DNA from: an uncultured Alistipes sp.
GTDB lineage: Bacteria > Bacteroidota > Bacteroidia > Bacteroidales > Rikenellaceae
Direction: 5' to 3'
NCBI GenBank assembly: GCA_944321765.1
Contig: CALUMQ010000001.1
Coordinates: 124,001 to 188,000 of the forward strand
DNA length: 64,000 nt
Shown: piece after piece, positions 1-64,000 of the stretch
Layout: the number at the start of each line of letters is the position of its first letter
Position numbering within the stretch: position 1 is the stretch's first letter
The notes under the pieces: generated by a model
What the model saw: only the letters and a program-made list of their open reading frames with translations
Databases searched by the model: none
What the model was told of the DNA's origin: nothing
Program-made: the position numbers and the translations under genes

Positions 1-71
1 ATCGGTGTATCAGAGGAGCATCCGGTCATCAATGCGGCGGATGCCAATATGGCGAGCGCAATTATCTTCAA
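1..71 (-). CDS. Start of a lipoprotein gene, truncated by the window edge
   Basis: On the minus strand a TTG codon at 71-69 opens a frame reading (M)KIIALAILASAALMTGCSSDTP before it leaves the window. This is a textbook lipoprotein signal: basic start, hydrophobic core, then the lipobox LMTGC followed by SSD. No in-frame ATG lies between the start and the upstream promoter-like box TATCTTTGC at 109-101, so TTG is the best start. It lies downstream of dnaA in the same direction, with a terminator between, so it is probably its own transcription unit. The function is not visible. The frame is too short for ordinary gene calling, so certainty rests on the signal peptide. Confidence 0.6.
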   Translation of the reverse strand, partial: MKIIALAILASAALMTGCSSDTP

Positions 72-112
72 TGTTGCGATGGGTTTTAGGGTTCTGAGGA
101 GGCAAAGATACG

Positions 113-145
113 AAAAAAGCCGTGACAAAAGATGTCACGGCTTTT
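113..145 (-). terminator. Intrinsic terminator downstream of dnaA
   Basis: Perfect 8-bp stem GCCGTGAC (119-126) / GTCACGGC (134-141) with a 7-nt loop. It is flanked by A6 on the left, which gives U6 on the minus-strand transcript, and T4 on the right. It ends dnaA and may work in both directions. Confidence 0.8.
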
Positions 146-170
146 GTTTCCACGGCGGACGCGCCGACGG

Positions 171-1583
171 TCATTGTGCGAGGACCTTCTTCTCGATCTC
201 CTCGACCTGGCGGCGGAAGGCCTTGTCGGTCTCCATGAGGTTCGAGACAGCCTTGCACGAGTGGAGCACGGTGGCGTGGTTGCGGCCTCCGATGGCCGAA
301 CCGATAGCCGTCAGCGGTGCCTTGGTGTGCTGTTTGGCCAGATACATGGCGATCTGCCGGGCCTGGGCGATTTCGCGCGTGCGCTCCGAGGAGTTGAAGC
401 GCGCGAAGTCAAGGTTCAGGTATTCGCACACCACCTGGATGATGTGGTCGATGGTGATCTCCTTCTGGTAGAGCTTCACGTAGACCTTCAGAATCTCCCG
501 GGCGAGCGACGTGGTGATCTTGCGCCCGAGGAACGAGGCGTTGGCCACCAGCGACGAGAGGGCGCCTTCAATCTCACGCACGTTGGCCGAGATGTTGTCG
601 GCCAGATAGATGACCACTTCGTCGGAGATCTCGGCGCCGAGCTTCTGCGCTTTGGCGCGGATGATCTTGATCTTCGTGTCGTAGTCCGGGGTATCGAGAC
701 GCGCCGAGAGTCCCCACTTGAAGCGGGTGAGCAGTCGCTGCTCGATATCCTTCAGTTCCACGGGGGGCTTGTCGGAGGTGAGCACGAGCTGTTTTCCGGC
801 CAGCTGCAGGTGGTTGAAGATGTTGAAGAAGGCGTTCTGCGTTCCGGGCTTTCCGGTGAGCTCCTGGATATCGTCGATGATCAGCACGTCGATCATCTGG
901 TAGAAGTGGATGAAGTCGGGGATCTCGCCATTCTTGTATGCGGTCTGGAACTGCGCCTGGAACTTGTTCATCGAGACGTAGAGGACCTGCAGTTCGGGAT
1001 GGCGGGCCTGGACCTCATGACCGATCGACTGCACGATGTGTGTCTTTCCCAACCCCGAGTCTCCATATATATATAAGGGGTTGAAGGGTGTGTTTCCGGG
1101 GTCGACGGCCACGGACATGCCTGCCGAGCGGGCCAGACGGTTGCACTCTCCCTCGATGAACGTCGCGAAGGTCAGGTTGGGATTCAGCTGTGCATCGATA
1201 ATGATCTTCTTCAGACCGGGAATGACAAAAGGATTTTTTATATTTGCCGTGTTGGTCTGGGTGCTGAATCGCGAGATGGCCGTCGTATCGGCATCCGAGG
1301 CTACGGGCACGGGCTGCGCCGTCGTGCGAGGCACGGCGTAGTGGAGGCGCGTCTGCTGTCCGTAGAGCTGCGAGATGATGGGCTTGAGGAACGGAATATA
1401 GTTCTTCTCGATCTGGCGGACGTAACTTTCGTTGGGGACCTTCAACCGCAGGGTTGTCCCGTCGAATTCGAGCGGAACGATGGGCTGGAACCACTTGCGG
1501 AACTCCTCTTCGGAGGTCTGGGCCTTGATTCGGTCCAGACAGTTCTGCCACATGTCGCCATATGCCTGCGTGTTGTTGATCAT
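171..1583 (-). CDS. dnaA: Chromosomal replication initiator DnaA
   Basis: Replication initiator: an AAA+ ATPase that binds DnaA boxes and opens the origin. The 470-residue protein has the N-terminal DnaB-loading domain, a linker, Walker A GDSGLGKTH near residue 174, Walker B LIIDDIQ, and the C-terminal DNA-binding signature GGRNHATVLHSC near residue 432. An upstream in-frame ATG at 1658 would add 25 residues. The start MINNTQAYGDMW at 1583 is preferred because it matches the normal DnaA N-terminus and leaves the DnaA box at 1617-1625 in the untranslated region. It is monocistronic with a terminator behind it, and divergent from the hexomutase gene. Confidence 0.97.
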   Translation of the reverse strand: MINNTQAYGDMWQNCLDRIKAQTSEEEFRKWFQPIVPLEFDGTTLRLKVPNESYVRQIEKNYIPFLKPIISQLYGQQTRLHYAVPRTTAQPVPVASDADTTAISRFSTQTNTANIKNPFVIPGLKKIIIDAQLNPNLTFATFIEGECNRLARSAGMSVAVDPGNTPFNPLYIYGDSGLGKTHIVQSIGHEVQARHPELQVLYVSMNKFQAQFQTAYKNGEIPDFIHFYQMIDVLIIDDIQELTGKPGTQNAFFNIFNHLQLAGKQLVLTSDKPPVELKDIEQRLLTRFKWGLSARLDTPDYDTKIKIIRAKAQKLGAEISDEVVIYLADNISANVREIEGALSSLVANASFLGRKITTSLAREILKVYVKLYQKEITIDHIIQVVCEYLNLDFARFNSSERTREIAQARQIAMYLAKQHTKAPLTAIGSAIGGRNHATVLHSCKAVSNLMETDKAFRRQVEEIEKKVLAQ

Positions 1584-1616
1584 GTCGAAGGATTGCGATT
1601 TTTGATGACACAAAGT

Positions 1617-1625
1617 TGTGAATAA
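1617..1625 (-). promoter_or_regulatory. Perfect DnaA box upstream of dnaA
   Basis: TTATTCACA on the minus strand matches the DnaA box consensus TTATNCACA exactly. It is 34 bases upstream of the dnaA start codon, inside the likely promoter, so DnaA probably represses its own gene here. An A/T-rich tract lies at about 1670-1685, but only one perfect box was found, so an origin is not claimed. Confidence 0.6.
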
Positions 1626-1744
1626 ATTTGCGAAAAGATTTCCAAAAAACGGTTGCAAATCTCTTTTTTTTATATATAGAAAAACAACGGTTTTCGGGGC
1701 TTTGATTTTAACTTGCTGATAGTGAATATTCGAATTTTATTTGT

Positions 1745-1752
1745 TATATTTG
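1745..1752 (+). promoter_or_regulatory. Bacteroidota -7 promoter box for the hexomutase gene
   Basis: TATATTTG followed by C matches the Bacteroidota -7 element TAnnTTTG and lies 55 bases before the ATG at 1808. No convincing -33 TTTG is seen at the expected spacing. Confidence 0.55.
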
Positions 1753-1807
1753 CATATAAATATTTTGGGTTGTACCCCGAACAAATTATAAATAAAACCG
1801 ATATCTT

Positions 1808-3550
1808 ATGGCCAATGAATTGGAACAGCAGGTACTGAAAAAAGCGCAGTCCTGGCTGGAAGGGAACTACGACGAAGCGACGAAGAAGCAGGTCAAGTAT
1901 CTGATTGATAATGATATGAAGGAGCTTGTCGAGAGCTTCTACAAGGACCTGGAGTTCGGCACGGGCGGTCTGCGCGGCATCATGGGCGTGGGCACGAACC
2001 GCATGAACATCTATACGGTGGGTAGCGCCACACAGGGCCTTGCGAACTACCTGAAGAAGAACTTCGCCGGGGAGCAGGTGCGTGTTGCCGTGGCGCACGA
2101 CAGCCGCAATAATTCACGGATGTTCGCCGAGCGTGTTGCCGATATCTTCGCGTCGAACGGCTTCGAGGTGTACCTCTTCGACGCGCTGCGTCCGACCCCC
2201 GAACTGAGCTTTGCGATCCGTGAGCTGAAGTGCCACTCGGGCGTGGTCATCACGGCCTCGCACAACCCCAAGGAGTATAACGGCTACAAGGCCTACTGGA
2301 CCGATGGCGCGCAGGTGACCCCACCTCACGACAAGAACATCATCGACGAGGTGGAGAAGATCACCGACGTCAACATGGTGCTCACGGGTCAGCATTCCGA
2401 GAACATCCATACGCTGGATGAGAAGTTCGACGAGATCTACCTCAATCGGATCCACGAGCTGTCGCTCTCGCCGGAGAGCATTGCCAAGTACCACGACATG
2501 AAGATCGTCTACTCGCCGATGCATGGAGCCGGCGTACGGCTCGTTCCGGCGTCGCTGCGGAAGTTCGGTTTCACGAATGTCATCATGGTCAAGGAGCAGG
2601 CGGTCATCGACGGCAACTTCCCGACCGTGGAGTCCCCGAATCCCGAGGAGCGCAAGACGATGTCGATGGCCATTGACCTGGCGGCCCGGGAGGGCGCCGA
2701 TCTGGTACTGGCTACGGACCCCGACTCGGACCGTATCGGCGTGGCGTTGCGCAACAAGCAGGGCGAATACGTGCTGCTGAACGGCAACCAGACGCTGGTG
2801 CTGCTGATGAGCTACCAGCTTACGCGCTGGGCCGAGCGTGGCGAACTGGACGGCAACCAGTATGTCGTGAAGACGATCGTGACGTCGCAGATGGCCAACG
2901 CCGTGGCCGAACACTTCGGCGTGAAGTGCTACGACTGCCTTACGGGCTTCAAGTACATCGCCAAGATCATCCGCGAGAACGAGGGCAAGGCGAAATACAT
3001 CGGCGGCGGTGAGGAGTCGTTTGGCTACCTGGCCGGTGACTACGTGCGGGACAAGGATGCCGTTTCGGCCTGCTCGCTGGCTGCTGAGGCTGCGGCGTGG
3101 GCGCGCGATACGATGGGGCTGACGCTCTACGAGTGGCTGCAGGAGCTCTATGTGAAGTATGGCTTCTACCGCGAGGGCCTCGTCTCGGTGGTCCGCAAGG
3201 GCAAGGAGGGCGCTGAGCAGATCCAGCAGATGATGGTCGACTTCCGTGCCAATCCCCCGAAGATGATCCTGGGTTCCCCTATCGTGAAGATCAACGACTT
3301 CCAGACACTGGAAGCGACCGATGTGAAGACGGGCGCAAAGACCCCGATCGAACAGGACCGCAGCAACGTGCTGCAGTGGTTCACGGAGGACGGCACGAAG
3401 GTTTCGGTGCGTCCTTCGGGTACGGAGCCGAAGATCAAGTTCTATTTTGGCGTGAAGGCTCCGCTGGCTTCGGTCGAGGAGTTCGATGTGACGCTTGCTG
3501 CACTCGACGCCAAGATCGAGAAGATCAAGGAGGAGTTGAAGCTCGTGTAG
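1808..3550 (+). CDS. Phospho-sugar mutase (phosphoglucomutase/phosphomannomutase family)
   Basis: Alpha-D-phosphohexomutase of 580 residues, the size of the PGM2-like class, interconverting 1- and 6-phosphates of glucose or mannose in the cytoplasm. The phosphoserine loop TASHNPKEYNGYK is near residue 150, the Mg-binding loop DPDSDRIG near 306, the sugar-binding GGGEESFGYL near 400, and the phosphate-binding RPSGTEPKIKFY near the C-terminus, so all four active-site segments are intact. It feeds glycogen, LPS and capsule precursors. It stands alone, with its own promoter box and a terminator after the stop. Glucose versus mannose preference cannot be read from sequence. Confidence 0.93.
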   Translation: MANELEQQVLKKAQSWLEGNYDEATKKQVKYLIDNDMKELVESFYKDLEFGTGGLRGIMGVGTNRMNIYTVGSATQGLANYLKKNFAGEQVRVAVAHDSRNNSRMFAERVADIFASNGFEVYLFDALRPTPELSFAIRELKCHSGVVITASHNPKEYNGYKAYWTDGAQVTPPHDKNIIDEVEKITDVNMVLTGQHSENIHTLDEKFDEIYLNRIHELSLSPESIAKYHDMKIVYSPMHGAGVRLVPASLRKFGFTNVIMVKEQAVIDGNFPTVESPNPEERKTMSMAIDLAAREGADLVLATDPDSDRIGVALRNKQGEYVLLNGNQTLVLLMSYQLTRWAERGELDGNQYVVKTIVTSQMANAVAEHFGVKCYDCLTGFKYIAKIIRENEGKAKYIGGGEESFGYLAGDYVRDKDAVSACSLAAEAAAWARDTMGLTLYEWLQELYVKYGFYREGLVSVVRKGKEGAEQIQQMMVDFRANPPKMILGSPIVKINDFQTLEATDVKTGAKTPIEQDRSNVLQWFTEDGTKVSVRPSGTEPKIKFYFGVKAPLASVEEFDVTLAALDAKIEKIKEELKLV

Positions 3551-3572
3551 CGACTACCCTGCCGAAGACTGT

Positions 3573-3608
3573 AAGCCGGAATCCGATTCGTCGGGTCCCG
3601 GCTTTTTT
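3573..3608 (+). terminator. Terminator after the phospho-sugar mutase
   Basis: Stem AAGCCGG (3573-3579) / CCGGCTT (3598-3604) followed by a run of T. A second hairpin without a T-run, CCGGCAG (3626-3632) / CTGCCGG (3643-3649), lies just beyond. Otherwise the 379-base gap before the BlaI gene holds only that gene's promoter and operators. Confidence 0.65.
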
Positions 3609-3869
3609 GGATGTCGAATCCTGTCCCGGCAGTCTTCTCTGTCTGCCGGATGATCTCGTCCGGTGTCGGTTTTTGATCAGCAGGATCATGTATTCCTCCT
3701 CCCTTCATCCGACATATACTCTTGTTTCCGGGTGATCTTTGTTCAATACAGTCCCCGGCCGCGTCGCCGTTTCCGCTTCTACTCTTTTTATTTCTATCGC
3801 CTTTATCCCTCCTTGCAAATCCTACTATACACGGGTTTCTGGGGTTGTCCTGTAAATAAAATTAATTTT

Positions 3870-3929
3870 TTAGTTGTATAACTAAGATTTTAGTTTTATC
3901 TTTGTATCGGATCAACTAAGATTTTCGTT
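3870..3929 (+). promoter_or_regulatory. BlaI-type promoter with overlapping palindromic operators
   Basis: The -7 box TATCTTTG is at 3897-3904. Two overlapping dyads precede it: TTAGTT-N4-AACTAA (3870-3885) and AACTAA-N4-TTAGTT (3880-3895). An imperfect copy, AACTAAGATTTTCGTT (3914-3929), abuts the ATG. The three dyads share the half-site TTAGTT/AACTAA and flank the promoter, which is where an autoregulating BlaI dimer would bind. The motif assignment is inference from position. Confidence 0.65.
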
Positions 3930-4313
3930 ATGGTAGAAATCGTAAAAAACCGCCCCCAGGAGCTGACCCGCGCCGAATTGGAGATCATGCAGGTGCTCTG
4001 GGCCAAAGGCGCGACGGTGGTCCACGGGATTCTCGACGAGATGCCCGAACCCCGCCCCGCCTACAACACCGTCTCGACGATCGTGCGCATTCTTGAGAAG
4101 AAGGGCTTCGTGGGCCATAAGGCCTATGGCAAGACCTACGAGTATTACCCGCTTGTTTCGAAGGATGCCTATGCGCGCCGCTACATGGATACGGTGCTCG
4201 ACAACTTTTTCGACGGCTCGGTGAGCCGCCTGGTGTCGTTCTTCTCCGAAAACCGATCGCTTTCGGCCCAGGAGACCGATGAAATCCTCACCATGCTGCG
4301 CAACAGACAGTAG
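3930..4313 (+). CDS. BlaI/MecI/CopY-family transcriptional repressor
   Basis: A 127-residue penicillinase-repressor family protein. The N-terminal winged helix carries the family pattern LTRAELEIMQVLW...YNTVSTIVRILEKKGFV (roughly residues 12-60), and the C-terminal helices form the dimerisation and cleavage region. It is followed 35 bases later by an M56 membrane metalloprotease, the usual sensor/protease partner that inactivates such repressors. Dyad repeats around its promoter suggest autoregulation. No beta-lactamase gene is adjacent, so the controlled genes are unknown. Confidence 0.92.
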   Translation: MVEIVKNRPQELTRAELEIMQVLWAKGATVVHGILDEMPEPRPAYNTVSTIVRILEKKGFVGHKAYGKTYEYYPLVSKDAYARRYMDTVLDNFFDGSVSRLVSFFSENRSLSAQETDEILTMLRNRQ

Positions 4314-4348
4314 AAACCGCATTTGCACCCCGCTAAACCTGCGACGCC

Positions 4349-6091
4349 ATGAAATCACCCTTGCTATACCTCCTCGAAGTACTCTTTTGCAGCGGTGCCC
4401 TGCTGGTATTCTATCGCTTGCTGCTGGTACGCAGGGTCTCTTTCTGCGCCTGTCGCCGCTACCTGCTGGCAGCCCTGGCTCTTTCGGTCGTCATTCCGGC
4501 CCTTGATATCCCGCTCTACCCCGCTCCGGATCCGATTCCGATGCTACCCCTGTTGGTTGACTCCCCCGCCCCGGAGCCTGTTGCGACGGCCGTTGCTGCC
4601 CGAGAGGTTCTGCCCGAGCCTTTCGACTGGCGCCGGTTGTTCTACGGAGGGTTCGCCGCCATCTATGCTGCGGTTGTCGCCGTGTCGCTGGGATTGCTGA
4701 CCGTACGCCTTGCCCGCCTGCGGCGTCTGCGCCGGGGGGCGCGCCTGACGCCCTGCAAGGGCTACACGCTGGCCGAGAGCCCGCACGTGGCAACCCCCTT
4801 CTCGTTCCTGCGCACGGTTTACCTGGGCCAGGGCTACGAGGGCGAACGACGCGAGATGGTGCTTTGTCACGAGGCGAGCCACATCCGCCACCGCCATTCG
4901 GTCGAGAACCTTTTTGCCGAAACGGTGCGGTGCCTGCTGTGGATCAATCCCTTCGTGTGGATTGCCCAGCGGTGGCTGCGCGAGGTGCACGAGTGGGAGG
5001 CCGACCGCGATGTTCTTGACGCGGGTTATGACCTTACGCGTTATCGAATCGTCCTGTTCCATCAACTCTTCGGTTATAATCCGGATATAGCCTGCGGGTT
5101 GAATCATTCACTCACCAAAAACCGATTTGCCATGATGACACGATTCAGAAAACGGCGCCATGCCGCCCTGCGGTTCGGCGCAGCCATCCCCGTGGTGGCC
5201 GGAATGATGATGCTATGCAGCTTTACCACGCGAGACACCGAGCCTCCCGCCGACACAATCCGTCCTGCGGCCGACATTTCTCCCATGATCGAGGTGCGAT
5301 TGTGCCGTGACTCGATGTGGATTGACGGTACGCCCGGCTCGGGCGACGACCTTCTGAGACGCATTTCCGAAAAGCGCGACAGCCTCTCCGAGGAGGAGCG
5401 TCCGCAGATGACGGTTACGATCCGTGTCGCCGGCAAGGTGCAGATGGGCGCCGTGACCGATGTCAAGGAGTTGTTGCGTGAATCCTGTGCGCTGCGCGTG
5501 CAGTACAAGACGGTTGACGGAGAGGCTGAGATCGACCGGGTTCTTCCACCCCGAATCGAGACGTTGCCCGACGCCCCGAACGCTAGGGTCGAGGTTCTGG
5601 AGCTTTCGGATGTCGTTCCGGTCGATTCGAAATACCCCGACTCGTACCATTTGACGATGGCGGAGCGCAACTGTTTCATGGTGCTGATCAATGCCAGGGG
5701 AGAGATTCTTGCGGGAACATGGGGTCATCTGAAGGCGTGCGGCGTGGAGGAGCTGAAGGCTCGTGCCCGTGAGTTCGTGCTCAACTCCTCGGACGACCGG
5801 ACGCTCTCCGAGAGCCGTCCGCAGGAGATCCTCCTGCCTGACGGCCGTACGGAGCAGTATGAGGTCAGCCGGGGTATTTTCGGCATTCAGGTGACCCGCG
5901 AGACGCCTTATGCCGTCTATACCGACGTGCAGCAGGCGTTGTCGGAGGTCTACGCCGGACTTCGCAGCGACCTCTCCCGCCAGTGGTTCGGCCAGCCGTT
6001 CGACGCACTGGATGAGGCTCGGCGTCGGTCGGTGCAGCAGGCCGTGCCAATCCGGATCTCGGAGGTCAGCAGGAACTTCACGGCAAAATGA
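4349..6091 (+). CDS. BlaR1-like M56 membrane zinc metallopeptidase
   Basis: A 580-residue integral membrane protease. Hydrophobic helices occur at about residues 1-20, 34-55 and 95-120. The zinc motif HEASH (HExxH) starts near residue 174, with a third zinc ligand in EWEADRD near 216, and another transmembrane helix follows at about 275-295. The roughly 285-residue periplasmic tail is not a penicillin-binding sensor as in BlaR1 and is not recognised; it contains no TonB box or active-site SxxK. The inferred role is to sense an envelope signal and cleave, or trigger loss of, the BlaI repressor encoded just upstream in the same operon. Confidence 0.88.
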   Translation: MKSPLLYLLEVLFCSGALLVFYRLLLVRRVSFCACRRYLLAALALSVVIPALDIPLYPAPDPIPMLPLLVDSPAPEPVATAVAAREVLPEPFDWRRLFYGGFAAIYAAVVAVSLGLLTVRLARLRRLRRGARLTPCKGYTLAESPHVATPFSFLRTVYLGQGYEGERREMVLCHEASHIRHRHSVENLFAETVRCLLWINPFVWIAQRWLREVHEWEADRDVLDAGYDLTRYRIVLFHQLFGYNPDIACGLNHSLTKNRFAMMTRFRKRRHAALRFGAAIPVVAGMMMLCSFTTRDTEPPADTIRPAADISPMIEVRLCRDSMWIDGTPGSGDDLLRRISEKRDSLSEEERPQMTVTIRVAGKVQMGAVTDVKELLRESCALRVQYKTVDGEAEIDRVLPPRIETLPDAPNARVEVLELSDVVPVDSKYPDSYHLTMAERNCFMVLINARGEILAGTWGHLKACGVEELKARAREFVLNSSDDRTLSESRPQEILLPDGRTEQYEVSRGIFGIQVTRETPYAVYTDVQQALSEVYAGLRSDLSRQWFGQPFDALDEARRRSVQQAVPIRISEVSRNFTAK

Positions 6092-6220
6092 TGATGCACC
6101 CATGTGCAGTCCGCAGCGTTCCGATGAACCCGGAGCCGGCCGCGTGCATCTGCCCGTTCAATGCTGGATGAACATTCGCAGCTTTTCGTATTCCATAAAC
6201 CGCTTTCTACCATAAGCGAA

Positions 6221-6257
6221 CCCCGTGTCGGGAGCGCCAGCAGGCTCCGGCACGGGG
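6221..6257. terminator. Hairpin between convergent genes, probable bidirectional terminator
   Basis: Long stem CCCCGTG (6221-6227) / CACGGGG (6251-6257), extended inward by further imperfect pairs. It sits between the end of the M56 gene and the end of the MazG gene. T-runs are weak on both sides. The remainder of the gap 6092-6295 shows nothing else. Confidence 0.5.
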
Positions 6258-6295
6258 CAATTTGTTGCAGAGGTAATTTTTATCTCACCCCCTCA

Positions 6296-6622
6296 TCAAC
6301 CCTTCAGCTTCTCGTTGTGGAGGTGACGCTCCTTGTCTCGGGAGGTCTTCTTGGCGAAGTTCGCCTCGACGGCGGCCGTGAGATCCACGCCTGTCTGGTT
6401 GGCCAGACAGACCAGCACCCACAACACATCGGCCATCTCATCGGCCAGATTAGCCTTTTCACCCTCCTTGAACGATTGGTCTCCGTAGGTGCGGGCCATG
6501 ACACGGGCCAACTCCCCCACCTCCTCCGTCAGACAGGCCATGTTGGTCAGTTCCGAGAAGTAACGCACACCGTACTGCTTGATCCAGGCGTCGACCTTTT
6601 CCTGTAATTCCTTGATTTCCAT
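6296..6622 (-). CDS. MazG-like nucleotide pyrophosphohydrolase
   Basis: A 108-residue single-domain all-alpha NTP pyrophosphohydrolase. The MazG metal-binding motifs are present as EEVGEL (about residues 32-37) and DEMADVLW (about 62-69), which supply the E-x-x-E and E-x-x-D ligands for Mg. Proteins of this class hydrolyse non-canonical or excess NTPs. It is the last gene of the dapB-lepB-yigZ-uvrA-M16-methyltransferase operon, 10 bases after the methyltransferase stop. A short MazG domain near uvrA fits nucleotide sanitation, but the substrate is not known. Confidence 0.88.
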   Translation of the reverse strand: MEIKELQEKVDAWIKQYGVRYFSELTNMACLTEEVGELARVMARTYGDQSFKEGEKANLADEMADVLWVLVCLANQTGVDLTAAVEANFAKKTSRDKERHLHNEKLKG

Positions 6623-6632
6623 TTTTCTGACA

Positions 6633-7280
6633 CTATTTTATCCTTATCAGATTCAGTCCGTCGCGCAGCGGGACGATGACATTCTCCACGCGCGGATCCT
6701 CTACAACCATGCGGTTGAATTCCAGCAACGCCTGCGTGTGACGGTCGCCGTGGGCTACGGGTTCCACGACCTTTCCCGACCAGAGGATGTTGTCGGCAAT
6801 CAATACCGAACCGCCGTGTACCAGCGCTTGCGAACCGTTGTCTCCCATCAGCATGCGGTAGTAGTCGGGATATTCACGTTTGTCGCCGTCGATGAAGACC
6901 AGATCGTATACCTCGCCGAGCTGAGGGGCGATCTCCAGGGCCGAACCGATGTGGAGGCGGATCTTCGCGCCGTGCGGCGAACGGTCGAACCATGACTGCG
7001 TGAACTCTTCCAGTTCGTCATCCACCTCGATGGTGTCCAACCGGGCCCCGTCTTCGAGTCCCGCGGCCATCGAGAGGGCCGAATATCCCGTGAAGGTTCC
7101 GATCTCCAATACCCTCCGGGGCCGGACCATCCTGACGATCATCTCGAGCAGTTTGCCCTGAATGTGGCCCGAGAGCATACGCGGAGCCACGGCCCGCAGG
7201 TTCGTCTCGCGGTCCAATTCATGCAACAACTCCTCCTCGGGAGCCGAATGCTCATGTACGTATCGTTCGAGTGCGTCCAT
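6633..7280 (-). CDS. Class I SAM-dependent O-methyltransferase
   Basis: A 215-residue methyltransferase of the catechol/caffeoyl-CoA O-methyltransferase type (Methyltransf_3). The SAM-binding glycine loop VLEIGTFTGYSAL is near residue 60, an acidic motif II follows (DTIEVDDELE), and the metal-site sequence FIDGDKREYPDYY near 130 is followed by ADNILWSGKV. These motifs place it with small-molecule O-methyltransferases that need a divalent cation. The substrate is unknown. It sits 4 bases behind the M16 peptidase stop, in the same operon. Confidence 0.9.
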   Translation of the reverse strand: MDALERYVHEHSAPEEELLHELDRETNLRAVAPRMLSGHIQGKLLEMIVRMVRPRRVLEIGTFTGYSALSMAAGLEDGARLDTIEVDDELEEFTQSWFDRSPHGAKIRLHIGSALEIAPQLGEVYDLVFIDGDKREYPDYYRMLMGDNGSQALVHGGSVLIADNILWSGKVVEPVAHGDRHTQALLEFNRMVVEDPRVENVIVPLRDGLNLIRIK

Positions 7281-7284
7281 GGTC

Positions 7285-8502
7285 TCAATGATATACGAGC
7301 CGCGACATTCCCGAGAAGACCTCTTCGGCCACCTCGGTCAACTGTACGGCAGTCAGTTCGCGAATTTTGGCGTAGACCTGCTCCATGGTATCCACTTCGT
7401 CGTGCGTGAGCAGGCTTTTTCCGGCGCTCAGCATGTAGCTTTCGTTGCTTTCGCTCGAGATGGCCAGCTGGGCGATGAACTGCTTCTTGGCCATCGAGAG
7501 CCTGCGGGTCGAGAGCGGCTCGGTGCGGAGTTTCCGCAGCTCCCCTTCGATCAATTCGATGCACTGCCCGGCATTGCCGTGGTCCGAACTGAAGTAGATG
7601 GCCAGAATGCCCGTGTCGCCATACGGGGTGTACGACGACTCGATGTTGTACGACAACCCGTGGCGTTCGCGCACGACAACGTTGAGCAGCGAGTTGGCAC
7701 ACGGTCCTCCGAGGATGTTGCTCAGCAGGGCCAGAGGCAGACGCCTGTCGTCTCCGATACCGTATGCACGGTTTCCGATCAGACAATGGGTCTGATGGGT
7801 ATGCTTCGCCACGCTCTTCTCAAAGGCACGGTACGGTGCGGGAGCCACCCGCTCGAACCGGTGAACGGAGGCCTCCTGCTCGCCGAAATACCGCTTGGCG
7901 ACGGCTTCGGCCACCCGGGGTGAGAAGTTTCCGATCGACGAGAAGACCATTCGGTCGGTCGTGTGCGTACGTGCGAGGAACCGACGGATCGCATCGCCGT
8001 CGTAGCGGGCCAGCGCCGCTTTGCGCCCGAGGATGTTGTGCCCCAGCTCCGACCCCTCGAAGAGCATGTCCTCGAACGTGTCGTAGATCAGGTCGGCCGG
8101 AGAGTCCTTGTAGGTATTGATCTCGTCGACGATCACCTCCTTTTCGCGCTCCAGCTCCCGCTCGGGGAATGTCGAACGGAAGGCGATGTCGGCGATCAGT
8201 TCGGCGGCCTTTGCGAAGTCGCCGCGCAGCGTCGTGGCATGAATCGTCGTATCCTCCTTCGTGGTGAATGCGTTGAGCTCTCCGCCGAGGTTTTCAAGGC
8301 GGCAGTTGACCTGCCACGCCTTGCGACGCTCGGTCCCCTTGAAGAACGCATGCTCGGTGAAGTGTGCCAGACCGAACTCCGAGGGGAGTTCGTCGCGGCT
8401 TCCGGCACCGATGACCAGCGCGCAGTGGGCCACCGAGCCGCGTACCTGCCGGTGAATGCCGCGGATGCCGTTGGGCAGCGTATAGGTATAGAATTCCTCC
8501 AT
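7285..8502 (-). CDS. M16-family zinc peptidase (pitrilysin/processing peptidase type)
   Basis: A 405-residue one-unit M16 peptidase. The inverted zinc motif HFTEH (HxxEH) lies near residue 50 in the usual setting ...GSRDE...GLAHFTEHAFFKGT, with the downstream glutamate region in the helix after it. The C-terminal M16 domain has the common R-x-Y-like segment RERHGLSYNIESSY. The longer frame back to 8715 would overlap uvrA by about 150 bases and has no family similarity, so MEEFYTYTLPNG at 8502 is taken as the start. No signal peptide is visible; it probably acts in the cytoplasm on peptides. Confidence 0.92.
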   Translation of the reverse strand: MEEFYTYTLPNGIRGIHRQVRGSVAHCALVIGAGSRDELPSEFGLAHFTEHAFFKGTERRKAWQVNCRLENLGGELNAFTTKEDTTIHATTLRGDFAKAAELIADIAFRSTFPERELEREKEVIVDEINTYKDSPADLIYDTFEDMLFEGSELGHNILGRKAALARYDGDAIRRFLARTHTTDRMVFSSIGNFSPRVAEAVAKRYFGEQEASVHRFERVAPAPYRAFEKSVAKHTHQTHCLIGNRAYGIGDDRRLPLALLSNILGGPCANSLLNVVVRERHGLSYNIESSYTPYGDTGILAIYFSSDHGNAGQCIELIEGELRKLRTEPLSTRRLSMAKKQFIAQLAISSESNESYMLSAGKSLLTHDEVDTMEQVYAKIRELTAVQLTEVAEEVFSGMSRLVYH

Positions 8503-8567
8503 GTAGTGTTTTTCGTGTTTCGTGCGGATTTTCCGCGATGTTCTGCAGCGTCTCTTCGCTGTACGGA

Positions 8568-11360
<2,793 letters not shown>

Positions 11361-11420
11361 CGTACTGTTTTGGCCGGGGTCGCATCCCCGGCATTTCGTT
11401 GTCGTTTCGTGTTGTGGATT

Positions 11421-12026
11421 TCAGACCTCCCCGGCGATAGACCCTCCGGCTTTCCGGAGCTTTTCGACGAGACTCCCGGCGCGGCTCTCGCGGATCGAGA
11501 GACACAGCGTGCAGAGGTTGTCGAACTGCTGGCTGACGATGCGCGGCTGCTCCTCCTTGACCACGCGCATGATGTCGTTCATCGCCACATAGGGGAAGTC
11601 TACTGTCACCGTTCTGTCCACCGTCCGTTCTATGATCCGTGCCGCAGCGATGGCCTCGGCGGCCGACTCCTTGTAGGCGGCAATCAGCCCCGGGACGCCG
11701 AGCTTCGTCCCTCCGAAGTAGCGCACCACCACCACCAGCGAGTCGGTGATGTCGTTCGAGAGCATCTGCCCGAGAATCGGTTTTCCGGCCGTTCCCGAGG
11801 GCTCTCCGTCGTCATTGGCGCGGAACCGTTCGCCGCGGGGCCCTAACCGCCAGGCGTAACAGTGATGCGTGGCGTCGTAGTATCGCTTGTGCAGCTCGTC
11901 GATCCGCGCATGAATCTCCTCCTCCGAACTCACCGGATAGATGAATGCGAGGAATTTGCTGCTGCGCTCGCGCAGAGCTGCCTCGGCCGGGGCCTCGATG
12001 GTGCGGTAACGGTCGTCACCGGACAT
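11421..12026 (-). CDS. yigZ: YigZ/IMPACT-family protein
   Basis: A 201-residue member of the UPF0029/IMPACT family. The N-terminal domain has the conserved signature RANDDGEPSGTAGKPILGQ (about residues 66-84) and VVVVRYFGGTKLGVPGL (about 98-114), followed by a C-terminal ferredoxin-like DUF1949 domain. The bacterial function is not settled; eukaryotic IMPACT proteins affect translation control. The start lies 1 base after the lepB stop, indicating tight co-translation in the operon. Confidence 0.9.
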   Translation of the reverse strand: MSGDDRYRTIEAPAEAALRERSSKFLAFIYPVSSEEEIHARIDELHKRYYDATHHCYAWRLGPRGERFRANDDGEPSGTAGKPILGQMLSNDITDSLVVVVRYFGGTKLGVPGLIAAYKESAAEAIAAARIIERTVDRTVTVDFPYVAMNDIMRVVKEEQPRIVSQQFDNLCTLCLSIRESRAGSLVEKLRKAGGSIAGEV

Positions 12027-12027
12027 C

Positions 12028-13380
12028 TCAACGCACCTTTTTGAACATCCGCTCCCAGCGGATGTTTGCCGGGAAACTCTTCTTGGCGTCGAGTGACAGC
12101 CATACGAACGAGGCCTTTCCGACGATATGGTCCTCGGGCACGAATCCCCAGAATCGGGAGTCTGCCGAATTGTGGCGGTTGTCGCCCATCATCCAGAAGT
12201 AGTCCATGGCGAAGGTGTAGCTTGTGGCGGGTGCACCGTCGATGAGGATCACGCCATCACGCACGTCGAGCGTATGCCCCTCATAGGCCTCGATGATCCG
12301 ACGGTAAAGGGGCAGGTTTTCGAGCGTGAGCTCCACCGTAGCGCCCTTTTTGGGAATCCAGATCGGACCGTAGTTATCCTGGCTCCAGCGGGCGTCGTCC
12401 CATTGGGGGAATACGTCGGTGTTGGGCGAGAAGATGTAACGGCGTATGGAGATCACGTTGTCGAGCGCCTCGACCTTTTTGGCCGTTTCTTCGGTCAGCG
12501 CCATGTAGTATGCCGCACCGTTGCCGCTGTACTCCCTGATTCCGAGGTTGTCGATGGCATACTGCGTCAGGGGCGACGAGGTTTGGACGATGTATTGGAA
12601 CTGTATGCCCGGTATGGCCTCCTGCGGGGATCCGTTGACATACACCTGGCCGTCGCGGATCTGGAGCGAGTCGCCGGGGAGCGCCACACACCGTTTGATG
12701 TAGTTTTCGCGCTTGTCGACCGGACGGCTGATGACCGTGTACTTTTCGTTGAGACGCTTGCGTCCCTCCTCCTTGCCGAAGGTCTGCTCGAACTCGCGCA
12801 GCACGTCGTAGTAGGTGACGTTCTGATTCTCGAGCAGTACGGTGTCACCGGCCGGGAAGTTGAATACCACCACGTCGTTGCGGCGGATGGGCTTGAGCCC
12901 CTTGAGCCGGTGATAGGGCCATTTTATCGCTTCGGAGTATGATTTCTTCGTTTTCGAGAAGATCATCGTGTGATGCATGAAGGGCATGGCGAGCGGCGTA
13001 TTGGGCATCTGCGGTCCGTAGGAGACCTTGCTCACATAGAGATAGTCGCCCACCAGGAGGGTTTTTTCCATCGACGAGGTGGGGATCACATACATCTGGA
13101 AGATGAAGATGTGCACGAGCGAGGCGACCACCGTGGCGAAGATGATGGCGTTGACCCACTCATAAACGGTCTTGTAGGTTTTGCTCTTTTGACACAGCTC
13201 GGCATTGTGACGCCAGACGTAGCGGTAGAAGAGCTTCGAGATGTAGAGGTCGTAGATGATGGGCAGACCGATCAGCATCCAGAGGTTTCCGGTCCATACG
13301 ACGAACCAAAGGGTGTACAATACGGCCGCAGCGGAGAATCCGAACCACTTGTTTCGCAGTATCTCTTTGATCTTGATCAT
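12028..13380 (-). CDS. lepB: Signal peptidase I
   Basis: Membrane serine protease (S26) that removes signal peptides from secreted proteins. It has 450 residues, longer than the E. coli enzyme, as is common in Bacteroidales. Two hydrophobic segments lie in the first 35 residues and another around 75-95. The catalytic serine is in PTSSMEKTL near residue 103, the general-base lysine in KRCVALPGDS near 230, and the box E motif GDNRHNSADSRFWG near 410. The extra length is an insertion between the Lys segment and box E. It follows dapB by 19 bases. Confidence 0.95.
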   Translation of the reverse strand: MIKIKEILRNKWFGFSAAAVLYTLWFVVWTGNLWMLIGLPIIYDLYISKLFYRYVWRHNAELCQKSKTYKTVYEWVNAIIFATVVASLVHIFIFQMYVIPTSSMEKTLLVGDYLYVSKVSYGPQMPNTPLAMPFMHHTMIFSKTKKSYSEAIKWPYHRLKGLKPIRRNDVVVFNFPAGDTVLLENQNVTYYDVLREFEQTFGKEEGRKRLNEKYTVISRPVDKRENYIKRCVALPGDSLQIRDGQVYVNGSPQEAIPGIQFQYIVQTSSPLTQYAIDNLGIREYSGNGAAYYMALTEETAKKVEALDNVISIRRYIFSPNTDVFPQWDDARWSQDNYGPIWIPKKGATVELTLENLPLYRRIIEAYEGHTLDVRDGVILIDGAPATSYTFAMDYFWMMGDNRHNSADSRFWGFVPEDHIVGKASFVWLSLDAKKSFPANIRWERMFKKVR

Positions 13381-13399
13381 TTTGCGAATGTTATTTCTA

Positions 13400-14155
13400 C
13401 TATTTCAACAGGTCTTCCATTCCGTAAACGCCCTGCTTTCCGCAGAGGAATTCGGCGGCAACGACGGCCCCGAGGGCCAACGTTCGGCGATTCTTGATCG
13501 TATGGCGCAATTCGAGAATGTCGTCCTCCGACTCGTAAGTCACGGTGTGAATGCCCGGAATTGCCCCCTCGCGCACCGAACGGATCTCGATGCTGTCGGC
13601 CGGGGTCTCCTCGCTGCGCTCCACGCGGTTTGCGGCGTGTTCGATGCCGGGGGCATAGTTGACCCACCCCTTCTTCGACGAGAGGTTCTCGATGATTCCT
13701 TCGGCCAGCGTGATGGCCGTGCCGCTCGGGGCATCCTTCTTCTGCGTGTGATGCACCTCTTCGATGCGTACGTTGTAGCCGCCCACGCGGTTGATCATGG
13801 CGGCCAGCTGGCGGTTGAGACGGAACATGAGGTTGACGCCCAGACAGTAGTTCGAGGCGTAGAACATCGCGCCGCCCCGCTCGCGGCAGAGCTCCTGCAA
13901 CTCGGGAAGCCGCTCGGTCCACCCCGTCGTGCCGCTCACCACGGCCACGCCGCACTCGAGACACGTGCGAATGTTCCGGTAAGCCGTTGCGGGGGTGGTA
14001 AACTCGATGGCCACGTCGATTCCCGCCAGATGGGCGGCGTCAAGTTGCGCGGCGTTGTCCAGATCGATGATCAGACACACTTCGTGTCCCCGTTCCTTGA
14101 GGATCCGCTCAATTTCGCGGCCCATTTTTCCATAACCTATGATAGCTGCTTTCAT
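13400..14155 (-). CDS. dapB: 4-hydroxy-tetrahydrodipicolinate reductase
   Basis: NAD(P)H-dependent reductase of the diaminopimelate/lysine pathway, here 251 residues. The N-terminal Rossmann motif is AAIIGYGKMGRE, and the catalytic segment EEVHHTQKKDAPSGTA (about residues 130-145) carries the His pair and the lysine. The longer frame to 14251 crosses the promoter box and has no family match, so MKAAIIGYG at 14155 is the start. It is the first gene of a seven-gene operon (dapB-lepB-yigZ-uvrA-M16-O-methyltransferase-mazG) with short gaps throughout. Confidence 0.95.
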   Translation of the reverse strand: MKAAIIGYGKMGREIERILKERGHEVCLIIDLDNAAQLDAAHLAGIDVAIEFTTPATAYRNIRTCLECGVAVVSGTTGWTERLPELQELCRERGGAMFYASNYCLGVNLMFRLNRQLAAMINRVGGYNVRIEEVHHTQKKDAPSGTAITLAEGIIENLSSKKGWVNYAPGIEHAANRVERSEETPADSIEIRSVREGAIPGIHTVTYESEDDILELRHTIKNRRTLALGAVVAAEFLCGKQGVYGMEDLLK

Positions 14156-14247
14156 GCTTTCAGCGTATTTTCCCGCACCGGGCCCGAGGTTTATCCAAGT
14201 GCCGTTTCCGCGTTTGGAACCCTCCCCGGGCGGTCGGAGGTTTTCGT

Positions 14248-14277
14248 GCAAAGATACGAATTTATTTCGAAATCAAA
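14248..14277 (-). promoter_or_regulatory. Promoter of the dapB-lepB-uvrA operon
   Basis: On the minus strand a -33 TTTG (14277-14274) and a -7 TATCTTTG (14256-14249) are separated by 17 bases, close to the Bacteroidota consensus. The dapB ATG is about 95 bases downstream. Confidence 0.7.
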
Positions 14278-14340
14278 CGTCTCCCGCGGGCATTATCGTA
14301 TTCCGCAGGGCCGGGAAATATGCGGAGCGGAAAAAATACG

Positions 14341-14348
14341 TATCTTTG
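14341..14348 (+). promoter_or_regulatory. -7 promoter box for truA
   Basis: TATCTTTG ends 19 bases before the truA ATG, so the 5' leader would be very short. It is divergent from the dapB promoter about 90 bases away. Confidence 0.6.
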
Positions 14349-14366
14349 ACCCCAAAGAAGCAATCG

Positions 14367-15122
14367 ATGCGTTATTTTCTCGAACTTCGTTATAACGGGG
14401 CCGCCTATTGCGGATGGCAGCGGCAGCCCGATCAACCCACCGTGCAGCAAACCCTCGAACGGGGGCTCACTACGTTGTTGCGCACGCCGATCGAGGTGAC
14501 CGGGGCGGGCCGTACCGACACGGGGGTCCATGCGTCATACTACGTGGCGCACTTCGATATTGAGACACCGATCGCCGATCCTGGGCAGCTGGTCTACAAG
14601 CTGAACTTCCTGCTTCCGGGCGACATCTCCGTGGAGAGCCTGACGCCGGTGGCGGACGATCTCCACGCACGTTTCAGCGCCTGCGAACGCGAATACCGCT
14701 ACTACATCGAGCCGCACAAGAATCCCTTCACGCGCCATACCACATGGCAATACTACGTGCCGCTGGACGTTGAGCGCATGAACCGGGCCGCGGCGATGTT
14801 GCTGGAGTACGAGGACTTCACGTCGTTTGCCAAACTCAACTCCAACAACCACACCAACATCTGTCATATCCGTCACGCCGCATGGACGGTCGATGACCGG
14901 GGGGTGCTGTGCTTCACGATCCGTGCGGACCGTTTCCTGCGCAACATGGTACGGTCAATCGTGGGGACGCTGGTCGACGTGGGGCGTGGCCGCTACACGC
15001 CCGAGGATTTCCGGACGATTATCGAAAGCCGTGACTTGTCGCGATCGAGTGCCGGGGCTCCGGCACAGGGGCTCTTCCTGAGCGACGTCCGCTACCCCGC
15101 CCGCCTAAGAGGCGGGTTTTAG
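14367..15122 (+). CDS. truA: tRNA pseudouridine(38-40) synthase TruA
   Basis: A 251-residue pseudouridine synthase modifying the anticodon arm of tRNAs. The catalytic aspartate is in GAGRTDTGVHA near residue 51, and the C-terminal family block RFLRNMVRSIVGTLVDVGRG is intact. MRYFLELRYNG at 14367 is the start; a longer frame runs back through the divergent promoters. The last residues (ARLRGGF) and the stop codon are encoded by a GC-rich hairpin that doubles as a terminator, so the extreme C-terminus may have been reshaped by an inserted repeat. Confidence 0.95.
   Translation: MRYFLELRYNGAAYCGWQRQPDQPTVQQTLERGLTTLLRTPIEVTGAGRTDTGVHASYYVAHFDIETPIADPGQLVYKLNFLLPGDISVESLTPVADDLHARFSACEREYRYYIEPHKNPFTRHTTWQYYVPLDVERMNRAAAMLLEYEDFTSFAKLNSNNHTNICHIRHAAWTVDDRGVLCFTIRADRFLRNMVRSIVGTLVDVGRGRYTPEDFRTIIESRDLSRSSAGAPAQGLFLSDVRYPARLRGGF
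15100..15120 (+). terminator. truA terminator hairpin overlapping the stop codon
   Basis: Perfect 7-bp stem CCCGCCT (15100-15106) / AGGCGGG (15110-15116) with loop AAG and T4. It lies inside the last codons of truA. The same hairpin also ends the minus-strand frame described in the next entry. Confidence 0.6.
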
Positions 15123-15318
15123 GAGGGCAAAGGAAAGCTTGAAGGGTTTCCAAACCTATCAACGCCTTCGACTGTTATATTTGGGGGCGCGGACGCGGAT
15201 CTGTTCCATTCAAAGCCGCCTGTGCCCTTGGTCCCGGCTTTTAGCCGGGCTGCTATCGCCTGTAATTCCCGCTTCTTAAACGGGTAATAAGAAAGCCTCC
15301 CGCATCCAGGAGGCTTTC
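15119..15318. repeat. Multi-hairpin extragenic element, possible mobile-element remnant
   Basis: This 200-base stretch is dense in palindromes: CCCGGC-TTTTA-GCCGGG at about 15233-15249, CCCG-N9-CGGG at about 15268-15284, and the terminator-like stem GAAAGCCTCC (15291-15300) / GGAGGCTTTC (15309-15318). On the plus strand a -7-like TATATTTG (15177-15184) precedes the hairpins, so a small RNA of about 125 bases ending at the last stem is possible. On the minus strand a stop-free frame runs to a TAA at 15121-15119, immediately followed by the CCCGCCT hairpin, like the 3' end of a decayed IS200/IS605-type gene. Neither reading is proven. Confidence 0.4.
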
Positions 15319-15354
15319 TTTATCTGTACCGGCAAATGCTGCCGGAACAATCGA

Positions 15355-16731
15355 CTACAGATGGATCGCAGCACCCATGGCTGCCTCGGCGGCCTCCATC
15401 ACCCCTTCGTTCATTGTCGGATGAGCGTGAATCGTGCGGGCGATCTGATGAGCCGTGGCACCCAGCCTGCGCGCCAGCGTCGGCTCCGCGAGCATCTCCG
15501 TCACCGATGCCCCCACCATGTGGGCACCCAGCAGGCGGTCCTCCTCGTCGAAGATCAGTTTCACGAATCCGTTGCGGTCGCCAGCCGCTGTGGCCTTGCC
15601 CGATGCCGTGAAGGGGAATCGTCCGATCTTCACGGCAATCCCGCGCTCGGCGGCCTGCTGCTCGGTCATGCCGACCGATGCCACTTCGGGCTGCGTGAAG
15701 ACGCACGACGGAATGGTCGAATAATCTACCGGTGCGGGATTCAACCCGCAGATAGCCTCCACGCAGCAGATACCCTCGGCCGAGGCCACATGAGCCAGCG
15801 CCGGTCCCGGCACGATGTCGCCGATGGCGTAGATGCCCTCGACATTGGTGCGGTAGTATTCGTCGACCTTGACCTTGCCGCGCTCTACCTCTACGCCCAA
15901 CTCTTCGAGACCGATTCCCTCGATGTTGGCCTGAATGCCCACGGCCGACAGAACGACCTCCGCCGAGAGGATCTCGACACCCTTCTTGCCCTCGATCTCC
16001 ACTTCGCAACGCCCTTCGTCCGAGACGCGCACCTGCTTGACGGTCGTGCCGACGAGCACCGTGGCGCGCATCTTGCGGAAGGCGCGCTCCATGGCCTTCG
16101 AAACCTCCTCATCCTCGAGGGGCATCATCCGCGGAAGGTACTCGATGACGGTGACCTTGACACCCAGCGCAGCATAGAACCACGCCAGCTCGCTGCCGAT
16201 GGCACCCGATCCGACGACGATCATCGTCTCGGGCAGACGGGTCATGGCCAGGGCCTGCCTCGAGGTGATCACATGCTCGCCGTCAACGGGAATGAAGGGC
16301 ATTTCGCGCGGACGGGCACCGGTAGCCAGAATGATGTGGTCGGCCTCGTACTCCGTGCCGTCGACGTCGACGCGCCCCGGGGCGACGAGACGCCCGGTTC
16401 CGGCAATCAGGTCGATGTTGTTCTTCTTGAGCAGGAACTGTACGCCGCGCGACATGGTTTCGGCCACGGCGCGCGAACGAGCGACGATCTTTTCGAGATT
16501 CGGACGCACCGCGCCGTCGAGTTCGAGTCCGTATTGTTCGGCATGACAGCAGTATCCGTAGACCTGGGCGCTTTTCAGCAGCGCCTTGGTGGGGATGCAT
16601 CCCCAGTTGAGACATACGCCGCCCGCCTCGGCGCGTTCGACGAGCGCTACGCGGCGGCCCAGTTGTGCGGCACGGATTGCGGCCACATATCCGCCGGGGC
16701 CGCTGCCGATGATCAGGATGTCGTATTTCAT
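15355..16731 (-). CDS. lpdA: Dihydrolipoyl dehydrogenase
   Basis: FAD-dependent disulfide oxidoreductase of 458 residues, regenerating lipoamide in 2-oxoacid dehydrogenase or glycine-cleavage complexes. The FAD-binding GSGPGGYVAAIRAA is near the N-terminus and the redox-active pair sits in GGVCLNWGCIPTK (Cys near 41 and 46). The NAD-binding GSGAIGSELAW is near 180. The C-terminal dimer motif HAHPTMNEGVMEA supplies the catalytic His-Glu dyad. None of its partner E1/E2 genes is adjacent. It lies 36 bases behind the C69 peptidase gene and may share its transcript. Confidence 0.94.
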   Translation of the reverse strand: MKYDILIIGSGPGGYVAAIRAAQLGRRVALVERAEAGGVCLNWGCIPTKALLKSAQVYGYCCHAEQYGLELDGAVRPNLEKIVARSRAVAETMSRGVQFLLKKNNIDLIAGTGRLVAPGRVDVDGTEYEADHIILATGARPREMPFIPVDGEHVITSRQALAMTRLPETMIVVGSGAIGSELAWFYAALGVKVTVIEYLPRMMPLEDEEVSKAMERAFRKMRATVLVGTTVKQVRVSDEGRCEVEIEGKKGVEILSAEVVLSAVGIQANIEGIGLEELGVEVERGKVKVDEYYRTNVEGIYAIGDIVPGPALAHVASAEGICCVEAICGLNPAPVDYSTIPSCVFTQPEVASVGMTEQQAAERGIAVKIGRFPFTASGKATAAGDRNGFVKLIFDEEDRLLGAHMVGASVTEMLAEPTLARRLGATAHQIARTIHAHPTMNEGVMEAAEAAMGAAIHL

Positions 16732-16767
16732 CTTCCTACAGGTTTGGTTGAGGTCTGTCGAAACCGT

Positions 16768-18468
16768 TTATTTGGATTTGCGCACGCGCAGCACCTCGCC
16801 GTTGTCGGCGGCCACGGCGCGCTTCCACTTTTCGTTGTAACCCGGGAACTGGATCTTGCCGGGGATCTGCTTGCCGTTGCCGTTGTCGACGAAGTGTGCC
16901 GCCGAGCCGTCTCCGTCGAGGAACGACAACACGTCGGCGTGCTCGCTCTTGACGTTTCCGTCAACATACTTGACAAGCAGGTATCCGTTGAGCCGCTGCC
17001 AGCGGTCGAAGAGCTCCTGAGCCGTCGAGACGCTCAGCTCCGTGAGGTAGTTGCGGCGTGCGGCATCCGACATGCGTCCCGTACGGGCCGGAAGGGTCTC
17101 CATCAACGCCAGGTGGTCGTTTTCCCACTTGTCGGTCACCTTGCGGATGTCGGCCGAGATCATGTCGTAGCGCATGTATGCGAAGTTCGTCGTGCGGTTG
17201 AAGAGCCAGAATGCCGACGTGGGCGAATACTCGAGCATCGAGCCGTTCTCCTCGCTCAGACATTCGGGAACCTCCTGCGCGGAGCAGAAGATCGGCGTGA
17301 GGCACGACGTGGCGGCGTCGTCGACGCCGAACCAGAGGATTCCCATGTCGGCCGGGCGGTCGGCGCGTGCCTGCCCCACGAACCAGAATCCGGTCTGCTG
17401 CGTGGCCGTGGCGCGTTCGTTGAGGTACTCTACGCCGTCCACCTCGTACGACATCGGGCGCCAGCGATAGGGGCAGTTGTGGCCTCCGGCGCCGAGGTCC
17501 TTGGTCATGTCCATCGGCGTACCTTCGTAATGGTCGCGCATGCAGTCGAAGACGGTCTTGGGCGACACCTTCGTGCGGGGTTTCACCCACAGCGGCATGC
17601 GGTTTTCGAGGTTGTATCCCATGGCGTAGTCCTCATAGGCGTCCATTCCGTCGGCTACGGTGCGGAAGAAGGCCCACACGCGGGCGTCGCAGCTGCGCAC
17701 GGTGCTGAAGTCGGCCGGGCAGTATGCGTCGGCGAAGCTGAAGTCGGCATCCTCGCCGTCGAAGTATCCCATTTCGCGGGCGAACTCCACCACGTCGGGG
17801 GCATAGAGGCAATTCTCGGGATCATCCATCGGGAAGGTTGTGATGCGGGCCTGGTTGGCGTGTGCGCAGACGTAACCGTCGGGGATGCGGCGGGCCACCC
17901 AGACGATTCCCTTGTGGGCGTTTCCGCCCTTTCCGTCATCCTTGTAGCCCTTGCCGATAAGCTCCATGATCCACGCCTCGTTCGGATCGGCGATCGAGAA
18001 CGACTCGCCGCTCGAGGCGTATCCGTGGGCATTAGCCAGTTCGACGATCGTGCGGATGGCCTCACGGGCGGTCTTGGCGCGCTGCAGGGTGATGTAGATC
18101 AGCGATCCGTAGTCGATGCGCCCCGTGGTGTCGACGAGCTCTTCGCGACCTCCGTAGGTCGTTTCGCCGATGATGAGCGAATGCTCGTTCATGTTGCCGA
18201 TCGTGGAGAAGGTCTGGCGGATCTGGGGAATCTCACCCAGATAGCGGCCCGTATCCCACTCCGTGACGGGGAGCATGGCTCCGGCCTTGAAGCGTCCGGC
18301 GGGGGTGTGATAGAGGGCTCCGTAGAGCGAATGGGAGTCGGCGGCGTAGCTGACCATCACCGAGCCGTCGGTCGAGGCACCTTTGGTAATGATGAAGTTG
18401 GTGCAGGCCGACACCGAACCGTATGCGGCGAGAGCTGTCGCCGCGAGGATCAATCGGATATTCTTCAT
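16768..18468 (-). CDS. C69-family dipeptidase (PepD-like), secreted
   Basis: A 566-residue Ntn-hydrolase peptidase. The signal peptide of about 21 residues ends at VSA, exposing Cys22 in ACTNFIITKGASTDGSVMV; the C69 family uses such an N-terminal Cys as nucleophile. Family members cleave dipeptides. The start MKNIRLILAATALAA is well supported by the signal peptide and by a promoter box at 18520-18513. Location is inferred as periplasmic or exported; the lipobox is absent. Its activity likely contributes to peptide use, typical of gut Bacteroidales. Confidence 0.92.
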   Translation of the reverse strand: MKNIRLILAATALAAYGSVSACTNFIITKGASTDGSVMVSYAADSHSLYGALYHTPAGRFKAGAMLPVTEWDTGRYLGEIPQIRQTFSTIGNMNEHSLIIGETTYGGREELVDTTGRIDYGSLIYITLQRAKTAREAIRTIVELANAHGYASSGESFSIADPNEAWIMELIGKGYKDDGKGGNAHKGIVWVARRIPDGYVCAHANQARITTFPMDDPENCLYAPDVVEFAREMGYFDGEDADFSFADAYCPADFSTVRSCDARVWAFFRTVADGMDAYEDYAMGYNLENRMPLWVKPRTKVSPKTVFDCMRDHYEGTPMDMTKDLGAGGHNCPYRWRPMSYEVDGVEYLNERATATQQTGFWFVGQARADRPADMGILWFGVDDAATSCLTPIFCSAQEVPECLSEENGSMLEYSPTSAFWLFNRTTNFAYMRYDMISADIRKVTDKWENDHLALMETLPARTGRMSDAARRNYLTELSVSTAQELFDRWQRLNGYLLVKYVDGNVKSEHADVLSFLDGDGSAAHFVDNGNGKQIPGKIQFPGYNEKWKRAVAADNGEVLRVRKSK

Positions 18469-18512
18469 ACGAGGGATTGGATTATTTGATGTTTCGACAT
18501 AAATGCAGAAGA

Positions 18513-18558
18513 CAAAGATAGAAAACTATTCGGAAATGGCAAAAAATTCCTATCTTTG
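18513..18558. promoter_or_regulatory. Divergent -7 boxes for the C69 peptidase and the lipoprotein gene
   Basis: TATCTTTG on the minus strand at 18520-18513 serves the C69 peptidase start at 18468. TATCTTTG on the plus strand at 18551-18558 serves the lipoprotein start at 18632. Confidence 0.6.
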
Positions 18559-18631
18559 TGGATGGAACTCCCGAATGCGGAGCACGCCGCGCTGCTTTCG
18601 CCGGGATCCACTCATCAAAACAGACCAAAGC

Positions 18632-19882
18632 ATGAAACACCTATTTCATATTCATACCTTTCAGATGCCGCGCATCCTGCTTCTGCTGTTTGTCGGCCTG
18701 CTTGCCGGAGCGTGTTCGAAGAGCGACTCCTCCGGTGAATCGGAACTGGTCCGACAGGTGGTCATGCCCTCCGAAAGCCAAGAGTTCATGGCCGGCGACG
18801 AGGTTACGGTTTCGGCCGAAGGATTTGCCGAAGGGGATCAGATCATGTTCGAAATCCGCTGGACGGAGGGCTCCGGGGAGTTTGCTCCCGAGGGATATGC
18901 CAAAGGCGTCCGGGGTATCGTGACCTCCTGCACGTCCACGGAATTGACCTTCCTCGCTCCGGGTCACTACCCCGCCTCGACGGTCAGCGTGATCCTGTTC
19001 CGCGGAGGACTCATCCAGACACTGGGGCAGATCCGCGTGGCCGAGGGGCTTCCCGAAAAGGGCCTTTACGGGCTGATTCCTACCGTGGCGGGTACGACCG
19101 CCGTGGAACGGATCGACGTCACTACGGGGGAAGCGGTTCCTTGTCATACGTTGCAGGAGACCGAGTCGCTGCATTCGGTTGTGAGTGCTTCAGGATCGGG
19201 GACCCTTTCGGGCCTGACCGATGCCCGTCGCGGAGCGGCGTTCGATCTGACGATGCACCATTATCGGGATCTCGAAGGAATGGATCTGTTGGCCCTCTGT
19301 GCCCCCCGAGGTAGCGATGTGATGGGCTTTGCCTACTCCGAGAAGTACGACGTGCTTTACGTTGTCGGCCAAGGCAGCTACACGTGGCAGCTGCCCGAGG
19401 AGGTGACGCCCGCGATGATCGAGGATTGCCCGGTGGCGACTACGTCCGATCTGCTGCTGATGAGCCTCCGCCTGACGGATGGACGCCGGGCGCCGCTGGC
19501 GCTGACGATACACGGAGGATCCCAGACGGGCCCTGCATTGACGGCCGATGCCCTGCTTCCCTTCTGGTGTGTCGCTTCCGCGTCTGAGGCGTCGGAGAGC
19601 TATCAACTGACCGGAGGATATGCCGTTTCGGTCGGTGGCCGAACCCGCCTGCAACTCTACGATGCCGCCGCGAACGATTTTTCCGAGACGCTGGCCGAGG
19701 TTCCGGGCACGGTGCTGTCGATTGCGATGCTGACCGATGCTTCTGCATCGCAAGCTCCGGAGCTCTACCTGCTGTGTGAGAGCGAGGGCGTGCGGATGAT
19801 CCATGTCTACAACGCTCTTACGGGTGCGGTGCGGACGCTTCCCATGGCGGTCAACTGCCGGGAGATCGTCGGGGTGCAGTAA
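18632..19882 (+). CDS. Lipoprotein of unknown function
   Basis: A 416-residue protein not recognised beyond its export signal. From MKHLFHIHTFQMPRILLLLF a hydrophobic core leads to the lipobox LLAGAC followed by SKSDSSG, a Bacteroidota lipoprotein start. An internal ATG at 18665 would also give a valid signal. The body begins with a beta-rich segment resembling an IPT/TIG-like or adhesion domain (VVMPSESQEFMAGDEVTVSAEGFAEGD), and the rest is mostly beta strands with no catalytic motif seen. It stands alone, between its own promoter box and a strong terminator. Confidence 0.75.
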   Translation: MKHLFHIHTFQMPRILLLLFVGLLAGACSKSDSSGESELVRQVVMPSESQEFMAGDEVTVSAEGFAEGDQIMFEIRWTEGSGEFAPEGYAKGVRGIVTSCTSTELTFLAPGHYPASTVSVILFRGGLIQTLGQIRVAEGLPEKGLYGLIPTVAGTTAVERIDVTTGEAVPCHTLQETESLHSVVSASGSGTLSGLTDARRGAAFDLTMHHYRDLEGMDLLALCAPRGSDVMGFAYSEKYDVLYVVGQGSYTWQLPEEVTPAMIEDCPVATTSDLLLMSLRLTDGRRAPLALTIHGGSQTGPALTADALLPFWCVASASEASESYQLTGGYAVSVGGRTRLQLYDAAANDFSETLAEVPGTVLSIAMLTDASASQAPELYLLCESEGVRMIHVYNALTGAVRTLPMAVNCREIVGVQ

Positions 19883-19902
19883 TCCTTCGGACGACGAAAT
19901 AC

Positions 19903-19943
19903 ACGTTCGGGCCCGGGAAAATCTCCCGGGCCCGAACGTTTTT
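19903..19943 (+). terminator. Strong terminator after the lipoprotein gene
   Basis: Perfect 16-bp stem from 19903-19918 to 19924-19939 (core TTCGGGCCCGGGA / TCCCGGGCCCGAA), a 5-base loop and T5. Confidence 0.9.
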
Positions 19944-19995
19944 GCGCGAAAATCCGTATTTTTACCGGGAAAAAGCAAAACATCGACCCTTCCAT

Positions 19996-20664
19996 ATGTC
20001 AGAAGTAGCATCCCAATTGGCTCTTGTGCGACAGTCGTTGCCCGCAGGCGTGACGCTGGTCGCCGTGTCGAAAACCCACCCTGCGGAGCTGATCCGCGAA
20101 GCCTACGACGCCGGACAGCGGATCTTCGGCGAGAGCCGTCCGCAGGAGCTGCGCGAGAAGTACGAAGCGCTGCCGCGCGATATCGAGTGGCACATGATCG
20201 GCCACCTGCAGACCAACAAGGTGAAATATATCGCGCCGTTCGTGTCGCTGATCCATTCGGTCGACAGTGCCCACCTGGCCGAGGCAATCCAGAAGGAGGC
20301 CGCGAAGTGCGGTCGTGTGATCGACATCCTCTTCGAGATCCACGTGGCCGCCGAAGAGACCAAGTCGGGCTGGGATCCCGACGAATTGCGGACTTACCTT
20401 GCCGCGGATCCCATGGCGGCGCTGCCCAACCTCCGCGTGCGCGGCGTGATGGGCATCGCCACCAATACCGACGACGAGACGGTCGTCCGTCACGATTTCG
20501 AGACGCTGAAGCAGTACTTCGAGGAGTTCCGTTCCCGTTTCGGTGAGACATTCGACACCCTTTCGATGGGCATGTCGCACGACTATCGGCTGGCTGTGGC
20601 GTGCGGAGCGACGATGGTGCGCGTCGGTTCGCTGATCTTCGGCGAACGCGACTACTCGAAATAA
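19996..20664 (+). CDS. yggS: YggS-family PLP homeostasis protein
   Basis: A 222-residue single-domain alanine-racemase-fold protein that binds pyridoxal phosphate and maintains vitamin B6 and amino-acid balance without known catalysis. The PLP lysine is in LVAVSKTHPAE near residue 28, and the phosphate-binding region SMGMSHDYRLAVACGATMVRVGSLIFG is near the C-terminus. The start MSEVASQ at 19996 fits the family; upstream sequence lies in the preceding terminator. It is followed 64 bases later by proC, a pairing seen in many bacteria. Confidence 0.93.
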   Translation: MSEVASQLALVRQSLPAGVTLVAVSKTHPAELIREAYDAGQRIFGESRPQELREKYEALPRDIEWHMIGHLQTNKVKYIAPFVSLIHSVDSAHLAEAIQKEAAKCGRVIDILFEIHVAAEETKSGWDPDELRTYLAADPMAALPNLRVRGVMGIATNTDDETVVRHDFETLKQYFEEFRSRFGETFDTLSMGMSHDYRLAVACGATMVRVGSLIFGERDYSK

Positions 20665-20728
20665 CGGCATGAATAACCGCTGCGACCCTCTCTGCAGATG
20701 GTGTCGCGGCCGCAAAACGATCTCTATA

Positions 20729-21511
20729 ATGAATATCGGATTTATCGGATTCGGCAATATGGGCCAGGGCCTGGCCCGAGGACTGCTTCGCACGGGGGCT
20801 GTCTCCGCCACACAGATCGGAGCCTCGGCGCGTGACCGGGCCAAGCTGCAGCGCAATACGGAGCCATACGGATTTCGGGCCTTCGATTCGTCGGCCGACA
20901 CGGTGCGATTTGCCGACGTGGTGATCGTCGCCGTCAAACCCTACCAGGTCGAAGCGGTCGTTGCACCGCTCCGTGAACTGCTTGCGTCGAAGATCGTCGT
21001 TTCGGTGGCTGCGGGCGTGACGTTCGACGACTACGAACGGATGCTTGCCCCCGGTACGGCACACCTCTCGACGGTCCCCAATACGCCGGTAGCCGTCGGC
21101 GAGGGAATCATCGCCTGCGAACGCCGCCATTCGCTCTCTGCAACGCAATGGCAGGCCTTCGAAGAGTTGTTTTCACACGTCGGGCTGGTGCTTCCGGTCG
21201 ATACCCCGCTGCTGGGACTTGCCGGGACGATCTGCGGCTGCGGTCCGGCATTCGTGGCGATGTTCATCGAGGCGTTGGCCGATGCCGGCGTGAAGCACGG
21301 CCTCGCACGCGCCGATGCCTACCGCATGGTGAGCCAGATGATCGTCGGCACGGGGCGTCTGCAGCTCGAAACGGGGGAACATCCCGGGGTGATGAAGGAT
21401 GCGGTCTGCTCGCCGGGCGGCACGACGATCGTCGGCGTTGCGGAGCTCGAACGCAAGGGTTTCCGCGGGGCTGTGATCGACGCCATTGACGCCATTCAAC
21501 GAAAGAAGTAG
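20729..21511 (+). CDS. proC: Pyrroline-5-carboxylate reductase
   Basis: A 260-residue NAD(P)H-dependent enzyme for the last step of proline synthesis. The Rossmann loop is IGFIGFGNMGQGLARG at the N-terminus, and the C-terminal family signature is read as DAVCSPGGTTIVGVAELERKGFRGAVIDAI (residues about 220-250). The start MNIGFIGFG at 20729 is preferred over an ATG 60 bases earlier because the Rossmann strand should open the protein. It sits downstream of yggS and before a strong terminator. Confidence 0.95.
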   Translation: MNIGFIGFGNMGQGLARGLLRTGAVSATQIGASARDRAKLQRNTEPYGFRAFDSSADTVRFADVVIVAVKPYQVEAVVAPLRELLASKIVVSVAAGVTFDDYERMLAPGTAHLSTVPNTPVAVGEGIIACERRHSLSATQWQAFEELFSHVGLVLPVDTPLLGLAGTICGCGPAFVAMFIEALADAGVKHGLARADAYRMVSQMIVGTGRLQLETGEHPGVMKDAVCSPGGTTIVGVAELERKGFRGAVIDAIDAIQRKK

Positions 21512-21535
21512 CCATCCGCCGTTGCGGATACACGT

Positions 21536-21575
21536 GCGGGCCGGACATTCTCGAAGATGTCCGGCCCGCGTCCGT
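21536..21575. terminator. Terminator after proC
   Basis: Perfect 13-bp stem GCGGGCCGGACAT (21536-21548) / ATGTCCGGCCCGC (21557-21569) with an 8-base loop. The T-tract is short, but the stem is very stable. It lies between convergent proC and the M23 peptidase gene. Confidence 0.75.
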
Positions 21576-21657
21576 TTAGAGATACCTGTATGCAGTGCGA
21601 CGCGGATCGGAGTCCGCTCTCGTGTCGCGATGAGGCATCCGAAAAACCACTCCCCCG

Positions 21658-22875
21658 CTATCGGACGCGCAGCGTGCGGCCGATGCGCAGAATGGTGGTC
21701 GATTTGATGCCGTTGAGCCGGCAGATGGCCGATACGGTCGTTCCGTACTTGATGGCCAGTGCACCGAGCGTATCGCCCGAACGGATCTTGTGATAACGCA
21801 TGGCAGCCTTTTCGGCGGCCTCCTTCTTGTCCTGCTCCTCGTTGGCCACCTCGTCGTCGAAGTCCTGCCCGGCGTTGGAGTAGATGCTGAAGAACGACTT
21901 CTTCAGCAGGAAGGTCTCGCGGCACAGCATGCCGTTCTTGAAGTCGATCAGCCGCTCGGGGTCGAACGCCTGCCCGTAGTAGCGGGTCTCGAAGTGCAGG
22001 TGCGGACCTGTCGAACGTCCCGTCGAACCTCCGCGTCCGATGACCTGCCCGGCCTCGACCCACTGGTTCGGCTCCACGAGACGCTCCGAGAGGTGTCCGT
22101 AATAGGTTTCCAGCCCGTTGTCATGTCGTATGACGATGAGGTTTCCGTACCCGCTGACATATTTCGAAAGACGTACGCGGCCGCAGAAGGTGGCGTAGAT
22201 CGTGTCTCCGGTCTTGAGCGGCAGATCGACCCCCTGATGCCGGCGTCCGCGGCGCGGTCCGTACTTTCCGCGGGGGTTCACGGCCCCCTTGTAGGGATAG
22301 TGGTAACTCTTCGTCGAGTCGATCAGATCGATGACCACCGACTGAGGCATCGACGACATGTCGACCTTCTGATACGGGAAGAGCGAGTTCGTGTCCCAAT
22401 ACTTCTCGAAGATCGTGCTGTCGCGGGCTACGGCACGGTTGCGGACATACTTCCAGGTGTTGTTTCCGAAGAGAATGACATGCAGGGCGTCGTTGCCCGA
22501 GTTGAGGGTGTCGATGACCGTCAGCCCGTTCGTGTCGAACGTCGATTCGATCTGTTTGCGCTGCAGCCGCAGCTGCAGGGTGGCGATGGAGTCTGCGGCG
22601 GCCTGCTCGGGATCGACGGGTGTCGATACCTCCGTGTTGGCAATATCGCGGGCCGACATCCGGGCCTCCGCACGGTCGAGGAGACTTTGCAGCGAGTCGA
22701 TGGCGGAGCCTTGCAGATCGGTGAGACGGCGCAGCGAATCGGCCTCGGCCATTGCTTCGATGACCTGCTCCTGCAGTTCGGCCCGTGAGGGACGCGGAGT
22801 GCGGGCGCTGGCCGTTGAGGCCGCGGTCAGGATCAGAAGTATCAGGGGGTATTTTCTCATGGTACGGATTTTCAT
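21658..22875 (-). CDS. M23 peptidoglycan DD-metallopeptidase with LysM domain
   Basis: A 405-residue exported cell-wall endopeptidase. The signal peptide ends near TASTASA, and a coiled-coil-like region follows (about residues 30-100). The LytM/M23 zinc motifs are HQGVD near 212 and HLHFE near 295, both intact, so the enzyme should be active. The C-terminus is a LysM domain (YHKIRSGDTLGALAIKYG...) that binds glycan. A second possible start lies five codons in. It is the last gene of the yicC-gmk-nadD-ddl operon, alongside the D-Ala-D-Ala ligase, which fits a wall-growth role. Confidence 0.93.
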   Translation of the reverse strand: MKIRTMRKYPLILLILTAASTASARTPRPSRAELQEQVIEAMAEADSLRRLTDLQGSAIDSLQSLLDRAEARMSARDIANTEVSTPVDPEQAAADSIATLQLRLQRKQIESTFDTNGLTVIDTLNSGNDALHVILFGNNTWKYVRNRAVARDSTIFEKYWDTNSLFPYQKVDMSSMPQSVVIDLIDSTKSYHYPYKGAVNPRGKYGPRRGRRHQGVDLPLKTGDTIYATFCGRVRLSKYVSGYGNLIVIRHDNGLETYYGHLSERLVEPNQWVEAGQVIGRGGSTGRSTGPHLHFETRYYGQAFDPERLIDFKNGMLCRETFLLKKSFFSIYSNAGQDFDDEVANEEQDKKEAAEKAAMRYHKIRSGDTLGALAIKYGTTVSAICRLNGIKSTTILRIGRTLRVR

Positions 22876-22915
22876 AAAGGTTTTTCGAATACACCGGATG
22901 GTTTCCGGTTTGCAT

Positions 22916-23488
22916 CTATTGCTGTTTTATCAACTCCTCGGCGGCCTCCAGCGCCTGGTAGAACGCTTCGCCGAAGCGTCGGATGATCGGTTCGCGCAGG
23001 GCCTTGTAGACCGGGATGCCCAACTTTGCGCCGCACTTCCGGGCCGGGGCGCACACCGACCAGCGGTGGTAGTTCAGCCCGATGGTGCCGTTCGAGAAGC
23101 GCATCAGCCGGATCGGATAGAGGTGGCACGAGATTGGTTTGCGGAACGGCGTTTTGCCCTCCTGCCATGCCTTCTCGATGGCGCAGAGCGTGACGCCGTT
23201 TTCCACGTACGTGTAGGCACACTGGGCACCGTTGACGAGCGGCGTGGTCAGATCGCCCTCTTCGTCCAGTACCATGAATCCCTGCCGCTCGACGGCTTCG
23301 ACACCCTCCCCGCTCATGTAGGGGCGGTAGTTCGGGTATTCGCGGCGGAGGATCTCCACTTCGTCGGCCTCCAGCGGAGCTCCGGCGTTTCCCTCGACGC
23401 AGCAGATACCCTTGCATTGGGCCAGATCGCAGGCGAAACATTCGCGCAGCAGATCGGCGCTCACGATTTTGTCATCGATCTCGATCAT
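22916..23488 (-). CDS. DUF3109 cysteine-rich protein
   Basis: A 190-residue protein of the DUF3109 family, related to YkgJ-type CxxCxxxxCC proteins that may bind a metal or cluster. The N-terminus has CFACDLAQCKGICC and later cysteines occur in AQCAYTYVENGVTLC, SCHLYP and CAPARKC. The function is unknown. Its ATG overlaps the ddl stop (ATGA), indicating translational coupling, so MIEIDDKIVS at 23488 is a firm start; the longer frame to 23671 lies inside ddl. Confidence 0.9.
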   Translation of the reverse strand: MIEIDDKIVSADLLRECFACDLAQCKGICCVEGNAGAPLEADEVEILRREYPNYRPYMSGEGVEAVERQGFMVLDEEGDLTTPLVNGAQCAYTYVENGVTLCAIEKAWQEGKTPFRKPISCHLYPIRLMRFSNGTIGLNYHRWSVCAPARKCGAKLGIPVYKALREPIIRRFGEAFYQALEAAEELIKQQ

Positions 23489-24468
23489 TTGCGACAGGTA
23501 TCGGCGATGATCAGGTCGTAGAGATCTCCGAGTGACAAGCCCATTTCGCGGGCCTGCTTCGGCACGATGCTTCCGGCGCTCATGCCCGGGATGGAGTTGA
23601 GCTCGATGAAATAGGGTTTTCCCTCGGGGGTCACGATGAAGTCGACCCTCACGACTCCCGAGCAGCGGCACGTGAGATATGCCTCACGTGTCATCCGGTT
23701 CAACTCGGCGCGCACCTCGTCCGGGATCTGCGCCGGGGTGATCTCTTCGGAGCGTCCGGCGGTGTACTTGGCCTCGTAGTCGAAGAAGTCTTTCTTCGGG
23801 ACGATCTCCGTAATGGGGAATATATACTCCTTTTCGCGGGTGATGAGGATTCCGCAACCCATCTCGCGCCCCGGGATGCACTCCTCGATGAGGATCTCGT
23901 CGCCCTGGGCGAACGCGACGTCGATGGCTGCCGGGAGCTCCTCGGCCGTGTGGACCTTCGTCACGCCGAACGACGAGCCGTTGGCATTAGGCTTCACGAA
24001 GAGCGGCAGTCCCAGCTCCCCGACGATCTGCGTCGTGTCATAGGTCTCACCGCGGCGCAGGAACCGCTCGCGGGCGAGGTTTACCCGCCCGGCCAGCGTG
24101 CGCTTGGTGGTGATCTTGTCGAAGGTTACGACCGACGAGACCATCGAGCACGACGAGTAGGGAATGCCCATCATGTCGAGATATCCCTGCATGCGGCCGT
24201 CCTCGCCGGGCGTGCCGTGGATGAGGATCAACGCATAGTCGAATATCTTGTGCTCTCCGTCGATCGTGATCGAGAAGTCGTTCTTGTCTACCTCCCAGCG
24301 GCGTCCGTCGGGGGTCGTGCAGTGCCAGTCGCGGTGATGGATATCGACGACCGTGATGTCGTATTTCGTGTGATCGAGCGCCGCTTCGATCTGTGCGGCG
24401 CTCTGGAGGGCGATTTCCCGTTCGGGGGAGTCCCCGCCCGCCAGAAGGGCTATTTTCAGTCTTGCCAT
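23485..24468 (-). CDS. ddl: D-alanine-D-alanine ligase
   Basis: A 327-residue ATP-grasp ligase making the D-Ala-D-Ala dipeptide for peptidoglycan. The N-terminal LLAGGDSPEREIALQSA loop binds substrate, and the ATP-grasp core includes LPLFVKPNANGSSFGVTKV (near 155-173) and EECIPGREMGCGIL. The C-terminal Mg and substrate segment is RVDFIVTPEGKPYFIELNSIPGMSAGSIVP. Start MARLKIALLAGG at 24468 is 1 base after the nadD stop. It overlaps the next gene by 4 bases. Confidence 0.95.
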   Translation of the reverse strand: MARLKIALLAGGDSPEREIALQSAAQIEAALDHTKYDITVVDIHHRDWHCTTPDGRRWEVDKNDFSITIDGEHKIFDYALILIHGTPGEDGRMQGYLDMMGIPYSSCSMVSSVVTFDKITTKRTLAGRVNLARERFLRRGETYDTTQIVGELGLPLFVKPNANGSSFGVTKVHTAEELPAAIDVAFAQGDEILIEECIPGREMGCGILITREKEYIFPITEIVPKKDFFDYEAKYTAGRSEEITPAQIPDEVRAELNRMTREAYLTCRCSGVVRVDFIVTPEGKPYFIELNSIPGMSAGSIVPKQAREMGLSLGDLYDLIIADTCRK

Positions 24469-24469
24469 T

Positions 24470-25282
24470 TCAGGGATTGTATATGTCTTTGTATCGGAAT
24501 TCGAGAATCTCCTGCACCATGCGTGCATACTGCCCCGCCTCGACGTGTCCGGCATCGAGACGCAGCACGGCGTTGAAGTCGTTCAGGGCCGGGCCCCACG
24601 CTCCCATGCGGTAGTGGAGCTTTCCGCGCTCGACGAGCAGCTCCACGTTCCGCGGTTCGGCGGTGATCCGCTCCGAGAGAGCTTCGATGCGCCGGGCGGG
24701 ACTCCATAACCCCTTTTTGCGGATGTAGTCGATCACTCCCCCGGGGAGCATCTCCCCCACGTCCTCGCCGCGGGAAAGCCGCTCGCGGATCTCCGTTGCC
24801 GCGAAATCCTGCAGCGGAGCGTCGTCGAGACGCGTCACGCGCTTTCCGCACTCCGCCGTAGCCACTCCGCGCCGCGGATAGACATAGATCGGATATTCGA
24901 GGATGCGTTCGTACTCCTTCCATCCGTCGAGGCGTGCGAGCTGATCTTCGCCCATGAGGATCGAGAATCGCATCTGTCCGCCGGCCACCTCTTCGAGATA
25001 GCGCAGCGTGTCAATCGTGTAGGAGGGTCTTGGCAGCAGGAACTCCACGGCCGAGGGCTTGATCCGTTCCGGATAGCGCGAGGCGGCGCAGGCGATCTCG
25101 GCCATCTCGAAGCGGTCGAGCTCCGGAGCCAGCTCCTCCTGCTGCTTGTAGGGGCTTTGCGGCGAGACGATGAGCACGACCTCGTCGCACAGCTTCCGTT
25201 CGATGACGAACTCCGCCAGGGCGATGTGTCCTTTGTGAATCGGGTTGAACGACCCGAAATAGAGCATGACGTTTTTTTTCAT
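24470..25282 (-). CDS. nadD: Nicotinate-nucleotide adenylyltransferase with C-terminal TPR extension
   Basis: NadD adenylates nicotinate mononucleotide in NAD synthesis. Residues 1-195 form the nucleotidyltransferase: MLYFGSFNPIHKGH gives the (H/T)xGH motif, followed by SPQSPYK, LMGEDQLARLDGW, and the late ATP-site segment ISSTxxR-like ATEIRERLSRGED. The family is normally about 190-200 residues; here about 70 more follow, with a tetratricopeptide-like pattern (NVELLVERGKLHYRMGAWGPALNDFNAVLRLDAGHVEAG), possibly for protein contact. It lies between gmk and ddl in one operon, 17 bases after gmk. Confidence 0.93.
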   Translation of the reverse strand: MKKNVMLYFGSFNPIHKGHIALAEFVIERKLCDEVVLIVSPQSPYKQQEELAPELDRFEMAEIACAASRYPERIKPSAVEFLLPRPSYTIDTLRYLEEVAGGQMRFSILMGEDQLARLDGWKEYERILEYPIYVYPRRGVATAECGKRVTRLDDAPLQDFAATEIRERLSRGEDVGEMLPGGVIDYIRKKGLWSPARRIEALSERITAEPRNVELLVERGKLHYRMGAWGPALNDFNAVLRLDAGHVEAGQYARMVQEILEFRYKDIYNP

Positions 25283-25299
25283 CTTGGATATCCCGGAAT

Positions 25300-25863
25300 T
25301 TATCGGGCCATGAACGCGTCGAGAATTGCACGAGTTTCGGCCACGGCCTCTTCGAGGCGGTCGTTGACCACCACGTGGTCGAACTCCGGGGCCTTGGTCA
25401 GTTCGAACGACGCCTTGGCCACGCGGCGTTCGATCACCTCCGGGGCGTCGGTTCCGCGCGTGACGAGCCGCCGGCGGAGCTCCTCGATCGAGGGGGGCAT
25501 GATGAATACCGAGCAGGCGTCGTTGCCGAAGATTCGCTTGAGGTTGATGCCGCCCATGACGTCGACGTCGAAGACGATCACGTGTTTTTTTGCCCAGATG
25601 CGCTCCACCTCACTGCGCAGCGTTCCGTAGCAGGTTCCGGCGTAGACCTCCTCCCACTCGACGAAGCGACCTTCGGCCACGGCCTGACGGAAAGCCTCCT
25701 GCGAGAGGAAATAGTAGTCTACCCCATCCTGTTCCTGCCCGCGGGGAGCGCGGCTGGTAGCCGATATCGAGAACTCCAGCTGCGGATAGATCTCCAGCAG
25801 ACGATGTACGATGGTTGTCTTGCCCGATCCGCTCGGGGCGGAGAATATGAGGACCTTTCCCAT
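25300..25863 (-). CDS. gmk: Guanylate kinase
   Basis: A 187-residue enzyme phosphorylating GMP to GDP. The P-loop is SAPSGSGKTTI (residues about 7-17), and the GMP-binding segment is SATSRAPRGQEQDGVDYYFLS with FVEWEEVYAGTCYGT. Length and motif order match the bacterial family. It follows yicC by 17 bases and precedes nadD by 17, so all three are probably read from one transcript starting before yicC. Confidence 0.96.
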   Translation of the reverse strand: MGKVLIFSAPSGSGKTTIVHRLLEIYPQLEFSISATSRAPRGQEQDGVDYYFLSQEAFRQAVAEGRFVEWEEVYAGTCYGTLRSEVERIWAKKHVIVFDVDVMGGINLKRIFGNDACSVFIMPPSIEELRRRLVTRGTDAPEVIERRVAKASFELTKAPEFDHVVVNDRLEEAVAETRAILDAFMAR

Positions 25864-25880
25864 GATGATTCTCTTGATTT

Positions 25881-26765
25881 TCAGAGCAGGTTGAGGACCT
25901 GTTCCTTGATTTTTTCCAGCTCGTCCTTCATCTTCACGACGAGGATCTGCATGTTCGATTCGTTGGATTTCGAGCCAAGGGTGTTGATCTCTCGGCCCAT
26001 CTCCTGGGCAATGAATCCCAGCTTGCGTCCGGGAGCCTCCTCCGAGGCTGCCACCTCGCGGAAGTAGCGGCAGTGGTTCGTCAGGCGCACCTTCTCCTCG
26101 GTGATGTCGAGTTTTTCGAGGTAGAAGATCATCTCCTGCTCCAGCCGGTTGCGGTCGACGTCCACGGGAAGTTTTGCAAGGTTGTCGAGGATCCGCGCGC
26201 GGATGTTCTCCGTGCGTGCCTTCTCAAAGGGCTCGACCTGGTTCTTGTACTCCTCGATCAGGTCGACGCGGCGCAGCAGGTCGGCGATCAGCGTGGCACC
26301 CTCCTGCTCGCGGAAAGCGTCGAGGTGTGCGGCGGCCGACTCCACGGCGGCCAACAGCGCCTCGTGCTCCTCGTCGGAGATGACTTCGGTTTCGGTGGCC
26401 ACCACGTCCGGCAGACGCATGAGGACTTGGGTGGCTACGGCATCCCATTCCGGAGTGTCGGTCGTCAGCCCGGCGGCCCGGGCCGTTTCGCGCAACTGCT
26501 GTGCGTAGGCTGCGAAGACTTCGCGATTGATGTGTGCCGAGGTCTCGGCCGCCTGGGCCTCCACCGAGACGAAGAGGTCTACTTTTCCACGCTGGAGCGC
26601 CTTGGCCACGAGCGTGCGGATTTCGTATTCTGCCTGCCGGTAGATGGAGGGCAGACGCAGGGCGAGATCCAACTGTTTGGAGTTCAGCGAGCGGATCTCA
26701 ACGGATATTTTCTTGTTTTGGAAAGCGGCCTCGCCTTTTCCGAAGCCGGTCATGGATTTTACCAT
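25881..26765 (-). CDS. yicC: YicC-family endoribonuclease-like protein
   Basis: A 294-residue protein of the YicC/YloC family with the N-terminal signature KSMTGFGKGEAAFQNKKISVEIRSLNSKQLD (residues about 3-33) and the C-terminal DUF1732 segment GRKLGFIAQEMGREINTLGSKSNES. Family members are endoribonucleases in several bacteria. The start MVKSMTGFG at 26765 is chosen over a frame running back to 26810, because the family begins at this motif. It heads the operon with gmk, its usual neighbour. Confidence 0.94.
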   Translation of the reverse strand: MVKSMTGFGKGEAAFQNKKISVEIRSLNSKQLDLALRLPSIYRQAEYEIRTLVAKALQRGKVDLFVSVEAQAAETSAHINREVFAAYAQQLRETARAAGLTTDTPEWDAVATQVLMRLPDVVATETEVISDEEHEALLAAVESAAAHLDAFREQEGATLIADLLRRVDLIEEYKNQVEPFEKARTENIRARILDNLAKLPVDVDRNRLEQEMIFYLEKLDITEEKVRLTNHCRYFREVAASEEAPGRKLGFIAQEMGREINTLGSKSNESNMQILVVKMKDELEKIKEQVLNLL

Positions 26766-26787
26766 AGGAAAGGGATTTATTTGCCGA

Positions 26788-26795
26788 CAAAAATA
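26788..26795 (-). promoter_or_regulatory. -7 promoter box for the yicC-gmk-nadD-ddl operon
   Basis: TATTTTTG on the minus strand, 22 bases before the yicC ATG. An inverted repeat TGCCGAC (26782-26788) / GTCGGCA (26816-26822) brackets the region. Confidence 0.5.
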
Positions 26796-26854
26796 ATAAA
26801 AACTCTTCAAAAAGCGTCGGCACGGAGAGGGGTAATGAAAATTATTGGACTACA

Positions 26855-26897
26855 TTTGGAAATCTGGAAAAAAATTCCTTCATTTGTGTTAGCTAAC
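26855..26897 (+). promoter_or_regulatory. serC promoter with a palindrome at the start site
   Basis: A -33-like TTTG (26855-26858), 20 bases, then a -7-like TTCATTTG (26879-26886; one mismatch to TAnnTTTG). The perfect 10-base palindrome GTTAGCTAAC (26888-26897) sits where transcription should start and could be an operator. An alternative -7 is TACATTTG at 26851-26858. Confidence 0.45.
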
Positions 26898-26936
26898 TAA
26901 CAATAGCGTCTCAGAGATCTTTCAAATCCAAGAATT

Positions 26937-28010
26937 ATGAAAAAGCACAATTTCAATGCGGGACCTTCCATTCTGGCGGACGAGGTCATCGAAAAGGCGG
27001 CACAGGCGGTTCTGGACTTCAACGGTTCGGGTCTGTCGATACTTTCGATCTCCCACCGGACGAAGGATTTCGACAACGTGATGGCCGATGCCGATGCCCT
27101 GTTCCGGGAGCTGCTTCACATTCCCGACAACTACAAAATCATCTACCTGGGCGGCGGCGCCAGTACCTATTTTTATCAGATTCCCGCCAACTTTCTGGGC
27201 AAGAAGGCCGGTTATGTGAACACGGGCGTCTGGTCGAAGAAGGCCATCAAGGAGGCGAAGCGTTACGGCGAGGTGGAGGTGCTTGCTACGTCCGAGGACC
27301 GCAACTTCACCTATATTCCGAAGGGCTTTGCCATTCCCGCCGATCTGGATTATGTGCATATCACCTCGAACAATACGATCTATGGTACGGAGTATCACGA
27401 AGATCTCGACTCTCCCGTTCCGCTGATCGCCGACATGTCGTCGGACATTCTTTCGCGCCCGGTCGACGTGACGAAGTACGCCATGATCTATGGCGGAGCG
27501 CAGAAGAACCTCGCTCCGGCGGGTGTGGCCTTCGGCATCATCCGCGAGGACATGCTCGACCGCATCGTGCGCGACCTTCCGACGATGATGTCCTACCGCA
27601 CGCACGTCGAGAACAACTCGATGTTCAACACCCCTCCCGTATTCCCGATCTATGTGCTCATGGAGACGCTGCGCTGGCTGAAGTCGATCGGCGGAGTTCC
27701 CGAAATCTACCGCCGCAATCAGGAGAAGGCCGCGCTGCTGTACGACGAGATCGACCGCAACCCGTTGTTCCGCGGCACGGTGGAGAAGGAGGACCGCTCG
27801 CTGATGAACATCTGCTTCGTCATGCAGGAGGGCTATGAGGATCTTGCTCCGGAGTTCCTGGAGTTCACCAAGAGCCGCGATATCGTGGGCATCAAGGGCC
27901 ATCGTCTGGTGGGCGGATTCCGCGCCTCGTGCTACAACGCCCTGCCGATCGAGAGTGTCCGCGTATTGGTGGAGTGCATGCAGGAGTTTGCGGCCAAGCA
28001 CGCCAAATAA
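26937..28010 (+). CDS. serC: Phosphoserine aminotransferase
   Basis: A 357-residue PLP enzyme converting 3-phosphohydroxypyruvate to phosphoserine in serine synthesis, and also acting in PLP synthesis in some bacteria. Family landmarks are the N-terminal [12 protein letters not shown], the [12 protein letters not shown] loop near residue 76, the PLP lysine in [11 protein letters not shown] near 190, and the C-terminal [18 protein letters not shown]. It is followed by serA and a DUF1015 gene, a common Bacteroidales set for serine metabolism. Confidence 0.96.
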
Positions 28011-28121
28011 CGGATTCTCATGCCATTTGTGACGTGTGTTCCGGCTGGCTATGACACCCTCACGGGCGAAGTGAAGGCCTGGGACTATACCGAAGTGTTG
28101 AATGTTGAAATCTTGAAAGCT

Positions 28122-29045
28122 ATGAAAATATTGGTTGCAACCGAGAAGCCCTTTGCGAAGAAGGCCGTCGACGGCATCCGTGAGATCGTCGAAGGGGCCG
28201 GCTACGAACTGGCGCTGCTCGAGAAATATACCGACAAGGGACAGCTGCTCGAGGCTGTTGCCGATGCCGACGCGCTGATCATCCGCAGCGACAAGGTAAC
28301 TGCCGAGGTGATTGCCGCCGCGAAGAACCTGCGTATTGTCGTGCGCGCCGGAGCGGGCTATGACAACGTCGATCTGGCCGCCGCCACCGAGCGCGGCATC
28401 GTGGTGATGAATACCCCGGGCCAGAACTCCAATGCCGTGGCGGAATTGGCCATTGCGATGATGATCTACATGTCGCGCAACCGCTTTACGCCGGGTACGG
28501 GAACGGAGATTCAGGGCAAGACGCTGGGCATCCACGCCTACGGACATGTCGGCCGGCTGGTTGGCTGCAAGGGCAAGGCGCTGGGCATGCATGTCATCGC
28601 CTATGATCCGTTCATTGCCGACGAGGCGGTCTTTACGGCCGACGGCGTTGAAAAGGTCTCCTCGGTCGAGGAGCTTTACAAACGCTCCGACTTTCTTTCG
28701 CTGCATATCCCTGCCACGAACGAAACCAAAGGCTCGATCGGCTATAAACTGCTGATGTCGATGCCCAAGGGGGCTACGTTGGTGAACACCGCCCGCAAGG
28801 AGGTGATCGACGAGGCCGGATTGATGCAGGCCCTCACGGAGCGCGAGGATCTGAAGTACATCACCGACATTGCTGCGGGGAACCAGGCCGAACTGGACGA
28901 GAAGTTCGGCAAGCGGGTCTTCGCCACGCCGAAGAAGATGGGCGCCGAGACTGCCGAAGCCAACATCAATGCAGGCTTGGCCGCCGCGCGTCAGATTGTC
29001 GACTTCCTGAAGACCGGGAACCGGAAATTCCAGGTCAACAAGTAA
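28122..29045 (+). CDS. serA: D-3-phosphoglycerate dehydrogenase, lysine-type
   Basis: A 307-residue NAD-dependent dehydrogenase for the first step of serine synthesis, with no ACT or other regulatory domain. Seen: the substrate segment VRAGAGYDNVDL, the dinucleotide loop GIHAYGHVGR, and the catalytic Arg in NTARKEVIDE. Where most D-2-hydroxyacid dehydrogenases have the catalytic His, this one reads FATPKKMGAETAEAN, as in the short lysine-type PGDHs known from Bacteroidota and Entamoeba. The start MKILVATEKPFA at 28122 follows serC by 111 bases; an upstream in-frame ATG at 28020 gives a non-homologous extension. Confidence 0.93.
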   Translation: MKILVATEKPFAKKAVDGIREIVEGAGYELALLEKYTDKGQLLEAVADADALIIRSDKVTAEVIAAAKNLRIVVRAGAGYDNVDLAAATERGIVVMNTPGQNSNAVAELAIAMMIYMSRNRFTPGTGTEIQGKTLGIHAYGHVGRLVGCKGKALGMHVIAYDPFIADEAVFTADGVEKVSSVEELYKRSDFLSLHIPATNETKGSIGYKLLMSMPKGATLVNTARKEVIDEAGLMQALTEREDLKYITDIAAGNQAELDEKFGKRVFATPKKMGAETAEANINAGLAAARQIVDFLKTGNRKFQVNK

Positions 29046-29064
29046 CAGCCAAAACCGAAAGACG

Positions 29065-29105
29065 AGAGAGGCGGGGGCAAGGAGTCGTGCCCGCCTCTCT
29101 TTTTC
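29065..29105 (+). terminator. Terminator after serA
   Basis: 11-bp stem AGAGAGGCGGG (29065-29075) / CCCGCCTCTCT (29090-29100) followed by T5. It would separate, or partly attenuate, the DUF1015 gene from serC-serA. Confidence 0.8.
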
Positions 29106-29145
29106 GAAAGAACCTGAACTGCAACTTTAGAACAAGAGAGAACTT

Positions 29146-30396
29146 ATGGTAAGAATCAAACCTTTCCGCGCAATTCGTCCGCCGAAGGAGTATGCCTCCG
29201 AGGTGGCATCGCGTCCGTACGACGTGCTGAACTCCACGGAGGCGAAGGCCGAGGCGACGGAGCGCTCCCTGCTGCACATCATCAAACCCGAGATTGACTT
29301 CGAGCCCATTGCCGACGAACATTCGCAGCCGGTCTACGACAAGGCTGTCGAGAACTTCCGGGCATGGCAGAAGAAGGGGTGGCTGCAGCAGGATCCCGAG
29401 GAGTACTACTACATCTATGCCCAGACGATGGAGGGCCGCACGCAGTACGGACTTGCCATGTGCTGCCACTTCGAGGATTACCTCTCGGGGGCTATCAAGA
29501 AGCATGAGCTTACGCGTCCCGACAAGGAGGAGGACCGCATGATCCACGTTCGCAACCAGCAGGCCAATATCGAGCCGGTCTTCTTCGCCTACCCGGACAA
29601 TGCCGAGATCGACGCCATCGTCGCCGACGTGGTGAAGAACAACGCTCCGGAGTATGACTTCACGGCGCCCGACGGCTTCGGCCACAAGCTGTGGGTCATC
29701 CGCGATCGGAAGACCAACGACCGCATTACGGAGCTTTTTGCCGATATTCCGGCTCTCTATGTAGCCGACGGACACCATCGCACGGCCGCTGCCGCGCGTG
29801 TTGGGGCCGAATGCCGCGACAAGAATCCGAACCATACCGGAGAAGAGGAGTATTGCTATTTCCTTGCCGTAACCTTCCCGGCCAACCAGTTGCGGATCAT
29901 CGACTACAACCGTGTGGTGAAGGATCTGAACGGTCTGACGCCTGCGGAGCTGATCGGGAAACTGCGGGAGTCGTTCGACGTGGAGGACAAGGGTACGGAG
30001 GAGTACCGTCCGACGCGGCTGCACAACTTTTCGATGTACCTCGAAGGTCATTGGTACAGCCTTACGGCCAAACCCGGAACGTACGATGACCACGATCCGA
30101 TCGGGGTGCTGGACGTGACGGTGCTGTCGAACCTTGTGCTGGACAAGATTCTCGGCATCAAGGATCTGCGCACCTCAAAACGAATCGACTTCGTGGGCGG
30201 TATCCGGGGTCTTGGCGAACTGAAGCAGCGTGTTGACAGCGGAGAGATGAAGGTGGCCTTTGCGCTCTACCCCGTCTCGATGCAGCAGCTGATCGACATC
30301 GCCGACACGGGCAACATCATGCCTCCGAAGACGACGTGGTTCGAGCCTAAACTGCGCTCGGGTGTGGTGATCCACTCCTTCGAGGAGGGGAAGTAG
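29146..30396 (+). CDS. DUF1015 family protein
   Basis: A 416-residue cytoplasmic protein of the DUF1015 family, full length. Conserved stretches include FRAIRPPKEYASEVASRPYDVL at the N-terminus, TRPDKEEDRMIHVRNQQANIEPVFFAY, and the family hallmark YVADGHHRTAAAARV (about residues 204-218). Its biochemical role is not established. It repeatedly occurs beside serC and serA in Bacteroidota and Firmicutes, which suggests a link with serine metabolism. It ends before a long terminator. Confidence 0.9.
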   Translation: MVRIKPFRAIRPPKEYASEVASRPYDVLNSTEAKAEATERSLLHIIKPEIDFEPIADEHSQPVYDKAVENFRAWQKKGWLQQDPEEYYYIYAQTMEGRTQYGLAMCCHFEDYLSGAIKKHELTRPDKEEDRMIHVRNQQANIEPVFFAYPDNAEIDAIVADVVKNNAPEYDFTAPDGFGHKLWVIRDRKTNDRITELFADIPALYVADGHHRTAAAARVGAECRDKNPNHTGEEEYCYFLAVTFPANQLRIIDYNRVVKDLNGLTPAELIGKLRESFDVEDKGTEEYRPTRLHNFSMYLEGHWYSLTAKPGTYDDHDPIGVLDVTVLSNLVLDKILGIKDLRTSKRIDFVGGIRGLGELKQRVDSGEMKVAFALYPVSMQQLIDIADTGNIMPPKTTWFEPKLRSGVVIHSFEEGK

Positions 30397-30572
30397 CCCG
30401 GACTCAGCCATCCGTCGACAGCTCCGTCTGATTCGCGCTGTTTCGTTTTGCCTTTGGCTCTGCCCGGCCATACCTCGCCCGTAGAGAGTCGCGATAAATG
30501 GACAGCCCTTCCATGATCCGACAGACGCTCTCGAAGGGTCCCGGAGAATCGACGAATCGACGAATGACGGCG

Positions 30573-30609
30573 AAAAATCGGAAAGAATTTTTTTCTTTCC
30601 GATTTTTTT
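30573..30609. terminator. Terminator between DUF1015 and the oxidoreductase operon
   Basis: Perfect 13-bp stem AAAAATCGGAAAG (30573-30585) / CTTTCCGATTTTT (30595-30607) with a T-rich loop and trailing T. Flanking A and T runs make it usable on both strands. It explains part of the 336-base gap 30397-30733; the rest is promoter, with nothing else recognised. Confidence 0.85.
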
Positions 30610-30703
30610 GTCTTTGAACCGCTTTCGGATTCTGAGGATGGCAGATTCCGCCTCCAGAGGATGAATTTTCTTACGAAAATAAATTCGGACCCGGAAAAAT
30701 TCG

Positions 30704-30711
30704 TATATTTG
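30704..30711 (+). promoter_or_regulatory. -7 promoter box for the 2-oxoacid:ferredoxin oxidoreductase operon
   Basis: TATATTTG lies 22 bases before the ferredoxin ATG. The -33 region is not clear. Confidence 0.6.
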
Positions 30712-30733
30712 TAAGAACTTTACAGGAAAAGTT

Positions 30734-30961
30734 ATGGCAAAAATCAAAGGAACGATCGTTGTCGACAAGGAGCGCTGCAAAGGTTGCGGAGTTTGTGTGG
30801 CTTCGTGTCCGTGCGATGTGCTCGCACTGTCGGTCGAGGTGAACAGCAAGGGGTACCCTACCACACGGATGGCCAACCCCGATGCTTGTACGGGATGTGC
30901 TTCGTGTGCAGTCATCTGCCCCGACAGCTGCATCACGGTTTATCGTCAAAAATTCGAATAG
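30734..30961 (+). CDS. 2-oxoacid:ferredoxin oxidoreductase delta subunit (2[4Fe-4S] ferredoxin)
   Basis: A 75-residue ferredoxin-like subunit with two complete CxxCxxCxxxCP cluster motifs: CKGCGVCVASCP (near residue 15) and CTGCASCAVICP (near 52). It carries electrons from the thiamine-diphosphate subunit to ferredoxin. It opens a four-gene operon (delta, alpha, beta, gamma) with gaps of 3 bases or less, apart from a 4-base gap before gamma, so the subunits form one cytoplasmic complex. Confidence 0.93.
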   Translation: MAKIKGTIVVDKERCKGCGVCVASCPCDVLALSVEVNSKGYPTTRMANPDACTGCASCAVICPDSCITVYRQKFE

Positions 30962-30964
30962 ATT

Positions 30965-32059
30965 ATGGCGGAAAAGGAAGTCAAACTGATGAAAGGCAAC
31001 GAAGTGATCGCATATGCTGCGATTCGCTACGGTTGCGACGGATATTTCGGGTACCCGATTACCCCGCAGTCGGAGGTGATGGAGACCCTCATGGAGTTGA
31101 AACCCTGGGAGACTACCGGCATGGTGGTGTTGCAGGCCGAGTCGGAGATCTCGTCGATCAACATGGTCTACGGAGGCGCCTCGACGGGCAAGCGCGTCAT
31201 GACCTCGTCGTCGAGTCCCGGCATCAGCCTCATGGCCGAGGGTCTGAGCTACCTGGCCGGGGCCGAGCTCCCCTGTCTGATTATCAACTGTCAGCGCGGC
31301 GGTCCGGGTCTTGGCACGATTCAGCCCTCGCAGGGAGACTATTTCCAGGCGGTGAAGGGCGGCGGACACGGCGACTATCACCTGATCGTCTTCGCTCCGA
31401 ACTCCGTACAGGAGATGCACGACCATGTGGCCGAGGCTTTTGACCTGGCCTTCAAGTATCGCAATCCTGCGATGATCCTCGCCGACGGCGCCATTGGCCA
31501 GATGATGGAGAAGGTGGTGCTTGCTCCGCAGCGTCCGCGTCGCACCGATGCGGAGATCGCCGCGGAGTGCGGTTCGTGGGCGGCTCTGGGCAAACCGGCC
31601 GACCGCAAGCGGAACATCGTCACCTCGCTCGAACTGCAGTCCGAGAAGATGGAGGTCATCAACAAGCGCCTGCAGGACAAGTACAAGACTTTGGAGGAGA
31701 ACGAAGTGCGTTACGAGGCTCTCGAGTGCGACGATGCCGAATATGTCATCGTGGCCTTCGGCTCGTCGGCGCGCATCTGCTCGGCAACGGTCGAGATGGC
31801 CCGTGCCGAGGGTTTGAAGGTCGGCCTGCTGCGTCCCATCACGCTCTACCCGTTCCCGACGCGTCAGATCGCCGACCTTGCGGCCCGCGGGGTGAAGGGC
31901 TTCCTTTCCGCGGAGTTGAACGCCGGGCAGATGGTCGAGGATGTCCGCCTGGCCGTCAACGGACTGGCTCCCGTCGAACACTACGGACGTCAGGGCGGCA
32001 TGCTGTTCACACCCGACGAGGTGCTCACGGCCCTGAAGGAAAAACTGATTAAAAAGTAA
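30965..32059 (+). CDS. vorB: 2-oxoacid:ferredoxin oxidoreductase alpha subunit (VorB-like)
   Basis: A 364-residue alpha subunit combining the N-terminal pyrimidine-binding TPP domain (GNEVIAYAAIRYGCDGYFGYPITPQSE) and the transketolase-C-like domain near 250-350. It resembles VorB (3-methyl-2-oxobutanoate) and KorA (2-oxoglutarate) subunits; the substrate cannot be fixed from sequence alone. The complex decarboxylates a 2-oxoacid with CoA to an acyl-CoA, reducing ferredoxin, a central anaerobic reaction. Its stop overlaps the next start by one base (TAATG). Confidence 0.9.
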   Translation: MAEKEVKLMKGNEVIAYAAIRYGCDGYFGYPITPQSEVMETLMELKPWETTGMVVLQAESEISSINMVYGGASTGKRVMTSSSSPGISLMAEGLSYLAGAELPCLIINCQRGGPGLGTIQPSQGDYFQAVKGGGHGDYHLIVFAPNSVQEMHDHVAEAFDLAFKYRNPAMILADGAIGQMMEKVVLAPQRPRRTDAEIAAECGSWAALGKPADRKRNIVTSLELQSEKMEVINKRLQDKYKTLEENEVRYEALECDDAEYVIVAFGSSARICSATVEMARAEGLKVGLLRPITLYPFPTRQIADLAARGVKGFLSAELNAGQMVEDVRLAVNGLAPVEHYGRQGGMLFTPDEVLTALKEKLIKK

Positions 32060-32832
32060 TGACGATGGCAGAGGTTGAAATCAAACAGGAGAATCTGGTT
32101 TACGCCAAACCGAAACTCATCACCGATAATGTCATGCACTACTGCCCGGGCTGCAGCCACGGCACGGTGCACAAGCTCCTCGCCGAAGTGATCGAGGAGA
32201 TGGGCCTCGAAGATCGCACGGTGGGTATTTCGCCCGTCGGATGTGCGGTTTTCGCCTACAACTATATCGATATCGACTGGATTGAGGCGGCTCACGGCCG
32301 TGCTCTGGCCGTTGCGACGGCTGTCAAACGGCTCCATCCGCAGAACATGGTCTTTACCTACCAGGGCGACGGAGACCTGTCGGCTATTGGTACGGCGGAG
32401 TCGATCCATGCGGCGGCCCGAGGCGAGAATGTCGTGGCGATCTACATCAACAATGCGATCTACGGCATGACGGGCGGACAGATGGCCCCCACGACGCTTG
32501 TAGGCATGAAGACTTCGACGACTCCCTATGGACGCGATCCGCGGCTGAACGGCTATCCCTACAAGATTGCCGAGATGATGGCACACCTCGAGGGTGCGAC
32601 CTACATCACACGCCAGAGCGTGCATACGCCGGCCAACGTTCGCAAATGCAAGCGGGCGATCCGCAAGGCGTTTGAGAATGCAATGGCCGGGAACGGATTT
32701 TCGCTGGTGGAGGTCGTTTCGACGTGCAACAGCGGCTGGAAGCTTTCGCCTGTTGAGGCGAACCGCTGGCTGGAGGAGCACATGCTTCCGTTCTATCCGC
32801 TGGGCGATATCAAGGACGTAAAAAAGGAGTAA
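32059..32832 (+). CDS. 2-oxoacid:ferredoxin oxidoreductase beta subunit (TPP-binding)
   Basis: A 257-residue beta subunit. The ThDP/Mg motif is GDGDLSAIGTAES followed by NNAIYGMTGGQMAPTT (about residues 108-150), with CPGCSHGTVH near residue 30 typical of KorB/VorA proteins. It carries the cofactor used for decarboxylation. The first ATG overlaps the alpha stop; a second ATG two codons later is an equally good start. It precedes the gamma subunit gene. Confidence 0.93.
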   Translation: MTMAEVEIKQENLVYAKPKLITDNVMHYCPGCSHGTVHKLLAEVIEEMGLEDRTVGISPVGCAVFAYNYIDIDWIEAAHGRALAVATAVKRLHPQNMVFTYQGDGDLSAIGTAESIHAAARGENVVAIYINNAIYGMTGGQMAPTTLVGMKTSTTPYGRDPRLNGYPYKIAEMMAHLEGATYITRQSVHTPANVRKCKRAIRKAFENAMAGNGFSLVEVVSTCNSGWKLSPVEANRWLEEHMLPFYPLGDIKDVKKE

Positions 32833-32836
32833 AGCG

Positions 32837-33382
32837 ATGAAAGAGACATTGATCATAGCAGGCTTCGGAGGACAGGGCGTCCTCTCGATGGGCAAAATCC
32901 TCGCCTACTCGGGCGTGATGCAGGATTACGAAGTGACGTGGATGCCCTCCTACGGTCCCGAGATGCGCGGCGGTACGGCCAACGTAACGGTGATCCTCTC
33001 GGACCAGAAGATCTCGTCGCCCATAGCGCATGAGTTCGACACGGCGATCATCCTCAATCAGCAGTCGATGGAGAAGTTCGAGCCTCTGGTCAAGCCGGGA
33101 GGCGTATTGATCTACGACACGAACGGCATTACGCGCCATCCGGTTCGCACGGACATATCGGTATATGCGATCGACGCCACGGCGGAGTGTGCGCGGATGG
33201 GTCAGGCGCGACTGTTCAACACGATGATTCTGGGCGGTTACCTGAAGGTCTGTCCGGTTGTTGCGATGGAGAACGTGATGGTAGGTCTGAAGAAGTCGCT
33301 TCCTGAGCGGGCGTGGAAGTCGCTTCCGCAAAACGAGGAGGCGATCCGCCATGGCGGGGAGATTATCCGCAAGATCCGCTGA
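32837..33382 (+). CDS. 2-oxoacid:ferredoxin oxidoreductase gamma subunit
   Basis: A 181-residue gamma subunit with the family opening IIAGFGGQGVLSMGKILAYSG and the conserved SYGPEMRGGTANVTVILSD (about residues 38-56). It is the CoA-acyl-transfer or assembly subunit of the complex. It starts 4 bases after the beta stop and is followed by a strong terminator, closing the operon. Confidence 0.94.
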   Translation: MKETLIIAGFGGQGVLSMGKILAYSGVMQDYEVTWMPSYGPEMRGGTANVTVILSDQKISSPIAHEFDTAIILNQQSMEKFEPLVKPGGVLIYDTNGITRHPVRTDISVYAIDATAECARMGQARLFNTMILGGYLKVCPVVAMENVMVGLKKSLPERAWKSLPQNEEAIRHGGEIIRKIR

Positions 33383-33440
33383 CGAAGCTCCCGGGATCCA
33401 GGATCCCATCCGAAGTCATTATTTATCGACGGACGATACG

Positions 33441-33476
33441 AAAGAGGACTTTCCCACAAAAGGAAAGTCCTCTTTT
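33441..33476. terminator. Terminator of the oxidoreductase operon
   Basis: 14-bp perfect stem AAAGAGGACTTTCC (33441-33454) / GGAAAGTCCTCTTT (33462-33475) with trailing T. It lies between convergent operons and could serve fmt as well. Confidence 0.85.
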
Positions 33477-33500
33477 TGGTTGCAAGGATTGTGCGGTGCC

Positions 33501-34478
33501 CTATTGCTGAAACCGGTATTGCTGCACATCACGCCATCCGAGGAGCAGCTCGCGCACCGCGAGCCGTTTCTTTCCGGCGATCTGCAGCTCTTCGAGACGC
33601 ACCCATCCGTCGGCGCACGCCACACGGATATAAGTCCGTCCGTCGCTCTCGACCGTTCCGCAGGCCACTCCTTCGTGGCCGGCTGCCTCGAACCGGGCTT
33701 TGAAAATCTTGGCCGTCAGCGCTTCATCATCCGAACCGTCGCGGTACATCGACGTCCATGCAGCCGGATAGGGCGACAGCCCGCGGACGAAGTCGACAAT
33801 CCGCTTCCCGGGCAGCGACCAGTCGATGCGGCAATCCTCCTTGAAGATCTTCGGTGCCGGATGCAGCGTAGCTTCGTCGATTCCCTGCTGCTCGATTGGG
33901 TGAATATCTCCGGCAGCGATGCGCTCGACGGTCTCCAGTACCAACCCGGTCCCCACAGACATCAACTTTTCGTACATCGTGCCGATGGAGTCCTCTTCGC
34001 CGATCGGCACGCGGATCTGGCCGATGATAGCCCCTTTGTCGATCTCGTGGTTCAGCAGAAAGGTCGTAACGCCCGTTTCGGTCTCACCGTTGATGATGGC
34101 CCAGTTGATCGGAGCTGCGCCGCGGTACTGCGGCAGCAGCGAGGCGTGGAGGTTGAAGGTTCCCAGACGCGGCATGGCCCAAACGATCTCGGGCAGCATG
34201 CGGAAGGCGATGACGATTCCCAGATCGGGCTGCCAGGCCCGCAGCGCCTCGACAAACTCGGGGTCACGCAACTTGACGGGCTGCAGTACGGGCAACCCCA
34301 GCTCCCGGGCGGCGATCTTCACGTCGCTTTCGTGAATCTTTTGCCCGCGTCCGGCGGGTTTGTCGGGTGTCGTGACGACTCCCACGACGTTGTAACCTTC
34401 AGTGACCAACGCCCGCAGCGACGGCACGGCGAACTCGGGCGTGCCCATGAATACGATGCGCAACTCCTTGGCGTTCAT
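33501..34478 (-). CDS. fmt: Methionyl-tRNA formyltransferase
   Basis: A 325-residue enzyme that formylates initiator Met-tRNA using 10-formyl-THF. The N-terminal FMGTPEFAVPSLRAL, the catalytic NLHASLLPQYRGAAPINWAI (Asn-His and the HxSLLP signature, about residues 112-131), and the C-terminal OB domain are all present. Start MNAKELRIVFMG at 34478 lies 5 bases after the ribBA stop, in the same direction. It is the last gene of the operon permease-LptF/G-ribBA-fmt. Confidence 0.95.
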   Translation of the reverse strand: MNAKELRIVFMGTPEFAVPSLRALVTEGYNVVGVVTTPDKPAGRGQKIHESDVKIAARELGLPVLQPVKLRDPEFVEALRAWQPDLGIVIAFRMLPEIVWAMPRLGTFNLHASLLPQYRGAAPINWAIINGETETGVTTFLLNHEIDKGAIIGQIRVPIGEEDSIGTMYEKLMSVGTGLVLETVERIAAGDIHPIEQQGIDEATLHPAPKIFKEDCRIDWSLPGKRIVDFVRGLSPYPAAWTSMYRDGSDDEALTAKIFKARFEAAGHEGVACGTVESDGRTYIRVACADGWVRLEELQIAGKKRLAVRELLLGWRDVQQYRFQQ

Positions 34479-34483
34479 ATCCC

Positions 34484-35707
34484 CTACTCTTTTTTCAGAC
34501 CCAACGTGTGATGCATGCGCTCCTGCTTGGTTTCGAGATAGTGCTCGTTGTAGGGATTCGGAGCGATGACGATCGGCACGATCTCGTCGATGCAGAGTCC
34601 GTATCCCTCCAGTCCGGCGCGTTTGAGCGGGTTGTTGGTCATCAGCCGCATGTGACGGATGCCCAACTCGCGGATGATGCTGGCGCCGACGCCGTAGTCG
34701 CGTTCGTCGGCCTTGAATCCCAGCTTGAGGTTGGCGTCGACCGTATCGAATCCTTCGTCCTGAAGTTTGTAGGCGTGGATCTTGTTGCAGAGTCCGATGC
34801 CGCGCCCCTCCTGGTTGAGATAGACGATGGCGCCCTTCCCCTCCTTCTCGATCATCTGCATGGCGCGGTGCAGCTGCTCGCCGCAGTCGCAGCGGTAGGA
34901 TCCGAAGATGTCGCCCGTGGCGCACGACGAATGCACGCGCACCAGCACCGGCTCATCCTCCTTCCATTCGCCCTTCGTGAGCGCGACATGCTCCACACCG
35001 TTTGATTTCTGACGGAAGGGCGTGATCTTGAAATCGCCCCATTCGGTCGGCAGAGGCACCGTGACACCCCGTTCGATGATCGACTCCTCCTTCAGACGAT
35101 AGGCAATCAGCGAGGCGATCGAGATGATCTTGAGTCCGAACTTCTTGGCCTTTTCGAGCAGTTGCGGCAGACGGGCCATCGTACCGTCCTCGTTCATGAT
35201 CTCGATGAGTGCTCCGGCGGGCTGGAGCCCGGCCAGACGCGCCAGGTCGATGGTCGCCTCGGTATGTCCCGGACGACGCAGCACGCCCTTTTCACGGGCC
35301 CGCAGCGGATTGATGTGCCCGGGACGTCCCAGGTCGGTGGGACGGGTCGCCGGATCGGCCAGCGCGCGAATGGTTGCCGCACGGTCGTGGATCGAGACAC
35401 CGGTGGTGCAGTCGTGTCCCAACAGGTCGACCGTCACCGTAAAGGGGGTTCCGAGCAGCGAGGTGTTGTTCTCTTCCATCATGTTGAGGCCCAGCTCGGC
35501 GCAACGTTTCTCCGAGAGCGGAGCGCACAATACGCCGCGACCCTCCTTGAGCATGAAGTTCACGATCTCGGGAGTGATTTTCTCCGCTGCGACGATGAAG
35601 TCGCCTTCGTTCTCGCGGTCCTCATCGTCGACGACGATCACGATTTTGCCGTTGCGGAAGTCTTCGATGACCTCCTCCACGCTGTTGAGTAACGATTCCT
35701 TTGCCAT
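34484..35707 (-). CDS. ribBA: Bifunctional 3,4-dihydroxy-2-butanone-4-phosphate synthase / GTP cyclohydrolase II
   Basis: Two steps of riboflavin synthesis in one 407-residue protein. Residues 1-205 form the RibB part ([18 protein letters not shown] near 26-43; [13 protein letters not shown]...RRPGHTEA). Residues 206-407 form the RibA part with the zinc motif [18 protein letters not shown] and the GTP-site segment [13 protein letters not shown]. No FMN riboswitch can be present, because the upstream gap to the LptF/G stop is only 7 bases. Confidence 0.95.
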
Positions 35708-35714
35708 GGTAATT

Positions 35715-37229
35715 CTATTTTTTCGCTTTTTTCGTTTTCGATTCCAGTTTTTGCTTCACCTTTTTGGTGACTTTCCATTTTTCGAGCAGGGTTCCGAACT
35801 TTTCGCGCAGGAGCTTGAACTTGCCGGCATACCAGTCCGTGTCGAGCAGCGCGGAGTCGTTTGTCGCCTTGTAGGTGAGATAAACGGCTATGGGTGCGAG
35901 GATAAAGGTCGAGAGCCACATGCCGTAGACGGCGGCCCAGGTACCCTCCTTGGCCATCTTCTCTCCCGAGAGGCTGATGATGTAGTAGATGACGAAGAAG
36001 ATGACCGACACGACGACCGGCAGTCCGAGACCTCCGCGGCGGATGATCGCTCCGAGGGGGGCGCCGATCAGGAAGAAGATGATGATCGACACGGGGAGCG
36101 ATAACTTCTTGTGCCACTCGACCTGCGAACGATAGAGCTGATTGAGGGCCTCTTTGGCCGTTGATTCATCGAATGCCGAGAAGAGGTTGCGGGAGTTTTT
36201 GGCCATGTTCCGGGCCTGATCCCACACGCGTTCCTTCTCGCGGACAGTCAGCCGGGCGATCGAGTCCTGCAGGTTCAGATCGCGGAAGCGGCTCTTGTCG
36301 ATGCGCAGACTGTCGGGCTGCGGCAACACGCTGTTGTCGCGAGCGAAGATCTGCTCCTTGAGCAGCGGTTCGTAGGAGGTTGTCGTGGCGGTATTCACCT
36401 TCACCTCCAGGGAGTCGATGTCGTGCTGGAGCTGATTGATGTTCTTGGTCTGGCTGTTCGAGAAGAGATCGGCATCGGAGCGACCCATGGCGAATCCGTC
36501 CATGGGGATGATCTGCTTCTGCAGGTCGAACGTATGGTGGCGCAGGGCGCTTTTGTTGTACCAGTTGCTGTTTCGCGTCTGCTCATAGGTTTCGCCGTGG
36601 TAGAGCGTCACGAGCAGATACTTCTTGTCGTCCGAGAGGCGGATGTATCCCGAGTCGCCGACGATGGTGTTCATGTTTCCGGTCGTCGAGCGGTTGTCGT
36701 AGATCAATACGTCGTGCAGCAGATGTGTTTCGGGCTCCTGATGCCCGACGCGTATCGACATGTTGTCGATTCCGTTGAAGAAGAGTCCGTCCTGAAACTC
36801 CAGGGCCTGTTTCTGCTGGCGGATGTCGTAGAGCGTGCTGTATAGCTTTTTATTGGCGGCCGGCACGAGGTTGTTGCCGATGAAGAAGCTGCCCACGGCC
36901 ACGAAACTCACCAGGATGATGAGCGGCTTGGTGATCTGCACGAGCGACATGCCGGCCGACTTCATGGCCAGGAGCTCGTAGTTCTCGCCGAGGTTTCCCA
37001 TGGTCATGATTGCCGCCAGGAGCATCGAGAGCGGCAGACCCATGGGGATCATGTTGGCCATGAAGTAGGTCATCAGCTCGATGATGATTCCGGCGCTGAG
37101 GCCTTTTCCAACCAGTTCGTCGATGTATCGCCACACGACGTTCATCATCAGCACGAACATGACGATGAAGAACGTGAGGACCATCGGGCCCAGGTAGGAC
37201 TTCAGCACGAGTCTGTGGATGGTTTTCAT
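35715..37229 (-). CDS. LptF/LptG-family LPS-transport permease
   Basis: A 504-residue membrane protein of the YjgP/YjgQ family. Three hydrophobic helices are at the N-terminus (about residues 13-120) and three at the C-terminus (about 385-470), separated by the large periplasmic beta-jellyroll domain. In E. coli LptF and LptG pair with the LptB ATPase to extract lipopolysaccharide; Bacteroidota proteins of this family are usually longer, as here. It overlaps the upstream permease by 4 bases and precedes ribBA. Confidence 0.9.
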
Positions 37230-38059
37230 GCGGCGGGTCGCGGTTTACGGTTACGCAAAGATACGAGTTTTACGATAATAAGCGTAAGAGTGAGCACAAA
37301 TATTATGACGGCGCCGGGCGGAACTTCGAGATGATAGCTGGCGACGAGTCCCGCGACGTTTGCGACGGCGGCCACGACGGGTGCTGCGGCGGTGATCGTC
37401 CGGTAGGATCTCGAGAGGGCGTTGACGATCACCACGGGGATGGTGACCAGGGAGATGAGCAGGACGATGCCCATGATGCGGATCGAAAGGACGATGGTCA
37501 CGGCGACCAGCGCTGCCATCATGTAGGAGATAAGCCGCGTGGGGATGCCGCGGCTGCGGGCGAAGTCGCGGTCGAAGGCGACGTACATGACGGGTCTCAG
37601 CCAGAGGATGGTCCCGACAAGGATCAGCAGGGTCAGCACGGCGAGAGCCGTTACGTCGCCGCGGGTGACGGTGACGATGCTTCCGAAGAGATACGCCGAG
37701 AGGTCTCCGGAGGTGTATCCGGGTCGCAGGCTCATGAAGAGTGCACCGACAGCCATGCCCACGGACCAGATGATGCCGATGGCCGAGTCTTCGCGGATAT
37801 GTCCGCGGCTTCCGGCCCATTCGATGCCCAACGCCGAGAGTACGGCGAAGAGCATGGCCCCGGCAATGGGGTTTGCGCCGAGGTAGAAGGCGATTCCGAG
37901 GCCGCCGAACGAGGCATGGGTGATGCCTCCGGCGAGGAACACCATGCGGCGGCAAACGACATAGGTGCCGATAATGCCGCACGTGATGCCCGAGAGCAGG
38001 CAGGCCGCCAGCGCATTCGACAGATAGCCGTATTGGAGCAGATCGGAGAAGAATCCCAT
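37226..38059 (-). CDS. Metal ABC transporter permease (ABC-3 family, Zn/Mn type)
   Basis: A 277-residue permease with about eight hydrophobic helices and the ABC-3 family sequence VVCRRMVFLAGGITHASFGGLGIAFYLG near residue 35-62, placing it with ZnuB, MntB and TroC proteins. It has a promoter box at 38090-38083 and is the first gene of the operon. No ATPase or substrate-binding protein gene is nearby, so its partners are encoded elsewhere. The metal cannot be read from sequence. Confidence 0.9.
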   Translation of the reverse strand: MGFFSDLLQYGYLSNALAACLLSGITCGIIGTYVVCRRMVFLAGGITHASFGGLGIAFYLGANPIAGAMLFAVLSALGIEWAGSRGHIREDSAIGIIWSVGMAVGALFMSLRPGYTSGDLSAYLFGSIVTVTRGDVTALAVLTLLILVGTILWLRPVMYVAFDRDFARSRGIPTRLISYMMAALVAVTIVLSIRIMGIVLLISLVTIPVVIVNALSRSYRTITAAAPVVAAVANVAGLVASYHLEVPPGAVIIFVLTLTLIIVKLVSLRNRKPRPAA

Positions 38060-38082
38060 ACCTCAGGTTTGATAATAGCGCG

Positions 38083-38090
38083 CAAATTTA
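38083..38090 (-). promoter_or_regulatory. -7 promoter box for the permease-LptF/G-ribBA-fmt operon
   Basis: TAAATTTG on the minus strand, followed by C, 24 bases before the permease ATG. Confidence 0.55.
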
Positions 38091-38160
38091 CGTTTTTTAT
38101 CGGAAAAGCCGCCCATATTCGTACAGATTTCGTAATTTCGCACGGTAAAAACGGGAATTC

Positions 38161-39459
38161 ATGCAACCACGCAGAGTCAATTTTCATACCTTGGGCTGCA
38201 AGCTCAATTTTTCGGAGACCTCGACCCTTGCCCGGGAGTTCGAGCGGGGCGGTTTCGTGCGCGTAGCGCCGACGGCCGAGGCCGATATCTGTGTCATCAA
38301 CAGTTGCTCGGTGACGGAACATGCCGACAAGAAGTGCCGCAATCTGATCCGCCGGCTGCACCGCCGCAACCCGCAGGCGATCATCGCCGTGACGGGTTGC
38401 TACGCGCAGTTGAAACCGCAGGAAATTGCCGCTATAGACGGTGTTGATATCGTTTTGAGCAACAATGATAAGGGGGATTTATATAAACGCGTGGTTGAAC
38501 TCTCCGGCAAGGGTCATGCACAGGTTTACAGTTGCGATACCGATTCGCTGACTTCGTTCTTCGCGGCCTTTTCGAGCGGCGACCGCACGCGGGCCTTCCT
38601 CAAGGTGCAGGACGGCTGCGACTACTGCTGCTCCTACTGCACGATCCACTATGCCCGCGGGTCGAGCCGCAACATGCCCATTGCCGATCTGGTGGCCGAG
38701 GCGCGTCAGATTGCCGCCGGGGGCCAGAAGGAGATCGTGCTCACGGGCGTCAATACGGGCGATTTCGGCCGTACGACGGGCGAACGCTTCATCGACCTGC
38801 TGCGGGCGCTCGACACCGTCGACGGAATTGAGCGTTACCGCATCTCGTCGATCGAGCCCAACCTGCTCACCGACGAGATCCTCGCCTTCTGTGCCGCGTC
38901 GCGGAAGTTCCAGCATCACTTCCACATTCCGCTGCAGAGCGGCTCGGACCGCATTCTGGGGCTGATGCGCCGCCGCTACACCTCGGCGCGCTTCGCAGAC
39001 CGCATTGCCGCCGTGCGGCGGCTGATGCCCGACGCCTTCATCGGCATCGACGTCATCGTGGGCTTTCCGGGGGAGACGGAGGCCGATTTCCGCACGACCT
39101 ACGATTTTCTGGCCGGGCTCGAACCCGCGTTTTTGCACATCTTCCCCTTCTCGGAGCGTCCCGGAACGCCGGCTGTCGATCTTCCCGACAAGGTTCAGCC
39201 TTCGGTGGCCACACACCGCGTGGAGGAGCTGGAGGCGCTGTGCGACCGCCTGCACGGAGCGTTCTGCGCCCGGGCCGTCGGCACGGAGGATGAGGTTCTC
39301 TTCGAAAGCACGCGCCGCGGCGGAATGATGTTCGGATTTACGGGCAACTATCGCCGCGTCAAGGCCCCCTACGACGCCTCCCGCGTCAATACCATCTGCC
39401 GGGTGCGGCTCCTCGAAATGGATGAATCTCACGACCTGATGGGGGAAATTCTGGATTAA
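38161..39459 (+). CDS. mtaB: tRNA (t6A37) methylthiotransferase MtaB
   Basis: A 432-residue radical-SAM methylthiotransferase converting t6A to ms2t6A next to the anticodon. The N-terminal UPF0004 domain holds three cluster cysteines (LGCKLN, INSCSVTE, TGCYAQ). The radical-SAM CxxxCxxC motif is CDYCCSYC near residue 157, and the C-terminal TRAM domain is present. The divergent permease gene is about 100 bases away. It is monocistronic by appearance. Confidence 0.94.
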   Translation: MQPRRVNFHTLGCKLNFSETSTLAREFERGGFVRVAPTAEADICVINSCSVTEHADKKCRNLIRRLHRRNPQAIIAVTGCYAQLKPQEIAAIDGVDIVLSNNDKGDLYKRVVELSGKGHAQVYSCDTDSLTSFFAAFSSGDRTRAFLKVQDGCDYCCSYCTIHYARGSSRNMPIADLVAEARQIAAGGQKEIVLTGVNTGDFGRTTGERFIDLLRALDTVDGIERYRISSIEPNLLTDEILAFCAASRKFQHHFHIPLQSGSDRILGLMRRRYTSARFADRIAAVRRLMPDAFIGIDVIVGFPGETEADFRTTYDFLAGLEPAFLHIFPFSERPGTPAVDLPDKVQPSVATHRVEELEALCDRLHGAFCARAVGTEDEVLFESTRRGGMMFGFTGNYRRVKAPYDASRVNTICRVRLLEMDESHDLMGEILD

Positions 39460-39464
39460 TTTCC

Positions 39465-39472
39465 TATATTTG
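39465..39472 (+). promoter_or_regulatory. -7 promoter box for the membrane sensor-like gene
   Basis: TATATTTG followed by C, starting just after the mtaB stop. The leader to the next ATG at 39604 would be about 125 bases; no known riboswitch or leader ORF was recognised in it. Confidence 0.6.
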
Positions 39473-39603
39473 CAGAAACGTTCCCGTCAAGACTGCAGTT
39501 CCGCGAGACCGACCGCCGTGAAAGATCCCGTTGTGGGGCGGAATGAGCCGTTGTCCAGGGGAATTGCATAAGGGATTTGTGAAGCGTAAATTTTTTTGAC
39601 GAT

Positions 39604-40416
39604 ATGACAGGTATGCGCAAACGGGTGACGGTGGGCTTTCTGAGCATCGTCTGCCTGCTGTTCTTCTCGGGCATGGTGTCGTTTCTCGAACTGAGCCACC
39701 TGAGCCGCGACACGGGTGAGATCCTCAAGGCCAACCGGCGCAACATCGAGCTGGCCAAGGAGATGCTCGATGCGGCCCACGAACAGAATATCGCCCTGAT
39801 TCACCGTTCGGTCTTCGGCGACCGGAGCTATGACAGCGTGTGCCGCGCCTGCATGGAGCGGCTCGAAAACACGTTGCTCGTGGCGCAGAACGAGGCTGTC
39901 GAGAAGTCGTTCCTCGATTCGCTGGCCTTCGCCACGACCGAACTGCGCCTGCTGACGGACAACTACCTGGCCTTCGGCACTCCGACGAATGTCTCCGCGC
40001 CGACGAATGCCGCATCGTCGGCCAACGCCGCCCAACCGCTCGATTCGCTCGGACGGGAGTGGTACGACGGCCAGTACGAAGCGCTCTATTCGCGGCTGAC
40101 GTCGGCCATCAAGAGCTACATGACCTCCACGCAGAGTTCGCTGGCGCCGCGCGCCGAACAGATGAAGAAAAACGCCTACCGGGCGGTGACGCCGGTGCTG
40201 ATCTCGCTGGCGGTGATGATTGCCATCGTACTGATGCTCTTCTACTTCATGACGATCTACTGCGTGTCGCCCATCGAACGCATGAACAAGGCGCTGGGTA
40301 ACTACCTCACCTACCACATGCCCTTTACGGTGAAGGGAGATCTGAAGGACGAGGTCCTTGCACTCAAGGAGAAGATCGACCTGCTGATCAAACAGCTCAA
40401 GCAGGCGAAGTCCTGA
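39604..40416 (+). CDS. Two-helix membrane protein resembling a sensor input module, no output domain
   Basis: A 270-residue protein with a transmembrane helix at residues 8-28, a mostly helical periplasmic region of about 165 residues, a second helix near 197-220, then a short HAMP-like cytoplasmic helix (SPIERMNKALGNYLTYHM...) and a coiled-coil end. The layout is that of chemoreceptor or histidine-kinase input modules of the four-helix-bundle type, but no kinase, methyl-accepting or cyclase domain follows. Two cysteines in VCRACM may be structural. It is co-directional with trkH and may regulate it; that is inference. Confidence 0.75.
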   Translation: MTGMRKRVTVGFLSIVCLLFFSGMVSFLELSHLSRDTGEILKANRRNIELAKEMLDAAHEQNIALIHRSVFGDRSYDSVCRACMERLENTLLVAQNEAVEKSFLDSLAFATTELRLLTDNYLAFGTPTNVSAPTNAASSANAAQPLDSLGREWYDGQYEALYSRLTSAIKSYMTSTQSSLAPRAEQMKKNAYRAVTPVLISLAVMIAIVLMLFYFMTIYCVSPIERMNKALGNYLTYHMPFTVKGDLKDEVLALKEKIDLLIKQLKQAKS

Positions 40417-40493
40417 TGATCGGCAAAATGATCGGCGAAAACGAACGATTGAGAGATTCCATTAAAAAGATTCAGTTGCAGCAATGCGTGTAG
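40416..40493 (+). CDS. Possible 25-residue ORF linking the sensor-like gene and trkH
   Basis: An ATG at 40416 overlaps the stop of the preceding gene (TGATG) and encodes 25 residues, MIGKMIGENERLRDSIKKIQ...QQCV, ending with TAG at 40491-40493, inside trkH. Ribosomes could thus pass from one gene to the next. It may be a translated coupler, a small protein or chance; no homolog is recognised. Confidence 0.3.
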   Translation: MIGKMIGENERLRDSIKKIQLQQCV

Positions 40494-41929
40494 ACGTAGT
40501 TTTACGATATGTCGGAGTCGTGATGCTTTTCTTTGCATTCTTCATGCTCCTCTCGGCGGGAATTTCCTACGTGAGCGGCATGGATTCGGCATTCTATCCC
40601 CTGCTGCTTTCGGCACTGCTCACGGCGCTGCTGGGCGCCTTTCCGCTGATCTTTGTCGGGAAGTGCGACCAGATCACCAACAAGGAGGGTTTCTGCATCG
40701 TCGTGGGGGCGTGGCTCGTGGCCTGCGTCGTGTCGATGTTCCCCTACCTGATCTGGGGCGGGGAGTTCAGCCTGGTAAATGCCTGGTTCGAGAGCGTCTC
40801 GGGCCTTACGACAACCGGGGCGACGATTCTCAACGACGTTGAGGCGCTGCCGCGGGGGCTGCTCTTCTGGCGTATGGCATCAACGTGGATCGGCGGTATG
40901 GGTGTGGTGATGTTTGCGCTGGTGGTTCTTCCGTCGATCGGCCGCAGCAAGATGATGCTCTCCAACGTGGAGCTCTCGACCATGGCCAAGGACAACTACC
41001 GCTACCATTCGCAGTTTGTCGTGCAGATTCTGCTTGTGGTGTATGTCGGTCTTACGGTGCTGTCGACGCTGTTGCTCAAGTTGGCCGGGATGAACTGGTT
41101 CGATGCCTTGTGCCATGCGATGTCGGCCTGCGCGACGAGCGGTTTCTCGACCAAGAACGCCAGCATCGCCTACTTCAACAGCCCGGCCATCGACACGATC
41201 CTGATCTTCACGATGATCATTGCCGGTATCCATTTCGGACTGATCTACGCTACCGTGACGGGCAAGCGCAATAATATTTTCCGCTCGGAGGTGACGCGCT
41301 GGTACCTGGGCATGCTCCTTGCGGGCGGAGTGCTGATTGCCATCAGCCTCTATGCCGCGGACATCTACCCCACCTTTTCCGCGTCGTTCCGCCATGCGAT
41401 GTTCCAGTTTGCTTCGCTGGTCTCGACGACGGGCTTCGCCACGGCCGATTCGAATACCTGGACACCGTTTGCCATCATTCTGCTGATCTTCGGATCATTG
41501 GTATGCGCCTGTGCAGGCTCCACGGCCGGAGGTATCAAGGTTAACCGTCTGGTCCTTTCGGGCAAGATGCTGCGGGCGCGTCTGCAGCAGCAGCAGCATC
41601 CCAATGCGGTGATCCGCATTCGTCTGGACGGAGCCATTCAGGAGAGCGAGATGCTCTACTCGGTAATGGTCTTTATCGTCACGTATCTGATGCTGGTGCT
41701 TGCGGGAACGATCTTCGGCACGATGCTCGGCGTGGATCTGACGACAAGTTTTACGGGCAGCGTGGCCTCGATAGGCAATGTGGGACCGGGATTCGGCGAG
41801 GTGGGTTCCATGGACAACTTCTCGGCCATGCCTGCGGGCTTCAAGATCTCCAATACGCTGCTGATGCTTCTGGGACGTCTGGAGATCTTCGGACTCATAC
41901 AGATCTTTTTCATTAAATGGTGGAAATAA
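40484..41929 (+). CDS. trkH: Potassium uptake protein TrkH
   Basis: A 481-residue SKT-family potassium channel with multiple hydrophobic helices. Selectivity-loop sequences are seen in SVSGLTTTGATI (residues about 104-115), SACATSGFSTKN, VSTTGFATADSN and the last loop GNVGPGFGEVGS; in TrkH each repeat has a P-loop glycine like these. No trkA gene is adjacent, so the gating partner must be elsewhere. The start overlaps the small ORF before it. Confidence 0.93.
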   Translation: MRVDVVLRYVGVVMLFFAFFMLLSAGISYVSGMDSAFYPLLLSALLTALLGAFPLIFVGKCDQITNKEGFCIVVGAWLVACVVSMFPYLIWGGEFSLVNAWFESVSGLTTTGATILNDVEALPRGLLFWRMASTWIGGMGVVMFALVVLPSIGRSKMMLSNVELSTMAKDNYRYHSQFVVQILLVVYVGLTVLSTLLLKLAGMNWFDALCHAMSACATSGFSTKNASIAYFNSPAIDTILIFTMIIAGIHFGLIYATVTGKRNNIFRSEVTRWYLGMLLAGGVLIAISLYAADIYPTFSASFRHAMFQFASLVSTTGFATADSNTWTPFAIILLIFGSLVCACAGSTAGGIKVNRLVLSGKMLRARLQQQQHPNAVIRIRLDGAIQESEMLYSVMVFIVTYLMLVLAGTIFGTMLGVDLTTSFTGSVASIGNVGPGFGEVGSMDNFSAMPAGFKISNTLLMLLGRLEIFGLIQIFFIKWWK

Positions 41930-41937
41930 CTACGGCT

Positions 41938-43482
41938 ATGTATCGCAATATCATCATTCGCATCCTTTTGGGAGCCTTGCTGCTGGCTGCCGGCGTGGCA
42001 CATGCACAACAGCCGCGCGTCGAGCCGCGTATTGCAGGGCTGGAGGGTAACGAGGAGTATATGTCGTTGTTGCGTGAGGACGCGACGCTCCAGGCCCGCG
42101 GGGACTCGCTCATGCTGGTGGTGGAGCGCCTGCGGCAGCAGTTGCGCGAGGAGCCCGAGCAGCGTCAGACCTATTCGCAGGAAATTCTCCGGCTCGAAGG
42201 GCAGCTCTTCGATCTGCGCAATGCCAAGGGACGTCTGATCGACCGCATCAATACCATCGAGCAGGCGTGGGTGCTGGCCAATCTGGATAACGAAACTTCC
42301 GCCCGGGGTCAGTCGGCAACGGCTCCGGGTGTTGCGATCCCCGACTCGCTGAAGGTTCGCAATCTGGTTGACAACCGCTACTTCCGGGAGCATCTTCCCG
42401 AGAGCGACTATGCTGCCCTGCAACAGTCGCAGCACCTGGAATCCCGGGCAATGTCGTATGTGGACCGGATCCGTTCCAACCATGCGACGATCTCGGCCCT
42501 TGCCGAAACCTACGCCACGGTGGAGACCGAGCCCGAAGCGCTGGAGATCTATGCGCGTTACGATTCGCTGCAACGTGTCAACGGCGTGCTGTCGGATTCG
42601 CTCGCCGCAGACTGGACCTACATTTTCGACAACAAGAACTACGCCTACGGCTACGTGCTTGACGGACTGGGAGCCGAGGAGCTGCTCACCCGTGAGGAGG
42701 AGGCTTTGTCGAAAACCGTGCGGCAGGTTGCTGCGCTGCGGGGTCAGACGGCCTCCGATGCCTTGACGGACTACTATCTGCGCAAGAAGATGCTGGTGGA
42801 TTACGAGATTTCGGTGGCCGATCTGCTGACGCTGGATGCGGCGCGGGATTCGTTGCGCGGGGTGGCCTCCGTGCTGGCACAGACCGATCTGCAACTGCCG
42901 CGCATCGACCTGCAGGAGCGCTATTTCATCGACTACGACAGCGTGGCGTTCTCCTCGACGCCCAAATATACCACGCAGAATCCCATCCCGGAGTGCCGGG
43001 TCTATGCCAACGGCACGATCTATCGCATCCTGCTGGGGACGTTCAATACCAAACGGGCCGTGTCGACCTTCCGCGGCGCCTATCCGCTCTTCTACCTGAT
43101 CAACGACGACAAGAAGTGGTGCTACTATGCGGGAGGCTTTGCGACGCTGGCCGAGGCAGAGGAGGCGCAGGCCCGTCTGAAGAAGCACGGCTTCCTGCGG
43201 CCCGAGATCGTCGTGTGGACCGATGGTGTGGCGCGGAACCTTTCGCGTGATCCCGAGGCCGGTGCCATGGCCTTCCGGGTGGAGATTACCGGTGCCGAGG
43301 CGTTGTCGGACGCCGTCAAGCAGGCGATCGAGACGACAGCCGAGGGGAGCGAACTCTCGCGGGTGGGACAGCTGTTCATCGTCGGGACGTTCAACGACCG
43401 GGCCATTGCCGACCGCCTGGCCGAGGCAATCCGTGAGGCGGACCCTTCGCTGCAGACGGAGGTGACGACGGTCGGTCAGTAG
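41938..43482 (+). CDS. Exported SPOR-domain protein
   Basis: A 514-residue protein. From MYRNIIIRILLGALLLAAG the signal peptide ends near VAHAQ. Residues 35-130 are rich in charged helices (coiled coil). The C-terminal 170 residues contain SPOR-like repeats, IYRILLGTFNTKRAV...YYAGGFATLAEAEEAQARLKKHGF and QLFIVGTFNDRAIADRLAEAIRE, which in other proteins bind denuded peptidoglycan at division sites. An ATG 21 bases upstream overlaps the end of trkH. The function is not known. Confidence 0.82.
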   Translation: MYRNIIIRILLGALLLAAGVAHAQQPRVEPRIAGLEGNEEYMSLLREDATLQARGDSLMLVVERLRQQLREEPEQRQTYSQEILRLEGQLFDLRNAKGRLIDRINTIEQAWVLANLDNETSARGQSATAPGVAIPDSLKVRNLVDNRYFREHLPESDYAALQQSQHLESRAMSYVDRIRSNHATISALAETYATVETEPEALEIYARYDSLQRVNGVLSDSLAADWTYIFDNKNYAYGYVLDGLGAEELLTREEEALSKTVRQVAALRGQTASDALTDYYLRKKMLVDYEISVADLLTLDAARDSLRGVASVLAQTDLQLPRIDLQERYFIDYDSVAFSSTPKYTTQNPIPECRVYANGTIYRILLGTFNTKRAVSTFRGAYPLFYLINDDKKWCYYAGGFATLAEAEEAQARLKKHGFLRPEIVVWTDGVARNLSRDPEAGAMAFRVEITGAEALSDAVKQAIETTAEGSELSRVGQLFIVGTFNDRAIADRLAEAIREADPSLQTEVTTVGQ

Positions 43483-43503
43483 CCGTCGGAATAAAAAACT
43501 TGT

Positions 43504-43552
43504 CGGAATCGGGCGTTTTCGTTGCGAAGATGTCCCGATTCCGGCTTTTTTT
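43504..43552 (+). terminator. Terminator after the SPOR protein gene
   Basis: 10-bp stem CGGAATCGGG (43504-43513) / CCCGATTCCG (43534-43543) followed by T7. Confidence 0.85.
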
Positions 43553-43596
43553 GTTATCTTTATCCCGTCTGACGACCAAAACCTGACGGAACAATT

Positions 43597-44073
43597 ATGT
43601 TTTACATCGCTTTGTTGATTCTCTTCGGACTGCTGTTTCTGCTGGCCGAGCTGGTTCTTCTGCCCGGAGTCTCGATCGGTGCCATCCTGTCGCTGCTGTG
43701 TTACGGCAGCTCGATCTATCTGGCCTTTGCCGGTCATGGCGCGGTGGCCGGAACGGTGACCATCGCCATCATTCTGGTGCTTTCGCTGCTGGTGATTGTC
43801 GTTGCGCTGCGGGCCAAGACGTGGCAGCGCTTTTCGCTGCGACAGGAGATTCGCTCGTCAAGCATGCCTGTCACTCCAGCCGAGGTGCTGAAGGTCGGCG
43901 AGCGCGGCACGACCGTTTCGCGCCTCTCGCCGATGGGCAAGGTCGAGATCGATGGCCATACCTATGAAGCCAAGTCGCAGGGTCCGTATATCGACCCGAA
44001 ACGAGCGGTCGAGGTCGTGGGTTTCGAGAATTTCAGTGTCGTGGTGCGGCCCGTAGCGGAGCGATCCAACTGA
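43597..44073 (+). CDS. NfeD-like membrane protein
   Basis: A 158-residue short NfeD-family protein. Two to three hydrophobic helices (residues 2-25, 27-46, 50-70) precede an OB-fold NfeD-C domain (GERGTTVSRLSPMGKVEIDGHTYEAK, residues about 104-129). NfeD proteins associate with flotillin-like proteins, and the next gene is floA, so the pair probably forms a membrane-domain module. They are separated by 63 bases and lie in one direction. Confidence 0.9.
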   Translation: MFYIALLILFGLLFLLAELVLLPGVSIGAILSLLCYGSSIYLAFAGHGAVAGTVTIAIILVLSLLVIVVALRAKTWQRFSLRQEIRSSSMPVTPAEVLKVGERGTTVSRLSPMGKVEIDGHTYEAKSQGPYIDPKRAVEVVGFENFSVVVRPVAERSN

Positions 44074-44136
44074 TCGGGAACAAAGACCGATGCGGATTTC
44101 GTGGCAAATTATTGAAATCAAATACATTTAGGAGTT

Positions 44137-45105
44137 ATGGAAATCGGATTGTACGTGCTGATCGGCTTTGTGGTGCTGGTCGCCATCTGGCTCATCTTTT
44201 ATTTCATTCCCGTGGGGCTGTGGTTCTCGGCACTGGTGTCGGGAGTTCGTATCAGCCTGCTGCAGCTGGTGCTGATGCGATGGCGCAAGGTGCCGCCCTC
44301 GACGATCGTCTCGTCGATGATCGAGAGCACGAAGGCCGGCCTGGAGCTTAATCCCAATGAACTGGAGGCCCACTACCTGGCCGGCGGCAACGTGACAAAT
44401 GTCGTGCATGCGCTTGTCTCGGCGCAGAAGGCCAATATCGTGCTGGACTTCAAGATGGCAACGGCCATCGACCTGGCGGGGCGCGACGTCTTCGAAGCCG
44501 TGCAGATGTCGGTCAACCCCAAGGTGATCAACACTCCGCCCGTAGCGGCTGTTGCCAAGGACGGCATCCAGCTGATCGCCAAGGCCCGGGTGACGGTGCG
44601 GGCGAACATCAAGCAGCTGGTCGGCGGAGCCGGTGAGGAGACCGTTCTGGCGCGTGTGGGTGAAGGTATCGTTTCGTCGATCGGTTCGGCCGAGTCGCAC
44701 AAGATCGTGCTTGAGAATCCCGATTCCATTTCGCGCGTGGTGCTCGATAAGGGTCTCGATGCCGGCACGGCCTACGAGATCCTCTCGATCGACATTGCCG
44801 ACATCGACGTGGGCAAGAATATCGGCGCCCAGTTGCAGATGGACCAGGCGCAGGCTGACAAGAACATTGCCCAGGCTAAGGCCGAGGAGCGGCGAGCGAT
44901 GGCCGTGGCTCTGGAACAGGAGAACAAGGCCAAGGCGCAGGAGGCGCGTGCCAAGGTGATTCTAGCCGAGGCGGAGGTGCCGCTGGCCATGGCCGAAGCG
45001 TTCCGCAACGGCAACCTCGGCATCATGGACTACTACAAGATGAAGAATATCATGGCCGATACGACGATGCGTGAGTCGATCGCCAAACCCGAAAAGAAGG
45101 AGTAA
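44137..45105 (+). CDS. floA: Flotillin-like protein FloA
   Basis: A 322-residue UPF0365/FloA protein with an N-terminal membrane hairpin (residues 1-25), the SPFH-like domain ([31 protein letters not shown] and [32 protein letters not shown]), and the C-terminal helical region rich in [28 protein letters not shown]. It scaffolds membrane microdomains. The order nfeD-floA and the full length support the call. A strong terminator follows. Confidence 0.95.
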
Positions 45106-45118
45106 TTTTCCATCGGAG

Positions 45119-45147
45119 GGCGGGGTGCCGGGAGCACCCCGCCTTTT
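45119..45147 (+). terminator. Terminator after floA
   Basis: Perfect 10-bp stem GGCGGGGTGC (45119-45128) / GCACCCCGCC (45134-45143), 5-base loop, T4. Confidence 0.85.
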
Positions 45148-45206
45148 CGATGCAGGTCTCGACGACATAAAACAGATTGCGACGAAATAAACCAAATGTC
45201 AGGAAA

Positions 45207-46019
45207 ATGAAGAAATCCCTTTTGTTGTTGATCTTCGCGTGCTTCGGCCTGTTTGCGCAGGCTGCGCATATCGATACCGTAGCTGTCCACAGCGCCTGCA
45301 TGCAGCGCGATATTCCGGCCCTGGTTGTAGTGCCCGATGCGGCTGCCGGGAGTCGTCTTCCGGTGCTCTATCTTCTTCACGGGCACGGGGGTACGTACAC
45401 CTCGTGGCAGGAGATTACCGATTTGCGGCCACTCGCCGAGCGCTATGCGATGATCATCGTATGTCCCAACGGCGAAAACAGCTGGTACTGGGACAGCCCG
45501 GTGAATCCCGCGATGCGTTTCGAGACATTCGTTGCGGAGGAGCTTCCCGCGTGGGTCGATGCCCGCTACCCCACGCTTGCCGACCGCAATGCCCGGGCCG
45601 TTGCCGGCCTGAGCATGGGAGGACACGGGGCCCTGTGGCTGGCTATCCGCCATCGCGGCATGTTCGGCGCTGCCGGGTCGATGTCGGGAGGCGTCGACAT
45701 CCGGCCTTTTCCCGACAGCTGGAATATGAAGATGTGGCTCGGAGAACGGGACGCACATCCCGAGGTTTGGGATGCCCATACGGTGATCAATCAGGTGGAT
45801 TCGCTTCACGACGGAGATCTGGCTCTGATTTTCGACTGTGGATACGATGATTTCTTTTTCGAAGTGAATACGGCCTTGCACGAGAAGCTGCGTACGCTGG
45901 GCATCGGGCACGACTTCACGGTTCGTCCCGGAGCGCACAATGCCGCCTATTGGTCCAATTCACTCCCCTACCAGATGCTGTTTTTCGAACGCTTCTTTCA
46001 GCGGCACGGTGCGAAGTGA
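45207..46019 (+). CDS. Exported alpha/beta-hydrolase esterase (esterase D/S-formylglutathione hydrolase-like)
   Basis: A 270-residue hydrolase. The signal peptide MKKSLLLLIFACFGLFAQA precedes the catalytic domain. The oxyanion-hole segment LYLLHGHGGTYTSW lies near residue 52-65, the nucleophile is in AGLSMGGHGAL near 137, and late Asp and His candidates are in DCGYDDFF and RPGAHNAAYW. It belongs to the PF00756 group of putative esterases and is probably periplasmic; the substrate is unknown, but acetylated glycans are plausible. The 10 upstream in-frame residues are replaced by this start because of the signal peptide. Confidence 0.9.
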   Translation: MKKSLLLLIFACFGLFAQAAHIDTVAVHSACMQRDIPALVVVPDAAAGSRLPVLYLLHGHGGTYTSWQEITDLRPLAERYAMIIVCPNGENSWYWDSPVNPAMRFETFVAEELPAWVDARYPTLADRNARAVAGLSMGGHGALWLAIRHRGMFGAAGSMSGGVDIRPFPDSWNMKMWLGERDAHPEVWDAHTVINQVDSLHDGDLALIFDCGYDDFFFEVNTALHEKLRTLGIGHDFTVRPGAHNAAYWSNSLPYQMLFFERFFQRHGAK

Positions 46020-46072
46020 CCGTTGAACGCTCCGGCTCGGCATCGTCGCTGCACCGTTCGGAATCTTTCTCT

Positions 46073-46111
46073 GCGTCGGTCCCGTCATTGCGGCGGGTCC
46101 GACGCTTTTTT
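46073..46111 (+). terminator. Terminator after the esterase gene
   Basis: Stem GCGTCGG (46073-46079) / CCGACGC (46099-46105), extended by inner pairs CCCG/CGGG, followed by T6. Confidence 0.8.
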
Positions 46112-46223
46112 CTTGCCCCCGACATACTATCCAAGGGGCCGCAACCGTTGAAATGTAGAGCGGTACGAACGCTCCGGAATACAAAATATGGAGGACGTCT
46201 GTAGGAATTGTCCCTCTTTTTGG

Positions 46224-46231
46224 TATCTTTG
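46224..46231 (+). promoter_or_regulatory. -7 promoter box for the first FISUMP lipoprotein gene
   Basis: TATCTTTG followed by C, 40 bases before the ATG at 46272. Confidence 0.6.
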
Positions 46232-46271
46232 CAACGGTTTTGATAACGAAAATTCAGAAAATAGGCGTGAT

Positions 46272-47708
46272 ATGAAAAGATTCGCAGGGATGGCCGTGCT
46301 CGTTACGGCCGTCACGCTCCTCTTCGGCTCGTGCAAAAAGGACGAAACGGGCTCATTCTCACTCGACAAGCAGGCAATCTACCTTCCTCAGGGCGAGACC
46401 GTGGCGGTGACCTTCACCGCCTCCAACATCGGCGTATATGGAGTGACCTCCACCCCCGAAGGCTGGGATGAACCGCTGATCGACGCTTCGACGCACACCA
46501 TCATGGTAACGGCTCCCTCGACAATTGAGGACGATACGGAGACGATCGGTACGATCACTTTCTCGGCGAAGGTCAACGGCGGATCGAACATCACGGCGTC
46601 TCTGTTCGTGGGAATCGTCGATACGGAGGATCTGAGCGGCTCGCCGGCCAACAGCTACCTGATCAACAAGAAGCAGACGCACTACCTGATCGACGGAAAG
46701 TCCAAAGGTGACGGCTCGTCGGTACCCACGGCCTCGGTCGATGTTATCTGGCAGAGTCAGTCGGGGCTGATCCAGTATCTCGATTTCGAGGATGGCAAGG
46801 TGTCGTTTTATGTCGGAGCCGACGATACGACGACGGATATCAAGGAGGGCAATGCGCTGATCGGAGCCTACGATGCCAATGGACTGTTGGTCTGGAGCTG
46901 GCACCTCTGGGTGACGGACTACGATCCCGCGGCCGAGTCGGGAACGGTCACCTTCAACGGTTATACGATGATGACGCGCAACCTCGGGGCTCTGGCGCAG
47001 AGTAACGAGACTACCGACGACATTCTCTCCTCGTTCGGACTCTTTTACCAGTGGGGCCGCAAGGATCCGTTTATCGGGCCGAGCACGTATCAGGCCAGCA
47101 GCGGATCGTCGGCTGCGATGTACAACGGTTCGGGCAGTCGAGTCTATCTGACGACAGAGGCATCGAGTGCCGAGACCGGTACGGTGGATTATGCCGTACA
47201 GCATCCGTTGACCTATATTACCGGTGTTTCGGGTTCCGAGAACGACTGGTTGTGGGGAACGCGGTCGAACGGCCTCTGGTCGGCGACGGCAAAGACGGTC
47301 AACGATCCCTGCCCTGCCGGATGGACGGTGGCTCCTGCCGCAGCCTTTGAAGGCCTGGCTATCCAGGGTACGCCAGCGGCGGGTGACTCCGAGAAATATG
47401 CCTGGACGCTTGGTAAGGAGGGTTCCGAGTCCCTCTTCTTCGGGGCCGGACGCCGTCGTTACGACAACTCCATGATTCAGAATCTTTATATTCCGTTGAC
47501 GGATCTCGAACTGGCCCTGCGACAGACCCGGGCCGACGAGGCTCAGCCGTGGGAGGGCCTCTATTGGACGACGGAGACGCAGAATGCCGATGCTGCAGCA
47601 TTCCATTTCTGGTTCGAGAAAAAGACTTCGACCGGAGGCATTCAGTTCGCGGAACCCTATGCACGGGCCAACGGCATGTCGGTTCGTTGCGTCCGGGAGC
47701 GTCAGTAG
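46272..47708 (+). CDS. Lipoprotein with C-terminal FISUMP-like domain
   Basis: A 478-residue surface-type lipoprotein. The signal MKRFAGMAVLVTAVTLLFGSC has a lipobox Cys followed by KKDE, an arrangement typical of exported lipoproteins. Residues 25-120 form a beta-rich BACON-like domain. The C-terminal half matches the FISUMP pattern, with MMTRNLGAL, FYQWGRKDPF, NDPCPAGWTVAPA, YWTTETQN and MSVRCVRE. Such domains occur in secreted proteins of Bacteroidales with unknown, probably adhesive, roles. It precedes a second lipoprotein with the same type of end, each with its own promoter. The start at 46272 rests on the signal peptide. Confidence 0.85.
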   Translation: MKRFAGMAVLVTAVTLLFGSCKKDETGSFSLDKQAIYLPQGETVAVTFTASNIGVYGVTSTPEGWDEPLIDASTHTIMVTAPSTIEDDTETIGTITFSAKVNGGSNITASLFVGIVDTEDLSGSPANSYLINKKQTHYLIDGKSKGDGSSVPTASVDVIWQSQSGLIQYLDFEDGKVSFYVGADDTTTDIKEGNALIGAYDANGLLVWSWHLWVTDYDPAAESGTVTFNGYTMMTRNLGALAQSNETTDDILSSFGLFYQWGRKDPFIGPSTYQASSGSSAAMYNGSGSRVYLTTEASSAETGTVDYAVQHPLTYITGVSGSENDWLWGTRSNGLWSATAKTVNDPCPAGWTVAPAAAFEGLAIQGTPAAGDSEKYAWTLGKEGSESLFFGAGRRRYDNSMIQNLYIPLTDLELALRQTRADEAQPWEGLYWTTETQNADAAAFHFWFEKKTSTGGIQFAEPYARANGMSVRCVRERQ

Positions 47709-47745
47709 GTCCCGGCCAGTTCCGGCGATTGATCTCAGAGATTGA

Positions 47746-47774
47746 GGGGGCGGTGAATGCCGCTCCCTTTTTTT
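47746..47774 (+). terminator. Terminator between the two FISUMP lipoprotein genes
   Basis: Stem GGGGGCGG (47746-47753) / CCGCTCCC (47760-47767, one G-U pair) followed by T7. Confidence 0.8.
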
Positions 47775-47879
47775 GTGCGTATTAGGACCGTGAAGAGCGC
47801 TTTCCGGAGAGAATCTTCTGCAGGGACCGATGAACGGAGAATTGAGGGAGGATAATGCCTTAAATAGCACAAAAAGACT

Positions 47880-47887
47880 TATATTTG
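47880..47887 (+). promoter_or_regulatory. -7 promoter box for the fimbrillin-like lipoprotein gene
   Basis: TATATTTG followed by CC, 29 bases before the ATG. Confidence 0.6.
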
Positions 47888-47916
47888 CCGTCTGAAGTTT
47901 AAATCTCCATTCAGAT

Positions 47917-49266
47917 ATGAATTATTTCACCTCTCTCTTCGTATCGTTATGCACGATACTTCTTGTTTCGGGATGCTCCGATCGGAATGCAACGGATGAT
48001 TCCGTGAGGACGATTCGTATTGTGCCCTCGATTCAGACCCGCGTTTCGGGACTCTATTTCGAGCCGAACGACTGTATCGGTCTGACCATCGTTCAGAGTT
48101 CGGGCCATTATGTCGACAACTCCAGGATGATCTATGACGGTTCGACCTTTGTGGGAGAGAATCTGGTGTGGTACGATGCCTCGGAGGGTCCTGCAACGTT
48201 TATGGCCTGCTATCCCTATTCGTCGGAGGGGCTTGTCGAAAGTTTCTCGGTGGCCGAGGATCAGCGATCGGGTTGTGAGACGTCCGACCTTCTGGGAGCC
48301 GTAAAGAAGGACGTTGAGCCGACATCGATGGTCAACATGGTGTTTTATCATCTGATGACGCAACTGGATATCGTCGTGAACAACAACACGTCGGCAACGG
48401 TGACGGAGGTTGTCGTCTCGGGTTTTGTCCCTGCGGCGACGGTGGATCTTTCGGTTCCGACGGCAACGGCCGTACCGGATGGCGTGCCGGCCGATATCAT
48501 GGCTTACGAAGTGACGCCCGGAGAGGCCTATCGGGTCATTCTCGTTCCGCAGCAGGCCGCCATGACCGTTACGGTCCGGACCGACGACGGAGAGGTGCGA
48601 ACGAAAAGCATCTCTTCGGAGCAGCTCGAAGGCGGACGGCGCTACAATCTTTCGGTGGTCCTGGACAAGCAGCGCGTGGATCTGGCCTTGAGCGGCGAGA
48701 TCAGCGACTGGATCGACGGAGGGTCTCTGGACGAGAATCCCGGAGGATCCACTCCCGATCCCGACATTCCGGATGCCGACGGCCCGACACTGGAGTATGC
48801 GGGCGAGCGTTACGCCACGACTGTTATTGACGGAGTGACGTGGATGTCAGAAAACCTTCGCTACCTGCCCGAAGGCGCCATTCTTGGCGAAGACGTCTGG
48901 ACTCCCGGAAACGGGACGGACCAATCCGGCGATCTGGGACTGCTCTACAGCTATGCCATGGCAATGAACGGGGCGACGTCGACGTCCGGAGATCGTGTGC
49001 AGGGCATTTGTCCCTCGGGCTGGCACATCCCTTCCCGCGCCGAACTGGAGACGTTGATCTCCTCCGTGTCGTTGGATTTTATTTCCGATGCAGGCTATCG
49101 CGGTGAAGGCGGATCCTGGGTTTACTCGACCTCCACGCTGATGAGTTGCGACCTGGACACGAGCAGCTCCGATATGTGCTTTGTTCTGAGAAAGAAGAAT
49201 GGGGAGTTATCCATCCGTTCGATGGAGGTCGGATGGGGATTCTCTTTGCGATGCGTGAAGGATTGA
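47917..49266 (+). CDS. Fimbrillin-family lipoprotein with C-terminal FISUMP domain
   Basis: A 449-residue lipoprotein: signal MNYFTSLFVSLCTILLVSGC, lipid Cys near residue 20. Residues 30-265 resemble the N-terminal domain of fimbrillin/Mfa-like proteins (RTIRIVPSIQTRVSGLYFEPNDCIGL, VWYDASEGPATFMACYPYS, and the late FIMB-like ILVPQQAAMTVTV...GGRRYNLSVVLDK). A Pro/Asp-rich linker (STPDPDIPDADGP) leads to a FISUMP domain with VTWMSENLRYLP, GICPSGWHIPSRAELE and GFSLRCVK. The combination suggests a surface fimbria or adhesin component. It lies beside another FISUMP lipoprotein but behind its own promoter. Confidence 0.83.
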   Translation: MNYFTSLFVSLCTILLVSGCSDRNATDDSVRTIRIVPSIQTRVSGLYFEPNDCIGLTIVQSSGHYVDNSRMIYDGSTFVGENLVWYDASEGPATFMACYPYSSEGLVESFSVAEDQRSGCETSDLLGAVKKDVEPTSMVNMVFYHLMTQLDIVVNNNTSATVTEVVVSGFVPAATVDLSVPTATAVPDGVPADIMAYEVTPGEAYRVILVPQQAAMTVTVRTDDGEVRTKSISSEQLEGGRRYNLSVVLDKQRVDLALSGEISDWIDGGSLDENPGGSTPDPDIPDADGPTLEYAGERYATTVIDGVTWMSENLRYLPEGAILGEDVWTPGNGTDQSGDLGLLYSYAMAMNGATSTSGDRVQGICPSGWHIPSRAELETLISSVSLDFISDAGYRGEGGSWVYSTSTLMSCDLDTSSSDMCFVLRKKNGELSIRSMEVGWGFSLRCVKD

Positions 49267-49305
49267 CCGGAGGTCGTCATCGGTGCGACCGCCGGCCGGG
49301 ATTAA

Positions 49306-49345
49306 ACGAAGCCCCTGCCACTCATGTGGCAGGGGCTTCGTTTTT
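49306..49345. terminator. Terminator between the lipoprotein gene and hom
   Basis: Perfect 16-bp stem ACGAAGCCCCTGCCAC (49306-49321) / GTGGCAGGGGCTTCGT (49326-49341), 4-base loop, then T5. It lies between convergent genes. Confidence 0.9.
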
Positions 49346-49365
49346 GCGTTGCCGCACATCGGGAA

Positions 49366-50574
49366 TCAGTCGCGATTGAGGAAGAAGATCGGAATGTTGG
49401 CCAGGAAGACATCCTTACCGGAGAGCTGCTGCCGTTTGTCCAGGAGCTCCGAGAGCAGGATGTCGCCGATCACATAGTTGCTCTCCTCGCTGGTGTACTG
49501 TTCGTGGATCTTCGAGAAGTTGAGGATTCCGTGAATGTCCGTCTCCTTGTAGCGGGCATAGATCTTCAGCGTGATGTCGGTCGTGTAGTCGGGCTTTTCG
49601 ATGTAGTTCTGCTTCTTGTACTCGTAACGGTAGTTGTGCAGACGCGCCATGATGTCGCTGAGGATCGACGACGCCGTGGGAAGGCTTCCGGCTCCCTTGC
49701 CGAACATGAACTGCCGGTCGTAGCATTCGCCGCGGATCACCACGCCGTTGTACTCGTCGTCAACGCTGTAGATGTACTTCGAGGGGGTGACGAACTCCGG
49801 CATGACGAACATCGTGAAGTGCTCGTCGCTGACCTTGACGACCTGAGCCACGAGTTTGATCTTGACGTTCTTTTCGCGGGCGTACTGGATGTCCGCGTCG
49901 TGGATGGTCGAGATTCCGTAGGTGAAGATCCGCTCCGGGGCGACGTAGGTGCCCAGGGCGTGCACGGTGATAATGACCAGCTTGAAGAGCGAGTCGTACC
50001 CCTCGATGTCGAACGACGGGTCGCTCTCGGCAAATCCCAGGGCCTGCGCCTGCGCCAGGGCATTGGCGTAGGAGTCCTTGTGGTCGAAGACCCGCGAAAG
50101 AATGTAGTTCGACGAGCCGTTGAGGATGCCCTTCACTTCGAGCAGCAGGTCGTTGTCGTAATACTCTTCGAGGTTGCGGATGACGGGAATCGACCCGCAC
50201 GACGAAGCGTCGTAGAGCAGTGCGACGTTGCGGGTTTTCTGGATGTCGATCAGCTCCGGGAGGTGGTGGGCCAGCATGGTCTTGTTTCCCGAGACGACGG
50301 GGATGCCGCGCAGCAGGGCGCTCCTGACGATGCGGTAGGCCGCCTGTGCGTCGTTGATGACCTCGACGATCAGATTGATGTTCGGATCTTCGAGAATCTC
50401 CTCCGTCGAGGTGGTGAACAGCGCGGGGTCGACCTCGACCTTGCGGGGCTTGCGGGGATCGCGCACGCAGATCTTCAGAATCTCGGCATTGGCGTTCTTC
50501 GACTTGCGCACCACTTCGTAGATGCCCTGTCCGACGACGCCGAATCCGAACAGTCCGATTTTGATTTTGCTCAT
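49366..50574 (-). CDS. hom: Homoserine dehydrogenase
   Basis: A 402-residue monofunctional homoserine dehydrogenase reducing aspartate semialdehyde, the branch point to threonine and methionine. N-terminal Rossmann loop GLFGFGVVGQG, the homoserine-binding KGILNGSSNYILSR near 160, and the catalytic segment ALAQAQALGFAESDPSFDIEGYDSLFKL are intact. A C-terminal regulatory extension of about 80 residues follows, without a clear ACT fold. It is the last gene of metY-metX-hom, which supplies the pathway's own homoserine precursor. Confidence 0.94.
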   Translation of the reverse strand: MSKIKIGLFGFGVVGQGIYEVVRKSKNANAEILKICVRDPRKPRKVEVDPALFTTSTEEILEDPNINLIVEVINDAQAAYRIVRSALLRGIPVVSGNKTMLAHHLPELIDIQKTRNVALLYDASSCGSIPVIRNLEEYYDNDLLLEVKGILNGSSNYILSRVFDHKDSYANALAQAQALGFAESDPSFDIEGYDSLFKLVIITVHALGTYVAPERIFTYGISTIHDADIQYAREKNVKIKLVAQVVKVSDEHFTMFVMPEFVTPSKYIYSVDDEYNGVVIRGECYDRQFMFGKGAGSLPTASSILSDIMARLHNYRYEYKKQNYIEKPDYTTDITLKIYARYKETDIHGILNFSKIHEQYTSEESNYVIGDILLSELLDKRQQLSGKDVFLANIPIFFLNRD

Positions 50575-50588
50575 AGAGGGTTTCGTGT

Positions 50589-51602
50589 TTAGTTGTTCAT
50601 GAATGGGAGCAGGATGTCGTTCAGTTGTTCGTGTTCGACGAGGAATCCGTCGTGGCCGAACGGTGAGTCTATTTCGTAATAGCTGCTGTGGGGAATGCGG
50701 GCCTGCAGGCGTCGCATCTCGGCCGGCGTAAAGATGATGTCGGTCGTGATTCCGACAACTACCGTGCGGGCCGTGATACGGGCTAAGGCCGCCTCCTCGC
50801 CTCCCCTTCCGCGTCCGACGTCATGGGTGTCGAAAGCGTTGAGAATCGCATAGTACGAATAGGCGTTGTAACGACGGCAGAGCTTTTCGCCCTGATACTG
50901 CTGATAGGTGCAGGCGCGGTGCAGTGCCGGGGGCTCCTCGTGATCCTGCTGCGTGAGATTGTACCCTTCGGGGCCGCGGTAGCTCAACAGCCCGATGGCG
51001 CGCGCGGCGGCGAGCCCCTTCATGCCGGCGTCGTCACGCGGCTCCCCGAAGGTCGTGTCGGCCTCGATGGCCATGCGCTGCGTCTCGTCGATGGCTATGG
51101 CCCATGGTGAGGCTTTGGCCGCCGTGGCGATCAGCACAAGCCGCTCGAACCGCTCGGGCTCTTCGACGGCCCATTCCACGGCCTGAAATCCTCCGACCGA
51201 ACTGCCGACGAGCGTCGCGATGCGTCCGATGCCCAGGGCGTCGGCCAGCAACCGGTGCGCCCGTACCAGATCGCGTATGGTGAAGGGCGGGAAATCGCCG
51301 TACCAGGGTCTTCCGGTAGCGGGATTCACATGCAGCGGCCCCGTGGTTCCGTAGTGCGATCCGATGATGTTGGCGCAGACGACGTAGTGACGCGCGGGAT
51401 CGAGAAACCGCCCCTGCTCAACGGTGTGGGGCCACCAGTCGGCGACGTCCGAGTTGGCCGTCAGCGCGTGGCAGACCCATACGACATTGTCGCGTGCGGC
51501 GTTGAACCGTCCGTAAGTGTGGTAGGCGATCCGCAGCTCGGGAAGCGTATGCCCGGTTTCGAGTTCGAAGGCCCCGGGGGCTATGTATAACTGAGCATCC
51601 AT
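50589..51602 (-). CDS. metX: Homoserine O-acetyltransferase (MetX)
   Basis: A 337-residue alpha/beta-hydrolase acyltransferase activating homoserine for sulfhydrylation. The family segment ITVRDLV-like FTIRDLVRAHRLLADALGI, the nucleophile elbow GSSVGGFQAVEW near residue 143, and the catalytic Asp/His in TDIIFTP and GHDGFLVE are present. MetX proteins can be succinyl- or acetyl-specific; the neighbouring MetY suggests O-acetylhomoserine. The stop lies 14 bases before the hom start. Confidence 0.93.
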   Translation of the reverse strand: MDAQLYIAPGAFELETGHTLPELRIAYHTYGRFNAARDNVVWVCHALTANSDVADWWPHTVEQGRFLDPARHYVVCANIIGSHYGTTGPLHVNPATGRPWYGDFPPFTIRDLVRAHRLLADALGIGRIATLVGSSVGGFQAVEWAVEEPERFERLVLIATAAKASPWAIAIDETQRMAIEADTTFGEPRDDAGMKGLAAARAIGLLSYRGPEGYNLTQQDHEEPPALHRACTYQQYQGEKLCRRYNAYSYYAILNAFDTHDVGRGRGGEEAALARITARTVVVGITTDIIFTPAEMRRLQARIPHSSYYEIDSPFGHDGFLVEHEQLNDILLPFMNN

Positions 51603-51615
51603 CGTCCTGTCCCGG

Positions 51616-52902
51616 CTATTCGACGTGTGCGAAGGCCTGTTCGAAATCCTCGATCAGATCCTCGACGTTTTCCAGCCCGAGCGAGATGCGCAGCAGCGTC
51701 GGGGTGACGCCCGCCGCCGCGAGATCGGCCTCGCTGAGCTGTTTGTGGGTCGTCGAGGCGGGATGCGTGATGACGGTGATCGAATCGCCGATCATGGTCA
51801 TGTTGGCCGCCAGACGGAGCGATTCCACAAAGCGCACGGTGCTCTCCAGCGTCCCCTTGAGTTCGATCGTAAAGACGGCCGACGATCCGAAGCGGTAGTA
51901 TTTGTGGGCATTGGCGTAGCTCGGGTGCGATTCGAATCCCACGTAGCTGACGCTCTTCACCTTCGGGTGGTTGCGGCAGTATTCGGCCAGACGGCGTGTC
52001 GACTCCACCTCGTGCTTCACGCGCAGCGAGAGGGTTTCCAGTCCGATAAGCATCAGGTAGGCGTCGAACGGCGAGGGGCAGCAGCCCATGTCGCGCAACC
52101 CGTCGACGCGGCACTTGACGATGAAGGCCGCGTTGCCGAACGTCTTATAGAGGTTCAGCCCGTGATACCCCTCCGAAGGGCCGTCAATCTGCGGGAACTT
52201 GCCGTTTGCCCAGTTGTAGTTGCCTCCGTCGACGATCACGCCGCCCATGGCCGTTCCGTGGCCGTTGATCCACTTCGTGGCGGAGTCCACGACGATGTTG
52301 GCACCCCAATCGAAGGGATTGCAAAGATACCCTGCGGCGCCGAACGTATTGTCAACGACGAAAGGCACGTCGCGGCGGCGGGCCAGTTCACCCAGCGCCT
52401 GCAGATCGGGCACCGCGCAGGTCGGATTTCCCATGCTCTCGACATAGATGGCCTTCGTGCGCTCGTCGATCAGGGCGTCAAACGCTTCGGGATCCTCGCT
52501 GGGGGCGATGCGGCAGTCGATGCCCAGCTTGCGCAGCGTGATGCGGAACTGGTTGTAGGTGCCGCCGTAGAGGAAGGGCGAGGTGACGATGTTGTCGCCC
52601 TCGGCAGCCAGCGAGAGCACGGTGACCAGAATGGCCGACATGCCCGACGATACGGCCAGGGCTCCGACGGCGCCGTAGAGTGCGGCGATACGCTGTTCGT
52701 AGCTCGAAGTGGTGGGATTCTGCAGCCGGGTATAGATGTTTCCGGCCTCGCTGAGCTCGAAGAGACGTGCGGCGTGGTCGCAGCTGCGAAATCGGTATGC
52801 GGCCGTGGGATAGATGGCCAGGCCCCGGGATCCGGTCGGCTCCTCGGGATTCAGTCCTGCGTGGATCTGCAGGGTTTCGAAACGGTATTTTTTCGGGTCC
52901 AT
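51616..52902 (-). CDS. metY: O-acetylhomoserine sulfhydrylase (MetY)
   Basis: A 428-residue PLP enzyme making homocysteine directly from O-acetylhomoserine and sulfide. Landmarks are SRGLAIYPTAAYRFRSCDHAA, the NPTTSSYEQRIAALYG segment, and the PLP lysine in DSATKWINGHGTAMGG near residue 208. The size matches the large MetY class rather than MetB/MetC. It is the first gene of the operon, behind a Met/Cys leader-peptide attenuator (separate entries), so its transcription is likely raised when charged Met- or Cys-tRNA is low. Confidence 0.94.
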   Translation of the reverse strand: MDPKKYRFETLQIHAGLNPEEPTGSRGLAIYPTAAYRFRSCDHAARLFELSEAGNIYTRLQNPTTSSYEQRIAALYGAVGALAVSSGMSAILVTVLSLAAEGDNIVTSPFLYGGTYNQFRITLRKLGIDCRIAPSEDPEAFDALIDERTKAIYVESMGNPTCAVPDLQALGELARRRDVPFVVDNTFGAAGYLCNPFDWGANIVVDSATKWINGHGTAMGGVIVDGGNYNWANGKFPQIDGPSEGYHGLNLYKTFGNAAFIVKCRVDGLRDMGCCPSPFDAYLMLIGLETLSLRVKHEVESTRRLAEYCRNHPKVKSVSYVGFESHPSYANAHKYYRFGSSAVFTIELKGTLESTVRFVESLRLAANMTMIGDSITVITHPASTTHKQLSEADLAAAGVTPTLLRISLGLENVEDLIEDFEQAFAHVE

Positions 52903-52924
52903 ATAAATATAAATGTAAGATCAT

Positions 52925-52954
52925 AAAAAAATCCGACCTCAGGGAAGCCGGATT
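52925..52954 (-). terminator. Attenuator terminator (segments 3 and 4) of the met operon leader
   Basis: On the minus strand AATCCG (52954-52949) pairs with CGGATT (52935-52930), with an inner CC/GG pair, and is followed by seven U (52931-52925). It sits 22 bases before the metY ATG. Segment 3, ATCCGGC (52953-52947), can instead pair with segment 2, GCCGGGT (52988-52982), giving seven pairs including one G-U, which would remove the terminator. Confidence 0.8.
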
Positions 52955-52977
52955 GAATCTGTCGGAACACGATGAAT

Positions 52978-53070
52978 CTACACCCGGCGGAAGCGGTTGC
53001 ACATGCACATGACCATCATCATCACCTGATGCATGGGGCAGGAAGCCGGGTATGTGCGAGCGGTGTTCAT
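52978..53070 (-). CDS. Met/Cys-rich leader peptide of the metY-metX-hom operon
   Basis: A 30-residue leader starting MNTARTYPASCPMHQV and continuing MMMVMCMC before a short Arg-rich end (NRFRRV). Among residues 11-24 are six Met and three Cys. The coding stretch contains segment 1, ACCCGGC (53051-53045), and ends in segment 2, GCCGGGT (52988-52982), just before its stop; these two form a perfect 7-bp stem enclosing the Met/Cys codons. A ribosome stalled on those codons would block 1:2 and allow 2:3, disarming the terminator; a ribosome reaching the stop would cover segment 2 and allow 3:4. No homolog is known to me. The layout is that of an amino-acid attenuator such as those of trp or his operons. 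Confidence 0.8.
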   Translation of the reverse strand: MNTARTYPASCPMHQVMMMVMCMCNRFRRV

Positions 53071-53093
53071 CGTGATTGTCCGATCTACGGATG

Positions 53094-53101
53094 CAAATAT
53101 A
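53094..53101 (-). promoter_or_regulatory. -7 promoter box of the met operon leader
   Basis: TATATTTG on the minus strand, followed by C. Transcription should begin about 7 bases further on, near 53087, leaving about 17 bases before the leader ATG at 53070. No clear -33 TTTG was found. Confidence 0.6.
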
Positions 53102-53167
53102 GGAAAATTTTTCGGACGGGAATACTAATCGGGGGAAATTTTGCGTTTTTCGAAGCGAAGGAGTTTT

Positions 53168-54025
53168 CTATTTTCTTTTGTTGCGGAACTCCGTGGGCGA
53201 TTCACCCGCGTGTTTCTTGAAAAAACGGCCCAGATACGACTGATCGGGGAATTTCAACCTGTATGCGATCTCCTGCACCGAGAGATCGGTGGACTGGAGC
53301 ATCATCTTGATTTCGAGCAGCACGGAGCGGTCGATGAATTTCTTGGCCGAGGTGCAGACGATGTTCTGCACGATGGTCGAGAGATAGCGGGTGGATATGC
53401 AGAGTTTGTCGGCATAGAATGCCACTTCGCGTTCCTGGGCGCAATGTTCGTGGACGAGGGATACGAATCTGTGAAAGAGTTCCGTTTGTCGGGTTGTGGG
53501 ATCGACCGTATCCTGGTCGGGAAGTGCAAAGCGCTGCATTTTGTCGTAGATCTCCAGCAGGAGGTTTTGCAGGCGGTTTTTGATGATCGTGTTGCGGAAG
53601 ACGTTCTCATGGTCGTGATAGGTGTATAAGGCCATTTTGAACCAGATGGAGGCACCTTCGACGATCTGTTGCGAGGGTTTGGCGATGGGATGCTCGCGGA
53701 GCGTGTGAAAGAATGTAGGATCGAGGCGGAAGGCCGCTTCGGCGAAGAGGTCGTGGGAGAAGATGCAGAAGGACACCTTGAAATCCTCCGACCGGTTGGC
53801 CAGGAGCAGGAGGGTTCCGGGGAGCAGCAGCACGAGCGTATTGCGTTTGAGCCGCCCCTGAACCTGGCCGATGATGATGTCGGCACTACCGTCACGGCAG
53901 AAGAGTATGGCACAGCCGTCGATTCGTCCGGCGTAGTTGTTGAAAAACGCCAGATCGGATTCCCCGCAGACGAATTTTTCGTGTTCGGGGACAGAGAGCG
54001 GGTTTGCAGGCAGCATTGAATTCAT
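53168..54025 (-). CDS. AraC-family transcriptional regulator
   Basis: A 285-residue regulator. The N-terminal 170 residues form a cupin-like ligand domain; the C-terminal 100 residues hold the AraC double helix-turn-helix (ISTRYLSTIVQNIVCTSAKKFIDRSVLLEIKMMLQSTDLSVQEIAYRLKFPDQSYLGRFFKKHAGESPTEFR, summarised at about 212-280). It is divergent from the RND efflux operon, whose promoter carries a 23-base direct repeat, so it probably controls that operon. An alternative start MLPANPL lies at 54016; a TATTTTTG box at 54040-54033 leaves almost no leader. Confidence 0.92.
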   Translation of the reverse strand: MNSMLPANPLSVPEHEKFVCGESDLAFFNNYAGRIDGCAILFCRDGSADIIIGQVQGRLKRNTLVLLLPGTLLLLANRSEDFKVSFCIFSHDLFAEAAFRLDPTFFHTLREHPIAKPSQQIVEGASIWFKMALYTYHDHENVFRNTIIKNRLQNLLLEIYDKMQRFALPDQDTVDPTTRQTELFHRFVSLVHEHCAQEREVAFYADKLCISTRYLSTIVQNIVCTSAKKFIDRSVLLEIKMMLQSTDLSVQEIAYRLKFPDQSYLGRFFKKHAGESPTEFRNKRK

Positions 54026-54078
54026 TTTTGAACAAAAATAGGCATTTTTAGTGAAAAAAAAGCACCTTTGTTCCGAAA

Positions 54079-54136
54079 AGTGTCATCAATGTTCGCAATA
54101 TAGTGTCATGAGGCGACTAAATTTAGAATACTTTTG
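54079..54136 (+). promoter_or_regulatory. RND operon promoter with direct-repeat activator site
   Basis: The -7 box TACTTTTG is at 54129-54136. Upstream, AGTGTCAT occurs at 54079-54086 and again at 54102-54109, 23 bases apart (about two helical turns), each followed within two bases by A. Direct repeats placed at and above the -33 region are the usual target of AraC activators, and an AraC gene lies next door. Confidence 0.6.
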
Positions 54137-54187
54137 CACCGTAAAAAGTTTTTTGGTCCGAATATAAACTTCAGTACAGTAAAATAA

Positions 54188-55408
54188 ATGGAAATTATGA
54201 GACAGAGATTTGTGAAGGCTGCCATGATCGCTTGCAGCGTGGCGGCTGTCGGATGCAAACAGGCTCCGATGATGACGGGTCCGGGCGAATATGCCGTGAT
54301 GACCGTTACGACCTCCGACCGAGAGATCCCGACGCACTATTCGGCGCGGATCAGCGGACGTCAGGACATCGACATCTATCCCCAGGTGTCGGGAACCATC
54401 TGGCAGCTGTGCGTGAACGAGGGTCAGCGGGTGTCGAAGGGACAGACCCTGTTCATCATCGACCAGGTGCCCTATAAGGCGGCCCTTCAGACCGCCGAGG
54501 CCAACGTTGCCGCTGCTGAGGCGGGCGTTGCCACGGCCCAGCTTACCTATGACAGCAAGAAGGAACTTTTCGCACGCAACGTTGTCTCGCAGTACGACCT
54601 GTCGACGGCCGAGAACAGCCTGCTGACGGCCAAGGCCCAGCTTGCCCAGGCCGAGGCACAGCGTGTCAATGCCGCGAACAATCTCTCCTATACGGTTGTC
54701 AAGGCTCCGTCGGACGGTGTTGTCGGAACACTCCCTTACCGTGTCGGCGCCCTGGTCAGCGCCTCGATGCCTCAGCCGCTGACCACCGTTTCGGACAACT
54801 CGACGATGTACGTCTATTTCTCGCTCAGCGAGAAGCAGCTGCTTGAGCTGACGCGCCGCTACGGTTCGATCGACGCGACGCTGAAGAACATGCCCGACGT
54901 GCAGCTTCTGCTCAACGACGGTTCGTTGTACGACCAGAAGGGCCGCGTAGAGTCGATCAGCGGTGTGATCGAAACGGGCGTTGTCAGCCTGCGTGCGGCG
55001 TTCCCCAATACGAACGGACTGCTTCACAGCGGTGGCGCCGGCGATGTGGTGATGCCCGTTATCCACAAGGACTGCATCGCTATTCCGCAGTCGGCGACCT
55101 TCGAGCTTCAGGACAAGGTCTTCGTCTACAAACTGGTCGACGGCAAGGCCTCATCGGCAGCCATCCAGGTGGAGAAGATCTCCGACGGTCGGGAGTATAT
55201 CGTAACGTCGGGACTTACGCCGGGCGATGTGATTGTGACCGAGGGAGTCGCCATGCTGCGTGAAGGTACGCCCATTGTTCCTAAAGGTCAGGCTGCGGCC
55301 GCAGCAACCGCCCAGAGCGAGCCGGCCGTAGAAGAGGCAGGAGCCGCTGTCGGCGAGACGTCCGATGCTGCCGCAGCTGCAGAAACCCAAAACGAGAAGG
55401 AGGAATAA
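54188..55408 (+). CDS. RND efflux periplasmic adaptor subunit
   Basis: A 406-residue membrane-fusion lipoprotein linking an RND pump to its outer-membrane channel. The signal has a lipid Cys near residue 23 (VAAVGCKQ). The lipoyl half-motifs are SGRQDIDIYPQVSGTIWQL and VKAPSDGVVGTLPYRVGALV (about residues 55-72 and 175-194), flanking a coiled-coil hairpin rich in Ala and Glu. The C-terminus is an Ala/Glu-rich tail. It is the first gene of the operon adaptor-pump-channel-TetR. An internal ATG three codons in is an alternative start. Confidence 0.93.
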   Translation: MEIMRQRFVKAAMIACSVAAVGCKQAPMMTGPGEYAVMTVTTSDREIPTHYSARISGRQDIDIYPQVSGTIWQLCVNEGQRVSKGQTLFIIDQVPYKAALQTAEANVAAAEAGVATAQLTYDSKKELFARNVVSQYDLSTAENSLLTAKAQLAQAEAQRVNAANNLSYTVVKAPSDGVVGTLPYRVGALVSASMPQPLTTVSDNSTMYVYFSLSEKQLLELTRRYGSIDATLKNMPDVQLLLNDGSLYDQKGRVESISGVIETGVVSLRAAFPNTNGLLHSGGAGDVVMPVIHKDCIAIPQSATFELQDKVFVYKLVDGKASSAAIQVEKISDGREYIVTSGLTPGDVIVTEGVAMLREGTPIVPKGQAAAAATAQSEPAVEEAGAAVGETSDAAAAAETQNEKEE

Positions 55409-55411
55409 CCC

Positions 55412-58400
55412 ATGACACTCAGACATTTCATTGAACGACCCGTCCTGGCGTCGGTGATCTCCATCGTCATTGTGATTGCGGGTCTGATCGGTCTGGCAAC
55501 GCTGCCTGTCGAGCAATATCCCGATATTGCGCCTCCGACGGTCATGGTGCGTGCGTCGTATCCGGGCGCCAGTGCCGAGACCATCCAGAATGCCGTGGTC
55601 GTACCTTTGGAGGAGGCCATCAACGGCGTTGAGAACATGACCTACATGACTTCCAGCGCAGCCGCCGGAAGTGCATCCATCTCCATCTATTTCCGTCAGG
55701 GCACGGATCCTGACATGGCGGCCGTGAACGTTCAGAACAAGGTATCGACCGCCACCGGACAGCTGCCCTCGGAGGTTACGCAGATCGGTGTGACGACCAT
55801 GAAGCGTCAGACCTCGATGGTGAAGATCTTCTCGCTCTACAGCCCGGATGACAGTTACGACGAGACATTCCTGGCGAACTACCTGAAGATCAATATCGAA
55901 CCTCGGATTCTGCGTATTCCGGGCGTTGGTGAGGCCTTTACGCTGGGAGCCGACTACTCGATGCGCGTATGGCTGAAGCCCGACATCATGGCACAGTACA
56001 GCCTCATTCCTTCGGACGTGACGGCGGCGATGGCCGAGCAGAACATCGAGGCGGCGACGGGTACGCTGGGTGAAAACTCGGACAACACGTTCCAGTATAC
56101 GATGAAATACCGCGGACGTATGCAGACACCCGAAGAGTTCGGTCAGATCGTGATCCGTTCGAATGATGACGGAACGGTTCTGCGGCTCAAGGATATTGCC
56201 GATATCGAGCTGGGCCGGGAGTCCTATGCCTTCAAGGGTTATACGAACGGACACCCGGGTGTGAGTGCCATGGTGTTCCAGACGGCGGGCACGAACGCCA
56301 CGCAGGTGGTCAACGAGGTCAACGCCCTGCTTGACGAGATTGAGCAGGAGCTCCCGAAAGGAGTTGCCATTGCCCACCTTCAGAGTGTGAACGACTTCCT
56401 GTACGCTTCGATGAAGGAGGTGGTCAAGACCCTCCTGGAAGCAATTCTGCTTGTGGTGCTCGTGGTGTATGTCTTCCTGCAGGATATCCGCTCGACGCTC
56501 GTGCCTACGGTGTCGATCATCGTGGCGCTTGTCGGAACGTTCGCCTTCCTTTCGGTAGCTGGCTTCTCGATCAACCTGCTGACGCTCTTCGCCCTGGTGC
56601 TTGCGATCGGTACGGTGGTCGACGATGCGATCATCGTCGTCGAGGCGGTGCAGGCGCGCTTCGACGCCGGATACAAATCCTCCTACATGGCTACGATCGA
56701 TGCCATGTCGGGTATTACGTCGGCTATCGTTACCTCCACGCTGGTCTTCATGGCGGTGTTCATCCCCGTGGCGATGATGGGCGGAACGTCGGGAATCTTC
56801 TATACGCAGTTCGGTATCACGATGGCCGTGGCCGTAGGACTTTCGGCCGTGAACGCCCTGACGCTCTCCCCGGCGCTGTGCGCCATTCTGCTGAAGCCCT
56901 ATCTTGATGAGAACGGAGAGATGCGCGACAACTTTGCGGCCCGCTTCCGCAAGGCCTTCAATGCAGGCTTCGGCGCTATGGTCAACAAGTACAAGCATGG
57001 CGTGATGCTGTTCATCAAACACAAATGGCTGATGTGGTCGACGCTTGTACTGGCCCTTGCCGCACTGGTCGTGCTGATGAATACCACGAAGACGGGTCTG
57101 GTTCCCGACGAGGACCAGGGAACGATCATGGTCAATGTCACCGCAGCCCCGGGTTCGTCGCTTTCGGAGACGCACAAGGTCATGGAGCAGATCTCGGAGC
57201 GCATTCAGGGCATTCCCCAGATTCACGACTTCATGCAGACGGCCGGCTACGGCATGATCGCCGGTCAGGGATCGTCGTACGGTATGTGTATCATCAAACT
57301 GAAGAATTGGGACGAGCGTCCGGACAAGGAGGATGCCGTTAATGCAGTCATCAACCAGATCTACGCACGTACGGCGGACATCAAGGATGCCCAGATCTTT
57401 GCCGTGGCGCCTCCTATGATTTCGGGCTACGGAACCTCGACCGGTTTCTCGATGAACCTTCAGGACAAGACGGGCGGCGATCTGACCGACTTCTATAATG
57501 TCTATCTGAAGTTCATTGCGGCGCTGAACCAGCGTCCGGAGATCGAGCGTGCCTACTCGACCTTCAACATCAACTTCCCGCAGTACATGGTCGATATCGA
57601 CGCTGCGAAGGCCAAACGAGAGGGAGTCTCCCCGACGTCCATTCTTTCGACGCTTTCGGGATACTACGGAGGTCAGTACGTGTCGAACATCAACCGTTTC
57701 TCGAAGATGTACTACGTGACGATCCAGGCGGATCCGAAGTATCGTCTCGATACGGAGTCGCTGAACAACGTATTCGTGCGTACGGACAGCGGCAAGATGG
57801 TTCCCCTGGGTCAGTTCGTGAAGTTGACGCGTGTCTACGGATCGGAGGTGCTCAACCGCTTCAACATGTACAACTCGATTGCCGTGAACGGTACGGCCGC
57901 CAGCGGCTATTCGTCGGGTGACGCGATCAAGGCGATCCAGGAGGTTGCCGCCGAGGTGCTTCCGCGCGGATACGGCTACGAATTCGACGGTATCACCCGT
58001 GAGGAGGCACAGACGGGCAGCAACACGATCATCATCTTCGGTATCTGCATCCTGCTGATCTACCTCATTCTGAGCGCCCTTTACGAGAGCTTCCTGCTGC
58101 CGTTCGCCGTGATTCTCGCCGTGCCCTGCGGACTGATGGGTTCGTTCCTGCTGGCCAAGATCATGGGCCTGGAGAACAACATCTACCTCCAGACGGGTAT
58201 CATCATGTTGATCGGACTGTTGTCGAAGACGGCGATCCTGATCACGGAGTACGCTTCCGACCGACGCCGTGCGGGCATGAGCCTCACGCAGGCCGCCGTA
58301 TCGGCCGCCAAGGCCCGTCTGCGTCCTATTCTGATGACGGTGCTGACCTGCGTCTTCGGTATGATCCCGCTGGTGCTGTCGCACGGTGTGGGTGCCAACG

Positions 58401-58597
58401 GTAACTCGACGCTGGGTTCGGGCGTTGTCGGCGGTATGATTGTCGGAACGCTGGCGCTGCTGTTCCTCGTACCGACGCTGTTCATCGTCTTCGAGACGCT
58501 GCAGGAGAAGGTCAAGCCGCTGGAGCTGGATCCGGATCCTCAGTGGGCCGTACGCGCCGAGGTCGAAGAGGTAAAAAACGAGAAAGAGGAGGAGTAA
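55412..58597 (+). CDS. RND family multidrug efflux pump (AcrB/HAE1-like)
   Basis: A 1061-residue inner-membrane proton antiporter. It opens with FIERPVLASVISIVIVIAGLIGL, has the porter-domain start QYPDIAPPTVMVRASYPGAS, and the proton-relay pair of aspartates in AIGTVVDDAIIVVEAVQ near residue 403. Twelve transmembrane helices fit the pattern of one helix, a large loop and five helices, repeated twice. It likely exports hydrophobic toxins, bile salts or drugs; the exact substrate is not shown. It lies 3 bases after the adaptor gene. Confidence 0.95.
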   Translation: MTLRHFIERPVLASVISIVIVIAGLIGLATLPVEQYPDIAPPTVMVRASYPGASAETIQNAVVVPLEEAINGVENMTYMTSSAAAGSASISIYFRQGTDPDMAAVNVQNKVSTATGQLPSEVTQIGVTTMKRQTSMVKIFSLYSPDDSYDETFLANYLKINIEPRILRIPGVGEAFTLGADYSMRVWLKPDIMAQYSLIPSDVTAAMAEQNIEAATGTLGENSDNTFQYTMKYRGRMQTPEEFGQIVIRSNDDGTVLRLKDIADIELGRESYAFKGYTNGHPGVSAMVFQTAGTNATQVVNEVNALLDEIEQELPKGVAIAHLQSVNDFLYASMKEVVKTLLEAILLVVLVVYVFLQDIRSTLVPTVSIIVALVGTFAFLSVAGFSINLLTLFALVLAIGTVVDDAIIVVEAVQARFDAGYKSSYMATIDAMSGITSAIVTSTLVFMAVFIPVAMMGGTSGIFYTQFGITMAVAVGLSAVNALTLSPALCAILLKPYLDENGEMRDNFAARFRKAFNAGFGAMVNKYKHGVMLFIKHKWLMWSTLVLALAALVVLMNTTKTGLVPDEDQGTIMVNVTAAPGSSLSETHKVMEQISERIQGIPQIHDFMQTAGYGMIAGQGSSYGMCIIKLKNWDERPDKEDAVNAVINQIYARTADIKDAQIFAVAPPMISGYGTSTGFSMNLQDKTGGDLTDFYNVYLKFIAALNQRPEIERAYSTFNINFPQYMVDIDAAKAKREGVSPTSILSTLSGYYGGQYVSNINRFSKMYYVTIQADPKYRLDTESLNNVFVRTDSGKMVPLGQFVKLTRVYGSEVLNRFNMYNSIAVNGTAASGYSSGDAIKAIQEVAAEVLPRGYGYEFDGITREEAQTGSNTIIIFGICILLIYLILSALYESFLLPFAVILAVPCGLMGSFLLAKIMGLENNIYLQTGIIMLIGLLSKTAILITEYASDRRRAGMSLTQAAVSAAKARLRPILMTVLTCVFGMIPLVLSHGVGANGNSTLGSGVVGGMIVGTLALLFLVPTLFIVFETLQEKVKPLELDPDPQWAVRAEVEEVKNEKEEE

Positions 58598-58600
58598 ATC

Positions 58601-59977
58601 ATGAGAAAAGCCATCATAATACTTGCGGCAGCCGCCATGACGGGCTGCGGCATCTATAAGCCCTACACGCGTCCGGAGGTGATGACCGACGGACTGTACG
58701 GCACGGCCGAGACGGCCGACTCGACCACGCTGGGCGATATTCGCTGGCAGGAGATGTTCACCGATCCGGCGCTTCAGACGCTGATAGCACGGGCTCTGGA
58801 GAACAACACCGACCTGCAGTCGGCCAACTGGCGGGTGAAGGAGGCTGAGGCGACGCTCAAATCGGCGCGCCTGGCATATCTTCCGTCGTTCAACTTCGCC
58901 CCGCAGGGGTCGATGAGCAGCTTCGACGGCGCGACGCCGACGAAGACCTACTCGATTCCCGTTCAGGCAAGCTGGCAGATCGACATCTTCAACGGCGTGA
59001 CGAACGCCAAGCGCAAGGCCAAGGCACTGTATCTCCAGAGCCAAGAGTACGAGCAGGCGGTCAAGACGCAGCTCATCGCCAGCGTTGCGAATCTCTACTA
59101 TACGCTGCTGATGCTCGACAGCCAGTACACGGTGACCGAAGAGACGGCTGCCAGCTGGCGGAGCAGCGTCGAGACCATGCGTTACATGAAGGAGGCGGGT
59201 ATGGCCAATGAAGCGGCTCTCGCACAGTACGAGGCCACGATGCTTTCGGTCGAGGCGTCGCTTCACGACCTGAACTACCAGCGCATTCAGACCGAGAACA
59301 GCCTTTGCTCGCTGCTGGGCGAGGCTCCGCATCCGATCGAGCGGGGGTCGCTCGAGGCGCAGACGCTGCCCGATGATCTGATGGTCGGCGTTCCGGTTCA
59401 GATGCTTTCGAACCGTCCCGACATTCGTCAGGCCGAGTATTCGCTCATGCAGTATTACTACGCTACGGCCAGTGCCCGTTCGGCGCTTTATCCGTCGATC
59501 ACGCTGAGCGGAACGCTCGGATGGACGAACAACAGCGGAGCCGGAATCGTTGATCCTGGCAAAATGCTCTGGAACGCTGCCGCATCGCTTCTGCAGCCGA
59601 TCTTCAATGCCAACGCCAACCGTGCGCAGGTGAAGATTGCCAAGGCCCAGCAGGAGGAGTCGCGTCTGGCCTTCCAGCAGGCATTGCTCAATGCCGGGGC
59701 CGAGGTCAACAACGCCCTTGTTCAGTGCCAGTCGGCCCGCGCGAAGGTGGAGCTTCGGGCCGGACAGGTCGAGGCGCTGCAGCGAGCCGTCACGAGTACC
59801 GAGGATCTGATGCAGTTCGGATCGACGACCTATCTGGATGTCCTGACTGCCAAACAGTCGCTGCTTTCCGCGCAGTTGTCACAGATTTCGGATCGTTTCG
59901 ACGAGATCCAGGGCGTGGTTAATCTCTACCAGGCTTTGGGCGGAGGACGAGACATCACGCAGGAGGAGGCCAAATAG
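58601..59977 (+). CDS. RND efflux outer-membrane channel (TolC/OprM-like lipoprotein)
   Basis: A 458-residue outer-membrane factor. Signal MRKAIIILAAAAMTGC puts the lipid anchor at Cys16. It has two OEP repeats with the family phrases WQEMFTDPALQTLI, ARLAYLPSFNFAP, and NRPDIRQAEYSL followed by SARSALYPSITLSGTLGW. It completes the tripartite pump with the two preceding genes, starting 3 bases after the pump stop. Confidence 0.94.
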   Translation: MRKAIIILAAAAMTGCGIYKPYTRPEVMTDGLYGTAETADSTTLGDIRWQEMFTDPALQTLIARALENNTDLQSANWRVKEAEATLKSARLAYLPSFNFAPQGSMSSFDGATPTKTYSIPVQASWQIDIFNGVTNAKRKAKALYLQSQEYEQAVKTQLIASVANLYYTLLMLDSQYTVTEETAASWRSSVETMRYMKEAGMANEAALAQYEATMLSVEASLHDLNYQRIQTENSLCSLLGEAPHPIERGSLEAQTLPDDLMVGVPVQMLSNRPDIRQAEYSLMQYYYATASARSALYPSITLSGTLGWTNNSGAGIVDPGKMLWNAAASLLQPIFNANANRAQVKIAKAQQEESRLAFQQALLNAGAEVNNALVQCQSARAKVELRAGQVEALQRAVTSTEDLMQFGSTTYLDVLTAKQSLLSAQLSQISDRFDEIQGVVNLYQALGGGRDITQEEAK

Positions 59978-60559
59978 ATGAAACGCGGGGCTACCAGAGA
60001 GGAGATCATCCGCACGACGCAGGAGCTCATCTCCCGGAACGGCATACGTGCCGTCCGGGTGGATGAGATCGCGCAGACGCTGGGAATCTCGAAACGTACT
60101 CTGTACGAGCTTTTCGCCGACAAGAACGATCTGGTGATGACGTGCCTCGATGCCATGAGCCATCAGCAGCAGGAGCGTATCGTCGCGTGTCGCAGACGTC
60201 GCAGCGCTAATCCGTTGCGGAGTGTCTTTCGTCTGACGAACGAGTATATCGACAATCTGTATCTTGTAGACCATTGTTTCCTGTCGGATATTCGGCGGAA
60301 GGTGGTTTTTTCAGGACACTTCGATGAACATCGGGAGTTTTGGCGCAAGGAACTTTCCGCGAGTCTCGAGACTTGCCGGGAGCAGCAGTATCTGCTTTCG
60401 GATATCGATTCCCGAAATTTTTCGGACCGGTTGATGAATACGTTGCTTGAGTTGCGGCTGAACGGCACGGAGCGAGAGGAGTTGTACTTCTTTTGCCGGA
60501 CAATTCTGCGGGGTGCGGCCACACAGAAAGGCATCGACCTGATCGACCATAAGGCGTGA
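59978..60559 (+). CDS. TetR/AcrR-family transcriptional regulator
   Basis: A 193-residue regulator. The N-terminal helix-turn-helix is clear (TREEIIRTTQELISRNGIRAVRVDEIAQTLGISKRTLYELFADKNDLV, summarised at residues 5-52); the rest is the variable ligand domain. Its ATG abuts the channel stop codon, so it is co-transcribed with the pump and is a candidate local repressor. Together with the divergent AraC gene, this pump has two nearby regulators. Confidence 0.92.
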   Translation: MKRGATREEIIRTTQELISRNGIRAVRVDEIAQTLGISKRTLYELFADKNDLVMTCLDAMSHQQQERIVACRRRRSANPLRSVFRLTNEYIDNLYLVDHCFLSDIRRKVVFSGHFDEHREFWRKELSASLETCREQQYLLSDIDSRNFSDRLMNTLLELRLNGTEREELYFFCRTILRGAATQKGIDLIDHKA

Positions 60560-60582
60560 TTTTGCGCCGGAGGGGTAAATGA

Positions 60583-60617
60583 ATCTCCGCAGGCAAATTG
60601 CCTGCGGAGATTTTTTT
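60583..60617 (+). terminator. Terminator of the RND operon
   Basis: Perfect 14-bp stem ATCTCCGCAGGCAA (60583-60596) / TTGCCTGCGGAGAT (60598-60611); the tip opens to a small loop. T7 follows. Confidence 0.9.
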
Positions 60618-60636
60618 GCTTCTGCGGACCTGTTTT

Positions 60637-60670
60637 TTTGTCCGAACAAAGCAAAAATTTCGTATTTTTG
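60637..60670 (+). promoter_or_regulatory. Promoter of the iron-sulfur fusion/aldo-keto reductase genes
   Basis: A -33 TTTG (60637-60640) and a -7 TATTTTTG (60663-60670) are separated by 22 bases. The leader to the ATG at 60762 is about 85 bases. Confidence 0.65.
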
Positions 60671-60761
60671 TCTCATTCGGGAGGCGAAGATTCCGGAAGC
60701 GCCGGATCATGCTGTGACAAAGTCCCGAACTACCCCATCGTTTTACCTCGAACGAAAGCAA

Positions 60762-62246
60762 ATGTTACGTAAAATCCGCATTGTTGTTGCCGCCATCTTC
60801 TTCGTGTGCATCACGCTGCTGTTCCTCGATTTCACGGGAACGCTTCATGCATGGTTGGGCTGGATGGCGAAAATCCAGTTCCTGCCGGCGCTGCTGGCGC
60901 TTCATGTCGGCATTGTCGTCGGACTGGTTCTGCTGACGCTGCTTTTCGGCAGGGTCTACTGTTCGGTCATCTGTCCGCTGGGAGTCATGCAGGACGTCGT
61001 GTCGTGGATCTCCGGGCGGCGGCGCAAGCATCGCAACCGTTTCCGTTATTCCCGGGCCCTGACGTGGCTGCGCTACACGATGCTCGTAGTGTTCGTGGCT
61101 CTGATGTTCGCGGGCTTCGGCACCCTGTTGGCACCCTACAGCGCCTACGGACGCATTGTTTCGAGTTTGCTGGCTCCCGTCTGGCAGGGTGTGAACAACC
61201 TGCTGGCAGCCGTGGCCGAGCGCCTCGACAGCTATGCCTTCTATACGGTCGATGTCTGGGTGAAGAGTCTCTCCACGCTGATTGTCGCCGTCGTGACGTT
61301 TGTCGTGATCGCCTTCCTCGCATGGCGCCACGGTCGCACGTGGTGCAATACGGTGTGTCCTGTCGGTACGGTCCTGGGCTTCCTGTCGCGTTATTCGCTT
61401 TTCCGTCCGGTGATCGATGCCACGAAGTGCGTCGATTGCAAGCGTTGCGCTCATAACTGCAAGGCTTCGTGTATCGACATTGCAAACCATCGTATCGATT
61501 ACAGTCGCTGCGTGGCCTGCATGGACTGCCTGGAGATGTGCCACAAGGATGCCATCCATTATACGCGGCGGCGTGCGGCAACTCCAGCGCCCTCTGCCGC
61601 GAAGAGGGCTCCCGTTGCGAATTCTTCGCGACGCAAGTTCCTGGGAGTGGCGGGACTTCTGGCCTGGTCGGGACTGCACGCCCAGGAGAAGAAGGTCGAC
61701 GGCGGTCTGGCCGTGATCGTCGACAAGAAGATTCCCCAGCGCGCCACGCCCCTCGTGCCACCGGGAGCCGGGAGCCTGCGCCATTTTCTGGCACACTGCA
61801 CGGCATGCCAGCTTTGTGTCTCGGTGTGCCCCAATGAGGTGCTGCGGCCTTCGGGCAATCTGGAACGGCTGATGAAGCCCGAGATGTCGTACGAACGTGG
61901 CTATTGCCGTCCGGAGTGCACGAAGTGCTCGGAGGTCTGCCCCACCGGAGCCATTCGTCTGACGGATCTCACGGAGAAGGCCTCGACGCAGATCGGCCAT
62001 GCCGTGTGGACGCGTGAAAATTGCGTGGTAGTGCGCGACGGCGTGCAGTGCAGCAACTGCAAACGGCACTGCCCCACCGGCGCGATCATGATGGTGCCGC
62101 TGGATCCCGGGAAGGCCGATTCGCTGCGCATTCCGACCGTCAACGAGGAGCTCTGCATCGGTTGCGGGGCGTGTGAGAATCTTTGCCCGGCGCGGCCCTT
62201 CAGCGCTCTTCATGTCGAGGGACACGAGCGGCACCGCCTGATTTGA
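60762..62246 (+). CDS. NapH-NapG-like polyferredoxin fusion, membrane bound
   Basis: A 494-residue fusion. Residues 1-190 form a four-helix NapH-like membrane part with the paired motifs RVYCSVICPLG and RTWCNTVCPVG on the cytoplasmic side. Two ferredoxin motifs follow, CVDCKRCAHNCKASC and CVACMDCLEMCHKDA. A twin-arginine-like segment SRRKFLGVAGLLAWSGLHAQ near 287-306 then leads to a NapG-like domain with CTACQLCVSVCP, CTKCSEVCP, CSNCKRHCP and CIGCGACENLCP. The likely role is moving electrons from the quinone pool or cytoplasm to an exported oxidoreductase, perhaps the next gene's product. Confidence 0.82.
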   Translation: MLRKIRIVVAAIFFVCITLLFLDFTGTLHAWLGWMAKIQFLPALLALHVGIVVGLVLLTLLFGRVYCSVICPLGVMQDVVSWISGRRRKHRNRFRYSRALTWLRYTMLVVFVALMFAGFGTLLAPYSAYGRIVSSLLAPVWQGVNNLLAAVAERLDSYAFYTVDVWVKSLSTLIVAVVTFVVIAFLAWRHGRTWCNTVCPVGTVLGFLSRYSLFRPVIDATKCVDCKRCAHNCKASCIDIANHRIDYSRCVACMDCLEMCHKDAIHYTRRRAATPAPSAAKRAPVANSSRRKFLGVAGLLAWSGLHAQEKKVDGGLAVIVDKKIPQRATPLVPPGAGSLRHFLAHCTACQLCVSVCPNEVLRPSGNLERLMKPEMSYERGYCRPECTKCSEVCPTGAIRLTDLTEKASTQIGHAVWTRENCVVVRDGVQCSNCKRHCPTGAIMMVPLDPGKADSLRIPTVNEELCIGCGACENLCPARPFSALHVEGHERHRLI

Positions 62247-62268
62247 CAACGAGAAAGTTTCGAAAACC

Positions 62269-63663
62269 ATGGATACGAAAGATAAAACCACGAAGGATCC
62301 CATCTCGCGGCGCGATTTCCTGAAGATTGTGGGAATCAGTGCCGCCACGACGACGGCGACGCTTGCCGCCGGCTGCAGCGGAGGCTCCGCCACGCGCGGA
62401 TCGTCGGCGCAGGGAGAGGTACCCACCGATGCGATGACCTACCGGGTGAATCCGAAAAGCGGCGAACGGGTGTCGCTGCTGGGCTACGGATGCATGCGCT
62501 GGCCGACGCTTCCGGCACCGGGCGGTGACGGCAACGTGATCGATCAGGATGCCGTGAATTCGCTGATCGACTACGCCCTGGCTCACGGGGTGAACTATTT
62601 CGATACGTCGCCGGTCTACGTGCAGGGATGGTCCGAGAAATCGACGGGTATGGCCCTGAAACGCCATCCTCGCGATAAGTACCTGATCGCCACCAAACTG
62701 TCGAACTTCTCGAATTTCACGCGCGAGAATTCGATCGCCATGTACCGGCAGTCGTTCAAGGATCTTCAGGTCGACTATATCGACTACTACCTGCTCCACT
62801 CGATCGGTAACGGAGGCATCAAGACCTTCCGGGCGCGCTACATCGACAACGGCATGATCGACTATCTGCTTGAGGAGCGTGCGGCGGGACGCATCCGCAA
62901 CCTGGGCTTCTCGTTCCACGGCACGCAGGCCGTTTTTGACGAAGTGCTGGCCATGCACGAGAAGGTTCATTGGGACTTCGTGCAGATTCAGCTCAACTAC
63001 CTTGACTGGCGCCATGCCTCGGGCAACAACGTCCCGGCCGAATACCTTTACGGAGAGCTGGAAAAGCGCGACATTCCGGCGATCATCATGGAGCCGCTGC
63101 TCGGCGGACGCCTCTCGAAGGTCCCCGACCATGTTGCCGCACGTCTCAAGGAGCGGAGTCCGGAGTCGAGTGTAGCTTCGTGGGCGTTCCGTTTCGCCGG
63201 ATCGCCCGAAAAGGTGCTTACGGTGCTGAGCGGCATGACCTACATGGAGCATCTGCAGGACAACCTGCGGACCTACTCGCCGCTGGTGCCGCTGAGCGAT
63301 GACGAACGGCAGTTTCTTTTCGATACGGCGGATCTGATGATGCAGTATCCGACCATTCCGTGCAACGACTGCAAATACTGCATGCCCTGCCCCTACGGAA
63401 TCGACATTCCGGCCATCCTGCTCCATTATAACAAGTGTGTCAACGAAGGCAACGTGCCGCGCGACGGCGAGGATCCCGCCTATCGGAAGGCGCGACGGGC
63501 ATTCCTCGTCGGCTACGACCGCTCGGTGCCGCGGCTTCGCCAGGCGAGCCATTGCATCGGTTGCGAACAGTGCAACCCGCACTGTCCTCAGTCGATCGAC
63601 ATCCCGAAACAACTCCACCGGATCGACGCGTTCGTCGAGAAACTCAAGCAGGAGACGCTCTGA
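62269..63663 (+). CDS. Tat-exported aldo/keto reductase with 4Fe-4S clusters
   Basis: A 464-residue oxidoreductase. SRRDFLKIVGISAATTTATLAAGC is a twin-arginine signal ending in a lipobox, so the protein is probably folded before export and lipid-anchored. The AKR barrel runs from about residue 60 to 330 (LGYGCMRWP, NYFDTSPVYVQGWSEKS with the catalytic Tyr, GRIRNLGFSFHG). The C-terminus has CNDCKYCMPCPYG and CIGCEQCNPHCPQS, typical of ferredoxin-linked AKRs. It follows the NapH-NapG-like gene by 22 bases, suggesting that module feeds it electrons. Confidence 0.9.
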   Translation: MDTKDKTTKDPISRRDFLKIVGISAATTTATLAAGCSGGSATRGSSAQGEVPTDAMTYRVNPKSGERVSLLGYGCMRWPTLPAPGGDGNVIDQDAVNSLIDYALAHGVNYFDTSPVYVQGWSEKSTGMALKRHPRDKYLIATKLSNFSNFTRENSIAMYRQSFKDLQVDYIDYYLLHSIGNGGIKTFRARYIDNGMIDYLLEERAAGRIRNLGFSFHGTQAVFDEVLAMHEKVHWDFVQIQLNYLDWRHASGNNVPAEYLYGELEKRDIPAIIMEPLLGGRLSKVPDHVAARLKERSPESSVASWAFRFAGSPEKVLTVLSGMTYMEHLQDNLRTYSPLVPLSDDERQFLFDTADLMMQYPTIPCNDCKYCMPCPYGIDIPAILLHYNKCVNEGNVPRDGEDPAYRKARRAFLVGYDRSVPRLRQASHCIGCEQCNPHCPQSIDIPKQLHRIDAFVEKLKQETL

Positions 63664-63682
63664 ACGGTGTGCAAGAGATGAA

Positions 63683-63718
63683 AAACGCCCGGAACCTCAC
63701 TAGAGGTTCCGGGCGTTT
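63683..63718. terminator. Terminator after the aldo/keto reductase gene
   Basis: Perfect 16-bp stem AAACGCCCGGAACCTC (63683-63698) / GAGGTTCCGGGCGTTT (63703-63718), loop ACTA. A and T ends make it usable on both strands between convergent genes. Confidence 0.9.
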
Positions 63719-63747
63719 CGTGTGTCGGGGCCGCAGACTCCGGCGTG

Positions 63748-64000
63748 TCATAATTCCGGCTTGACGGCCGGCGCAAGGATCGTGACAAAGGGCGTGCCGT
63801 TGTCGTCACACGTCGAGACGAGCCGCACGGCCTTCACCGGACGCTCGGGATGCAGCACGATCGAGCCCATCTCCAGCTCTCCGGCCCGCTCGAACGAGGT
63901 CCCGTCGTAGGAGACCTCGGCATAACCCGTCGTAATGATCGTTTTGGGCAGTTGCGGATAACCGGTCTGGAGTTTCATCTCGCGGCACCGTACCGGCTCG
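63748..64000 (-). CDS. 3' end of a gene, possibly a glycoside hydrolase with an F5/8-type C-terminal domain
   Basis: Only the last 83 residues are in the window, and the frame stays open to the right edge. The visible part reads ...EPVRCREMKLQTGYPQ, then ITTGYAEVSYDGTSFERAG and SIVLHPERPVKAVRLVST, ending near PAVKPEL. This beta-strand pattern resembles a C-terminal discoidin-like (F5/8 type C) module, common at the end of GH20 hexosaminidases of Bacteroidales. The catalytic part cannot be seen, so the enzyme class is a guess. Confidence 0.55.
   Translation of the reverse strand, partial: EPVRCREMKLQTGYPQLPKTIITTGYAEVSYDGTSFERAGELEMGSIVLHPERPVKAVRLVSTCDDNGTPFVTILAPAVKPEL

Follow-up and report, generated by a model that had tools for sequence, protein, structure and literature searches.

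A predicted methionine leader-peptide attenuator upstream of metY-metX-hom in an uncultured Alistipes and its relatives

The metY locus and its leader region

The window analysed here, a 64-kb stretch of DNA from an uncultured Alistipes (Bacteroidota, Bacteroidales, Rikenellaceae), carries on its minus strand the genes metY, metX and hom, preceded by a short Met-rich reading frame and a hairpin with a T run (Table 1). The gene order metY, metX, hom is kept in all 11 tested loci having the same type of leader, for which we use the denomination class A. The box TATATTTG is located 66 bases past the end of an AraC-type gene (53168-54025) and reads along the minus strand; we take its pattern TAnnTTTG to be the consensus type of a -7 box. 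This pattern occurs 26 times on both strands of the window (approximately 0.016 per 80 nt of one strand) and is present at most 80 nt upstream in 29 of the 33 class A leaders whose upstream DNA was long enough, three more being too short.

Within the leader frame Met is found at residues 13, 17, 18, 19, 21 and 23 and Cys at residues 11, 22 and 24. Among 393 ATG reading frames of 12-60 codons in all six frames of the window it is the sole one with at least six Met or Cys per ten residues (it reaches seven, the runner-up five). Its last Met codon occupies 53004-53002, 16 nt ahead of segment 2. An initial annotation had described the box, the frame, four complementary segments and a 9-bp pairing at the leader start, and all of them lie on the minus strand where it had placed them. 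It had also drawn the terminator as six pairs (AATCCG/CGGATT) followed by U7. The hairpin stands, but its stem (52954-52930) comprises 11 pairs including G-U around a three-base loop, and since the first two T of the T7 run are inside the stem, five U follow it. Scanning the window with Rfam at the gathering score gave no match, SAM aptamer and T-box families included.

Table 1. Features of the metY leader region and operon in the window, with examples of the class B leader from other loci
Feature	Position	Strand	Evidence
Promoter box -7, TATATTTG (TAnnTTTG type)	53094-53101	minus	sequence; recurs upstream of class A leaders
Leader frame, 30 codons, MNTARTYPASCPMHQVMMMVMCMCNRFRRV and stop	52978-53070	minus	translation; Met-rich frame in 36 distinct leaders
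Regulatory codons MMMVMCM, residues 17-23	53002-53022	minus	recurrence of Met positions
Segment 1, ACCCGGC, complementary to segment 2 in the window	53045-53051	minus	sequence
Segment 2, GCCGGGT, final leader codons	52982-52988	minus	sequence, comparison
Segment 3, 5' arm of terminator, AATCCGGCTTC	52944-52954	minus	covariation; ATCCGGC (52953-52947) pairs with segment 2
Segment 4, 3' arm of terminator, GAGGTCGGATT	52930-52940	minus	covariation; includes CGGATT (52935-52930)
T7 run of the intrinsic terminator	52925-52931	minus	sequence
Start-region helix, CACGATGAA/TTCATCGTG	53066-53074 with 52968-52976	minus	leader start versus bases past its stop
metY, O-acetylhomoserine sulfhydrylase	51616-52902	minus	TIGR01326, above cut-off
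metX, homoserine O-acetyltransferase-like	50589-51602	minus	best match TIGR01392, below its cut-off
hom, homoserine dehydrogenase	49366-50574	minus	NF004976, above cut-off
Class B leader examples	L030 1832-1925; L124 2830-2923; L185-L214 and others		alignment A2

Class A and class B leaders among related genomes

Searching DNA with the window leader gave matches in 24 of 250 family genomes at an E value of 0.001 or better; three of the matching loci (L023-L025) contain the 5' part only and no metY. A MetY search of named genomes returned 80 loci, and the upstream regions of 34 of them (L026-L059) were read. The window MetY is 91% identical to that of L026, another uncultured Alistipes, and the upstream region of L013 is identical to that of L026. 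Searches anchored on MetY detected the gene in 59 of the 120 genomes taken from the family and in 47 of the 159 taken from the order. The 49 family upstream regions obtained (L106-L135 and L166-L184) divide into eight of class A, 14 of class B as judged by pattern, and 27 of neither type, some of these because metY closely follows another gene. Among 29 further order loci (L136-L164) class A was seen in L136; L165 was excluded from the counts because it falls within metY at a contig end. Four of these order loci (L142, L152, L158 and L164) contain frames with four to five Met or Cys per ten residues which were not judged class A.

A covariance model (R1) built on the end of the leader plus the terminator, with a strong match defined as E < 1e-8, yielded 23 strong matches in 200 family genomes, one per genome, and metY is located downstream of all 23. 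Class A thus is a minority arrangement within the family, found in 8 of 49 metY upstream regions and, by the model, in 23 of 200 genomes. With R1 a comparable match among 393 order genomes was obtained only in the window genome and in G387; the next-best one (L245, 2.6e-8) is without a Met leader, and no Met leader precedes metY in those weak-match loci that were read (L238-L243 and L245-L272). By database label class A is also present in Porphyromonadaceae (L037, L043, L044, L053), Muribaculaceae (L046, L049, L055) and Bacteroidales (L048). In one locus (L235, G081:C2) the leader at position 1456 is followed by a metY fragment (1774-1920, 49 residues aligned), and metY may be decayed or replaced there. 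We also considered copies of class A in other places of the genomes, but the five weak model matches that were read as stretches look like terminators at gene ends; one of them, in the window genome, sits behind what is presumably rpmH.

Class B is a second leader found before metY elsewhere in the family. Its short frame ends in MRMCR before the stop codon (MRMCL in L059 and L127) and its DNA reads ATGCGAATGTGCC(G/T)NTAGGCAC. This pattern occurs in 41 of 200 family genomes, once in each, with no match for the reversed control, and in none of 198 genomes of an order-wide sample. Each of the 30 loci retrieved with the pattern (L185-L214) has metY 98-146 nt downstream; with the loci fetched by metY included, the distance is 89-268 nt in 49 of 49 leaders with downstream DNA, some places having been fetched twice. 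A stem GTGCC/GGCAC surrounds the stop codon and is followed by a second hairpin, mostly with ACG in its loop, which shows changes on both sides in five of five pairs across 44 sequences. A regular U tract was not seen, and there was no Rfam match over the leader in the 12 loci scanned. None of the sampled genomes has both types (24 with class A versus 41 with class B). In two loci a SAM-I aptamer (RF00162) is positioned shortly upstream of the class B leader (L059 2772-2870, L169 287-382), possibly a tandem of SAM sensing and leader peptide. Related species with two different leaders before metY are a good system for asking how control devices replace each other.

A nearly constant property of class A is the position of its last Met codon. 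Met is placed 16 nt ahead of segment 2 (position -16) in 34 of 36 distinct leaders, with further Met at -22 in 31/35, at -28 in 28/34 and at -34 in 28/33. The two exceptions are L048, with Trp at -16 and Met at -19, and L055, with a differing segment 2 and Met at -11. The latter leader (3860-3985) is the most divergent one of class A and contains no Cys; here TGTCGGA:TCCGACA keep both pairings 2:3 and 3:4. In 34 sequences (28 distinct) the 13 nt separating segment 2 from the last Met codon are kept in length while their sequence diverges (mean identity 0.54, minimum 0.08). Leaders were recognised partly by their richness in Met and Cys and in some searches by similarity to that of the window, a procedure that partly selects for Met richness and GCCGG but not for the spacing as such. 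Total length varies from 16 to 58 codons, apart from L012 and L044 which are cut at the locus end. The distance from Met to segment 2 is stricter than that to the stop codon, because L236 and L237 have their stop 15 nt further on than most leaders and in L048 it precedes segment 2. Neither NCBIfam nor Pfam has a family for the four leader peptides tried.

The initial annotation had read Met and Cys together as the signal. Met holds this position, but Cys is present at codon -13 in only 17 of 35 leaders and at codon -19 in 18 of 35, the other half having R, F, N, S, Y, P or H at -13 and M, S, V, Y or E at -19. Therefore the conserved signal is Met, and Cys as a required signal was rejected. A leader that senses sulfur amino acids in general, with stalling at Cys codons used equally, would agree with the three Cys of the window leader, and segment 2 would likewise stay uncovered with a ribosome paused at the -13 Cys codon (13 nt); considering the nearly fixed Met at -16, against other residues at the Cys positions in about half of the leaders, we regard this reading as rather unlikely.

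At the coding end GCCGG is found close to the stop codon in 35 of 36 leaders, its constancy being partly a matter of choice since it served as anchor of the comparison. In the 34 leaders using the common frame its Arg codon is CGG without exception, and the residue ahead of it varies (R, C, S or G). A fixed CGG next to a changing residue argues more for RNA pairing than for a function of the peptide. This bears on a TnaC-like device, in which the nascent Met-rich peptide would arrest the ribosome via a small molecule without slow decoding of Met. Such an arrest could explain why many leaders end in S/N-R-x-x-R-V after the Met run. However, this end is partly forced by segment 2, residues -13 to -4 vary widely and what stays is the position of the Met codon, so that arrest of this type appears improbable.

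Pairings, ribosome position and proposed mechanism

The pairings were compared in an alignment of 32 loci with 31 distinct rows (A1), free of repeats of the same element (L007, L008, L026, L027, L106-L110); L230, L235, L236 and L237 belong to the 36 leaders but are outside A1. For the terminator 3:4, 94.4% of the cells are paired and changes on both sides occur in 7 of 11 pairs. On each of five measures none or one of 500 shuffles was as high, and the best register is slide 0. In helix 2:3 the core GCCGG:CCGGC is kept. Its five pairs are nearly invariant and covariation there is consequently thin: changes on both sides in 5 of 10 pairs (0/500 shuffles) come from the flanks and from L055, and shuffles were as high in 102/500 for cells paired, 467/500 for pair types and 28/500 for the covariation score. 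Against shuffled partners helix 2:3 passes at p < 0.05 in 20 of 32 sequences (window p 0.025).

Helix 1:2 passes the same test in 2 of 30 sequences (window p 0.08), one of the 30, L012, being invalid as a test since it is cut at the locus end. Segment 1 lies in the N-terminal part of the leader, whose mean identity among relatives is 29%. For the start-region helix 4 of 31 sequences pass (window, L005, L006 and L017; window p 0.025); in L013 it reads CACGAAAAA/TTTTTCGTG. Segment 1 and the helix proposed to hide the leader start were thus dropped as conserved parts. Aligning the metY upstream regions, as the initial annotation had proposed, bears out the Met-rich frame and covariation of 3:4, gives a thin result for covariation of 2:3 and does not show segment 1 to be conserved.

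The piece 52990-52925 (66 nt) folds no better than its shuffles (z -0.82, 36 of 200 as good), and the case for a predicted attenuator is built on the comparison of relatives without reliance on one folding energy. The only consensus structure that RNAalifold returned for A1 is the terminator hairpin. Bacterial Met metabolism is often under the control of SAM riboswitches and two class B loci carry SAM-I, but a terminator that is constitutive or controlled by a metabolite, the short frame being incidental, is very improbable considering this hairpin-only consensus, the window without Rfam match and the recurrence of the Met frame together with its distance to segment 2.

Folding was calculated for 35 sequences with the ribosome in defined states. 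Based on the footprint of the ribosome, its edge was placed 13 nt downstream, counting from the A-site codon's first base. With the ribosome on the last Met or Cys codon and before segment 4 exists, P(2:3) is 0.99-1.00 in 34 of 35 sequences (0.84 in L048). With the ribosome at the stop codon P(3:4) is 1.00 in 33 of 33 defined cases, which is nearly so by construction. When segments 2, 3 and 4 are all present the terminator is preferred in 28 of 33 defined cases even behind a stalled ribosome (window P(3:4) 0.96). As the terminator is favoured at equilibrium even in this state, antitermination requires that helix 2:3 forms first, and the choice has to be made during transcription.

We propose the following course. 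Transcription would start near 53090 and a ribosome would translate the leader behind the RNA polymerase. With ample charged Met-tRNA it would reach the stop codon and cover segment 2; segments 3 and 4 could then pair, and transcription would end in the U tract ahead of metY. With Met-tRNA scarce the ribosome would wait at a Met codon with its front edge just short of segment 2, and the free segment 2 would capture segment 3 ahead of the synthesis of segment 4 and thereby permit read-through into metY-metX-hom. A transcription start nearer to metY is also conceivable.

What the sequence itself shows is that the parts recur, that they are complementary and that the spacing is fixed at 16 nt. 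The traits of a trp/his-type device found here include a leader rich in codons for the product, a terminator 3:4 before the first gene, a conserved helix 2:3 that excludes 3:4 and regulatory codons that precede segment 2 by one ribosome edge. Judged from these comparisons, the element upstream of metY-metX-hom is very probably a ribosome-mediated transcription attenuator sensing charged Met-tRNA. The initial annotation had proposed a leader-peptide transcription attenuator of this operon, and in this core it is supported: Met frame, segments 2-4, U tract, box and operon recur.

In a trp-type device the untranslated leader terminates via helix 1:2. This helix is dispensable for stalling itself. 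Lack of Met also starves the initiator tRNA, so that a Met leader may itself fail to start. For the untranslated leader P(2:3) before segment 4 is at least 0.5 in 21 of 35 sequences and 0.01 in the window. From such modelled states one could suppose that the family is built in a way that failed initiation and stalled elongation both turn the operon on, but we consider this doubtful: on the modelled values the window species would be an exception, and 14 of the 35 sequences speak against a general rule.

Other leaders of the host genome and comparison with known systems

Upstream of hisG in the window genome (L278, G000:C24, approximately 1324-1442) the same box TATATTTG is followed by a leader reading MTIFTHIHHHHHHFSKG up to its stop codon, by the segment CAAGGGG, which is complementary to the terminator's 5' arm and loop, and by a hairpin of 11 pairs with a T run. 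This looks like a textbook His attenuator, predicted as it is, and an element of this kind in the same genome makes the Met reading more credible. A search of the window genome (88.6% complete) gave no match for the SAM-I riboswitch RF00162, and the 420 nt upstream of its ilvB contain no such leader frame (the region runs out of another gene). Taken together, the predicted Met and His leaders suggest that in these gut bacteria amino-acid genes are controlled through the coupling of translation with transcription.

The leader-peptide attenuators of trp and his in Escherichia coli are the reference system. There, as at metY, a biosynthetic operon is preceded by a short leader with many codons for the pathway's product, by a terminator and an antiterminator that exclude each other, and by a U tract. 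In the metY element, in contrast, the signal is Met, the host belongs to Bacteroidota and the 1:2 helix passes its shuffle test in 2 of 30 sequences.

A survey of 2010 states that, apart from ermC, leader-peptide systems had been known only in Proteobacteria and Actinobacteria before its own His case in Firmicutes (PMC2965389). For Flavobacterium psychrophilum hints of attenuation by leader peptides ahead of amino-acid operons are reported; these leaders are of the same phylum and the same general kind, and Met is not named in the relevant passages (PMC9723704). Together with the hisG leader they qualify the rarity suggested by the initial annotation, which had called such attenuators established mainly in Proteobacteria and Actinobacteria and knew of no Met/Cys leader in Bacteroidota: leader attenuators as such are not new in the phylum and Met is the uncommon signal. 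Leader-like small frames are also mentioned for Bacteroides thetaiotaomicron (PMC7366714). A Bacteroid-trp RNA (RF01692), of the same phylum as the window element, has also been listed (PMC2864571), and the window genome (88.6% complete) has no match for it. A search of open-licence literature turned up no described Met leader attenuator of Bacteroidota.

Among leaders for sulfur amino acids, Cys leader peptides were reported for Mycobacterium and others. They resemble the leader of the window but with Cys codons, and according to the sections seen a conserved terminator hairpin was not found in Mycobacterium spp. (PMC1262725). For Streptomyces lividans the leader metL before metNIQ, containing CMCRRMC, was predicted as a Met attenuator; as far as the consulted text goes, it controls import, its transcript is leaderless and a typical Rho-independent termination structure is missing (PMC8079986). 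With these precedents from Flavobacterium, Streptomyces and Mycobacterium the window element belongs to a known type of control. The phylum's leaders have been described only in general terms in the literature cited; what is added is the resolved anatomy of a predicted Met attenuator in Bacteroidota that recurs across many species, and its fixed distance of 16 nt from Met to segment 2 offers a sharp test of the edge position of a stalled ribosome in this phylum. Compared with metL, the metY leader of Alistipes has both its terminator and its antiterminator resolved and recurring.
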